Assembly (NCBI GenBank): GCA_947258875.1 | Contig: CAMYKB010000034.1 | Location: 1 to 40,448, forward strand | Direction: 5' to 3' | DNA length: 40,448 nucleotides | From: an uncultured Gammaproteobacteria bacterium | Lineage (GTDB): Bacteria; Pseudomonadota; Gammaproteobacteria; CAMYKB01 | Part shown: positions 1 through 40,448 of the stretch, one piece after another | How the letters are laid out: each line of letters begins with the position of its first letter | How positions within the stretch are numbered: position 1 is the first letter of the stretch | Notes under the pieces: generated by a model | Seen by the model: the letters and a program-made list of their open reading frames with translations, nothing else | Told to the model about the DNA's origin: nothing | Databases searched by the model: none | Position numbers and translations under genes: made by a program

Positions 1-60
1 ACAAAAGCGCTTGTCTGACTGGGTTCCATCCTTAGGTCCGTAATCGGCACCTCCATGTGC
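1..60. repeat. Degenerate dispersed repeat, copy A
   Basis: This stretch aligns with 5441-5503, allowing one 4-base gap. About 78% of the aligned positions match and most differences are transitions. Shared blocks include CTGACTGGG, ATCCTTAG and TCCATGT. In the other copy the aligned ATG is the start codon of a small membrane protein. Here no matching reading frame follows, so this may be a decayed copy of that gene's leader or part of an unclassified repeat family. It starts at the window edge and may be incomplete. Confidence 0.45.
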
Positions 61-67
61 CACTACT

Positions 68-129
68 CCCGTTTTCACGGGAACGACGGGATGGGGTTTC
101 AGTGTTGTCATCTCCGCGAAAGCGGAGAT
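68..129. repeat. Two small palindromes downstream of the DUF1501 gene
   Basis: The first hairpin is CCCGT-TTTC-ACGGG at 68-81. The second is ATCTCCGC-GAAA-GCGGAGAT at 110-129, with an 8-bp perfect stem and a GNRA-type tetraloop. They lie just past the stop codon of the minus-strand DUF1501 gene and could stabilise or end its transcript. No T-tract follows the stem on the minus strand, so this is not a textbook terminator. The style resembles REP-like extragenic palindromes. Confidence 0.4.
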
Positions 130-178
130 CCAGTGGCATTAATAAAATTCGTATGACGCTAGCTACTATACTTTTCAG

Positions 179-1297
179 TCAGTTTGAAAACACGCCCGCC
201 GAATAAGGCCCTGAGAATCCCGGGAACACGGTATTGAGGTCCGCGCCTTCCAGGCGCTTGCTCAGAAGTTCGGCAAGCACGGTGCGCAAGTCGGTGGTGA
301 TCTTGAGATCTTCACCCATCTCGAGGTTGGCCGGTGCAAGGCCGGGCCAGTTGCTGACTACTTGCCCGCCGTTGACGCCACCACCGAGGAGATAGGCGAG
401 ACTCCCGGTACCGTGGTCGGTTCCGAGTGAGGCATTCTGTGCAACGCGTCGGCCAAACTCGGTGTGCACTAACACGCTGACACTCTGCATGCGCGAGCCC
501 ATATCGGTGTAGAACGCGCCCAGTGATTCGGCGAGTTCCGTCAATGATTGATTAATATAGTTCGGCAGGTTTTCGTGGTGGTCCCAGCCGTCGGAATCGA
601 GACAAATCACTTCTACCGGCAGATTGGACTTGATCAATTGGCCGGCCTGCAACAACTTGTTTCCGAGCACAGTGGCGGGATAGAGCGCACCGTTTTCCGG
701 CAGGATAGCGTCGAGATTGGCCGCCCCCAGTTCATCCAAGGCAGCGAGCGCTGCCTGCGCCGGCCCCTGGAATGGCACTGAACTGCGATACAAGTCCGCC
801 AGCACTGCCGGGTAACCAGAATCAATTATGTCCTGATCGAAGCCAAATTCATTGAGATTACTGATGGCAAGCGGCTCGTCGGCGCCGAGTAAGGACACCG
901 CAACATTACCGCTGATCGACACCATGCGAAACGCGGAACTCGAGGCCGGTGTACTGATAGACATGTGGCGCCCAAGCCAGCCGGTGGTGGGGCCGGCCTT
1001 ATCATCGACACCGCGTTCGACGAGACCTTGGGCAGAAAAGTGCGAACGCGAACCGTGGGGTATGCCGGTGGCGTGCACCAGCGCGAGGTCACCGGCATCA
1101 TAGATGGGTTTGATCGGCGTCAGTGCCGGGTGCAGTCCAAAGAAACCATCGAGATCAAGCACGTCGGCCGCGGGCACATTGATGGTACTGCGTTGGCTGT
1201 AGTAATCCGTGTCGCCATAGGGTACGAGCGCATTTAAGCCGTCGGCAGCGCCGCGCTGAAAAATACACACCAGGATGTCACGGTCGGTCAGTAGCAT
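179..1297 (-). CDS. DUF1501 family protein
   Basis: The 372-aa product has the DUF1501 signature: an N-terminal segment with FQRGAADGLNALVP (residues 13-26), a GIPHGSRSHFSAQ region near residues 78-90, GWDHHENLP near residues 240-248 and a TEFGRRVAQN...DHGTGS block near residues 279-297. DUF1501 is related to the sulfatase/alkaline phosphatase fold, but its biochemical role is not established. The ATG start lies 15 nt after the stop of the DUF1800 gene, so the two form an operon. DUF1501 and DUF1800 genes are commonly adjacent in proteobacteria and planctomycetes. This copy has no obvious Tat or Sec signal at its N terminus, unlike many relatives, so it either starts further upstream or depends on its partner. 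Confidence 0.85.
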   Translation of the reverse strand: MLLTDRDILVCIFQRGAADGLNALVPYGDTDYYSQRSTINVPAADVLDLDGFFGLHPALTPIKPIYDAGDLALVHATGIPHGSRSHFSAQGLVERGVDDKAGPTTGWLGRHMSISTPASSSAFRMVSISGNVAVSLLGADEPLAISNLNEFGFDQDIIDSGYPAVLADLYRSSVPFQGPAQAALAALDELGAANLDAILPENGALYPATVLGNKLLQAGQLIKSNLPVEVICLDSDGWDHHENLPNYINQSLTELAESLGAFYTDMGSRMQSVSVLVHTEFGRRVAQNASLGTDHGTGSLAYLLGGGVNGGQVVSNWPGLAPANLEMGEDLKITTDLRTVLAELLSKRLEGADLNTVFPGFSGPYSAGVFSN

Positions 1298-1312
1298 GAC
1301 TCAGCTTGTCTC

Positions 1313-2938
1313 CTATCGCAGTTGGAAGTACGCGGAACTGATTAATACCGCCGCTACACCGGGCGCCACCTGCTCAGATACACCCGATGGCAGGCTTTCA
1401 TTTTCGCCGACACCGGTTTCCGTCACTAGCCAGTCGATCATGGTGGCGCGATCCTCACTCGAGAGTGGACGCATCAGGATGTTATTCACCAGCGCATCGA
1501 TAATGGTTGCAATGGTATTCGCCCCGCCGAGGAGGTTGCTGTAGTCGATCTGAAACACATCAAACGCTGTGATGAAAGGCGCATAACTAAAAAACGATAG
1601 TCGCCAGCGATTCAGCAGGCCGCCGGTATTGGCCCAGTAGCTCTGCGTGTCGGGATAGCCATCGGGTGTTGGCCAGTAAAACGCCAGCTGGCCAAGGATG
1701 CCCTGGGCAAAAAAGAACAGCTGTCCGTTATCCGTGGGATAGGCAGTGTCCGGCGCCAGGGCGCGTATGGTACCGGCAAGGTACTCCGTGGGCCGGGTAA
1801 ATTTAAGGTCAGCAGTGTCGCGAAACGCGGGCGCGGCGAACAACGCGCGCAATGTGGTTTTGATATCGCCGTTGGATGCGCTAAACGCCGCGGCCACCGC
1901 ATCGACGCTGGCTGTATCCGGATCGTCACTAATAAACCGGCGGCAGAGTTTGCTGGCGATAAAGCGCGCGGTGGAAGGATGCGTTGCCAGAATATCAAGC
2001 ACCTGCTCAGCGTCACTCTGCCCACCACCTGCGGCGATGGGATTGCCTAGCACTACTTTCGCAGCAGTGTCATGCACTGCCGGGATATAGTTAAAGGTTC
2101 CGTAAGCGCCACTGGTGTCATCAGGAAAGCGAATCGACCAACCGGTGAAACAACGCGCCACTTCTTTAACATCCTCCTCGGTATAGCCGCCGTCGACACC
2201 GAGTGTGTGCAATTCCATCAGCTCGCGCGCGTAATTTTCGTTGGGCGCGGATGCGAGATTAAAAAAATTGTCGAGATAAAACAGCATTGCCGGGCTGCGC
2301 GCCGATGCCCCCAGCAAGTCGCGGAAGTTGCCGAGTGCGTGGCCACGGATCACCGTGCGGTCGTCTTCGGGCTTGAGTGTGGGGCCCAGGCCGTTCACCA
2401 GGTGGATGTTGAAGTGGTCGGACCAAAATTCCACCATCACTTCATACAGCTGGCGTTGACTGAAGATTTGCCGGTACTGTGACGCAGCGATCATCTGTTG
2501 CGCCACCTCGGCTATGTTATCGGGAAAACCAACGAGCAACTGTGCCGGGGTCTGCGTGGTCAGCGGGAAAAGCGTCTGGATGGTGTTCTCGAGGTCACCG
2601 TCATTGATCGCCTGGTAATCCAGTTGGCTCTCGAGGTAGGCATCGATACCCATGCTCTGGATGACATTGAGCGCATCGCGATGCACACCGAAGCTGGTGC
2701 GTTTCAGCGCGGTGTATTCCAGCGAAGCGGTAGGGATCGGTGTTATCGGTGGCAAGGGGTTGCCACTACCGCCGCCGGAGCCACAGCCGGGCAGTGTCGC
2801 TGTGAGCGCGGAGTAGCCAAGACCCATACCCATGATTTTCAGAAAATCGCGACGGCTGTGCACGCTATCGAGCAGGGAATGCAGATCCATGGAAGCAGGA
2901 TCGCCCTTAAGCTTGGTTTTAGGCAAACGTATAGGCAA
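1313..2938 (-). CDS. DUF1800 family protein with Tat-type signal
   Basis: The 541-aa product carries SRRDFLK near residues 28-34, followed by a hydrophobic stretch and LPGC at 49-52. This is a twin-arginine signal with a possible lipobox, so the protein is probably exported folded and perhaps lipid-anchored. A Gly/Pro linker (residues 53-65) follows. Family blocks such as RTSFGVHRD, NYARELMELHTLGVDGGY and ARCFTGWS are clear, and the C-terminal half has the usual WPTPDGYP motif. DUF1800 has no proven reaction. The start is TTG at 2938 with GAGGG about 8 nt upstream. An ATG at 2890, just before the Tat motif, is the alternative. It heads the operon with the DUF1501 gene. Confidence 0.87.
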   Translation of the reverse strand: MPIRLPKTKLKGDPASMDLHSLLDSVHSRRDFLKIMGMGLGYSALTATLPGCGSGGGSGNPLPPITPIPTASLEYTALKRTSFGVHRDALNVIQSMGIDAYLESQLDYQAINDGDLENTIQTLFPLTTQTPAQLLVGFPDNIAEVAQQMIAASQYRQIFSQRQLYEVMVEFWSDHFNIHLVNGLGPTLKPEDDRTVIRGHALGNFRDLLGASARSPAMLFYLDNFFNLASAPNENYARELMELHTLGVDGGYTEEDVKEVARCFTGWSIRFPDDTSGAYGTFNYIPAVHDTAAKVVLGNPIAAGGGQSDAEQVLDILATHPSTARFIASKLCRRFISDDPDTASVDAVAAAFSASNGDIKTTLRALFAAPAFRDTADLKFTRPTEYLAGTIRALAPDTAYPTDNGQLFFFAQGILGQLAFYWPTPDGYPDTQSYWANTGGLLNRWRLSFFSYAPFITAFDVFQIDYSNLLGGANTIATIIDALVNNILMRPLSSEDRATMIDWLVTETGVGENESLPSGVSEQVAPGVAAVLISSAYFQLR

Positions 2939-3098
2939 AACAACGTCCCTCGTAGTGGTTCAGGGTTTCTTCCTAGTGCCGCGAGTATATCTTAGATAAT
3001 GCATAAGGAGCAGACGCGCTTCACACAGTAGTTGCAAATTCCGACGGATGGCATAGTGCCGACCATGAGGGTTGGTGATACTGCTGCACCACAAACAC

Positions 3099-3146
3099 GT
3101 CATACCCGCACATGCCTATATCCCTATAGGCATGTGCGGGTATGAC
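3099..3146. repeat. Perfect 22-bp inverted repeat with 4-nt loop
   Basis: The arms are 3099-3120 and 3125-3146 and match perfectly. The arms begin GTCATACCCGC and end GCGGGTATGAC, with loop TCCC. It lies 40 nt after the stop of the asparaginase-family gene. On the minus strand no T-run follows, so I class it as an extragenic palindrome that may also block read-through or protect the 3' end. A related but partial sequence (ATACCCGCC...TTGACGGTG) is seen near 29391-29417, which suggests a repeat family in this genome. Confidence 0.7.
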
Positions 3147-3185
3147 GGTGGAGTTAAAACTGTTTGATTGCTGCCTGAATATTTC

Positions 3186-4127
3186 TTAAAAGCGCACGTT
3201 TGTTACACCACCCTGCTCTATCCAGCCGTGGATCATTTTTTTGGTGGTGAAGCCGCTGGCGCAATTGCCGTGTTTGTCAATCACAATCAAACCACCACGA
3301 CCTTTGACCTTTCGAATTAGATAGTCAATACCCGCTTTCGTGGCTTGATTGGCATTCATCTCTTTCATGTAGATGAAGTCGGAGATAGTTTTTGAGATAA
3401 CGGTACGCATGAAGTCTTCGCCGTAACCGGTTGCAGAGGCCGCGCAGGTCTCGTTATCGGCGTATACGCCGGCACCAACGAGTGGGGAATCTCCCACCCG
3501 GCCTATGCGTTTGTTCACAATGCCGCCGGTTGATGTGGCCGCGGCCAGATTGCCTTGCGGATCACGCGCAATGGCCCCGATGGTGCCATATTTTTGATCT
3601 TCACTATCTTCCTCGGCGTCATCGTGATCAAGCATGAGTTTGTGTTTGCGCTTGGCCTGCTTGAGTTGTTCAATCCGTTCGGGCGTGTAAAAGTAAGTTT
3701 CCAGTGCGCGTGGCATGCCACAGTGATCGGCAAAGCGCAGGGCGCCTTCACCGATTAGCATGACATGTTCACTTTCGCTCAAGACCAAACGCGCCAGTTG
3801 TATAGGGTTTGCGATAGCGTCTATTGCTGCAACGGCACCGGCGGACACATCACGCCCGTCCATGATGGCGGCATCCATTTCCACCTTGCCGTCCTCATTT
3901 AATACCGAGCCGTAGCCGGCATTAAACAAGGGGTCGTCTTCCAGAAGAGAGGCACAGGCTTCAACGGCCTGCAGCGCAGAGCCACCGAGCTGCATGACTT
4001 CACGGCCATGCTCAAGTACACGTCGCAGGCTTTCGAGATAACGCACGGCGGTTTTTTGATCCTTGACGTTATCCAGTGTTCCGGCGCCACCATGGATCAT
4101 GATTGAATAGTTATTGGATCGATTCAT
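3186..4127 (-). CDS. Isoaspartyl peptidase / L-asparaginase (Ntn hydrolase)
   Basis: The 313-aa product belongs to the plant-type (type 2) asparaginase / isoaspartyl peptidase family. These enzymes self-cleave before a threonine that becomes the N-terminal nucleophile, and they hydrolyse beta-aspartyl dipeptides and asparagine. Seen here: IHGGAGTLD (11-19), NAGYGSVLNEDG (69-80), MDAAIMDG (84-91), the autocleavage site YGTIGAIA with Thr182 as predicted nucleophile, TSTGG and RIGRVGDSPLVGAGVYAD. The acidic stretch just before Thr182 (DHDDAEEDSEDQ) is the usual disordered linker. The length is typical. It sits 9 nt after the ATP-grasp gene, so the two are probably co-transcribed. No strong ribosome-binding site is visible; translational coupling would explain this. 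Confidence 0.9.
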   Translation of the reverse strand: MNRSNNYSIMIHGGAGTLDNVKDQKTAVRYLESLRRVLEHGREVMQLGGSALQAVEACASLLEDDPLFNAGYGSVLNEDGKVEMDAAIMDGRDVSAGAVAAIDAIANPIQLARLVLSESEHVMLIGEGALRFADHCGMPRALETYFYTPERIEQLKQAKRKHKLMLDHDDAEEDSEDQKYGTIGAIARDPQGNLAAATSTGGIVNKRIGRVGDSPLVGAGVYADNETCAASATGYGEDFMRTVISKTISDFIYMKEMNANQATKAGIDYLIRKVKGRGGLIVIDKHGNCASGFTTKKMIHGWIEQGGVTNVRF

Positions 4128-4136
4128 CCAAAAACT

Positions 4137-5255
4137 TTAACAGAGTCGTGCTTTGAGCTCCATCTTCAATGCATCTTGATATTCCAGCGAGCCCGCCAGC
4201 AGGACCATCAACCTGCCTTCCAGCACCGTGCCCCAATTGACAAGAATAGCGCCTTCACCGGTTTTTTTATCAAATTCAATATCGCTGAGGTCAATCCTGT
4301 TCAGACTGCGGTATTTGGTTGCAAACGTAAGAGCACTCCATTCCGGGATTCCAAGTTTCTGGGCAATCAATGTCGGGTATGAAGCCCCGTTATAGCGGGG
4401 ATTACATTCGATGGCGGGAAAACGTAGCCCGCTGTCGGTTTGCATCACGGCCACATCAAACGCAAAAATGCCTTGCATGCCCTGATCCTTGAGCCATAGC
4501 GCCATCGGCTCGACGATATTCCAGGGCTCGTATCGTGCCGGTACACGATTACCCTGGTGCGCAAAGCCATCGAGTATTTGTTCGCTCGCGGCCAAGCGGA
4601 TGACCTCGTTGTCGACGATTTTGTATTGCATGTTCAGGAAGATATCAGTCTTGACTTCCTCCTGTAGCTGCACAGGAATGCCATTATTGAATTTTTCAAG
4701 GTTGCCCTTTAACGCGGCCTGGCCTTCACAGCGGTAGATACCTACCCCTGAGACAGAGATGGCTGCCTTGAGGTAGCAGGGATAGCTCATGCCTTGCATC
4801 GCAGCATCATCGATCTGGGTGACATTGTCAAAACACAATGTTTTGGGCACATCAACGCCTAACTCATTGGCGAGTTTCATGAAATTGTTTTTGGAGTTGA
4901 TGAATGCCACGGTTTTGTACCATTCAAAATCCCCCCAGTTATCACACTCATTGGGGCCGAAAAAAAACACCGATGGATGGTAGCCGACATGCAGTCCCAG
5001 CTGATTTAAGCCGACAGTCCAGATGACATCTTTGGTATGACTCAAACCTATACGATCATAATGTGCAGTAATGTCCCCCCATAATGACTTGAGATCACTA
5101 TGCAATTGGATGATATCCCATGGCTCGGTCATGCCTAATGCGCGGCCGGAATATAGATGATTACCCACAACGCCATCGGCGGTGCAATTCATGATGTCGT
5201 GGTTATAAATATACTTTTTTGCTAACAGGTGGTCGTGAGCGATGGCAGCTGACAT
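4137..5255 (-). CDS. ATP-grasp family ligase of unknown substrate
   Basis: The 372-aa product shows ATP-grasp features. YPCYLKAAISVSGVGIYRC (about 159-177) supplies the nucleotide lysine and glycine loop. LQEEVK is hinge-like, and FDVAVMQ...RFPAIECNPRYNGASYP (about 267-295) supplies the metal-binding Glu and Asn. ATP-grasp enzymes join a carboxylate to an amine, thiol or similar group through an acyl phosphate. The substrate cannot be read from the sequence. Its position directly before an isoaspartyl peptidase suggests amide or isopeptide chemistry on Asp or Asn, which is inference. There is no Mur-ligase domain, so it is not a cyanophycin synthetase of the usual type. AGAGG stands 8-9 nt before the ATG. 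It is the first gene of the pair. Confidence 0.75.
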   Translation of the reverse strand: MSAAIAHDHLLAKKYIYNHDIMNCTADGVVGNHLYSGRALGMTEPWDIIQLHSDLKSLWGDITAHYDRIGLSHTKDVIWTVGLNQLGLHVGYHPSVFFFGPNECDNWGDFEWYKTVAFINSKNNFMKLANELGVDVPKTLCFDNVTQIDDAAMQGMSYPCYLKAAISVSGVGIYRCEGQAALKGNLEKFNNGIPVQLQEEVKTDIFLNMQYKIVDNEVIRLAASEQILDGFAHQGNRVPARYEPWNIVEPMALWLKDQGMQGIFAFDVAVMQTDSGLRFPAIECNPRYNGASYPTLIAQKLGIPEWSALTFATKYRSLNRIDLSDIEFDKKTGEGAILVNWGTVLEGRLMVLLAGSLEYQDALKMELKARLC

Positions 5256-5440
5256 GGTGTATGCCCTCTATTTTTCCTCTGGATTGATCGAAAGTGTTGT
5301 ATTAAGTTTTGCAATAAATGGGCCACTCGTAAGTGTTTGTTTTTATGTACCTGGCTTGATGGAGCGTGCACAAATGCAGGGTAAACCACTTATAATTGCG
5401 CTAGATTGGTGCAGTATCCGGAGTGTCCGCTAATGTATTA

Positions 5441-5503
5441 ACAAAAAGATGCGCCTGCCTGACTGGGCTTTATCCTTAGATTCGTAAACGGTATATCCAT
5501 GTC
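5441..5503. repeat. Degenerate dispersed repeat, copy B, leader of the small membrane protein gene
   Basis: This is similar to 1-60, with a 4-nt insertion after ACAAAA relative to that copy. The repeat ends at the ATG of the following gene, so it forms that gene's leader. No transposase, terminal inverted repeats or target duplication were seen. Bases 5256-5440 before it hold the promoter region of the minus-strand ATP-grasp gene and nothing else I can name. Confidence 0.45.
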
Positions 5504-5678
5504 TACAAATAAACCTGCAAACAAAATCATCACCTACCTACTCTTGACGGGTTTAATGGTGGTGACTTTTGTGTGCGCTCTGGCGATCAATACCAACACC
5601 TACAGCAGCTTGGCATGGCTAGTGCTGCTGGCTATGAATATGGGCCTGCTGATTTACATCATGACAACGGAAAAATAG
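5499..5678 (+). CDS. Small two-helix membrane protein, 59 aa
   Basis: An ATG at 5499 opens a 59-codon frame ending TAG at 5678. The product has a short polar N terminus (MSTNKPANK), a first hydrophobic helix at about residues 10-30, a polar turn NTNTYSS, and a second helix at about residues 36-54 ending MTTEK. This is a plausible bitopic hairpin in the inner membrane. No Shine-Dalgarno sequence is clear in front of the ATG. I do not recognise the family. It is convergent with the flavoprotein gene, 94 nt away. Confidence 0.5.
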   Translation: MSTNKPANKIITYLLLTGLMVVTFVCALAINTNTYSSLAWLVLLAMNMGLLIYIMTTEK

Positions 5679-5772
5679 ACTCAAAGACACGGCTGGCCCA
5701 CAAATACGGCGGGCGACGAAACCAAATCTTGCATTGTGCAGGCTCGCCATAAAAGCGAAAACACCGTCTACA

Positions 5773-6966
5773 TCAAACGTATTGGCCGGCACACCAGGCT
5801 GATGACCATGCCCACTGGAAATTATATCCGCCCAGCCAGCCGCTAACATCCACCACTTCACCGATGAAATACAAGCCAGGCACCGACCTGGATTCCATGG
5901 TTTTGGAAGATAGCGCATCACAATCGACGCCGCCGAGCGTGACCTCAGCGGTACGATAGCCTTCTGTGCCATTGGGTTTGATGCGCCACGCTTGAAGCTG
6001 CTCTGAAATAGCCAGCAACTGCTTGTGTGATAACGTTTTCAAGGTACTGGTAGCTAAAGGCGTTTCCACTAGGGCGCTGATCACGCGTTTGGGTAAAAAT
6101 TGGGTCAGCCAGGTTTTTAGTTGTTTTTGCGGGTGTTGCTGTTGCGCCTGTTTCAGTTGTTCAAGCAGATTGGCATCCGGTAGCAGGTTAATACTGATTA
6201 TTTCGCCGGGTTGCCAATACGATGAAATCTGCAATATTGCCGGCCCACTTAAACCACGATGGGTAAACAGGATATTCCCCCGAAACGATGTACGTTGGTT
6301 ACTGACAAGGCTGTCTATAGCAATACCGGATAAGGGAGAGAAACGTTGTTTATCTTCAGGCTGCAGCGTAAAAGGGACCAGACCGGCTGACGTGGGCCAC
6401 ACTTTAATCGCGAACTGCTCTGCAATTTTATAGCCTAGTGGTGTGGCGCACATCTTTGGAATCGATAAACCACCGGTCGCAACCACCAGTGACTGGGCAT
6501 GGTAACGTGTATATTGTGTATTAACCTGAAAACCGTTGGACTCTGGTTTTTCAATATGATTAATCTCGGTATTCAGTTCTATCACTGCCCCGGCCTGCTC
6601 GCTTTCGCTTAACAGCATATCGAGAATATCTTTGGAACTGTCATTACAAAATAATTGGCCGTGATCACGTTCGTGATACGGAATGTGATATTGATTAACC
6701 AACCCAATAAAATCCCATTGTGTATAACGGCTTAGGGCGGACTTACAAAAATGCGGGTTATGAGAAATATAATTCTCAGCACTGATATGGTTATTGGTAA
6801 AGTTACAACGGCCGCCACCAGACATAAGGATTTTTTTACCGGGCTTGTTGGCATGATCCAGGACGATGACCTTACGCCCGCGTTTGCCGGCCTCAATGGC
6901 GCACATCAAACCTGCTGCACTGGCGCCGATGATTAGAACATCTGTTTGGGTGGCTTTATCAGGCAT
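5773..6966 (-). CDS. HI0933/BaiN-type FAD-dependent oxidoreductase
   Basis: The 397-aa product has an N-terminal dinucleotide-binding motif (VLIIGASAAGLMCAIEAG, about 10-27) and the hallmark MSGGGRCNFTN (48-58) of the HI0933/YhiN/BaiN flavoprotein family. Further family blocks are VVATGGLSIPKMCATPLGY, FTHRGLSGPAILQ, TLGGVD and, near the C terminus, SVPGLYFIGEVVDVSGWLGGYNFQWAWSSA, which closes the FAD site. The fold and length are typical. The reaction of most members is unknown; some reduce bile acids or act on small ketones, so a precise substrate is not claimed. It stands alone on the minus strand. The last residues are AGQYV, a little shorter than in some relatives. Confidence 0.88.
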   Translation of the reverse strand: MPDKATQTDVLIIGASAAGLMCAIEAGKRGRKVIVLDHANKPGKKILMSGGGRCNFTNNHISAENYISHNPHFCKSALSRYTQWDFIGLVNQYHIPYHERDHGQLFCNDSSKDILDMLLSESEQAGAVIELNTEINHIEKPESNGFQVNTQYTRYHAQSLVVATGGLSIPKMCATPLGYKIAEQFAIKVWPTSAGLVPFTLQPEDKQRFSPLSGIAIDSLVSNQRTSFRGNILFTHRGLSGPAILQISSYWQPGEIISINLLPDANLLEQLKQAQQQHPQKQLKTWLTQFLPKRVISALVETPLATSTLKTLSHKQLLAISEQLQAWRIKPNGTEGYRTAEVTLGGVDCDALSSKTMESRSVPGLYFIGEVVDVSGWLGGYNFQWAWSSAWCAGQYV

Positions 6967-7059
6967 GTTAGCGGTGTTTCCGCACCCTAAGCTTAGGGCG
7001 AATTTCGGGAGCAGTCACTGCCCCCGAAATACCAGGCACTGAAACAGCAGCGATGTTGC

Positions 7060-8673
7060 TTATTCGTAGGTGCCGACTTTTGCTGTGTCTTGCTGGCTGG
7101 CAAGGTATTCTTCATAGGTGCCATGGAAATCCACCAGCTGCTGATCTCTGATTTCAATAATACGATCAGCCAGTGACGATACGAACTCGCGGTCGTGACT
7201 GACAAAGATCAAGGTGCCGTCGTAATGCTCCAACGCCATGTTTAATGCTTCAATGGCTTCCATGTCAAGATGGTTGGTGGGTTCGTCCATGAGCAGTACA
7301 TTGGGTTCCTGCATCATTAACTTGCCAAACAGCAGCCGGTTTTTTTCTCCACCGGAACATACCTTGACCTGTTTTTTAAAATCGTCCGTTGAAAACAATA
7401 AACGCCCCAGTGTGGCGCGTACGATCTGGTCATCGTGGCGGGGTTTGCGCCACTGGCTCATCCAGTCGAATAAATTCAGTTCACACTCGAATTCTGCGTT
7501 GCTGTCCTGAGGGCAGTAGCCCTGTGTTGCGTTTTCTGCCCATTTTATAGTGCCGCTATTGGCGGCAAGCTCTTTCATCAGGCAGCGCAGAAAGGTGGTT
7601 TTACCCACACCGTTTTCACCGATAACAGCCAGGCGCGTACCTGCCTCTAATATCATATTGCCGTTACTGAACAGGGCCTCACTGTCGAAACCGTGCCCCA
7701 GCTCTTCCAGGGTCAACGCCAGACGGTGCAGCTTTTTTTCCTGATTAAATCGGATGAATGGGCTGACACGGCTGGAGGGTTTGATGTCGTCCAGCTGTAT
7801 TTTTTCAATTTGTCTGGCGCGTGACGTCGCCTGTTTGGCTTTTGACGCGTTAGCCGAGAAACGGCTGACGAATTGCTGAAGCTCGGCGATTTGAGATTTC
7901 TTTTTGGCATTTTCAGACTGCAAGCGCTCGCGAGCCTGGGTGGAGGCGGTCATAAAGTCATCATAGTTGCCGGGGTAGATGCGCAATTCACCATAATCGA
8001 TATCTGCCATGTGTGTGCAGACGGCATTTAGAAAGTGCCGATCATGGGAGATGATGATCATGGTGCTCTTGCTTTCGTTGAGCACCGACTCCAGCCAACG
8101 GATGGTATTGATATCGAGGTTGTTGGTCGGTTCGTCCAACAACAGAATGTCCGGATCCGAGAACAGGGCCTGGGCCAGCAACACCCTCAGTTTCCAGCCG
8201 GGCGCAACCTCACTCATGGGACCGTAATGCAGCTCCTGAGCAATGCCTGCGCTCATGAGTAACTCACCCGCACGGCTTTCGGCACTGTAGCCATCTAATT
8301 CTGCGTAATGGACTTCCAGTTCAGCCACTTTCATGCCGTCGTCTTCAGACATTTCCGCTAACGCGTAGATACGATCGCGCTCTTGCTTTATCTCCCATAA
8401 CTCCGCATGCCCCATGATGACCGTGTCGATCACGTTGTATTCTTCAAAGGCAAACTGGTCCTGGTGTAATTTTCCCAAGCGTTCGTCGGGACTGATTGAC
8501 ACGTTGCCGGAAGTCGGAACCAGGCTGCCATCCAGGATTTTCATGAACGTGGATTTGCCACAGCCATTGGCACCAATCAGACCATAGCGATTGCCGTCGC
8601 CAAATTTGGCCGAAATGTTTTCAAACAAAGGCTTGGCACCAAACTGCATGGTAATGTTTGCGGTGGAGATCAA
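7060..8673 (-). CDS. ybiT: ABC-F family ATPase YbiT
   Basis: The 537-aa soluble ABC-F protein has two ATPase domains and no membrane segments. The first Walker A is GANGCGKST (34-42); the first Walker B is [13 protein letters not shown], followed by SHDRHFL. The linker region (QTSRAR-type charged helix with [21 protein letters not shown]) is the inter-domain P-site tRNA interaction motif. The second domain has [19 protein letters not shown] and [14 protein letters not shown]. The sequence follows E. coli YbiT closely along its length (for example [13 protein letters not shown] and [11 protein letters not shown]). ABC-F proteins act at the ribosomal E site to relieve stalled states. It is single on the minus strand, with about 90 nt to the flavoprotein gene downstream. 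Confidence 0.93.
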
Positions 8674-8793
8674 TGGCTTATTCCTGAATTAGTGCAAATA
8701 GAGACTTTTAAAAGTCGCGTACTATAGAGATTTATGGCTGCAAGGTCGAGTTAAACTGTGTGAAATCGTTATTCCTGATGTGTTTCCAGTCGT

Positions 8794-8830
8794 CATCCTC
8801 CGGCAACGCAGCAGCGGTTGCCGGAGGATG
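8794..8830. repeat. 14-bp inverted repeat in the ybiT/rhlE-operon intergenic region
   Basis: The arms CATCCTCCGGCAAC (8794-8807) and GTTGCCGGAGGATG (8817-8830) are perfectly complementary around a 9-nt loop. It lies about 50 nt after the stop codon of the minus-strand rhlE operon and upstream of ybiT. It could end or protect the rhlE-operon transcript, but no T-run follows. Confidence 0.55.
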
Positions 8831-8881
8831 CCGGGTTGGGCGGACATCAGTGGAACAAAGCCATTTAATTAATGAGCCAGG

Positions 8882-9127
8882 TTAGGCCTTCTTACGAGGG
8901 GCATAGGTCGAACCACCTTTGCCCGTTCGTGAATTAAGTATTTCGGCAAAGTCTTCAGCATGTTGAGTCACGTCTTTCAGGGTGCCGGGTTTTTTGCCCT
9001 CAACTTTAGAACTACCTTGTCCAACCACATAACGATGCCAGTTATCGCCCGGCATGCCCTCAGGGGGGGTGGTCTTTTCGACCGTTTCCACTCGGTACTT
9101 AAGTTTACTTGTATCATCTTGCTGCAT
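8882..9127 (-). CDS. Conserved 81-aa protein coupled to rhlE
   Basis: The small soluble, charged product (KLKYRVETVEKTTPPEGMPGDNWHRYVVGQG near the N terminus, SRTGKGGSTYAPRKKA at the C terminus) has no membrane helix or cysteine. Its ATG is 3 nt after the rhlE stop codon, and a good ribosome site (AGAGGGGG) lies inside the end of rhlE, so translation is likely coupled. The basic tail would suit RNA or ribosome contact, which is inference. I do not recognise a named family. The pairing makes a role with the helicase possible. Confidence 0.75.
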   Translation of the reverse strand: MQQDDTSKLKYRVETVEKTTPPEGMPGDNWHRYVVGQGSSKVEGKKPGTLKDVTQHAEDFAEILNSRTGKGGSTYAPRKKA

Positions 9128-9130
9128 GAT

Positions 9131-10444
9131 TTAACGCCCCCTCTGGTGACTTTGGCCTACATTACGTTTGGATCTGCTATTTTTGGATGCATTGGGTGGT
9201 GGTTGTGCGCCCCGGCGTTGTTGCATTACTTGCTTACGCGAACCTCGGCTTGCATTGCCTGGCTTGCTACCGCGCCCTTTGTTAATGGGTTCCGCTTTGA
9301 TAGAAGGATCGGGCGCAAAATCGCCGACCACCACTTTGGGGATATCACGTTTTATGAGACGCTCGATACCTTTAAGTAAATCCAACTCATCTACACACAC
9401 CAGTGACATGGCTTCACCCTCATTGCCTGCACGACCCGTACGGCCAATGCGGTGAACGTAATCTTCCGCTACGTGGGGTAATTCAAAGTTCACCACGTGC
9501 GGCAACTGACTGATGTCTAGTCCGCGCGCGGCGATATCCGTTGCCACCAGCACCCGCACCTTGCCTGATTTGAAATCCGCCAACGCCTTGGTACGCGCAC
9601 CCTGGCTCTTGTTACCGTGAATGGCGGCCGAGTTGATGCCGTCGCTGTCGAGCTGTTTGGCGAGTTTATTGGCACCATGCTTGGTACGGTTGAATACCAG
9701 AACCTGTTTCCAGTTGTTGGTGCCAATTAGATGAGAAAGTAGTTCACGTTTACGTTTTTTGTCTACCGGATGAACCACCTGCGTGACACTTTCTGCAGCG
9801 GTGTTGCGTCGTGCCACTTCAACCAAGGCAGGCGCCTTAAGCAGATCATTTGAAAGCCGCTTGATGTCATCTGAAAAGGTGGCTGAGAAGAAGAGTGTCT
9901 GTTTCTGCTTGGGCAATAGTGTGAGCAGCTTGCGGATGTCGCGAATAAAACCCATGTCGAGCATACGATCGGCTTCGTCGAGCACCAGGATTTCAACCTT
10001 TGAAAGATCGACGGTGTCCTGACTGACGTGATCCAGCAATCGACCCGGGGTAGCGACCAGAATGTCTACGCCATTCCGTAGCGTCTGCTTTTGTGGGTTG
10101 ATACTGACACCACCAAAAATCACGGTGGAGCGAAGTGGCAGGTATTTGCCATAAGTCTGCACGCTCTCGGCAACCTGTGCGGCCAGCTCCCGGGTTGGAG
10201 TTAGTATCAGGGCGCGGATGGGGCGCCGGCCTTTTCCTGGCGCGCCAGATGCCATTAATCTTTGTAATAACGGCAGGGTGAAACCGGCGGTTTTGCCCGT
10301 ACCCGTCTGTGCGCCACCCATGAGATCACGTCCTTCGAGGACGGGTGGGATGCCTTGTTTCTGTATCGGGGTGGGCTCGCTGTAGCCTTGTTCGGATACA
10401 GCACGGAGTAATTCGGCCCTGAGGCCGAGGGATTCAAATGACAT
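9131..10444 (-). CDS. rhlE: DEAD-box RNA helicase RhlE
   Basis: The 437-aa product contains the ordered DEAD-box motifs: Q motif [10 protein letters not shown] (21-30), motif I AQTGTGKT (45-52), [33 protein letters not shown], then in the second RecA domain [11 protein letters not shown] and [10 protein letters not shown]. The C-terminal tail (about 375-437) is basic and Gly/Arg/Ser-rich, as in RhlE, which works on rRNA during ribosome assembly and on mRNA turnover at low temperature. The start [14 protein letters not shown] is the usual RhlE beginning. A 361-nt non-coding region lies upstream, with a possible -10 TATAAT at 10602-10607 on the minus strand, which would give a long leader of about 150 nt. 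Confidence 0.93.
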
Positions 10445-10805
10445 GTACTATGTGCTCCAGGGATCAGCCTACCCAATACACATGTCTTGGACACATGGTT
10501 TGGGACGGTCTAGGCAGATACTGCGTGTTTCGAGGCGAATCGGGAAGGATTACCGCGGTGAAAACAGGTGCAGACCGAAGTGCACCAGAAATTGTATACG
10601 CATTATACCTGAATTTAAGGCAAAAAGGTGACCTGGGGGCGATATTCTCTGCTATTCGAACTCATTGCTTTCTGGCCACTACTGCCCATAACATAATGAT
10701 GTTCTCTCGTTTTACGCTATTATTTTACGTGGCTTCAGGCCATAGTCGAGGCGATTGCTCAACGATGAGCGCCATCCACTGAATTTGCTGATGTAAGGTA
10801 CCGCC
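10445..10805. other. Divergent intergenic region between rhlE and the 85-aa gene
   Basis: I support no gene in these 361 bases. Frames on the plus strand through it have poor coding character and no ribosome sites. The minus strand has TATAAT at 10602-10607, a candidate -10 for rhlE without a convincing -35. The hairpin GGTGCA-8 nt-TGCACC lies at about 10567-10586, inside the predicted rhlE leader. Long structured leaders are common in cold-regulated helicase genes, but nothing here proves that. Confidence 0.4.
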
Positions 10806-11063
10806 ATGAAAAAACTGAAAAATGAAGCGGAGTTGGTCAAAGCGGCAATACTCGAGGGCGTAAAATATGCTGAAGAGCGCGGTGCCGCAGTGTTTGAACC
10901 GACGGATTCCGCAACCGATAAAATCTTATACATCTACCGCCTCTTGGTACACGATAAAATCATTCAGCCCTTGCCTGAGGATCAAGTCTCTCAACAAACC
11001 ATGAGACATAGACTCGCTATCTGGTACGCAAAGCAATTACCGAAAGGCCACCCTCTTTTGTAG
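10806..11063 (+). CDS. Short conserved protein, DUF5062-like
   Basis: The 85-aa product starts MKKLKNEAELVKAAILEGVKYAEERGA and contains TDKILYIYRLLVHDKIIQPLPEDQ and MRHRLAIWYAKQLPKGHPLL. It is mostly helical, soluble and lacks cysteines. From memory it resembles the small DUF5062 family of Vibrio and Shewanella, but I could not compare sequences. The start is supported by AAGGTACCGCC just before the ATG. It precedes the RRM gene by 64 nt on the same strand. Function unknown. Confidence 0.75.
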   Translation: MKKLKNEAELVKAAILEGVKYAEERGAAVFEPTDSATDKILYIYRLLVHDKIIQPLPEDQVSQQTMRHRLAIWYAKQLPKGHPLL

Positions 11064-11127
11064 ACAGCTACAGGGTTCTTCGATTGCGATCTTTTCACCC
11101 TATTGAATTCATTAGTTTGGTGACCCT

Positions 11128-11385
11128 ATGAAAATCTTGGTGCGCAATTTATCCCGCGAAACAACGCAAGCGGAGCTGCTGGCGTTATTCAAAGACTATG
11201 GGAATACTCAGTACTGCAAGCTAGTGCTGGATAAAGCGACGGGCAAATCCAAAGGCTTTGGTTTCGTTGAAATGCCCCATGCTGGTGAGGCCAAAGCAGC
11301 CATCAAAGGGCTGAATGCCCGGGATGTCGGCGGCAATAAAATTCGTGTGAAAAAGGCAGACAAGCCCGAAGCTGGCGCCGCTTGA
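11128..11385 (+). CDS. RRM-domain RNA-binding protein
   Basis: The 85-aa product is a single RNA-recognition motif. RNP2 is KILVRNLS (2-9) and RNP1 is KSKGFGFVEM (about 40-49), with the two aromatic residues of RNP1 kept. A short basic/Ala-Gly tail follows. Such small glycine-poor RRM proteins bind single-stranded RNA and are often cold-induced in cyanobacteria and gammaproteobacteria. It lies near rhlE, though on the other strand. No strong Shine-Dalgarno sequence is visible (TTTGGTGACCCT precedes the ATG). Confidence 0.88.
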   Translation: MKILVRNLSRETTQAELLALFKDYGNTQYCKLVLDKATGKSKGFGFVEMPHAGEAKAAIKGLNARDVGGNKIRVKKADKPEAGAA

Positions 11386-11469
11386 ATAAGTATAGAGGTG
11401 CCGTGAACCGTGGAAAGCAGAACGATTGATTTTATAGCCTGACACATTAACTGCATTGAGTACTCACAA

Positions 11470-11748
11470 ATGAAAGCAACCGCTGAATTGCAAGTCGTTC
11501 CTATTGGTAGTGGTGTCTCTGTGCGACAGGAAATTACCCGTGTCGTAGAGTTGTTAAATGAGTATGATTTTATTGTTGAGACCCATGCCTCGGGCAGTAA
11601 CATAGAAGGGGAACTGGCAGACATCCTTGCCGCTGTTGAGAAAATCCACGAGACATTGCACAAACAGGGCAGTATTCGTCTGGTTAGTTACCTGAAACTG
11701 GAAACCCGCACGGACAAGGTCATTACTCTGGCCGGCAAGCAACTGTAG
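11470..11748 (+). CDS. MTH1187/YkoF-like thiamine-binding family protein
   Basis: The 92-aa product matches the MTH1187 (formerly DUF77) family: AELQVVPIGSGVSVRQEI at the start, ETHASGSNIEGELADILAAVEKIHE in the middle and LVSYLKLETRTDK near the end. This is a ferredoxin-like fold that assembles as a dimer or tetramer. Some members bind thiamine or its pyrimidine part, and this one is annotated only by family. No TPP riboswitch elements are seen in the 84 nt upstream. Confidence 0.85.
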   Translation: MKATAELQVVPIGSGVSVRQEITRVVELLNEYDFIVETHASGSNIEGELADILAAVEKIHETLHKQGSIRLVSYLKLETRTDKVITLAGKQL

Positions 11749-11888
11749 AAATACCTACAACAACGAGGCGTTTTTCCGACTTAAGAAACCTCTGATAAAT
11801 TCTGAGCAGGATGAGTTGTCGTTCATAGTTGATTGATTCTAGGTATACTTGCATCATCCAACATCGTATCAAAAACAGGGTAATCCAT

Positions 11889-12500
11889 ATGCCTCAACAG
11901 CAATCGACTTTTGACAAAGCGATGGCGCTTATAGACGCCGCGAACAGTGAAGATCCAAACCAGGAGACCGTGGACGGCAAGGCCTGGCCGAAAGAGCTGC
12001 TTTATTCCCACCGTATGTCTGACATGCTACAGCGCTATGCACCCGAAGCCGATGACGCAATGAAGCTGGCGCTCCGGGCACAGCATATCCAACGCTGGAA
12101 ATCACCGCGTGATGCTTATCCTATGGATCGCATCGGCTACCTTAAGTGGCGTAAAGATCTCTACAAGTTTCATGCGACAACCGCGGCTGATCTGTTGATG
12201 CAGGCGGGCTATGGTGATGATGTGATTGACAGGGTAAAGGAATCGGTGGCAAAGAAGAGGATTAGCGATAATCCGGACACGCAGCTACTGGAAGATGTTT
12301 CCGGTCTGGTATTTATCGAGCACTACATGCTGGATTTCGCCAACAAGCATCCCGAATACGACGAGGAGAAGTGGCTCGATATTATCCGCAAGACCTGGAA
12401 GAAGATGACCGCCCGGGCACACCAGTTCGCGCTCTCAGGCGCTATCAAATTGCCTGAACCGTTGATCCCTCTTATCCAGAAAGCTGTAGCAGACAACTAA
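11889..12500 (+). CDS. DUF4202 family protein
   Basis: The 203-aa product is recognisable as DUF4202 by ALIDAANSEDPN, KELLYSHRMSDML, AQHIQRWKSPRDAYPMDRIGYLKWR and LEDVSGLVFIEHY. Conserved His and Asp residues (SHRM, AQHIQRW, LEDV) suggest an HD-like helical metal site, but the activity is unknown. I choose the ATG at 11889 rather than the upstream in-frame start at 11829, because the extra 20 residues (MIDSRYTCIIQHRIKNRVIH) fall in the leader and family members begin close to this Met. It is followed 17 nt later by yajD with its own ribosome site. Confidence 0.86.
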   Translation: MPQQQSTFDKAMALIDAANSEDPNQETVDGKAWPKELLYSHRMSDMLQRYAPEADDAMKLALRAQHIQRWKSPRDAYPMDRIGYLKWRKDLYKFHATTAADLLMQAGYGDDVIDRVKESVAKKRISDNPDTQLLEDVSGLVFIEHYMLDFANKHPEYDEEKWLDIIRKTWKKMTARAHQFALSGAIKLPEPLIPLIQKAVADN

Positions 12501-12517
12501 GCGAAACGGAGATCAGT

Positions 12518-12886
12518 ATGGCGAATCCTCGCAACGACAAACTGGACCGAGTGGTAGCCGAAGCAAGGCGCGCCCGTGAGCTACGGGAACAGGGCTATCG
12601 CGAACAGGCGCTAAAGATGTATCCACATATTTGCGGTCGCTGCAGCCGCGAATTTACCCGCAAGAACCTAAATGAGTTGACGGTGCATCACCGCGATCAC
12701 GATCACGATAACAACCCGGCCGATGGTAGCAACTGGGAGTTATTGTGTATGTATTGCCATGATAACGAACACCAACGGCAGCTGGAGGCACTACAGGGCA
12801 ACACCTCTACCGGCGGCAGTAACAGCGCTACTGCCACTTATAATCCATTTGCCGATCTCAAAACCATGCTGAAAACCAAGAAGTAA
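12518..12886 (+). CDS. yajD: HNH nuclease-like protein YajD
   Basis: The 122-aa product has a basic helical N terminus (RVVAEARRARELREQGYREQALKMYPH), a zinc knuckle CGRC (about 39-42), the HNH core LTVHHRDHDHDNNPADGSNWELLC and a second knuckle CMYCHDNEH. The order and spacing match E. coli YajD. HNH domains cut or nick nucleic acid; the substrate of YajD is not known. The C-terminal tail with NPFADLKTMLK is conserved in the family. It forms a pair with the DUF4202 gene. Confidence 0.9.
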   Translation: MANPRNDKLDRVVAEARRARELREQGYREQALKMYPHICGRCSREFTRKNLNELTVHHRDHDHDNNPADGSNWELLCMYCHDNEHQRQLEALQGNTSTGGSNSATATYNPFADLKTMLKTKK

Positions 12887-13099
12887 CGATGATGTTATGC
12901 ATTCGTAATATATTTGATAGGAAATCAGTGGGGTTAGACTCACTGCTGTCCCACTAACGCGTCATTTACGCCATCAGAAGAATGACGGTTTTCGCCCTGC
13001 CCGCTCAGTTCTATGGTCCTCTGGCGGAAGCTATCCGATGACGCAGAAAGTGTGGCAGAATGAACCGCAATCCCCACCAACTCTATAAGTAGGAGCGCC

Positions 13100-14227
13100 A
13101 TGTCTGGCTTACTTCCCAATGTTGATCCTGATGGGCTTCTGGAATACTCCGTGGTGTTCACCGACCGCTCACTCAATCATATGTCGCAATCCTTCCAGGG
13201 GGTTATGAACGACATATCCAGCACCCTGAAAAGGGTGTATAACGCGCACGCGGTAGCAGTGGTTCCAGGAGGCGGTACGTTTGCTATGGAAGCGGTCGCG
13301 CGTCAGTTTGCGACGGATAACAAATGCCTCGTGATTAGAAACGGCTGGTTCAGTTACCGCTGGACCCAGATTTTCGATATGGGCAGCATTCCTTCCGAGT
13401 CCGTTGTATTGAAGGCGCGCCCTGCAGAAGGCGGCCACCATGCCGCGTTTGCTCCGGCGCCAATCGAAGAAGTCGTCGACAAGATACGAAACAGCAAACC
13501 GGCTGTTGTGTTCGCTCCCCATGTCGAAACCTCATCAGGCATGATATTGCCAGACAGTTACATTCGCGAGGTGGCGGACGCGGTGCACGCTGTCGGTGGA
13601 TTGTTCGTTCTGGATTGTATTGCCTCGGGTGCGCTGTGGATTGATATGGAAGCAACTGGCGTTGATGTGCTGATCAGCGCACCGCAAAAAGGCTGGAGTG
13701 GTTCACCCTGTGCAGGCCTGGTGATGCTTAACGCACCGGCAAAAGAAAAGGCTGATACCACGCACAGCACCAGTTTCGCATGTGATCTCCTGAGGTGGCT
13801 GCAGATCATGCAGGCGTATGAGAACGGGGGACACGCCTATCATGCAACAATGCCCACCGATGGGCTTACTACATTCCGCAATGCGATGAAAGAAACCGAG
13901 CAATATGGTTTCGACAAGATTCGCACACAGCAGCAGGAACTCGGTAGCAAGGTTCGCACATTACTGGCCGGCAAAGGTTTCAAAAGCGTGGCGGCACCGG
14001 GCTTTGAAGCCCCCGGGGTTGTCGTGTGTTATACCGACGACCCCGAGATTCACAATGGTAAGAAATTTCTGGCGCAGGGTTTACAGATCGCCGCAGGTAT
14101 TCCGTTACAGTGTGATGAGCCGGCCGATTTCACGTCCTTCCGAATTGGGTTGTTCGGGCTAGACAAACTCCAGAACATCGATCGCACGGTCGATAATCTG
14201 AGTAAGGCGTTGGATATGATCGGTTGA
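13100..14227 (+). CDS. Class V aminotransferase (serine/alanine-glyoxylate type)
   Basis: The 375-aa PLP enzyme has PGGGTFAMEAVARQF (56-70), HVETSSGM (141-148), LDCIASGALWIDMEATGVDVLISAPQKGWSG (171-201) and a C-terminal FRIGLFG. Lys197 in APQKGWSG is the predicted Schiff-base lysine and Asp172 the residue pairing with the PLP ring nitrogen. The family includes alanine-glyoxylate and serine-pyruvate aminotransferases; the exact donor and acceptor cannot be told. TAGGAGCGCC before the ATG is a good ribosome site. The gene looks single, with 213 nt of non-coding sequence upstream. Confidence 0.88.
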   Translation: MSGLLPNVDPDGLLEYSVVFTDRSLNHMSQSFQGVMNDISSTLKRVYNAHAVAVVPGGGTFAMEAVARQFATDNKCLVIRNGWFSYRWTQIFDMGSIPSESVVLKARPAEGGHHAAFAPAPIEEVVDKIRNSKPAVVFAPHVETSSGMILPDSYIREVADAVHAVGGLFVLDCIASGALWIDMEATGVDVLISAPQKGWSGSPCAGLVMLNAPAKEKADTTHSTSFACDLLRWLQIMQAYENGGHAYHATMPTDGLTTFRNAMKETEQYGFDKIRTQQQELGSKVRTLLAGKGFKSVAAPGFEAPGVVVCYTDDPEIHNGKKFLAQGLQIAAGIPLQCDEPADFTSFRIGLFGLDKLQNIDRTVDNLSKALDMIG

Positions 14228-14283
14228 GCGAAAAGGATGAGTGTTATTTCTACTTCGCAAACGCGTTATAAGGGTTCTAAAAA

Positions 14284-14478
14284 ATGGATATTGAATCTTA
14301 TACTATCCGAATTCAGGGTTTCGTAGAGAAAGGCAACTACCATGCCGCTATCAATATCGCACTTTCCGGATTGAATGAATGTCGGAGAAATGGAGATCAG
14401 GTTTGTATCGATAAATTCTTAAGCATAATAAAAGGGATCACAGACAGACTAACGGAGGAATTTGGCAACACCGAATAA
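14284..14478 (+). CDS. Small hypothetical protein, 64 aa
   Basis: The product begins MDIESYTIRIQGFVEKGNYHAAINIALSGLNECRR and ends LTEEFGNTE. It reads as two amphipathic helices in a TPR-like pattern (GNYHAAINIALSGLNECRRNGD). It is soluble with two cysteines. AAGGG stands about 9 nt before the ATG. It follows the aminotransferase by 56 nt on the same strand and may share its transcript. No family is recognised. Confidence 0.55.
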   Translation: MDIESYTIRIQGFVEKGNYHAAINIALSGLNECRRNGDQVCIDKFLSIIKGITDRLTEEFGNTE

Positions 14479-14910
14479 GACTTAAGGAGCCTCTGCATAG
14501 ACCAGCAACGGGCACTCAGAGTCTAAAACCGCTCACTGCTCGGCAACTACTCCCGCATTGCCCTACCCTCGCCCGGTCATGAACTCGAACTTCGGTATCT
14601 GATTTTCATCAATAAAGAAACTGCAAAAGGATTGCGGGATAGCCTTGTCAGGCAGTCGTGTCCCTCATGAACCTTGTACATCCACGCACAGGGTGGCGCG
14701 CAAAACGTGACGATGTGAATTTGGCGGGGTTTCAGCACCACGAAGGCGGCAGCGTGTTGTATCCAGATATTCGCGATCAAACGGCATATATCGGGGTGTG
14801 AAAGGCCTATCTGCCGATGATAATCCATTATTCTTGCTGTAGACTTTGATCAATACGAGTGTGTTACACGGGCCTGGTCCCGATATCAGCAAGACAGAGG
14901 GTGTAGTGTT
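14479..14910. other. 432-nt region with possible decayed coding fragments
   Basis: No full gene is supported. A plus-strand open stretch ends with the stop near 14669 and reads LGNYSRIALPSPGHELELRY before continuing. A second frame from ATG 14667 to TGA 14801 encodes 44 residues (MNLVHPRTGWRAKRDDVNLAGF at its start) without a clear ribosome site. Both have a coding-like feel and overlap by three bases in different frames, as a frameshifted gene remnant would. Opposite-strand frames look like shadows. The 3' part is the parA leader, with AGAGGG just ahead of the GTG start. Confidence 0.3.
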
Positions 14911-15651
14911 GTGCAGGCTTTTGTAAAAAAAATTATTATCCTTAATGCCAAAGGGGGCAGCGGTAAGACAACCATTGCCACGAATCTCGTGAGCCAATTT
15001 GCCCGCGCGAAATTCAAGTCGGTGCTGATGGATTATGACGCCCAGGGTTCGAGCTTGCGCTGGCTGCAACTGCGCCCCAAGGACAAAACTAAAATTACCA
15101 GCGTAAATGCCTACAAGGATCCATATGCCACAGAGACTCGCGCATGGGCTCTGCGTTTACCGCCGGATACACAGCGGGTTGTTATAGACACACCGGCCGG
15201 TGTGCAGGGGCTGGACCTTGTAGGCTTTGTTAATCAGGTTGATACCATCCTGCTCCCGGTACAACCCTCGCCTATTGATATTCACGCCGCGACACGTTTC
15301 ATCGAACAGCTATTACTTATCGGCAAGGTCCGACAAAAGGGTGTGCGCGTTGGCGTGATTGCCAACAAAGTCAAGAGCAACACACTCGCCTATCAATCCT
15401 TGCAACGTTTCCTCAAGGCATTGAATTTGCCTATCGTCGGCACCCTGCGCGATACCCAGAATTATGTGCATGCCGCCGAGAAAGGCGTCGGTGTCCATGA
15501 GTTGGGGACTAGACGCGCCGAGGTCGACAGCCGGGAATGGATGTCAATCATACACTGGCTGGAAGATGGCTGGGCGAAGGAAAACACACGGATCCACGAT
15601 ATAATGAAACCGGTCATGCACGACGTGCACGTCACCAGCATGCTTGATTAG
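14911..15651 (+). CDS. Orphan ParA/MinD-family ATPase
   Basis: The 246-aa product has the deviant Walker A KGGSGKTT (14-21) with signature Lys14, a Walker A' MDYDAQGSS (about 40-48) and Walker B VVIDTPAGVQG (about 90-100). These are the marks of ParA/MinD dimerising ATPases, which position DNA or protein cargo. No parB or parS-like sequence is adjacent, so chromosome partition is unlikely and cargo positioning or a regulator role is more plausible (inference). The start is GTG at 14911, behind AGAGGG. The C terminus (about 210-246) is longer than the minimal fold and includes a His/Met-rich tail (IMKPVMHDVHVTSMLD). Confidence 0.85.
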   Translation: MQAFVKKIIILNAKGGSGKTTIATNLVSQFARAKFKSVLMDYDAQGSSLRWLQLRPKDKTKITSVNAYKDPYATETRAWALRLPPDTQRVVIDTPAGVQGLDLVGFVNQVDTILLPVQPSPIDIHAATRFIEQLLLIGKVRQKGVRVGVIANKVKSNTLAYQSLQRFLKALNLPIVGTLRDTQNYVHAAEKGVGVHELGTRRAEVDSREWMSIIHWLEDGWAKENTRIHDIMKPVMHDVHVTSMLD

Positions 15652-15850
15652 CTGGCGATTAAATAGATGTATGACACCCTGGCTGCGCCCGGGAAATAGC
15701 CTCTTGATTACCACTGAATCCATCTGTTCTCCTGACAACCCTGATTCTACGCATTGTTGACAGCAGCACTGCTGCCGATAATGACCCCCGCCCCGAACTC
15801 TCCACAGCGCCAGCTGACTAATAGACATCACCTAATAAAGGATACTCACG

Positions 15851-16453
15851 ATGCACATGCGTTTGCTTACCTTCATAATTATTTCACTCTCATTCCAGCA
15901 CTTCGCATACGCGGATACAACGGCAGCCCCGAAAATTGAAACTGCGATTCTTGCGGGTGGCTGTTTTTGGTGTATTGAATCCGATTATGAAAAACTTGAT
16001 GCCGTAGTTGAGGTAGTGTCGGGCTATACCGGCGGCCATGTTAAAGATCCCACCTATAAGCAGGTCTCAGCGGGAGGCACTGGCCATATTGAAGCAGTCA
16101 AAGTGACGTATGATGCTAACAAAATCAGTTATCCCGAAATCCTGGATTACTTCTGGCGCCACATCGACCCAACACGTGATGACGGGCAATTCTGCGATGG
16201 CGGGCCTCAATATCGTCCGGCGATTTTTTACGAAAACCAAGCGCAGAAGCAGTTGGCCATTGCATCGACCCAGAAAATAGAAAAAACCAAGCCTTTTGAC
16301 GAGCCGCTGAAGGTCGAGCTGATAGAAGCTTCTGAATTCTATTTGGCTGAAGATTATCATCAGGACTATTACAAAAAGAACCCGGCCCGCTACAAGTTCT
16401 ATCGCTTTAGCTGTCGCCGCGATGCCCGGGTTAAGGAATTGTGGGGTAAGTAA
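15851..16453 (+). CDS. msrA: Exported peptide-methionine (S)-S-oxide reductase MsrA
   Basis: The 200-aa MsrA carries the catalytic motif GGCFWCIE with Cys38 as nucleophile. Other family blocks are VVEVVSGYTGG, YKQVSAGGTGHIEAV and YFWRHIDPTRDDGQFCDGGPQYRPAIFY. It has a Sec signal peptide (about 1-21, ending FAYA), so it should repair oxidised methionine in the periplasm. SCRRDAR near the C terminus offers a possible resolving cysteine. There is a second Met at residue 3; either start keeps the signal. TAAAGGATACTCACG precedes the ATG. It is single in its orientation. Confidence 0.93.
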   Translation: MHMRLLTFIIISLSFQHFAYADTTAAPKIETAILAGGCFWCIESDYEKLDAVVEVVSGYTGGHVKDPTYKQVSAGGTGHIEAVKVTYDANKISYPEILDYFWRHIDPTRDDGQFCDGGPQYRPAIFYENQAQKQLAIASTQKIEKTKPFDEPLKVELIEASEFYLAEDYHQDYYKKNPARYKFYRFSCRRDARVKELWGK

Positions 16454-16487
16454 TTGCGCGGAATACCAGCCCGACCGTGAGTGATTA

Positions 16488-16949
16488 TCATTGTTTTACT
16501 GGATCCCTCGGCACGGCTTTAGTTTTCTCTATCACCAAATCGAATGTAATTTCTTTTTGACGCGCATCCCCGATCCATTGGGTTTCTAGTGTTTCATATC
16601 CGTCTTTTGTCACAATGAAGTGGATGTGGGGAGGCCTGAGGTTGGGCCATTCCGTTTCAAACTGGAAGCGACCCTGGGCATCGGTGTACAGATAGGCACG
16701 CAGGTCATCCCTGTAACGGCCATTTTCACCGGCCTGCCAGTGGGCCAGTTTGGCATTAGCCAACGGAGTACAATCAGGCGTCGTCAGCACGCGGCCTTGA
16801 ACCATAACCCCTTTACTCACATCGCCTTTTTGTTCTGTAACCGGCTCGTAGTGAGTACCGGTAGTGCGGTGCGAGGTTGGTATGCAGTCAGCGGCGGCAA
16901 CAGAAGCGCTGAATAGCAGCGCACACATCATATAGCGATGAATAATCAT
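16488..16949 (-). CDS. Exported intradiol-dioxygenase-like protein
   Basis: The product from ATG 16949 is 153 aa with a signal peptide ending near SVAAA. CAGGAG lies about 7 nt upstream, so this start is better than an in-frame GTG/ATG 60 nt further out. The mature part has the beta-sandwich pattern of the protocatechuate/catechol dioxygenase C-terminal domain: VQGRVLTTPDCTPLANAKLAHWQAGENGRYRD, LRAYLYTDAQGRFQFETEWP and RPPHIHFIV. The HIH pair and the Tyr in YRDDLRAY could be iron ligands. It is shorter than true intradiol dioxygenases and exported, so aromatic-ring cleavage is not proven; it may bind or modify an envelope substrate. Confidence 0.72.
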   Translation of the reverse strand: MIIHRYMMCALLFSASVAAADCIPTSHRTTGTHYEPVTEQKGDVSKGVMVQGRVLTTPDCTPLANAKLAHWQAGENGRYRDDLRAYLYTDAQGRFQFETEWPNLRPPHIHFIVTKDGYETLETQWIGDARQKEITFDLVIEKTKAVPRDPVKQ

Positions 16950-17182
16950 AGCGTCTCCTGATTGTGCCCGGGGTGGCGAGCCACAAACCCAGGGATTTTC
17001 ATTACGCACCTGTCATGCAGGGCCTGTTATTCCAACGGGCACGACGATATCTTCGCCGACCTGTCTAAGATGATTATAGGCAACATAAACAGCCATCGGT
17101 TGAATTCCCTGCTGTTCTGCGACAACTATCCCGATTTCCAGCCGGGCACAGAGTCATCGGCTTTGCATTAAACGCGCAACAA

Positions 17183-17208
17183 AAAGGGCCGGCATAAGCC
17201 GGCCCTTT
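17183..17208 (-). terminator. Intrinsic terminator after the EF-G gene
   Basis: An 11-bp stem, AAAGGGCCGGC (17183-17193) with GCCGGCCCTTT (17198-17208), closes a 4-nt ATAA loop. On the minus strand the stem is followed by a short T-run and then GTTGCG. It lies 23 nt past the EF-G stop codon. The outer flanks GCGCAACA / TGTTGCGC extend the inverted repeat. Since the other strand also ends in T residues, it may work in both directions. Confidence 0.85.
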
Positions 17209-17230
17209 ATTGTTGCGCAGTGTTGACTGC

Positions 17231-19315
17231 TTATTTTTTGGCGTCGCGTTCCTTGGCTTCTTTTATGACGTCTTCCGCCACGTTTCTCGGGCAAGGCATA
17301 TAGTGCAGGAACTCCATGGAGAACTGACCGCGACCCGAGGTCATGGTACGCAGGTCGCCTATGTAACCGAACATTTCGCTCAGCGGGCATTCGGCCTTGA
17401 TACGCACACCGGTGCTGCCCGGTTCCTGGGACTTGATCATGCCACGGCGACGATTGAGGTCACCGATGACGTCACCGACATGATCTTCAGGGGTGAACAC
17501 GTCGACTTTCATGATCGGCTCCATCAACTGCGGCCCGGCTTTGGGCATGCTCTGACGATACGCCGCGCCAGCAGCCAGTTCATAAGCAACCGCAGAGGAG
17601 TCCACCGGATGGTAGCCACCGTCGGTTAACGTTATCTTGAAATCCAGGCAGGGGTAGCCTGCGAGCACGCCTTTTACCATGCTCTTTTGAAAGCCTTTGT
17701 CCACAGCAGGCCAGAATTCGCGCGGTACGTTACCGCCGGTCACGGTGGATTCAAACTGATAACCACTGCCCGGTTCGCCCGGCTCGACGGTGTACTCGAT
17801 CTTGGCGAACTGCCCGGAACCACCCGTCTGTTTCTTATGGGTATACGTGTCTTCCACGCGTTGTGTGACGGTCTCGCGGTAGGCCACCTGCGGCTTGCCG
17901 ACATCAACCTCGACGCCATGGGTACGCTTGAGGATATCGACCTTGATATCCAGGTGTAGTTCACCCATGCCCTTGAGGATGGTTTCGCCACTCTCTTCAT
18001 CTGTTTCCACACGGAAGGACGGATCTTCCTGCACCATCTTGCCGATCGCGATGCCGAGTTTTTCAGCGGCACTTTTATCTTTCGGCGCCACGGCAATCGA
18101 GATCACCGGATCCGGGAACACCATCGGTTCCAGCGTGGCAGGCGCCTTGGGATCACACAAGGTATGACCTGTTTGCACATTCTTCATACCAATAACGGCC
18201 ACAATGTCACCGGCCTGTGCGCTGTCCAGCTCGATACGCTCGTCAGCATGCATCTCGACGATACGCCCGATGCGCTCTGTCTTGCCGGTAAAGCTGTTAA
18301 GCACGGTGGTGCCTTTGCCCAGTGTGCCGGAATAAATACGGATGAATGTCAGGGCACCAAAGCGGTCGTCCATGATCTTGAAGGCCAGTGCGCGCAGCGG
18401 TTTCTGCGGATCGACTGTAGCCATTTCGCCAGTCTCGTTGCCTTCCATGTCGACTTCAGGCTGGGGTGTAACTTCAGTGGGATCGGGCAGGTAGTCCACC
18501 ACGGCATCCAGCACCAGCTGCACGCCCTTATTCTTGAAGGCTGAACCACAATAGGTGGGGAAGAAATCCAGTGCGATAGTGCCCTTGCGGATACAGCTCT
18601 TGATTTCATCCACAGAAGGCTCGTCACCTTCAAGGTAACGCTCCATCAGAGCGTCGTCCTGCTCGACTGCGGTTTCGATGAGTTTTTCGCGCCACTCTTC
18701 TACGGCGTCGGCCATCTCTGCGGGCGGCTCCTCGATCTTGTAATTCAAGGGGTCGCCGGAATCATCCCACACCCAGGCCTTACGGGTGAGCAGATCAACC
18801 ATACCCTTAAAGTCATCTTCAATACCGATCGGCAACACCATCACCAAGGGATTCGCACCCAGTACGTCTTCGACCTGCTTGACCACGCGGTAGAAGTCCG
18901 CACCCAGACGGTCGAGCTTGTTGACGAAAATGATCCGCGACACTTCGGATTCGTTGGCATAGCGCCAGTTGGTTTCGGACTGAGGCTCAACACCACCGGA
19001 ACCACAGAATACGCCAACACCGCCATCAAGCACCTTGAGTGAACGATACACCTCAATGGTGAAATCGACGTGCCCGGGGGTATCGATAATATTCATGCGA
19101 TGGCCATTCCACTCACAGCTGGTGGCAGCGGACTGAATGGTGATGCCGCGCTCCTGCTCCTGCTCCATGAAGTCAGTGGTGGCGGCGCCGTCGTGCACCT
19201 CACCCAACTTATGGATCTTGCCGGTTAGCTTCAGAATTCGTTCCGTGGTCGTCGTTTTACCCGCATCGACGTGGGCGAATATACCTATATTCCTGTATTT
19301 TGCTAAATCAGTCAT
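17231..19315 (-). CDS. fusA: Translation elongation factor G, stand-alone type
   Basis: The 694-aa EF-G has G1 [12 protein letters not shown] (14-25), the switch block [15 protein letters not shown]3 DTPGHVDF, G4 NKLDR and the domain II-V blocks (for example [58 protein letters not shown]). It drives tRNA-mRNA translocation and ribosome recycling. It is not next to rpsL, rpsG or tuf, so it is not the str-operon copy. The [16 protein letters not shown] block is the form I associate with the second EF-G (FusB/EF-G2) of gammaproteobacteria. Whether it is the sole EF-G cannot be decided here. A strong terminator follows. Confidence 0.93.
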
Positions 19316-19556
19316 GACTCTTACTCAATAGTTGAATGTTCGAATGCGGTTTCCTGACCACGGCCAACGTCGCACTCATGACGCCCATTTCCGAGGAAAT
19401 CAGCGCGCGCATTATAGGCTAAAAGGGCATGAAATGTGTAAGTGAATGAACACTCTGTGGCACCGCCTGTCGGTAATATCATAGAAAAAAAGAGGGGAAT
19501 GGCCCTGCGAACCGCTGATTTTCACTTTTTCAGGCCATACGGGTACACTAATACCC

Positions 19557-19901
19557 ATGCACGATATACCCGAACGTATCGCCGATGTACTACTGGAGGT
19601 GGAAGCCAACCTGCGTACCAGTGGCAAATGGGAGCAAAAACAACCACCGGAGAGCGCGCTGGCCAGCGCCGAACCATTTTGCATTGATAGCCTCAAGTTT
19701 GAGCAATGGCTGCAGTGGATATTCCTGCCGCGCATGAAACAGATTCTGGAAGAGCAAAAGCCCCTCCCCGCGAAAAGCGGGATTTATATGTATGCAGACG
19801 TGATCCTGCGTAGAAAAGACGTCTCAACAAACAATTTATTGACACTTATCAAGCGCTTTGACGACTTGATCACCATCCAGTCCGCTGCCAGGCGGCATTG
19901 A
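19557..19901 (+). CDS. yqcC: YqcC family protein
   Basis: The 114-aa product matches the YqcC family by length and by the central EPFCIDSLKFEQWLQWIFLPRMKQILEEQKPLP. It is helical and soluble, and its function is unknown. In enterobacteria yqcC lies next to truC; that neighbour is absent here. The ATG at 19557 overlaps the sequence CCATGCACG with no clear ribosome site. The next gene begins 25 nt after its stop on the same strand. Confidence 0.82.
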   Translation: MHDIPERIADVLLEVEANLRTSGKWEQKQPPESALASAEPFCIDSLKFEQWLQWIFLPRMKQILEEQKPLPAKSGIYMYADVILRRKDVSTNNLLTLIKRFDDLITIQSAARRH

Positions 19902-19925
19902 TCAAACGGTTATAATGCCGTACCT

Positions 19926-20798
19926 ATGATTGAGGCCATTGATTCACCCTATATCCATGCTGCTGGAGCTGATACTTTTCAGCAACTGGTGTTGGAAAAT
20001 TCCAAGGCCGGCCCGGTGCTTGTGAATTTCTGGTCGAAAAAAGCCGGACCCTCGCTGCGACAATACCCGATTCTTGACCAATTAATCCACAAATACGAGG
20101 GCAAGGTCCTGTTGGTCAACATCGATACGGATAACGAGGTGACGATTAGCAAACAATACGGTATTGCCAGCGTGCCGACCTTGAAGCTCTTCCGCCATGA
20201 AGTTGTAGCAGAAACCTTGCACGGCTTTCAGTCTGCAGATGAATTAAGCACACTGCTGGAGAAATATGTTGCCCGGGATTCCGATCAGGAACTGGCGCTG
20301 GCCATCCAGAACTATTCACAGGGAAACCGAGCCAAGGCATTCGACAGCATTATCGATGCGATCGTCAATGACCCGGCCAACCCGCGGCTTCCCGCCGCAT
20401 TGTGCAAGCTGCTTAAATATGAAAAACGCTATGACGAGGCAATAAATGTTATTGAGTCCCTGCCCCCCGAGATACGCAGTTATGAGGAAATAGAGCGGCT
20501 GGCTAATGAATTGAGTTTTTACAGTATTGCCCAGCAGGTCAGCAATGTTGAAGAGTTGCTAAAACGCGCCGAGACGAGACCCGATGATCTGGAAACTATG
20601 ATGCAGCTATCCGCCCTGCATGTGGTCAACAAGAATCATCAAACGGCATTGACTGAGCTGGCCAGGATGATGGAAATCGACAGTCATTATAATAACGACT
20701 ATGCGCGCAAGGCGATATTACGTATTTTCAACATCCTGGGTAACGAGCACGAGCTGGTTATTAAGTTCCGCCCCACCCTGGGCCGCTATGCGCATTGA
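19926..20798 (+). CDS. CnoX/YbbN-like thioredoxin-TPR protein without active-site cysteines
   Basis: The 290-aa product joins an N-terminal thioredoxin fold (about 1-110) to C-terminal TPR-like helices (about 125-285). The active site, normally WCGPC, reads NFWSKKAGPSLRQ, and the whole thioredoxin domain has no cysteine; a cis-Pro segment ASVPTLKLF is kept. Residues such as AIQNYSQGNRAKAFDSIIDAIV and PRLPAALCKLLKYEKRYDEAINVIESLP form the TPR part. The architecture is that of CnoX, a chaperone that holds proteins for GroEL and in E. coli is switched on by chlorination. Holdase activity without redox chemistry is inferred. TATAAT at 19911-19916 could be a -10, but no good -35 was seen. Confidence 0.85.
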   Translation: MIEAIDSPYIHAAGADTFQQLVLENSKAGPVLVNFWSKKAGPSLRQYPILDQLIHKYEGKVLLVNIDTDNEVTISKQYGIASVPTLKLFRHEVVAETLHGFQSADELSTLLEKYVARDSDQELALAIQNYSQGNRAKAFDSIIDAIVNDPANPRLPAALCKLLKYEKRYDEAINVIESLPPEIRSYEEIERLANELSFYSIAQQVSNVEELLKRAETRPDDLETMMQLSALHVVNKNHQTALTELARMMEIDSHYNNDYARKAILRIFNILGNEHELVIKFRPTLGRYAH

Positions 20799-20926
20799 GT
20801 CCGCAATAATAATCAGATAACGATACAGCTTATGAAACACTGAACAGCAGGCAACCATGGCGCTTTGCAGTCTGATAAACTTGCGGTGAAACCGCTTACT
20901 CTAAACACATTCTTTGTAATCAGTTC

Positions 20927-21628
20927 ATGAAACCTCTTCGCTTATTTCGCCATGTCGCCTGCGAACCAGCCGCATATCTTGGCGACTTTCTAGAACAACG
21001 CGGCATTGCTTACGAAGTGTTGTGTCTCGACGAAGGCAGTGCCGTACCTCAGCAACTGGATGATGTATCAGGACTGGTCTTCATGGGCGGGCCCGGCAAC
21101 GTTAATGAACCCAGCGACTGGATGGCACGGGAGATCGCACTCATTCAACGTGCAGCGCAAGCGGCTGTACCCATACTTGGCATCTGCCTTGGCGCGCAAC
21201 TTATAAGCCAGGCGCTGGGCGGCAACAACACGCCCGGCGCAACCATGGAGGTTGGCTGGCATGATGTAGAACATGTTGCTTATCCCCCGGCGCAAGACTG
21301 GTTTAGCGATTTACCGCCGCGCTTCGAAGTATTTCAGTGGCATGCGCATACCTTTAGCCTGCCGCCTGGCGCACAAGGGCTGTTACGCAGCAACTGTGCC
21401 GAACACCAGGCCTTCGCCATGGGCAACATCCTGGCAATGCAATTCCATCTGGAGATGACTCCCGAATCGATTACGGGACTCATCAACCGCTATGGCAGCG
21501 ACCTGGAGGGGGCACCGCCATGTGTTCAATCTGCAGAGAACATCACAACGGACCTGGAGCAACGTACACAACGCGCCTACAAGATTGCCGATGTTGTCTA
21601 TGAACGCTGGCTGCAGACAATAACCTGA
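20927..21628 (+). CDS. Class I glutamine amidotransferase, GMP-synthase-like
   Basis: The 233-aa product has the triad of class I GATases: the nucleophile Cys in LGICLGAQLIS (about 85-95), the His in AMQFHLEMTPE and a following Glu. The oxyanion block VFMGGPGNVNEP is present. There is no synthetase domain, so it belongs to the free-standing GATase/gamma-glutamyl hydrolase-like group (YfeJ, GuaA-like). Possible roles are hydrolysis of a gamma-glutamyl compound or supply of ammonia to another protein; no partner gene is next to it. No strong ribosome site is visible before the ATG. Confidence 0.88.
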   Translation: MKPLRLFRHVACEPAAYLGDFLEQRGIAYEVLCLDEGSAVPQQLDDVSGLVFMGGPGNVNEPSDWMAREIALIQRAAQAAVPILGICLGAQLISQALGGNNTPGATMEVGWHDVEHVAYPPAQDWFSDLPPRFEVFQWHAHTFSLPPGAQGLLRSNCAEHQAFAMGNILAMQFHLEMTPESITGLINRYGSDLEGAPPCVQSAENITTDLEQRTQRAYKIADVVYERWLQTIT

Positions 21629-21700
21629 ATGCTCCGAGCTGAGTGAGAGATATAACTGAAGTTGCGCTGGCCAAACGAGTCAGGCGGCCGTTAGGACGGT

Positions 21701-21946
21701 TTGCCAGCGACCGTCCACCATGGGATAGAGGTTATCAATAGCTTGTCTGATCAATTGCCTGACCTCATGATTCCAGAATGGGTCAACTGGGTTGCGCAAG
21801 ATAGCAGCGGTGTATGGTGGGGCTACTCTATTGAACCCCTGCGCCATACCTCAGGCTGGTATGAAAATGAGGTGGGTGATTATGTGCGTCTGGGTAAATC
21901 CATACCCAGCGACTGGGAGCAATCACTCACACGCGCACATCGTTAA
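21701..21946 (+). CDS. Hypothetical protein, 81 aa, Trp-rich
   Basis: The conserved-looking core is IPEWVNWVAQDSSGVWWGYSIEPLRHTSGWYENEVGDYVRLGKS. Eight tryptophans in 81 residues is unusual. The TTG start at 21701 has AGGA about 7 nt upstream; an ATG at 21767 inside the frame is an alternative that would keep the core (MIPEW). The compact, Trp-rich, soluble form recalls small prophage or accessory proteins, but I do not recognise a named family. It lies between the GATase and the phosphoesterase on the same strand. Confidence 0.6.
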   Translation: MPATVHHGIEVINSLSDQLPDLMIPEWVNWVAQDSSGVWWGYSIEPLRHTSGWYENEVGDYVRLGKSIPSDWEQSLTRAHR

Positions 21947-22132
21947 GCCTGCAACTAGCTAAGCCGCGGCACACATACTTCATCGTTCCCCCTGCAATAC
22001 AGAACCGCCCATTGCCGTTCCACTAGATAACCGCATTACCAAATAGGTCTGGAAAGACCCAGGGCCCCTCATTCGCCTAAAATTCGCTCGCGCCCTCATA
22101 CGGGGGCACCTGTTTTTGCTATTCTTTGTTTA

Positions 22133-22759
22133 ATGATCAAGATTGGTTTAATCGGCGACCCCCACGCGACACCGGCCCCGCTCCATGAGGCTTTGTCGAT
22201 TTTCAGAAATGAAAATGTAGATGAGATCTGGTGCACCGGTGACATTGCCGGATATGGCAGCAGACTGGACGAAACCGTTGCCTTGCTTATCGATAGCGGC
22301 TGCAAGGCTATCAAAGGTAATCACGACAGCTGGCACCTGCAGGCGCACACTGACCAGGCAACCGAGCGCACCAATCGATACCTGGAGAATCTAGCCACGG
22401 TAGTTGCCACCACGATAGAAGGTAAAAGCGTCTACATGGTGCACGCCAGCCCACCACTATCAGATGTGGACGGAATTAAACTGCTGGATATCAAAGGTCG
22501 TATCTTGCCAAATGAAGCTTCACAGTGGTCAGCCCGTTTGGCCGACTTCAAGTATGACGTGTTAATCGTGGGGCATACCCACCAGGTTTTTGCCGAACGG
22601 CTGGCAAACACATTAGTGATCAATCCAGGCAGCTGCAATTTCAATCATAGTTGCGCGATCCTTAAATTCCCCGCACTGACCTGCCAGTGGTTCGGGTTAT
22701 CCGGTAAGACCCCGGTCAAGGCCTGGAACTGGGGGCTGTATTTCAATACACCCGCGTGA
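22133..22759 (+). CDS. Calcineurin-like metallophosphoesterase
   Basis: The 208-aa product carries all five metal motifs in order: GDPHA (8-12), CTGDIAGYG (about 34-42), KGNHDSW (about 62-68), HASPP and GHTHQ (about 145-149). It belongs to the YfcE/DUF2436-like small phosphoesterase group. Substrate preference cannot be told; relatives hydrolyse phosphodiesters or nucleotide phosphates. No ribosome site is obvious; a TATTCT at about 22118 would place the transcript start only a few bases before the ATG. It is convergent with the vWA gene, with a terminator between them. Confidence 0.88.
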   Translation: MIKIGLIGDPHATPAPLHEALSIFRNENVDEIWCTGDIAGYGSRLDETVALLIDSGCKAIKGNHDSWHLQAHTDQATERTNRYLENLATVVATTIEGKSVYMVHASPPLSDVDGIKLLDIKGRILPNEASQWSARLADFKYDVLIVGHTHQVFAERLANTLVINPGSCNFNHSCAILKFPALTCQWFGLSGKTPVKAWNWGLYFNTPA

Positions 22760-22818
22760 AACACATAACATCAGGATAAGCTGGCGTCAGCATTTTGTCA
22801 TTACTCTATAACCTCAGG

Positions 22819-22865
22819 CAAAAAACGTCGGCGACAAATGCAACGACTTGGCATTTGCCGCCGAC
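22819..22865 (-). terminator. Intrinsic terminator of the PspA-like/vWA operon
   Basis: The arms GTCGGCGACAAATGC (22827-22841) and GCATTTGCCGCCGAC (22851-22865) pair with one mismatch around a 9-nt loop. On the minus strand the stem is followed by GTTTTTTGCC, a standard T-run. It is placed 49 nt after the vWA stop codon and between convergent genes. Confidence 0.85.
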
Positions 22866-22913
22866 CCCAGAATCGGTTTGACCTGAACCTCAATCAGGCG
22901 AGTTCAACAGGTG

Positions 22914-24095
22914 TTATTGCGCAGCAAAATCATAGTCCTTTTTCGCGCCTTGCTTGCGTATCGCTGTGCTGAGTGCAGCATCGATTGTGCTCACTGCAGG
23001 TGACGCGACGTTGCGTTGCTCTTCAGCGACATAATCTTCACGCTCCTTACTCTGCGCCATAATCTCGGCTTTGATTTGCTCGCGCTCAAGCGCCTTGTTC
23101 GCCACGTATTTTTTCCTATCATCATCGCTCATTGCTCTCATTTCATTAGGAAGGAGTTCCTCATCCAGTTCCTGCAAGTCGACAGAACCAGCATCAATGG
23201 CGTCAACCAGATCCCAATTTGCATTGTTGTACATTGATGAAACTTTTGATTTGACTCTCTTCGCTAACAGGCCCAGGGAGATACCATTACTCTTTTCATC
23301 CTGCATAGCCTGGCGTTGTGCCTTTTTATCACCATCTTTTCCAAAGGGAATGTAGGTCTCATTGAGCTGCGCATTGAGCTCCGCTATTTTCTTATCTTGT
23401 GGCGCGACGACATGAGCAACGCGGTGATTATGATCAATACTCATATAATCCCCGCCGGCCAATATCGCACCCTCCCTCCAACCCGAGCTAGCGCCCTGAT
23501 CGTAAGTACCCGCATGTATGGTATTAACGGTAATGCCACGACCCTTGGCGCTGGCGATGGCCTGTTTAAACGGCACCGGCCCTTGCGTGAAGGGTTCATT
23601 GCCAGCAATGAAGATGGCCTTGATGTCGTTATCTGAACGGCTCCATTCCAGATTCGTGACTGCCGTGTTGATTACATAGCCACAGTATTCATCGCCGCCA
23701 TTGGTGGTCAGCGAAAACAATGCCTCGGAGACCTGATCCAATTCCCGCGTAAGACCGGTGACTTGCCGGATATAGCCGCTTTCGCTAGACAAGCCGCTAT
23801 TACCGTACTCAAAGACCGCGACTTCAAGTGTCGGCGTGATACCGTTTTTCTTTGACTCTGAGAATTCATTAACGACCTGCCAGAGTTGGTTCCTGGTCTG
23901 ATCGATAAGCCCGCTCATACTGCCACTGGTATCGAGCAATATTGCCAGCTGTATCCTGGGTTTCTCCACACGATCTTGCTGAACGTGCTGCGGTAGCGGT
24001 GGTTTTGCGTTGGCGGCATGATGATAAAACGGATATAACCCGACCACGGCGCCGGTAATGACAAAGATGCTAATAGTAATAAATTTGCTGTTCAT
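22914..24095 (-). CDS. Membrane-anchored von Willebrand factor A protein
   Basis: The 393-aa product has one N-terminal hydrophobic segment (about 5-24) and then a vWA domain. The MIDAS motif is LLDTSGSMS (53-61), with later conserved acidic and Thr residues (SLTTNGGDEYCG). The C-terminal third (about 265-393) is highly charged and helical (DDDRKKYVANKALEREQIKAEIMAQSKERED), a likely coiled coil. The domain should sit outside the cytoplasm, unless the helix is uncleaved and reversed. vWA MIDAS domains hold protein partners. The gene has GGAGG 8 nt before the ATG, and the SD overlaps the stop of the membrane-protein gene. It is the last gene of the operon. Confidence 0.85.
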   Translation of the reverse strand: MNSKFITISIFVITGAVVGLYPFYHHAANAKPPLPQHVQQDRVEKPRIQLAILLDTSGSMSGLIDQTRNQLWQVVNEFSESKKNGITPTLEVAVFEYGNSGLSSESGYIRQVTGLTRELDQVSEALFSLTTNGGDEYCGYVINTAVTNLEWSRSDNDIKAIFIAGNEPFTQGPVPFKQAIASAKGRGITVNTIHAGTYDQGASSGWREGAILAGGDYMSIDHNHRVAHVVAPQDKKIAELNAQLNETYIPFGKDGDKKAQRQAMQDEKSNGISLGLLAKRVKSKVSSMYNNANWDLVDAIDAGSVDLQELDEELLPNEMRAMSDDDRKKYVANKALEREQIKAEIMAQSKEREDYVAEEQRNVASPAVSTIDAALSTAIRKQGAKKDYDFAAQ

Positions 24096-24107
24096 GTTGT
24101 TACCCTC

Positions 24108-24677
24108 CTACGGGATTGATGTGAATTTGCGTAGCGCACTTTCGGCCGCCTGATGCGCCCGTTCGAAACGGTCTTCTGTAGCCATAAGTGTTGAACGATT
24201 GTTTGCGATGCGTGCGAAGCCGCGCGGAATCAGCACAAACAGCGCCTGCACCAGGAAGAAACACCAAAAACTGAGAAACAGACTGCTGGTGACAAGCCAG
24301 GCCCAGATGGCTGCAACCAGAGCAAGCCCGGTAAGACACAGGTCAGCGAGTGAGGACAAAACGCTGCTATAGAAATACAGCGAGCGAATCAACCAGAGCA
24401 TCGTAATGTGGATCAGAATATAGATGAATAGTGACGGCGCAAAAAACCAGGCACTGACTGCCGCTATCAACCAGGAACTGACAACAATGACACGGCCGAT
24501 CCGTTCACTGCTGCGTGATAACAGATACATGACGTACGCAAAGCATAAACCGGCAATGATGAGACGAATTACATTGCCGCTCATGAACACAGCCGCAAGG
24601 CTGACAAAGGTGATACTCCCAACAATACTCACTGCAAGCGCAACTGCCATGCCTTCAAACAAAGTCGGTTGCTTCAT
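24108..24677 (-). CDS. Polytopic membrane protein between PspA-like and vWA genes
   Basis: The 189-aa product has about four hydrophobic segments: 8-30, 35-52, 60-100 (two helices) and about 105-150. A soluble C-terminal tail with ATEDRFERAHQAAESALRKF follows. No family is recognised. Its ATG overlaps the last codons of the PspA-like gene by 4 nt (ATGA), and its stop TAG merges into the ribosome site of the vWA gene, so all three are translationally coupled. A scaffold linking PspA-like and vWA partners is the simplest inference. Confidence 0.75.
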   Translation of the reverse strand: MKQPTLFEGMAVALAVSIVGSITFVSLAAVFMSGNVIRLIIAGLCFAYVMYLLSRSSERIGRVIVVSSWLIAAVSAWFFAPSLFIYILIHITMLWLIRSLYFYSSVLSSLADLCLTGLALVAAIWAWLVTSSLFLSFWCFFLVQALFVLIPRGFARIANNRSTLMATEDRFERAHQAAESALRKFTSIP

Positions 24678-25210
24678 GATGACATCCTCTGTTGTTTTGC
24701 ACGTAACCAGGCGACTTCCACCTCGTCATCTCGCACAGTAACGTCTGGCGCAGACCAAGAATCATCGGCCTTGGCATTCGTGTCGACGTCCGTCAAAAGT
24801 TCGAGTTTTTGCCGCATCGCGCTTAAACGCGTGCGATTCTCTTGCAAGCGTTGCTTGAGTTCAGAAGTAGCAGGGGATAATGTTTCGCGCTTGCGAACAA
24901 TAAAACTCTGCAGCCGCTGCGCTTCGAGTTTGCGCCTGATCAGGCTGCGCGCCAGATCATCTTTTTGGGACTCAAAGCAGATATCCAACTCGTCCTCCAG
25001 GCGCGTCAAGGACTCCTCTATGTCGCTCTGCCTGTCTTCCAGTTGCACCTGTTCGTTATGTAATAACTTTAAGCTCCGCTCATCGTTATCAATATCTTCT
25101 TCCATCTCGCGCACCGCCTGCCTGAGCAGTGCTTCGGGTTCCTCGATACGATCAAGAACCGCATGCATATCGGCGCGAAATAGACGTGTAATACGGTTAA
25201 TCAATGCCAT
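24674..25210 (-). CDS. PspA/IM30 (ESCRT-III-like) family protein
   Basis: The product from ATG 25210 is 178 aa. I choose this ATG because GAGGTGGG lies directly upstream; an in-frame GTG three codons earlier would give MGTMALIN. It begins MALINRITRLFRADMHAVLDRIEEPEALLRQAVREMEEDI, the PspA-type amphipathic start and first helix with RxEEPExxLRQ. Long charged coiled-coil helices follow. It is shorter than E. coli PspA (about 222 aa), with the end replaced by a loose acidic tail. PspA/IM30 proteins form membrane-remodelling rods and report or repair membrane damage. It is the first gene of the operon and is divergent from the response regulator. Confidence 0.88.
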   Translation of the reverse strand: MALINRITRLFRADMHAVLDRIEEPEALLRQAVREMEEDIDNDERSLKLLHNEQVQLEDRQSDIEESLTRLEDELDICFESQKDDLARSLIRRKLEAQRLQSFIVRKRETLSPATSELKQRLQENRTRLSAMRQKLELLTDVDTNAKADDSWSAPDVTVRDDEVEVAWLRAKQQRMSS

Positions 25211-25310
25211 GGTACCCACCTCACGTTGGTTGCCTGTAAATCTTATGTTGTGAGTCTAGGTCGATGCCACTTACGGCAATAGACAGAGAGATGTAAAACC
25301 TGACTGTCCG

Positions 25311-25330
25311 AATTTACATAAAATTTACAT
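25311..25330 (+). promoter_or_regulatory. Direct repeats AATTTACAT with 11-bp period, probable response-regulator box
   Basis: AATTTACAT occurs at 25311-25319 and again at 25322-25330, a spacing of one helical turn. OmpR/PhoB-class regulators bind such tandem half-sites. A matching inverted half-site (ATGTAAA) lies at 25291-25297, and TGTAAA at about 25235 faces the pspA-like gene. The pair lies 37 nt before the response-regulator start, in the only intergenic region shared by the two divergent operons. Autoregulation and control of the pspA-like operon are inferred. Confidence 0.6.
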
Positions 25331-25367
25331 GCCAGCAGGAGGCGCAGCTGGTAATCTTTAGTACATT

Positions 25368-25970
25368 ATGTCCCGCAAGCCACAGATATTGATTGTTGAA
25401 GACGAGGAGGCGATCCGTTCCGGGTTAATAGATGTATTGCTCTATCACGGTTACACCCCGGACTCAGCCAGCGATGGCCAAAGCGGTCTTATTATGTTGA
25501 CGGCAAAAACCAGTGATGAGGACATTATTCAAGGCTTGCAACTGGGTGCCGACGACTATGTCGCAAAACCGTTTTCTGTTGCTCAACTAGTATTGCGTAT
25601 ACAGGCAGTATTACGACGTTCACGCATCGGCGTTGAAACCGCGCATATGCTTCGATTTGGCAACGACGCACAAGTCGATACGCGTAACCTATCAGGCACA
25701 CTTGGTACTGATACTGTCTCGTTTACCCGACGCGAGGTCGACATCCTGCAATATCTGAGCAGCAATAACGAACGTCCGGTGCCACGTGACGAACTACTGA
25801 ACAAGTTATGGGGTTACGCGAAAAACCTGGAACTGGAAACACGCACGGTGGATATACATATTGCCAAGATCCGCCGCAAGATCGAACCCAACCCCTCGAA
25901 TCCCCGCTACCTGCTGACAGTGCGTGGCGCAGGTTACCGCCTGATATCAGACGATGATGGGGTGGATTAA
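25368..25970 (+). CDS. OmpR-family response regulator with receiver-domain deletion
   Basis: The 200-aa regulator has receiver residues ILIVEDEEAIRSGL (acidic pocket Glu11-Asp12), the switch Thr45 in IMLTAKT, Lys67 in VAKPFS and a complete winged helix (about 105-195: SFTRREVDILQYL, ETRTVDIHIAKIRRKI, TVRGAGYRL). Between DGQSGL (36-41) and IMLTAKT about 36 residues are missing: helix 2, strand 3 with the phosphoacceptor Asp and the PG-DG loop. The frame is kept. A normal member is about 230-240 aa. The kinase follows immediately and is intact. The protein should not be phosphorylated in the normal way and may bind DNA constitutively or be inactive. No good ribosome site; ATG at 25368. Confidence 0.85.
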   Translation: MSRKPQILIVEDEEAIRSGLIDVLLYHGYTPDSASDGQSGLIMLTAKTSDEDIIQGLQLGADDYVAKPFSVAQLVLRIQAVLRRSRIGVETAHMLRFGNDAQVDTRNLSGTLGTDTVSFTRREVDILQYLSSNNERPVPRDELLNKLWGYAKNLELETRTVDIHIAKIRRKIEPNPSNPRYLLTVRGAGYRLISDDDGVD

Positions 25971-25971
25971 T

Positions 25972-28059
25972 ATGTGGAGAACTACATTAACAGGCTGGGA
26001 TAAAAAACGGTTACGCATCGTCCTGGTGCTGTTTTTTCTGGCGCTGGCGATTCCTACTGCGATATTGGTCAAGCAGGCGTATAGCCAGCTTAAATGGGAG
26101 GCCTTTCACCGCCACCGTCTAATGGCAGAGGAACTCGTTACACGTATCGATCGGCGTTACACCGAGTTACTCGATATTGAAAGCGCGCGCGCCTTTACGG
26201 ATTACTCATTTCTCAACCTTGCCGGCGACCCGTCAGCCAATTTTTTGCAGCGTTCCCCGTTATCATATTTTCCGGTGAAATCCGCCATTCCAGGGTCTAT
26301 CGGCTATTTCCAGATCGATAACGAAGGCCGTTTTAGCACGCCGTTGCTGCCCGATGGCGATGAATCCTCAAAGGTCTACGGGCTAACGGACCCGGAGTTA
26401 GCGGCGCGACAACAGGCACGTGATCGCATCTACCAGCTACTCAGTGAGAACAGACTAGTAGCGGATATCGCAATCAAGGAAAGGGAGAGTCGCTCACTCA
26501 CGGAGAGCCTGGATACCATAAAGAGCGGAGCCCTCGACCTGGATGATGCAGCCGATGTGGGTCAGTCATACCGACAACAACCCGCGACCGAACAGGTAAT
26601 GGCTCAATCTGGGTTCGACAAACTACAGACGGAAGCTGACACTTCATCACCATCACTACAGTCCTCTTCAAAATCCCTGGGACGGATTGAAGACCTTCAA
26701 CTCGAGAACCGCTATCAACAAAAGCTATCTGAAGGAAAGAAAAAAGAAGTATCGCGAGCCAAACCATCAGAGAAAAAGGATTTTAAACGCGCTTTGCGTA
26801 AAGAGCAGAATGTACTCCCGTCCCAGAGCACGGCAATCGTAATGGCTGAAGAGACACCAGCAGCACCACGCCGTGATGCACGCGTCAGCATGTTCGAAAG
26901 CGAGATCGATGCATTTGAGTTTAGTGCGCTCGGCGGTGGCCATTTTGTACTGTACCGCAAAGTGTGGCGCGAAGGGCAACGTTATATCCAGGGACTACTG
27001 ATAGAACCCGGGCCATTTATCGATGACATCATCGCATCAGCATTCCGTGAAAGCGCTGTATCACTCACAGGAAATCTGGCGGTTGCCTATCAGGGCGATG
27101 TGTTGTCTGTACTGAGCAACCGCAATAACCGTCGTTATATGTCCAGCACCGAATCTTTACAGGGCAGCCTGCTGCTGCACGACCGCTTATCAACGCCACT
27201 GGGTCGCATGGAACTGATTTTTAGCGTCACTAGTTTACCGGCAGGACCAGGCGCTACGGTGATTACCTGGCTGTCGTTAATTTTGTTAATGGTGTTATGT
27301 GGCGGATTTTTATTGATGTACCGGCTTGCGGTCGGCCAAATCACACTGGCACGACAACAGCAGGATTTTGTTTCTGCAGTAAGTCACGAATTAAAGACAC
27401 CACTAACCTCGATCCGCATGTATGGTGAAATGTTACGCGAAGGCTGGGCATCAGAAGAAAAACGCAAGACCTATTATGACTTTATATATGATGAAAGTGA
27501 ACGCCTGACACGACTGATCAACAACGTACTACAGCTCGCCCGCATGACTCGTAATGACCTGCATGCCGAATTGACTCACTGCCGTGTTGCCCAACTTATG
27601 GATACCATCCGCTCAAAAATTGAGTCGCAGGTAGAGCGCGCAGGCTTTGAGTTTAATATCGAATGCAAAGCACATGTGCTTGATCAGTCATTACAGGTGG
27701 ATGCCGACTACTTTGTACAGATCATCATCAACCTGGTTGACAACGCGATCAAATTCTCCACCAAGGCCTCAAAACAGCAAATCGATATCGGTTGCACTCA
27801 ACTACGTGATGGCACAGTACAATTCAGCGTACGAGATTATGGCCCCGGCATACCACAAGACCAGATGCGCAAGATATTTCGTTTATTCTATCGTTCCGAG
27901 AATGAATTGACGCGCGAAACCGTGGGTACAGGAATCGGGCTGGCACTGGTGCGTCAACTTACGCGCGCCATGAATGGACAGATTGATGTCGTCAATCAGA
28001 CTCCAGGCGCGGAATTCAAAATAAGCTTCCCTACGGCTCCTCAGGTAAACACTGGTTAG
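25972..28059 (+). CDS. Membrane sensor histidine kinase
   Basis: The product from ATG 25972 is 695 aa; GGTGGA stands 5 nt before this ATG and the regulator's stop lies just ahead. It has TM1 at about 15-35, a large extracytoplasmic part of nearly 400 residues with a long charged, low-complexity stretch (about 225-300), and TM2 at about 428-450. Then come the dimerisation helix with SHELKTPLTS (His472 as phosphorylation site) and the ATPase with NLVDNAIKFS (N box), DYGPGIP (G1) and GTGIGLALVRQL (G2). All catalytic motifs look intact. The size of the sensor part suggests a protein-level signal from the envelope. It is the second gene of the two-component operon. Confidence 0.92.
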   Translation: MWRTTLTGWDKKRLRIVLVLFFLALAIPTAILVKQAYSQLKWEAFHRHRLMAEELVTRIDRRYTELLDIESARAFTDYSFLNLAGDPSANFLQRSPLSYFPVKSAIPGSIGYFQIDNEGRFSTPLLPDGDESSKVYGLTDPELAARQQARDRIYQLLSENRLVADIAIKERESRSLTESLDTIKSGALDLDDAADVGQSYRQQPATEQVMAQSGFDKLQTEADTSSPSLQSSSKSLGRIEDLQLENRYQQKLSEGKKKEVSRAKPSEKKDFKRALRKEQNVLPSQSTAIVMAEETPAAPRRDARVSMFESEIDAFEFSALGGGHFVLYRKVWREGQRYIQGLLIEPGPFIDDIIASAFRESAVSLTGNLAVAYQGDVLSVLSNRNNRRYMSSTESLQGSLLLHDRLSTPLGRMELIFSVTSLPAGPGATVITWLSLILLMVLCGGFLLMYRLAVGQITLARQQQDFVSAVSHELKTPLTSIRMYGEMLREGWASEEKRKTYYDFIYDESERLTRLINNVLQLARMTRNDLHAELTHCRVAQLMDTIRSKIESQVERAGFEFNIECKAHVLDQSLQVDADYFVQIIINLVDNAIKFSTKASKQQIDIGCTQLRDGTVQFSVRDYGPGIPQDQMRKIFRLFYRSENELTRETVGTGIGLALVRQLTRAMNGQIDVVNQTPGAEFKISFPTAPQVNTG

Positions 28060-28133
28060 ACCATCGACTCCTCGCCAGCATTCAGAAAGCTCTACTTATG
28101 AAACGTCTACCAGCTGGGGAAGCTTGCGATCGT

Positions 28134-28475
28134 ATTCGTGACCCAGGCGGTATCACAACGGCTACCCAAGGGATTGCAGGGTAAAGACAGCACACTGGTC
28201 TATCTACCGCTTAGCTACATGATCGGTGGCTATACGGTGTTGTTACCGCGCAGCGCGGTACGACCACTGGATATGAGCATGGAGGAAGCCATGCGCTTCA
28301 CATTGACCGCAGGTGTCACCGGCACCAAGACGCTTGGCTGATTGTTTCGGATACTTTGGCTTGCTGCGAACCGGGGTTAATGTCGACAGGGTTATTCGCG
28401 CAACAGAATTTTTCTAGTTCGGCTGCCGGCAGCACGACGCATCGAAATATAGAACCCCCTTCTTTGGCACCCTAC
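28134..28475 (+). repeat. 342-bp duplicated segment, left copy
   Basis: This is collinear with 29949-30290 at a constant offset of 1815 bp, with no indels and about ten substitutions (about 97% identity). It holds the last 68 codons of a DUF502 gene and about 134 bp of downstream sequence. The match begins at ATTCGTGACCC and ends at GGCACCCTAC. At the right edge it abuts the truncated 3' end of the DUF3617 gene. Confidence 0.95.
28138..28341 (+). pseudogene. DUF502 C-terminal fragment
   Basis: This is an open frame of 67 codons equal to the C terminus of the DUF502 protein at 29560-30156, without its membrane helices or a ribosome site. It opens with GTG only because the frame is cut there. 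Five of the six codons that differ from the full gene change the amino acid (E to K, I to T, M to T, N to K, F to L, written from the full gene to this copy). That pattern fits loss of constraint. Confidence 0.85.
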
Positions 28476-28804
28476 GTATCGCGCTTGTAAGTAATTCTAC
28501 CTTGGCCTGCCATGGTGTTGCCTTGCTGTACACAACGGATGCGCCACGTTACGGTGTTCCCGCTGACTGTATGATCCTCAATAGTACATTCCTGGCCCGG
28601 ATCTTGTGATTTAGGCACCAGATCTTCTTTAGTAATACATTGCCTGTGAGTGATTGCCGGCACCTGCATCGGCATACCCTGCATTTTGGACTTAACCGTG
28701 ATTTCCCATAGCCCTGTATGGACATCGGGTTCCGCTGTTGCATACCCCGAAAGCGTAACCAGAAGTAACAACATGCCAGCGTTAAGGGTATATACGGTTT
28801 TCAT
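28472..28804 (-). CDS. DUF3617 family protein, truncated at the C terminus
   Basis: The product from ATG 28804 is 110 aa. GAGGAG lies about 9 nt upstream, which is better than an earlier in-frame start. A signal peptide ends near SGYATA, followed by the DUF3617 pattern: PDVHTGLWEITVKSKMQGMPM, HRQCITKEDLVP, ECTIEDHTVSGNTVTWRIRC and GQGRITYKRDT. Family members continue with a further strand block ending in KRIGDC; here the frame meets a TAG made by the edge of the 342-bp repeat. The cut is therefore structural, not a point mutation. The protein would be periplasmic, with no known activity, and may be non-functional. Confidence 0.75.
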   Translation of the reverse strand: MKTVYTLNAGMLLLLVTLSGYATAEPDVHTGLWEITVKSKMQGMPMQVPAITHRQCITKEDLVPKSQDPGQECTIEDHTVSGNTVTWRIRCVQQGNTMAGQGRITYKRDT

Positions 28805-28919
28805 ATGTATTCTCCTCTTAATCCGGATCACAACCATGCAGCCCAATTACTTGCCTGACATTTTACCGTGTGTCGCTAGCATTTACCCCATTGCTTCGTG
28901 TTTATGATTAGGCTCAGTT

Positions 28920-29195
28920 CTAGGCAATCCTGATTCTAACCACATTCATCACTTCCATCTCAAGACCACCAACCACTTCCACGTCCGGATAGTAGGTTAA
29001 ATTTACACGTTGCCCTGTGGTGTTCTTGTATACCCGCCTTCGCTTAAATCTGAAGGGTACATTACAGCCTTCTATCATGACGGTATTGATAATCCAGTCA
29101 TCGGCATTTCGTTGTACATGCGACGCGACCTTCTGCATATCAGAATGGACAAGCTTTTCATGCTTTTTTATGAGTTTGTCGGCTTGCGATTTCAT
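28920..29195 (-). CDS. Conserved-looking hypothetical protein, about 91 aa
   Basis: The likely start is the ATG at 29195 (MKSQADKLIKKHEKLVHSDM). The open frame extends 42 codons upstream, but that part has an irregular composition (HRARGCISGINRTRYNAPSK). The body has WIINTVMIEGCNVPFRFKRRRVYKNTTGQRVNLTYYP and ends VEVVGGLEMEVMNVVRIRIA. It reads as a small beta-rich, basic, soluble protein. No ribosome site is convincing. I do not recognise the family. It lies on the same strand as the DUF3617 gene, 115 nt upstream. Confidence 0.6.
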   Translation of the reverse strand: MKSQADKLIKKHEKLVHSDMQKVASHVQRNADDWIINTVMIEGCNVPFRFKRRRVYKNTTGQRVNLTYYPDVEVVGGLEMEVMNVVRIRIA

Positions 29196-29559
29196 TTGTT
29201 TATATGGCAAAGGATTAAATCCACAATAATACTTACTGGGGGCATTGTATCTGGTTCTGTTGATTCCTGATATACAACCACGCGCTCTGTGCCATTGGTA
29301 TAGGACCCACCTCAGAAACAACCATCTGCCGCCGATTTGCGAGGCAGGAATCGAGTTGAAACGAATGGATATAAATCAATTATTTACCAGATACCCGCCT
29401 GCGCAGGCTTGACGGTGTTTTTTTTATGACTCCAGGTCTACAGTCATCATAGAGATGCTTATATCCTAAACTAATAGCCCACAACGAGATAGCATCATTG
29501 TTTTATGGGACAGTAGTGACTCTAACCTTTTTTAATCTTTGGCTACGGGAGCTTACACA
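29196..29559. other. 364-nt divergent intergenic region
   Basis: No gene is supported; the minus-strand frame that crosses it is an upstream extension of the small gene. It contains a 12-nt palindrome GCCTGCGCAGGC (29397-29408) preceded by ATACCC and followed by TTGACGGTG and eight T residues. This resembles the palindrome at 3099-3146 in its flanks (ATACCCGC and GACGGTG). The right end holds the leader of the DUF502 gene, with GGGAG 8 nt before its GTG start. Confidence 0.4.
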
Positions 29560-30156
29560 GTGAAATCCATCAGCAGAACGTTTCTAACCGGGCTTGTTAC
29601 CATTCTTCCGGTAATACTCACACTCTACCTGCTTTACTGGTTAGTGATATCAATGGAGGCTGTGCTGGGCGGTGCGATTCGTCTTGTGCTGCCGGGAGCA
29701 AGCTACTGGCCCGGCATGGGTGTTATCGCCGGCCTTGGTGTCGTGTTTCTCGTGGGCCTGCTCATGCACGCCTACTTCGTGCGCCGCTTGTTTGCTAAAG
29801 GCGAAGCCGTCTTTTATCACTTACCGTTAATCAACTCCGTTTATCGCGCAATGCGTGACTTCTTCGATTTCATTTTTTCAACCAGGAAAAAAGAATTCGA
29901 GCAGGTAGTGGCTGTGACCATTGGCAATCAGGGCATGCAGGTGATTGGATTCGTGACCCAGGCGGTATCACAGCGGCTACCCGAGGGATTGCAGGGTAAA
30001 GACAGCATTCTGGTCTATCTACCGCTTAGCTACATGATCGGTGGCTATATGGTGTTGTTACCGCGCAGCGCGGTACGACCACTGGATATGAGCATGGAGG
30101 AAGCCATGCGCTTCACATTGACCGCAGGTGTCACCGGCACCAATACGTTTGGCTGA
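29560..30156 (+). CDS. DUF502 family membrane protein
   Basis: The product from GTG 29560 is 198 aa. GGGAG lies about 8 nt upstream; an in-frame TTG seven codons earlier lacks this spacing. It has two membrane segments (about 10-30 and 48-72) and then the soluble DUF502 domain: KGEAVFYHLPLINSVYRAMRDFFDF, GFVTQAVSQRLPEGLQGKDSILVYLPLSYMIGGYMVLLPRSAVRPLDMSMEEAMRFTLTAGV. The NSVYRAxRD and P-S-Y-x-G-G-Y patterns are typical. Family function is unknown, with suggestions of a role in envelope transport. Its 3' end is the source or sister of the duplicated segment. Confidence 0.88.
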   Translation: MKSISRTFLTGLVTILPVILTLYLLYWLVISMEAVLGGAIRLVLPGASYWPGMGVIAGLGVVFLVGLLMHAYFVRRLFAKGEAVFYHLPLINSVYRAMRDFFDFIFSTRKKEFEQVVAVTIGNQGMQVIGFVTQAVSQRLPEGLQGKDSILVYLPLSYMIGGYMVLLPRSAVRPLDMSMEEAMRFTLTAGVTGTNTFG

Positions 30157-30290
30157 TTGTTTCGGACACTTTGGCTTGCTGCGAAGCGGGATTAATGTCG
30201 ACAGGGTTATTCGCGCAACAGAATTTTTCTAGTTCGGCTGCCGGCAGCACGACGCATCGAAATATAGAACCCCCTTCTTTGGCACCCTAC
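29949..30290 (+). repeat. 342-bp duplicated segment, right copy
   Basis: This is the partner of 28134-28475. It carries the intact end of the DUF502 gene and continues for 134 bp past its stop. Its last 19 bases are themselves repeated in tandem immediately after the segment ends. Confidence 0.95.
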
Positions 30291-30560
30291 CCCTTCTTTG
30301 GCACCCTACAATAGCCAGAAGATGGTTTGTGTCATGATAGATTTTTGAGAATTTCTCATATATTACAGCAAGTTATGAAGGTTTCACAATTCGTTACATT
30401 CGTGACCTCAAGTGTTTCTGATGGCGTGCCGATAAAGTAGAGGTAACGTATTCGAAAGATTGGCAAACAGGCTCGGAGATGATGTATCAGCAACCATGCC
30501 GCATCAGCTATTCGAGATTTCGCCAATATGTCTGACATCGATTAAAGAGATTGTATTGCC
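30157..30560. other. 404-nt intergenic region after DUF502
   Basis: The first 134 nt belong to the duplicated segment, then a 19-nt tandem unit, then about 250 nt without a supported gene. The part before the diguanylate cyclase is AT-rich and should contain its promoter. The predicted start has no strong ribosome site (GATTGTATTGCC precedes the ATG). Confidence 0.4.
30272..30309. repeat. 19-bp tandem duplication
   Basis: The unit CCCTTCTTTGGCACCCTAC occurs at 30272-30290 and again, perfectly, at 30291-30309. Only one unit is present in the left copy of the 342-bp repeat, so the tandem step happened at the right copy only, or the second unit was lost at the left. Confidence 0.9.
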
Positions 30561-31610
30561 ATGATTGCGCCCGAAATACCACATGATGAAGCGACCCGGC
30601 TCAACACACTGAGGTCACTGAAGATACTCGATACCGAGTCTGAAGAACGCTTTGATCGGCTGACACGCCTGGCCAAACGTTTGTTTGGCGTGCCTATCGC
30701 ACTGGTGAGCCTGGTGGATGAAAACCGTCAATGGTTTAAATCTTGTCAGGGGTTGGATGCAAGCGAGACACCACGCGACATCTCTTTTTGTGGTCACGCC
30801 ATCCTGGGAGACGATATATTTGTGATCCCGGATGCCAGCCAGGATGGACGCTTCTCTGACAACCCACTGGTCACGGATGCACCTCATATCCGCTTCTATG
30901 CAGGCTGCCCACTCAAGGTAGCCAACGGCAGCACGCTCGGCACCCTTTGCATCATCGATCAGGAGCCGCGTGAATTTGAAGCGGAAGATCGTGAGCTGTT
31001 GCGTGATCTCGCGCGTATGGTGGAACAGGAACTGGCAGCCATACATCTTGCGACCATAGATGAGCTGACTTCATTGTCTAATCGGCGCGGCTTTCTGACG
31101 CTGGCTGGACATGCATTAAATGTATGCCGCCGCCAGCGCGCGCCGGCTTCACTATTCTTTTTTGATTTGGATTTATTCAAACAGATCAATGACGACTATG
31201 GCCATGCAGAAGGCGACCGCGTTCTCATTGACTTCAGCCGAATACTGATGAGTACGTTTCGCGAATCGGATGTCGTCTGCAGGTTGGGGGGAGATGAATT
31301 TGCGGTGTTCTTAACCAATACCGATGAGCTCGACAGTGAGACTTGTTTTAATCGTTTGAAGCTACAAATTAACGCCCATAACCAAGAACAACAACGGGGA
31401 TATAAACTTTGCTATAGCGTTGGCCACGTCGATTACGATAGAGACAAGCACAACTCGATCGAGGACATGCTAAAAGAAGCAGACGACCTTATGTATGAAC
31501 AAAAGCGTAACAAACACACCCACCATAGCATGCGCTCAAGTCTTTCAGCTCCTTGTCAAAACCATCGGGCAGCAGGCAATTTACTACGAATGACAGCCAA
31601 ACCAGTTTAA
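30561..31610 (+). CDS. GAF-GGDEF diguanylate cyclase
   Basis: The 349-aa cytoplasmic protein has a GAF domain (about 25-160; VPIALVSLVDENRQWFKSCQGLDASETPRDISFCGHAI, the common bacterial GAF form) and a GGDEF domain (about 168-325). The active site LGGDEF is intact (Gly243-Phe247), with the FFDLDLFKQINDDYGHAEGD block and the product-inhibition I-site RESD (234-237) five residues before it. It should make cyclic di-GMP in response to a signal bound by GAF, with feedback inhibition. The last about 25 residues are low-complexity. The stop lies 111 nt before the tetR ATG on the same strand. Confidence 0.93.
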   Translation: MIAPEIPHDEATRLNTLRSLKILDTESEERFDRLTRLAKRLFGVPIALVSLVDENRQWFKSCQGLDASETPRDISFCGHAILGDDIFVIPDASQDGRFSDNPLVTDAPHIRFYAGCPLKVANGSTLGTLCIIDQEPREFEAEDRELLRDLARMVEQELAAIHLATIDELTSLSNRRGFLTLAGHALNVCRRQRAPASLFFFDLDLFKQINDDYGHAEGDRVLIDFSRILMSTFRESDVVCRLGGDEFAVFLTNTDELDSETCFNRLKLQINAHNQEQQRGYKLCYSVGHVDYDRDKHNSIEDMLKEADDLMYEQKRNKHTHHSMRSSLSAPCQNHRAAGNLLRMTAKPV

Positions 31611-31685
31611 CCTGCCTGACAATGGAAGCTGAACATCCTCAGCGGAAATCTGCAGAGGATACAGTAGAGAGTGGCAAGTTTGTGC

Positions 31686-31713
31686 TTGACTTGACCGACC
31701 GGTCAACTATAAT
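31686..31713 (+). promoter_or_regulatory. Near-consensus promoter of the tetR gene
   Basis: The -35 is TTGACT (31686-31691) and the -10 is TATAAT (31708-31713), separated by 16 bp. The palindromic operator fills the spacer. A transcript start at about 31719-31721 would coincide with the ATG at 31721, giving a leaderless or nearly leaderless message; no ribosome site is present. Confidence 0.75.
31691..31706. promoter_or_regulatory. TetR-type operator 1 (TTGACC-N4-GGTCAA)
   Basis: TTGACCGACCGGTCAA is a perfect 6-4-6 inverted repeat lying between -35 and -10 of the tetR promoter, where repressor binding would block polymerase. It shares the inner GACC-GACC-GGTC core with operator 2. Confidence 0.8.
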
Positions 31714-31720
31714 TACACCC

Positions 31721-32326
31721 ATGAACCCGCCACTCGACACCCTGGACCGCATCCTGAAATCCGCGAGCGAGCTGATGTATTCACGCAGCTATGCCGATGT
31801 CGGTGTGGCGGCCATCTGTGAGCACGCAGGTGTAAAAAAAGGCAGCTTCTACCATTTCTTCCCCAGTAAACGCGACCTGACCCTTGCGGTGCTGGATAAA
31901 TCCTATATCGACATGAAAGAGAACATGCTAGATGCGGTTTTCGCGTCAGATATACCTCCGTTAGAACGCTTGCTCCGGTTCGCTGAAACGGCCTATGAAT
32001 TTAATAAAGCGGTCGCGCAAGACACTGGCCAGGTACTGGGCTGTCCCTTCGGTAATCTGGCAATCGAACTTTCTACCCAGGAAGAAGCCATTCGGCTCAA
32101 ACTCGAAAGGATTTTCAAAAAGTTGAATGCCAATATACGCCAGGTGTTACAGGATGCCGTCGATGCCGGTGACCTGAAAGATATTAATATCGACGCGACC
32201 GCACAAGCAATGATCGCGTATTTTGAAGGCTGCACCCTACTCGCCAAGGTCCACAACGACGTTGAGGTTTTGCGTACCCTGCTGCCCCAGGTCGCCCAGA
32301 TCCGTATCCCCGCCCAACAACTCTAG
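31721..32326 (+). CDS. TetR-family regulator, NemR-like
   Basis: The product from ATG 31721 is 201 aa. A longer frame exists upstream, but it covers the promoter and operator, so it is not coding. The helix-turn-helix is YADVGVAAICEHAGVKKGSFYHFFPSKRDL (about 24-53). The ligand domain contains GCPFGNLAIELS with Cys108, similar in position to the redox-sensing Cys106 of NemR (from memory; not compared). It probably represses itself and the next gene through the two matching palindromes and responds to an electrophile or oxidant (inference). It is 103 nt before the AhpD-like gene. Confidence 0.87.
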   Translation: MNPPLDTLDRILKSASELMYSRSYADVGVAAICEHAGVKKGSFYHFFPSKRDLTLAVLDKSYIDMKENMLDAVFASDIPPLERLLRFAETAYEFNKAVAQDTGQVLGCPFGNLAIELSTQEEAIRLKLERIFKKLNANIRQVLQDAVDAGDLKDINIDATAQAMIAYFEGCTLLAKVHNDVEVLRTLLPQVAQIRIPAQQL

Positions 32327-32377
32327 AAACCCCTGTTAACCCCCAGCCATTAAAGGAGATTAAGCACGCCAATGAAC

Positions 32378-32393
32378 TAGACCGACCGGTCTA
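32378..32393. promoter_or_regulatory. TetR-type operator 2 (TAGACC-N4-GGTCTA)
   Basis: TAGACCGACCGGTCTA is a perfect 6-4-6 inverted repeat with the same spacer GACC as operator 1, differing only at the outer bases. The -10-like TACTAT (32395-32400) begins directly after it, so binding would overlap the promoter of the AhpD-like gene. The form matches the TAGACC/GGTCTA palindrome I recall for NemR. Confidence 0.8.
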
Positions 32394-32429
32394 CTACTAT
32401 CAACCTATTCCTAACCAGGAGAACGAAAC

Positions 32430-32996
32430 ATGAGCCATGCGGCCATTAAAAACGACACACCGCTTGTAATACCCACGCCACCGGCCGGTGAGGAGGACCG
32501 TGTTGCCGGTGTGCTCAGTGCCATCGAGGAACACGTTGGGTTCGTTCCGGATGGTTTACGCCTGTACAGCTTCAGCCCTCCACTGCTGGAGTCATTTGTT
32601 GGCTATATTTCCTACTTTTCGAGTGGCGAACGTCTGTCACCCACGCTACTGACGATGGTCCGCTATCTTGTATCGTGGCAAAACGAGTGCAGCTTCTGCA
32701 TCGATATGAATGAGGGTTTTCTTGTCAATATGGGTGTAGATATCGATGCGGTGCGTGCCGCACGCACCAACCCCGATGCTGCTCCGGTGGCAGACAAGGA
32801 AAAACCGCTGTTGAAACTGGCGTTGAAGGCGGTGAACACACCAGAGGATGTTAACCAGACAGACCTTCAAGCGGTCCACGCGCAAGGCTGGAGCGACCGC
32901 GACATCTTCGATGCTGTAGTGCAGGCCGCCAACAACCGTGCATTCAATACCGTGTTAAAGACCTTCAATGTGGAACAACAGGGGATGTTCGCCTGA
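32430..32996 (+). CDS. Carboxymuconolactone decarboxylase / AhpD-like protein
   Basis: The 188-aa product has the CMD/AhpD fold with NECSFCIDMNEGFLVNMG (85-102): the redox pair Cys87-X2-Cys90. The usual His three residues after the second Cys is replaced (ICDM/N region), so a peroxidase proton relay is altered. Members reduce peroxides or are peroxidase-related detoxification proteins. Residues LSPTLLTMVRYLVSWQNEC and GWSDRDIFDAVVQAANNRAFNTVL match the helical core. AGGAG lies about 9 nt before the ATG. It is the predicted target of the TetR protein just upstream. Confidence 0.87.
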   Translation: MSHAAIKNDTPLVIPTPPAGEEDRVAGVLSAIEEHVGFVPDGLRLYSFSPPLLESFVGYISYFSSGERLSPTLLTMVRYLVSWQNECSFCIDMNEGFLVNMGVDIDAVRAARTNPDAAPVADKEKPLLKLALKAVNTPEDVNQTDLQAVHAQGWSDRDIFDAVVQAANNRAFNTVLKTFNVEQQGMFA

Positions 32997-33047
32997 GAAT
33001 CATGAAGTAGTTGGGGCAGGTCTTATTGATGCGTCATCATCACATCA

Positions 33048-36000
33048 TCAGGCCTGCCCCTGTTCTTGCCCCACTTCCACAAACCCCAGGTCCTCCAAAA
33101 TTGTGTAGGACGCAGGCAGTACCAGCAACGTCAGGAAGGTGGAAGCGATCATGCCGAACACCACACTGGCGACTAATGGTACGAGCACCTGGGCCTGCAG
33201 ACTGGTTTCCGATAACAACGGGAACATGCCAGCGACGGTGGTAACAGACGTGAGAAAAATGGCGCGAAAACGATCGCGCACGGCCTGACCGGCGGCATCG
33301 TGTAACGTCATTCCCTCAAGGCTGCGGTATTTAACATACTCGACCAGCAGTATTGAATCGTTCACCACAATGCCGGCCAGCGAAACAAAACCGATCATAC
33401 TGGGCAGGGTAAGATCAAGCCCCATGAGCAGGTGACCCCAGATCACGCCGATAAGTGCCAGCGGAATGTTAATGAGCACCACCAGGGGTTCACGGTAATT
33501 GCCAAATTGCAGGCTCAGCAGTAGATACACGCCGGCAATACCCAGAAGAAAACCACTCATAACCGATCTGTTGGTTTCCCGTGAATTCGCCACCTCACCT
33601 TCGAGGCTGATCGTGAGTCCGGGATAGCTCTGCTTTAATGTTGGCAGAAACCTTTTTTTGGTATCACTGATCACTTCGTTAGTGTTGGCAAGCTGCGAAT
33701 CAATATCGCCAGAGATGGTCACGGTACGCTGATGGTTAATACGCATGATACGCGCATATTCACGCGTTTCACTTAGTCGGGCAACGGCCGCCAGAGGGAT
33801 CGCTTCACCTTGTTTGGAAAACACGGTGAGACTTTCGAAGTCCGTTAACGCCTGTGCAGGGTCACTGTCCAGCTTAACATTGACTTCATAGGCTTCCCGG
33901 CCTTGATAGACATCTGCGACCTTCATGCCCTGATATGCGGCACGCAGTTGTATTGCGATTTGTTGGGCATCGAGCCCGGATGCCAGAGCGCCGGGATACA
34001 GGTTGACGCTGAACTGGGGTTTACCGGGGCGCAAATCATCCATGACGTTGGATACGCCGGGATAACCACTTAACCAGTTCTGCAATTCCCATGAGGCCCG
34101 CGACAACACATCAAGATCATCGCCTTGCAGGCGAATCGAGATAGCCTGCCCCGCCGGGCCGAAGGCCGGTTCCTTGAACTGGAGTGAAATTGCATCCGGA
34201 ATGTTCGGGGTAGAGGCCATCCATAACCGTCGCAACTCATTGAGGGAGGTGTTGCGTAGCTCTGCATCCAACAAATCGAGGCTGATGGTCGCGAGGTGCG
34301 CGCCCTCCTCACCGGCATCCGCATTGGTGCTATAAGATACCTGGACATTCTTCACCAGCTCGGCTTCGTCTTCTGCGGGAAGTTGTTCGCGGGCCAGTTG
34401 CAGACTAGCCAGTAATTCTTCGACTACAGCTTCGGTGCGCGCGAAGGGGGTACCCTGCGGCATCAGGATGCGGGCATCAAGGATATTGCCTTCCAGATCA
34501 GGAAAAGATTTGAATTTGATAAAACCAGCCGGGATCAAACTGATAGTGATGATAAACAGTGCGACAACTGAACCCAACATCAGGTAGCGGTAACGGATAG
34601 CCATGTCACCCAGCGCGCCAACGCGTTGACGCAGGTGATCAAACCCGGTTTCTAAGCGCTCACGCCACTCGGGCCTTTTCTGCTCATGATGGCGTTCAAG
34701 GGAGTGTTCCAAATGATGCGGCAGAATCAGGAAGGCTTCAATTAAACTGATGGTCAGCACTGACAACAGAACCACCGGCAACACGCCCATGATCTGCCCC
34801 ATGTCGCCCTTAAGGAACAACAGGCTACCAAACAAAATTGCTGAAGTAGTAAAAGAGGAGAACACTCCGCGTGCAACCCGTTTGATGCCGCCCACCGCAG
34901 CCTGCAGCGGACTTTTACCATTTCGATATTCGGTCTCGATACTTTCGGAGATGACGATAGCATCATCCATGAGGATACCGATAGCCATCAGCAGTGCGAC
35001 CATGGAAATCATGTTGATGCTGACACCAAGCACACTCATCACCACCAACCCGCCGATAAAAGAAATGGGCAAGCCTAACGCCACCCAAAAGGTGTAACGC
35101 CAGTTAAAAAACAGGAACAGCGCCAGGGTCGCAAGGATCAGACCCTGCCAGCCATTTTTCAGCAACAGACTCAAACGATCCTGCACGATAGAGGCGGTGT
35201 CCTGAGTAATCACCAGACGCGTACTATCCGGCAAACGCGCGTTTTCCTCATCAACGAATTTCTTCACCGCATTAAATATGGTAAGTGTGTCGTCACTTTT
35301 GTTTTTACTGATTTGCAACATGGCGGCCGGGCGGCCGTTCAAATCAGTACGTTTTTCTTCATCAGAAAAATCATCGACGACCCTGGCTAGATCTCCCAGG
35401 CGCAGCTGGCCACCCCTGACGTTATCAAGAATAATTAAATCCGCCAGCTCATCGACGCTGCGACGTTCATTCTCGAAACGAATCTGGTACGACCGCTCAT
35501 CGGCATCCAGCGTACCCGCCGGCATGTCGATGGATTGTGCTTTAATAAGGTTGGCTATATCCTCGATACTTAATTGATACTGGCGCAACATCTCCGCATC
35601 GACCAACACACTGAGTTCGTGTGTCGAAAAACCAGTCACTGTTACAATGGGCACATCCGACAACACCAATAAACGGTTACGGTAATATTCCGCGAGCCCT
35701 TTGAGTTCAGGCTGGGTGAGATCTGCATTGATCGCGACACTCACTACGGGCTCGGTACGGCCGAGCTCTTCCACTACCGGTTCCTCGGAATTGTCCGGAA
35801 AGTCAGTAATGCCATCGACGGCGGAATTGACATCATCTATAAACTTCTGAATATCTCCCTCTTCCTGCATATCCAGGGTCAGCGTACCGAGATTGTCACG
35901 AGCCTCGCAGCGCTGTTCTTCCAGAAAACTAATACCATCGGTAGCGTCTTCAAGACGGTTACAAATGCCTTCTTCAACGTCACCGGGACTGGCACCCAGA

Positions 36001-36146
36001 TACGGGACGCTGACGCGCACCTGGTTAGTTTTAATTTCCGGGAATGTCTCCTTATTGAGTGTCGGCAGCGCCGTCATTCCTAACAGCAGAATGATGAACA
36101 TTAATATGTTGGCCGCAGTGGGATGCTTGGCGAAATAGCCAATCAT
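33048..36146 (-). CDS. RND efflux transporter permease
   Basis: The 1032-aa product has the AcrB/MexB layout: TM1 in MIGYFAKHPTAANILMFIILL, two large periplasmic loops, and TM clusters at about 330-530 and 850-1010. The proton-relay motif in TM4 is GILMDDAIVISESI, equivalent to the paired Asp of AcrB. The loop-2 element SRETNRSVMSGFLLGIAGVYLLLSLQF and VSLAGIVVNDSILLVEY are typical of the HAE group. It should pump organic substrates from the inner leaflet or periplasm with a fusion protein and an outer-membrane channel. The gene begins 2 nt after the fusion-protein gene ends. No TolC-type channel gene is in the window. Confidence 0.92.
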   Translation of the reverse strand: MIGYFAKHPTAANILMFIILLLGMTALPTLNKETFPEIKTNQVRVSVPYLGASPGDVEEGICNRLEDATDGISFLEEQRCEARDNLGTLTLDMQEEGDIQKFIDDVNSAVDGITDFPDNSEEPVVEELGRTEPVVSVAINADLTQPELKGLAEYYRNRLLVLSDVPIVTVTGFSTHELSVLVDAEMLRQYQLSIEDIANLIKAQSIDMPAGTLDADERSYQIRFENERRSVDELADLIILDNVRGGQLRLGDLARVVDDFSDEEKRTDLNGRPAAMLQISKNKSDDTLTIFNAVKKFVDEENARLPDSTRLVITQDTASIVQDRLSLLLKNGWQGLILATLALFLFFNWRYTFWVALGLPISFIGGLVVMSVLGVSINMISMVALLMAIGILMDDAIVISESIETEYRNGKSPLQAAVGGIKRVARGVFSSFTTSAILFGSLLFLKGDMGQIMGVLPVVLLSVLTISLIEAFLILPHHLEHSLERHHEQKRPEWRERLETGFDHLRQRVGALGDMAIRYRYLMLGSVVALFIITISLIPAGFIKFKSFPDLEGNILDARILMPQGTPFARTEAVVEELLASLQLAREQLPAEDEAELVKNVQVSYSTNADAGEEGAHLATISLDLLDAELRNTSLNELRRLWMASTPNIPDAISLQFKEPAFGPAGQAISIRLQGDDLDVLSRASWELQNWLSGYPGVSNVMDDLRPGKPQFSVNLYPGALASGLDAQQIAIQLRAAYQGMKVADVYQGREAYEVNVKLDSDPAQALTDFESLTVFSKQGEAIPLAAVARLSETREYARIMRINHQRTVTISGDIDSQLANTNEVISDTKKRFLPTLKQSYPGLTISLEGEVANSRETNRSVMSGFLLGIAGVYLLLSLQFGNYREPLVVLINIPLALIGVIWGHLLMGLDLTLPSMIGFVSLAGIVVNDSILLVEYVKYRSLEGMTLHDAAGQAVRDRFRAIFLTSVTTVAGMFPLLSETSLQAQVLVPLVASVVFGMIASTFLTLLVLPASYTILEDLGFVEVGQEQGQA

Positions 36147-36148
36147 AT

Positions 36149-37516
36149 TTATGCCGCTCCACGCGCACGTTGTTGTAAGGATTTCTCGTAATCGCTGGCA
36201 TGTAGCGGCAGTAGCGGCATGCCCTCTATAACGGGCACCAGATCATTAATAATAAGTCGATCACCTTCTTGCAGCCCGGCGCCTACGACAACCAGGTCAT
36301 CCTGATACTGTTGTATTTCGATGACCTTGATTTCCAGGCGATCCTCATCATTGACAATATACACACGCCCATGATGAACGGCCTTGCGCGGAATGATGAT
36401 CGCATCACGCGGCGGCGCATAGAGTTCTACCGCAGTAAACATGCCTTTCAACAATGGCGGACGCTTGCCGGGAATAACCTTCTCATAAGGCCGGTCAACT
36501 CCCACTACAACACCCAGGGTACGTCGCGTGGGGTCAATCGATTCGCTGAAGCGTAACACCTCAGCCTCCCAGCCGGCGTCAGGCATGTCACCAACCAATT
36601 TGACGCGCGCGCTCAGATTCAACCGGGCAAGAATTTCATGGGTATTACCCATGGCCAGCCCATCCAGAGAGCGTCCCGCCATATGACCTACCAGGGCGCG
36701 CATGTGCACAATGGGTAATTGGGCGTTGATCTCGACACCATTAATATCAAGGGCTTCAAACAAGATGCTACCCACATTCACAAACTGGCCCTTTTCAACC
36801 GACACCTCACCTATGCGCGCACTGAACGGCAGAGTAATTTCGGTGCGTCCCAGAGTCGTCTCCTCGCCCTTGACCTGCTCTTCGGCACGCGTGATCTGTG
36901 CCTGCACCGAAGCCTTGCGGCTGGCATAGGTGTTGAGTTGGCCCTGGAGTTCTTCAACTTGCTGCCTGAGTGAGATGACCTTTTGCTCTTCGGCGTCGAG
37001 CGTTGAGCGGGCGATCAACTGACGCTCGTAGATACTGCGAATGCGCGCCAATTCCTTTTCGCCAACCCGCAGATTTTCCTGCGCCAACGCAAGGGAGCGG
37101 CTAGTGGTTTTTTGCTCCTGTTGCAGTTGCTTCAGTGAGGATTGGTTGGCGCTGAGGTCCGCCTGGGTCTGCTTGAGTGAGACCTCATAATCCTCCCGAT
37201 CAATACGTAACACTACGGTACCGGCCTCGACACTGCTGCCTTGTTTGAGGTCCGGATGGAGGTAGCTGATCTTGCCGCTGACTTCGGCCAGGGTCCTCAA
37301 CGTCACTGTCGGTTCCACATTACCGTAGGCAACAACACCAGCCCTGAAGGGGATCTTCTTTATTGTGATGATATCGACGCTTTTGCTTGGCATTTCCGCG
37401 CCGGCGTGTTCCAGCGGTGCGCGGCTTTTTAGCATCACCAGCGCGACTAGAACGCCGAGGCCGACAACAGCTATCAATGCTAAAGGGGTTTGCAGAATCT
37501 TCTTCATGACCACCAC
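36149..37516 (-). CDS. RND membrane-fusion (periplasmic adaptor) protein
   Basis: The 455-aa adaptor has an N-terminal membrane anchor (about 8-30), a lipoyl half (TLRTLAEVSGKISYLHPDLKQGSSVEAGTVVLRIDREDYEVSL), a long coiled coil (about 125-215) and the second half (TEITLPFSARIGEVSVEKGQFVNVGS), then a beta-barrel and proximal domain. It joins the RND permease to an outer-membrane channel. Three start options exist: GTG 37516 and 37513, behind GGGAGAA at a good distance, and ATG 37507. I keep 37516. It is the first gene of the operon; the 167-nt region to the divergent dsbB-like gene holds both promoters. Confidence 0.9.
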   Translation of the reverse strand: MVVMKKILQTPLALIAVVGLGVLVALVMLKSRAPLEHAGAEMPSKSVDIITIKKIPFRAGVVAYGNVEPTVTLRTLAEVSGKISYLHPDLKQGSSVEAGTVVLRIDREDYEVSLKQTQADLSANQSSLKQLQQEQKTTSRSLALAQENLRVGEKELARIRSIYERQLIARSTLDAEEQKVISLRQQVEELQGQLNTYASRKASVQAQITRAEEQVKGEETTLGRTEITLPFSARIGEVSVEKGQFVNVGSILFEALDINGVEINAQLPIVHMRALVGHMAGRSLDGLAMGNTHEILARLNLSARVKLVGDMPDAGWEAEVLRFSESIDPTRRTLGVVVGVDRPYEKVIPGKRPPLLKGMFTAVELYAPPRDAIIIPRKAVHHGRVYIVNDEDRLEIKVIEIQQYQDDLVVVGAGLQEGDRLIINDLVPVIEGMPLLPLHASDYEKSLQQRARGAA

Positions 37517-37683
37517 CGCTATTCTCCCTATCTAACTGACTGGCGTATATCACCATTCTAGGCAACTAAAGGCAAGCTGTGAGATAAACAGTAAAAATCA
37601 ATAGGACCTGACGCGCAGCTGTCCACTATAATGGTGTTCATTTACGGATGCATCGCCGCTGATTTCTACAAGAGGGACACTGG

Positions 37684-38199
37684 ATGCTGAAAAAACTGGC
37701 AACGATTGGCAGCAGCGCATGGTATTGGCTTGCCATTGTGATACTAGGATTGTCCATGCTGGCAATCGCATTATTTTACCAATATGTACTGGATTACGGT
37801 CCCTGCGTCATATGCATACACGTACGCATCTGGACTATGGGTTTTATTGTGATTGCGCTAGCCGCATTATTTGTGCGCAGGTCATGGATGCTCTGTGCTA
37901 TCACACATGCACTTACCGCCATGATAGCCGGCGCCTTACTGGAGCGCTCGTGGCTATTACTAGGCACCGAGCGCGGTACTATCGTAGGTGACTGCAGCAT
38001 GGCGTCGGGTTTACCCGCCTGGTTCGCCGTGGATAAATGGTTCCCCAAACTGTTCGAGATCTGGGAGGCCTGTGGTTATACACCCGAACTGCTGTTCGGC
38101 ATCACCATGGCCGAAGGGCTGGTTGTATTTTCCATTACGCTCCTGCTGGTCAGCATCATATTAATGGCCGCCGCACTGTTAGGTAGAAAAGCAACTTGA
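37684..38199 (+). CDS. dsbB: Disulfide-bond formation protein DsbB family
   Basis: The 171-aa protein has four membrane helices (about 12-30, 46-64, 70-88, 140-165). The cysteines match DsbB numbering exactly: CVIC at 41-44, and Cys104 and Cys130 in the second periplasmic loop (GDCSMASGL...EIWEACGY). It should pass electrons from DsbA to quinone. Arg48, near the quinone site, is also in place (CIHVRIW). No dsbA is in the window. GAGGGACACTGG precedes the ATG. Confidence 0.88.
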   Translation: MLKKLATIGSSAWYWLAIVILGLSMLAIALFYQYVLDYGPCVICIHVRIWTMGFIVIALAALFVRRSWMLCAITHALTAMIAGALLERSWLLLGTERGTIVGDCSMASGLPAWFAVDKWFPKLFEIWEACGYTPELLFGITMAEGLVVFSITLLLVSIILMAAALLGRKAT

Positions 38200-38407
38200 C
38201 GAAACCGCAAACACCGACCACCCCAGAGCGATACGCACCGAAAGACGAAACACCGCACTCTTGTTGATTAGCATCAACGCAGTCAACCGCCGCACTCGTT
38301 ATCCTGCCAATATTTATCACACTGCTGTTAAGGAGGTATTGGTCTGTGTCTCGCAGAGAGCCTCCAGCATCGAAAAATGACGAGACAACAAACAACCAGA
38401 GGAATTA

Positions 38408-38827
38408 ATGATGAATGCAAAAATGCAATTCAAATTCCTGACGGTGATTCTGACTATTGTCCTGACACAGGGATTGGCCGCGTGCGCATATCGTGGCGGC
38501 CCACCCATTTATACGGCAGCCCACCATCACCACCCCTATCATTATTACTACTATCCAAGCACCCGTGTCTATTTCCATCTCTCTACAGGCAATTATTGGC
38601 ATCGTTCTGACGGGCACTGGAGACGCGCCAGGGTGTTACCACCACACATATACCTGGACCGCAGGGATCGCGTTCGCGTTTGGGAAGATATAGATAAGCC
38701 TCATCTCAGGCACGAACGTCATGCGAGACAATACAAACCACGCCAGAACTACAATCCCGACAGAGACCGCGATCACAGAGAGCGGTCACACAACACTCGC
38801 CGGCACGAGGAGTATCGGCGAAAATAA
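38408..38827 (+). CDS. His/Arg-rich lipoprotein, hypothetical
   Basis: The 139-aa product has a lipoprotein signal with lipobox LAAC (about 23-26). Next comes a run of aromatics and histidines (HHHHPYHYYYYPSTRVYFHLSTG at 39-61 with neighbouring residues), then a small repeat-like segment GNYWHRSDGHWRRARVLPPHIYLDRRDRVRVWEDIDKP, and an Arg/His/Asp-rich tail (RDRDHRERSHNTRRHEEYRRK). The middle part resembles small envelope proteins with YYP...VYF...W motifs seen in proteobacteria. The His cluster could bind metal (inference). AGAGGAATTA precedes the ATG. No partner is evident. Confidence 0.75.
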   Translation: MMNAKMQFKFLTVILTIVLTQGLAACAYRGGPPIYTAAHHHHPYHYYYYPSTRVYFHLSTGNYWHRSDGHWRRARVLPPHIYLDRRDRVRVWEDIDKPHLRHERHARQYKPRQNYNPDRDRDHRERSHNTRRHEEYRRK

Positions 38828-38938
38828 CGCCGCCATACAAACAAGCGTCGGAATTAGCGGCGCTCACATTACATGTAATTATCAAAACCCGGCCTTACAG
38901 ACGGCATCGAAATACCAAAGTCTTCATAAAGGAGGCTC

Positions 38939-39919
38939 ATGAAAGCGATTGTATTTACGGAATACGGATCACCAGACCTTCTGCAGCTCAAAGAGGTAGC
39001 AAAACCCGCACCGAAGGACGACGAAGTACTGATAAAGGTTCACGCAGCATCTATCAATTCGTGGGACTTGGAGTTTCAAAGTGGTATGTTCGTAAACCGC
39101 CTTCTATTCGGACTTTTTAAACCGAAGCCGGAGAAACAGATACTTGGAGCTGATATAGCTGGGACGGTTGAAACGGTTGGCAAAAAAGTAACGCGCTTCC
39201 AACCTGGCGATGAGGTGTTCGGCGACCTATGGGATAGCTGGGGCGGTTTTGCTGAGTATGCATGTGCTCGCGAGACGGCCTTGGAGCTGAAACCGGCCCA
39301 TTCGACTTTTGAGGAGGCTGCCGCCGTGCCCCAAGCAGGCGTTTTGGCCCTCCAAGGGCTTCGCAAGACCGGACAGATCCAGCCAGGACAGAGGGTTTTG
39401 ATTAATGGCGCTGGCGGTGGTGTTGGTACATTTGCAGTGCAGTTAGCCAAGCTCATCGGGACTGAAGTAACGGGCGTAGACAGCACCCAAAAGCTGGAGG
39501 TCATTCGCTCGATTGGTGCTGACCATGTTATCGATTACACGCAAGAGGATTTCACCCAGAACGGACAGCGATACGACCTGATTCTTGATGTTCATGGGTT
39601 TCGGTCGATGTTTGATTACAGACATGCATTAAGCCCTAACGGGACTTATGCCATGGTCGGTGGCGCTGTTCCCAGGATCTTTCAAGCGCTCTTTCTGGGA
39701 TTGTGGGGTTCAATAACCCGGAGCCAGAAGTTTCGTTTGGTGGCGGAGGGACCAAATAAAGGGTTGGCAGATCTGAAAGAGCTCATCGAAGCCGGCAAGG
39801 TCGTTCCAATTATCGACACAGTTTACAAGTTGAGCGAGGCACCTGAAGCGTTCCGTCACTTCGGAGCAGGTCGCCACAAAGGAAAGGTCGTAATTTGTAT
39901 TAGCTCAGACTTTAGCTAA
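38939..39919 (+). CDS. MDR-family NADPH:quinone oxidoreductase-like enzyme
   Basis: The 326-aa product has the medium-chain dehydrogenase layout: an N-terminal catalytic GroES-like domain (VLIKVHAASINSWDLEFQSGMF), GADIAGTVETVGKKVTRFQPGDEVFG and a nucleotide domain with NGAGGGVGTFAVQLAKL (about 148-164). No zinc-ligand Cys/His set is visible, so it is of the quinone-oxidoreductase or reductase type. The start has a full GGAGG ribosome site. The nearby attC-like element is on the other strand, so this gene looks to be the chromosomal flank and not a cassette. Confidence 0.88.
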   Translation: MKAIVFTEYGSPDLLQLKEVAKPAPKDDEVLIKVHAASINSWDLEFQSGMFVNRLLFGLFKPKPEKQILGADIAGTVETVGKKVTRFQPGDEVFGDLWDSWGGFAEYACARETALELKPAHSTFEEAAAVPQAGVLALQGLRKTGQIQPGQRVLINGAGGGVGTFAVQLAKLIGTEVTGVDSTQKLEVIRSIGADHVIDYTQEDFTQNGQRYDLILDVHGFRSMFDYRHALSPNGTYAMVGGAVPRIFQALFLGLWGSITRSQKFRLVAEGPNKGLADLKELIEAGKVVPIIDTVYKLSEAPEAFRHFGAGRHKGKVVICISSDFS

Positions 39920-40017
39920 CAGGCAGTGTCAGAGTTGGTCGAACTTAGTTTGTAAAGCAGCCGTTCATAGCCACTCCAGATCTACCTCGCGGATGACAGA
40001 GACCGGCCACAAGGAGG
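39920..40017. other. Short gap between MDR gene and attC-like site
   Basis: About 100 nt with no gene or clear element. On the minus strand, GTTAGC follows the end of the MDR gene, but it is too far from consensus to call a second attC. Confidence 0.3.
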
Positions 40018-40073
40018 CATTAACGTATAAATAAGCCGCGCGGTTTTTGCGTCGGCTTGATTGTTTGTTAGAT
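40018..40073 (-). other. attC-like integron recombination site
   Basis: On the minus strand the 56-nt element reads: R'' box ATCTAAC (consensus RYYYAAC), 8-nt spacer, L'' AAGCCG-A-CGC, 7-nt loop, L' GCGCGGCTT, 8-nt spacer, R' GTTAATG (consensus GTTRRRY; core GTT kept, outer bases off). The two L boxes pair over 9 bp with a single unpaired A, the extrahelical base typical of attC. The length and the sequence of the stem are close to the aadA attC sites. The TAA stop of the gene upstream lies inside the R'' box, the usual cassette arrangement. Confidence 0.75.
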
Positions 40074-40448
40074 CGTTCCATTGTCTCGCAATGCTCTCAA
40101 TTCTTTGGTCAAGGCATCTTCAAGATCCCTAATCTTCTTATAGGGCAGGCATCTTTGGCCTCTTGTATCGAATTTAAGATGGTTCGTATCTTTAACTAGA
40201 AGGACTGTCGGAACTTCACATCCCCAAGCATATCCCACCTCAAGATAGACATTAGGATTGGCTTCCGTAAGATCAGCGATGACTAATGTCGCCGTTCTGA
40301 CTCGTTCGCGAACCCAGTCCATAACATCACCCGTAAAAGATGAAAGATCAGCCCTTTCGCAAAGGAAGCCAGCACTGCGAACCGCACCTTGAATACCGTA
40401 GTGGTAAACGTCATCCATCTCATCCTTGAAAGGCATGGCCACGAATAC
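40068..40448 (-). CDS. TIR / nucleoside-2-deoxyribosyltransferase-fold protein, 5' end outside window
   Basis: The visible 127 codons (last residues ...RDNGTI) begin at VFVAMPFKDEMDD, a usual family start, and the frame runs past the window edge, so a few residues or more may be missing. The conserved VIADLTEANPNVYLEVGYAWG contains the Glu that is catalytic in both nucleoside deoxyribosyltransferases and TIR NADases, and the early MPF motif is typical. The protein may act on NAD or nucleotides, as stand-alone TIR-like domains do in phage defence, which is inference. The stop codon lies in the attC-like element, so this should be an integron cassette gene. Confidence 0.75.
   Translation of the reverse strand, partial: VFVAMPFKDEMDDVYHYGIQGAVRSAGFLCERADLSSFTGDVMDWVRERVRTATLVIADLTEANPNVYLEVGYAWGCEVPTVLLVKDTNHLKFDTRGQRCLPYKKIRDLEDALTKELRALRDNGTI

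What the first reader, a model, noticed from the sequence alone, without database searches (positions are those of the whole stretch)
40018..40448. attC-like site joined to a TIR/deoxyribosyltransferase-fold gene: candidate integron defence cassette
A 56-bp element with paired L boxes, one extrahelical A, an R'' box and a GTT core overlaps the stop codon of a TIR-like gene. This is the expected arrangement of a gene cassette. The R' side departs from consensus, which suits the last cassette in an array. TIR-like domains are frequent phage-defence effectors, and integrons have been reported to carry defence cassettes. The gene family and its cassette setting together make a testable defence candidate.
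Basis: partly seen in the sequence, partly recalled or inferred. Interest (0 to 1): 0.78.

Follow-up and report, generated by a model that had tools for sequence, protein, structure and literature searches.

The report
Integron gene cassette with TIR/NDT-like gene
The end of this contig carries a genuine integron recombination site (attC) fused to the tail of a gene whose family, a macro domain joined to a TIR/nucleoside-deoxyribosyltransferase-like enzyme, is also carried as an integron cassette in a distant phylum; an antiphage role is plausible but untested, and integrons carrying defence genes are already known.

Summary
The 56-bp element at 40073..40018 (minus strand) is a textbook attC: the only hit in 40 kb with a covariance model trained on other attC sites (28.1 bits, E 1.8e-4), and a motif that arose in 0 of 300 simulated windows. 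It has two extrahelical bases (C and A), not one. The window is a whole contig (C34), so the array cannot be followed past 40448, but the same genome has an intact intI with three cassettes on contig C41 and about 20 further attC sites in at least eight places. The gene is truncated: only its last 126 codons are present. Homologs (55-74% identical) in at least eight phyla are ~330-aa proteins with an N-terminal macro-fold domain and a C-terminal NDT/TIR-fold domain with an invariant Glu. They sit beside unrelated genes, not in a fixed operon. Two Planctomycetota copies are also attC-associated cassettes, as is a remoter gammaproteobacterial relative. Integron defence cassettes were published in 2025, so this is a new member of a known kind, with an architecture I did not find described.

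The parts
40018..40073 (-). attC recombination site (56 bp), last attC of a cassette array
   Evidence: Leave-one-out covariance model R2: 28.1 bits, E 1.8e-4, only hit in the window; strict motif 0/300 in simulations; fold of the + strand z -3.5; 91% identical over 34 bp to the attC at C36:486-519
40067..40073 (-). R'' box ATCTAAC; contains the stop codon TAA (40070-40068)
   Evidence: Sequence
40049..40062 (-). L'' box AAT[C]AAGCCG[A]CGC with extrahelical C40059 and A40052 (G and T on the recombining strand)
   Evidence: Sequence and pairing
40030..40041 (-). L' box GCGCGGCTTATT, pairs fully with L'' (12 bp)
   Evidence: Sequence
40018..40024 (-). R' box GTTAATG; inferred exchange point G^TT between 40024 and 40023
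   Evidence: Sequence; exchange point from established attC biology
40068..40448 (-). 3' part (126 codons and stop) of a macro-NDT/TIR-like gene, truncated by the contig end; P0001
   Evidence: PF05014 E 3.9e-4, below cut-off; PADLOC TIR effector PDLC00733 E 2e-11; AF2 model pLDDT 88.7 with Foldseek hits to NDT, DNPH1, BcmB, TIR-STING and SPARTA; homologs 55-74% identical
40239..40241 (-). Codon of invariant Glu70 in NPNVYLEVGYAW, the position of the catalytic Glu of NDT/CMP N-glycosidases
   Evidence: Invariant in 17 of 17; weakly aligned with the Glu of GTHVEIGWASG in CMP hydrolase 4jem, E 1.2
38939..39919 (+). Zinc-type alcohol dehydrogenase gene facing the array end: chromosomal flank, not part of the cassette
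   Evidence: PF13602 and PF08240; no attC near it

Best explanation
Window 40018-40448 is the 3' end of an integron gene cassette, the last of an array cut by the contig end. Its attC works in the usual way: the window's + strand (the cassette's bottom strand) folds into the L/R hairpin, IntI binds it through the extrahelical bases and exchanges strands between G and TT of R', so the cassette can be excised or inserted whole; an intact IntI is encoded on contig C41 of the same genome. The gene, if complete upstream, encodes a ~330-aa protein: an N-terminal macro-fold domain (inferred ADP-ribose-type ligand binding) and a C-terminal NDT/TIR-fold N-glycosidase with a catalytic Glu. The most likely role (inferred) is a one-gene antiphage module in which the C-terminal domain splits NAD+ or another nucleotide on infection, with the macro domain acting in cis as sensor, regulator or product sink. 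Shown here: the attC, the integron setting in the genome, predicted domain folds, the invariant Glu, and cassette boundaries in Planctomycetota relatives. Inferred: enzymatic activity, substrate, ligand and defence. The confidence given is for the whole chain including defence; for the cassette part alone it is about 0.95.
For: attC. IntI intact: TIGR02249 508.7 bits against a 265 cut-off, with three cassettes beside it. About 20 other attC sites in the genome. Domains: full-length homologs; AF2 pLDDT 86.8 and pTM 0.87; Foldseek macro domains YmdB (TM 0.72), PARP14, macroH2A and the PepA N-domain; C-domain Foldseek NDT, DNPH1, BcmB, TIR-STING, SPARTA. Cassettes elsewhere: Planctomycetaceae L046 with attC at 2816-2875, 3310-3369 and 4392-4451 (26, 43 and 29 bits; the 3310 site was in the R2 training set, the other two were not); Planctomycetota L049 with perfectly complementary ends GTTAGCTGC/GCAGCTAAC; remote relative L082 with an attC of 25.8 bits right after its stop. 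Horizontal spread: the tree groups Chromatiaceae with Chlorobiaceae (99/98) and Gallionellales and Crenothrix with another Chlorobiaceae (100/98). Defence neighbours: a DUF4062 gene after the L046 cassette (DUF4062 reported as antiphage NADase, PMC13174449) and type I methyltransferase ORFs beside L056. Integron defence cassettes as a class: PMC12409362 and references therein.
Against: No functional data. The N-terminal half is missing from the assembly, so the gene could be broken. The Pfam NDT hit is below its cut-off and the PADLOC hit covers only about 70 residues. Most relatives (15 of 17) have no attC found by the model, so the family is not a dedicated cassette family. Most neighbourhoods are housekeeping genes. 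IntI in 6 of 17 homolog genomes is no more than the 71 of 185 in Gammaproteobacteria at large. NDT-fold enzymes also include ordinary nucleotide salvage and sanitation enzymes.
Confidence: 0.45

Rival explanations
1. Genuine integron cassette, but the protein is a metabolic or house-cleaning N-glycosidase (deoxynucleotide sanitation or salvage, DNPH1- or BcmB-like) or an ADP-ribose-processing enzyme, not a defence effector.
For: Best Foldseek hits of the C-domain are NDT, DNPH1 and CMP N-glycosidase; the macro domain could process ADP-ribose adducts; most relatives sit beside housekeeping genes; the other cassettes of this genome look functionally miscellaneous.
Against: Rare and patchy across many phyla, a single gene at unrelated loci, with TIR effectors among the structural matches; this fits conflict systems better than core metabolism.
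Confidence: 0.35
2. The cassette is a dead remnant: an attC at a decayed array end with a truncated or disabled gene.
For: The genome has several decayed integron platforms, with intI fragments on C38, C17, C53 and C11; the N-terminal half of the gene is nowhere in the assembly; there is no intI on this contig.
Against: The 126 codons present are open and keep every invariant family residue; the contig simply ends, as cassette arrays often do in draft assemblies (PMC9024848).
Confidence: 0.15
3. Chance hairpin or terminator that happens to look like attC.
For: It follows a stop codon and contains a hairpin; attC-like inverted repeats are short.
Against: Leave-one-out E 1.8e-4 and the only hit in 40 kb; 0 of 300 simulations; genome full of attC with an intact intI; near-identical attC core on C36.
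Confidence: 0.02

Closest known systems
Integron defence cassettes (Darracq 2025, Kieffer 2025, Getz 2025, as reviewed in PMC12409362)
   Same: Single-gene cassette with attC in a genome with a chromosomal integron; putative defence gene of modest size
   Different: A protein family not named in the review passages read, a non-Vibrio host, a broken array end, and no phage test
Macro-containing Thoeris (TM-macro ThsA + TIR ThsB; PMC11204291)
   Same: Combines a macro domain with a TIR/NDT-type nucleotide-cleaving domain
   Different: Here both are in one protein and no recurrent ThsB-like partner gene was seen beside the homologs
Swarozyc (DUF4062 TIR-like NADase; PMC13174449)
   Same: TIR-like domain distantly similar to NDT with a conserved Glu; patchy distribution across many phyla
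   Different: A different Pfam family: this protein hits PF05014 weakly and not DUF4062; its auxiliary domain is macro-like
Nucleoside 2-deoxyribosyltransferase / DNPH1 / CMP N-glycosidase (PF05014 fold)
   Same: Predicted fold and position of the catalytic Glu
   Different: Sequence below the Pfam cut-off; extra N-terminal macro-fold domain in the homologs

Membership tests
attC site | R'' RYYYAAC and R' GTTRRRY with GTT core | tested here: met
   R'' exact; R' GTTAATG keeps GTT and the first two R positions, with two mismatches as expected when the following bases are not a cassette
attC site | Paired L''/L' stem with extrahelical bases | tested here: met
   12 bp, extrahelical C and A, six pairs apart
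attC site | Covariance-model score above chance | tested here: met
   R2, trained without the site: 28.1 bits, E 1.8e-4. IntegronFinder's own model was not available
attC site | Recombines with IntI | not testable with these tools
   Needs an excision assay
Integron gene cassette | ORF followed at once by attC in the same orientation | tested here: met
   Stop codon lies in R''
Integron gene cassette | Cassette start bounded by another attC or attI | not testable with these tools
   Contig ends inside the gene; met for homolog L046 and by boundary complementarity for L049
Complete integron | intI and attC array together | tested here: inconclusive
   intI with array on C41; linkage to C34 cannot be resolved
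CALIN | At least two attC in a cluster without intI (IntegronFinder 2 default, PMC9024848) | tested here: not met
   One attC on the contig; the contig is truncated, so it is not filed as CALIN
NDT/TIR-like superfamily (PF05014 and relatives) | Fold and conserved Glu | tested here: met
   Foldseek probability 1.00 to NDT, DNPH1, BcmB, TIR-STING, SPARTA; Glu70 invariant
NDT/TIR-like superfamily (PF05014 and relatives) | Score above the curated Pfam cut-off of PF05014 | tested here: not met
   21.0 bits against 28.8
Thoeris | Separate ThsA effector and TIR ThsB genes | tested here: not met
   Homolog neighbourhoods show no recurrent partner gene
Antiphage defence system | Reduces phage propagation | not testable with these tools
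   No functional data; indirect evidence only

The most novel reading that the evidence does not exclude
A single-gene, macro-domain-regulated TIR/NDT NADase, in effect a Thoeris-like circuit folded into one protein, that travels between phyla as an integron cassette.
Probability: 0.2. Interest if true: 0.7.

Novelty: new member of a known kind. Interest (0 to 1): 0.45.

Why it matters
If the family is antiphage, it adds an unusual two-domain protein to the growing list of defence genes that integrons store and swap, and shows such cassettes outside the well-studied Vibrio and clinical integrons, in Planctomycetota as well as in a gammaproteobacterium. The single-gene design makes it easy to test.

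Tried and rejected
A loose R''/R' scan gave far too many pairs and was replaced by stem-based scans and covariance models. Rejected: 'one extrahelical A' (there are two bases). Rejected: enrichment of IntI among homolog hosts (6/17), because the Gammaproteobacteria sample gives 71/185. Rejected: family restricted to cassettes (15 of 17 relatives have no attC found by the model). No viral-contig relatives. A search for the missing N-terminal half in the own genome found nothing. phmmer against PDB with the single sequence found nothing. Phage and plasmid relatives are distant (about 35% identity at most among those listed). The literature search for a macro-NDT/TIR fusion found no description, but the library holds only open-licence papers.

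Full report
What is in the sequence. The window is the whole of contig C34 of a 3.01-Mb, 67-contig genome, so the finding lies at a contig end and cannot be extended. On the minus strand, 40073-40018 reads ATCTAAC-AAAC-AAT[C]AAGCCG[A]CGC-AAAAACC-GCGCGGCTTATT-TATAC-GTTAATG. This is a complete attC: exact R'' (RYYYAAC), a 12-bp L stem interrupted by two extrahelical bases (C and A on this strand, hence G and T on the strand that recombines) six pairs apart, a 7-base loop, and an R' with intact GTT core. The stop codon TAA of the minus-strand gene lies inside R''.

More than chance. I aligned ten sites and built model R1, then collected 20 sites without the window's and built R2. R2 finds the window site as its only match in 40,448 bases on both strands, 28.1 bits, E 1.8e-4. 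A strict motif (exact R'', GTT, 12 paired L bases with the bulge geometry) occurs once in the window and in none of 300 first-order Markov simulations. Folded as single-stranded DNA the + strand scores z -3.5.

Integron setting. The genome encodes an intact integron integrase on C41 (TIGR02249, 508.7 bits against a 265 cut-off), oriented away from three cassettes with attC at C41:1123-1049, 626-546 and 208-133. R2 lists 23 sites at E <= 0.1 genome-wide on C41, C36, C31, C27, C38, C22, C5, C20, C17 and C3; that scan scored only 150 of 706 candidates and missed the window's own site, so it is a lower bound. C36 and C27 begin inside arrays and run into ordinary chromosomal genes, as C34 does. The window is therefore one of several array ends whose proximal side is lost at a contig break, a known effect of similar attC sites in draft assemblies (PMC9024848). 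Whether it joins the C41 integrase cannot be decided. The R' departure from consensus, the absence of further attC and the facing alcohol dehydrogenase gene (38939-39919) fit a last cassette.

The gene. Only its last 126 codons are present. Seventeen relatives came from genomes of cyanobacteria, Planctomycetota, Chloroflexota, Verrucomicrobiota, Bacteroidota, Chlorobiota, Acidobacteriota, Pseudomonadota and Melainabacteria; the sixteen aligned are 55-74% identical over this part. One (L048, listed at 88% for its best segment) is frameshifted and was left out. Full-length relatives are about 320-337 aa. AlphaFold2 on the alignment gave pLDDT 86.8 and pTM 0.87, and Foldseek matched the N-terminal domain to macro domains (YmdB, PARP14, macroH2A) and to the related N-terminal domain of leucine aminopeptidase; Pfam M17_N was weakly hit as well. 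The window's own part, modelled at pLDDT 88.7, matched nucleoside deoxyribosyltransferases, CMP N-glycosidase and DNPH1, with TIR-STING and SPARTA TIR domains also among the hits. Glu70 of NPNVYLEVGYAW is invariant in 17 sequences and aligns, in a weak profile match (E 1.2), with the Glu of a CMP hydrolase. That the window gene itself has this N-terminal half is inference: it is absent from the assembly.

Is the family a cassette elsewhere? In Planctomycetaceae L046 the gene (3383-4378) lies between attC sites at 3310-3369 and 4392-4451, with another at 2816-2875; the 3310 site was in the R2 training set, the other two were not. In Planctomycetota L049 the gene's ends carry perfectly complementary GTTAGCTGC and GCAGCTAAC, and two similar attC-like repeats follow, though the model scores them poorly or not at all. 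A remote relative in another gammaproteobacterium (L082, 268 aa, NDT domain at the N-terminus) is followed directly by an attC of 125 bp, 25.8 bits. The other relatives have no detectable attC, so the family is sometimes, not always, a cassette. It is rare: one weak hit among the other genomes of a 369-genome Gammaproteobacteria sample, none in 397 other Pseudomonadota, one partial hit among 293 other Planctomycetota. The tree of the C-domain is poorly resolved but joins Chromatiaceae to Chlorobiaceae (99/98) and Gallionellales with Crenothrix to another Chlorobiaceae (100/98), which indicates transfer.

Defence or not. For: the fold class is a recurrent source of NADase effectors and signal makers in conflict systems (PMC9503650, PMC13174449); patchy single-gene distribution; a DUF4062 gene follows the L046 cassette and type I methyltransferase ORFs precede L056; integrons are documented defence stores (PMC12409362). 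Against: most neighbours are housekeeping genes, the PADLOC hit is partial, and the closest folds include sanitation and salvage enzymes. IntI is not enriched in homolog hosts (6/17, against 71/185). I put defence at a little under one half.

Known or new. Integron defence cassettes are an established kind. The two-domain macro-NDT/TIR protein resembles macro Thoeris in its parts but has no separate partner gene, and I found no description of the fusion in the open-licence library. I file it as a new member of a known kind, with a possible variant if the one-protein circuit is real.

Noticed in passing
G000 contigs C41, C38, C17, C53, C11 (L010, L020, L022, L021, L011): One intact intI (C41, before ubiD) and several decayed intI copies: C38 (with 2 attC and a masked stretch inside), C17 (with attC at 34988-35051), C53 after glmS, and C11 at the contig start with an internal deletion. 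A genome with many integron platforms.
   Followed up: partly
L010:1-1500, L009:1-4140, L041:1-7420, L039:6735-6815, L040:1090-1177, L042:6780-7345: Dispersed cassette arrays in the same genome; C27 (L041) includes an unusually long 517-aa cassette ORF (2675-4228) that looks by eye like a glutamate-synthase-type protein, plus cupin-, hydrolase-, SDR- and methyltransferase-like ORFs.
   Followed up: partly
L082:942-1878 (G217): Remote NDT-domain gene (268 aa) followed directly by a 125-bp attC in another gammaproteobacterium, so NDT/TIR-type cassettes recur.
   Followed up: partly
L046:4837-8064: DUF4062 protein of 1075 aa after the Planctomycetaceae cassette: possible Swarozyc-like NADase.
   Followed up: partly
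L056:38-5039: Chlorobiaceae homolog lies after type I methyltransferase ORFs and before an ORF (3666-5039) that may be the single SAVED/TIR-like PADLOC hit; that assignment was not checked.
   Followed up: no
L011:1-130 and L020:2980-3130: The start of C11 and the attI-side region of C38 share sequence in inverted orientation, which may explain why contigs break at integron platforms.
   Followed up: no
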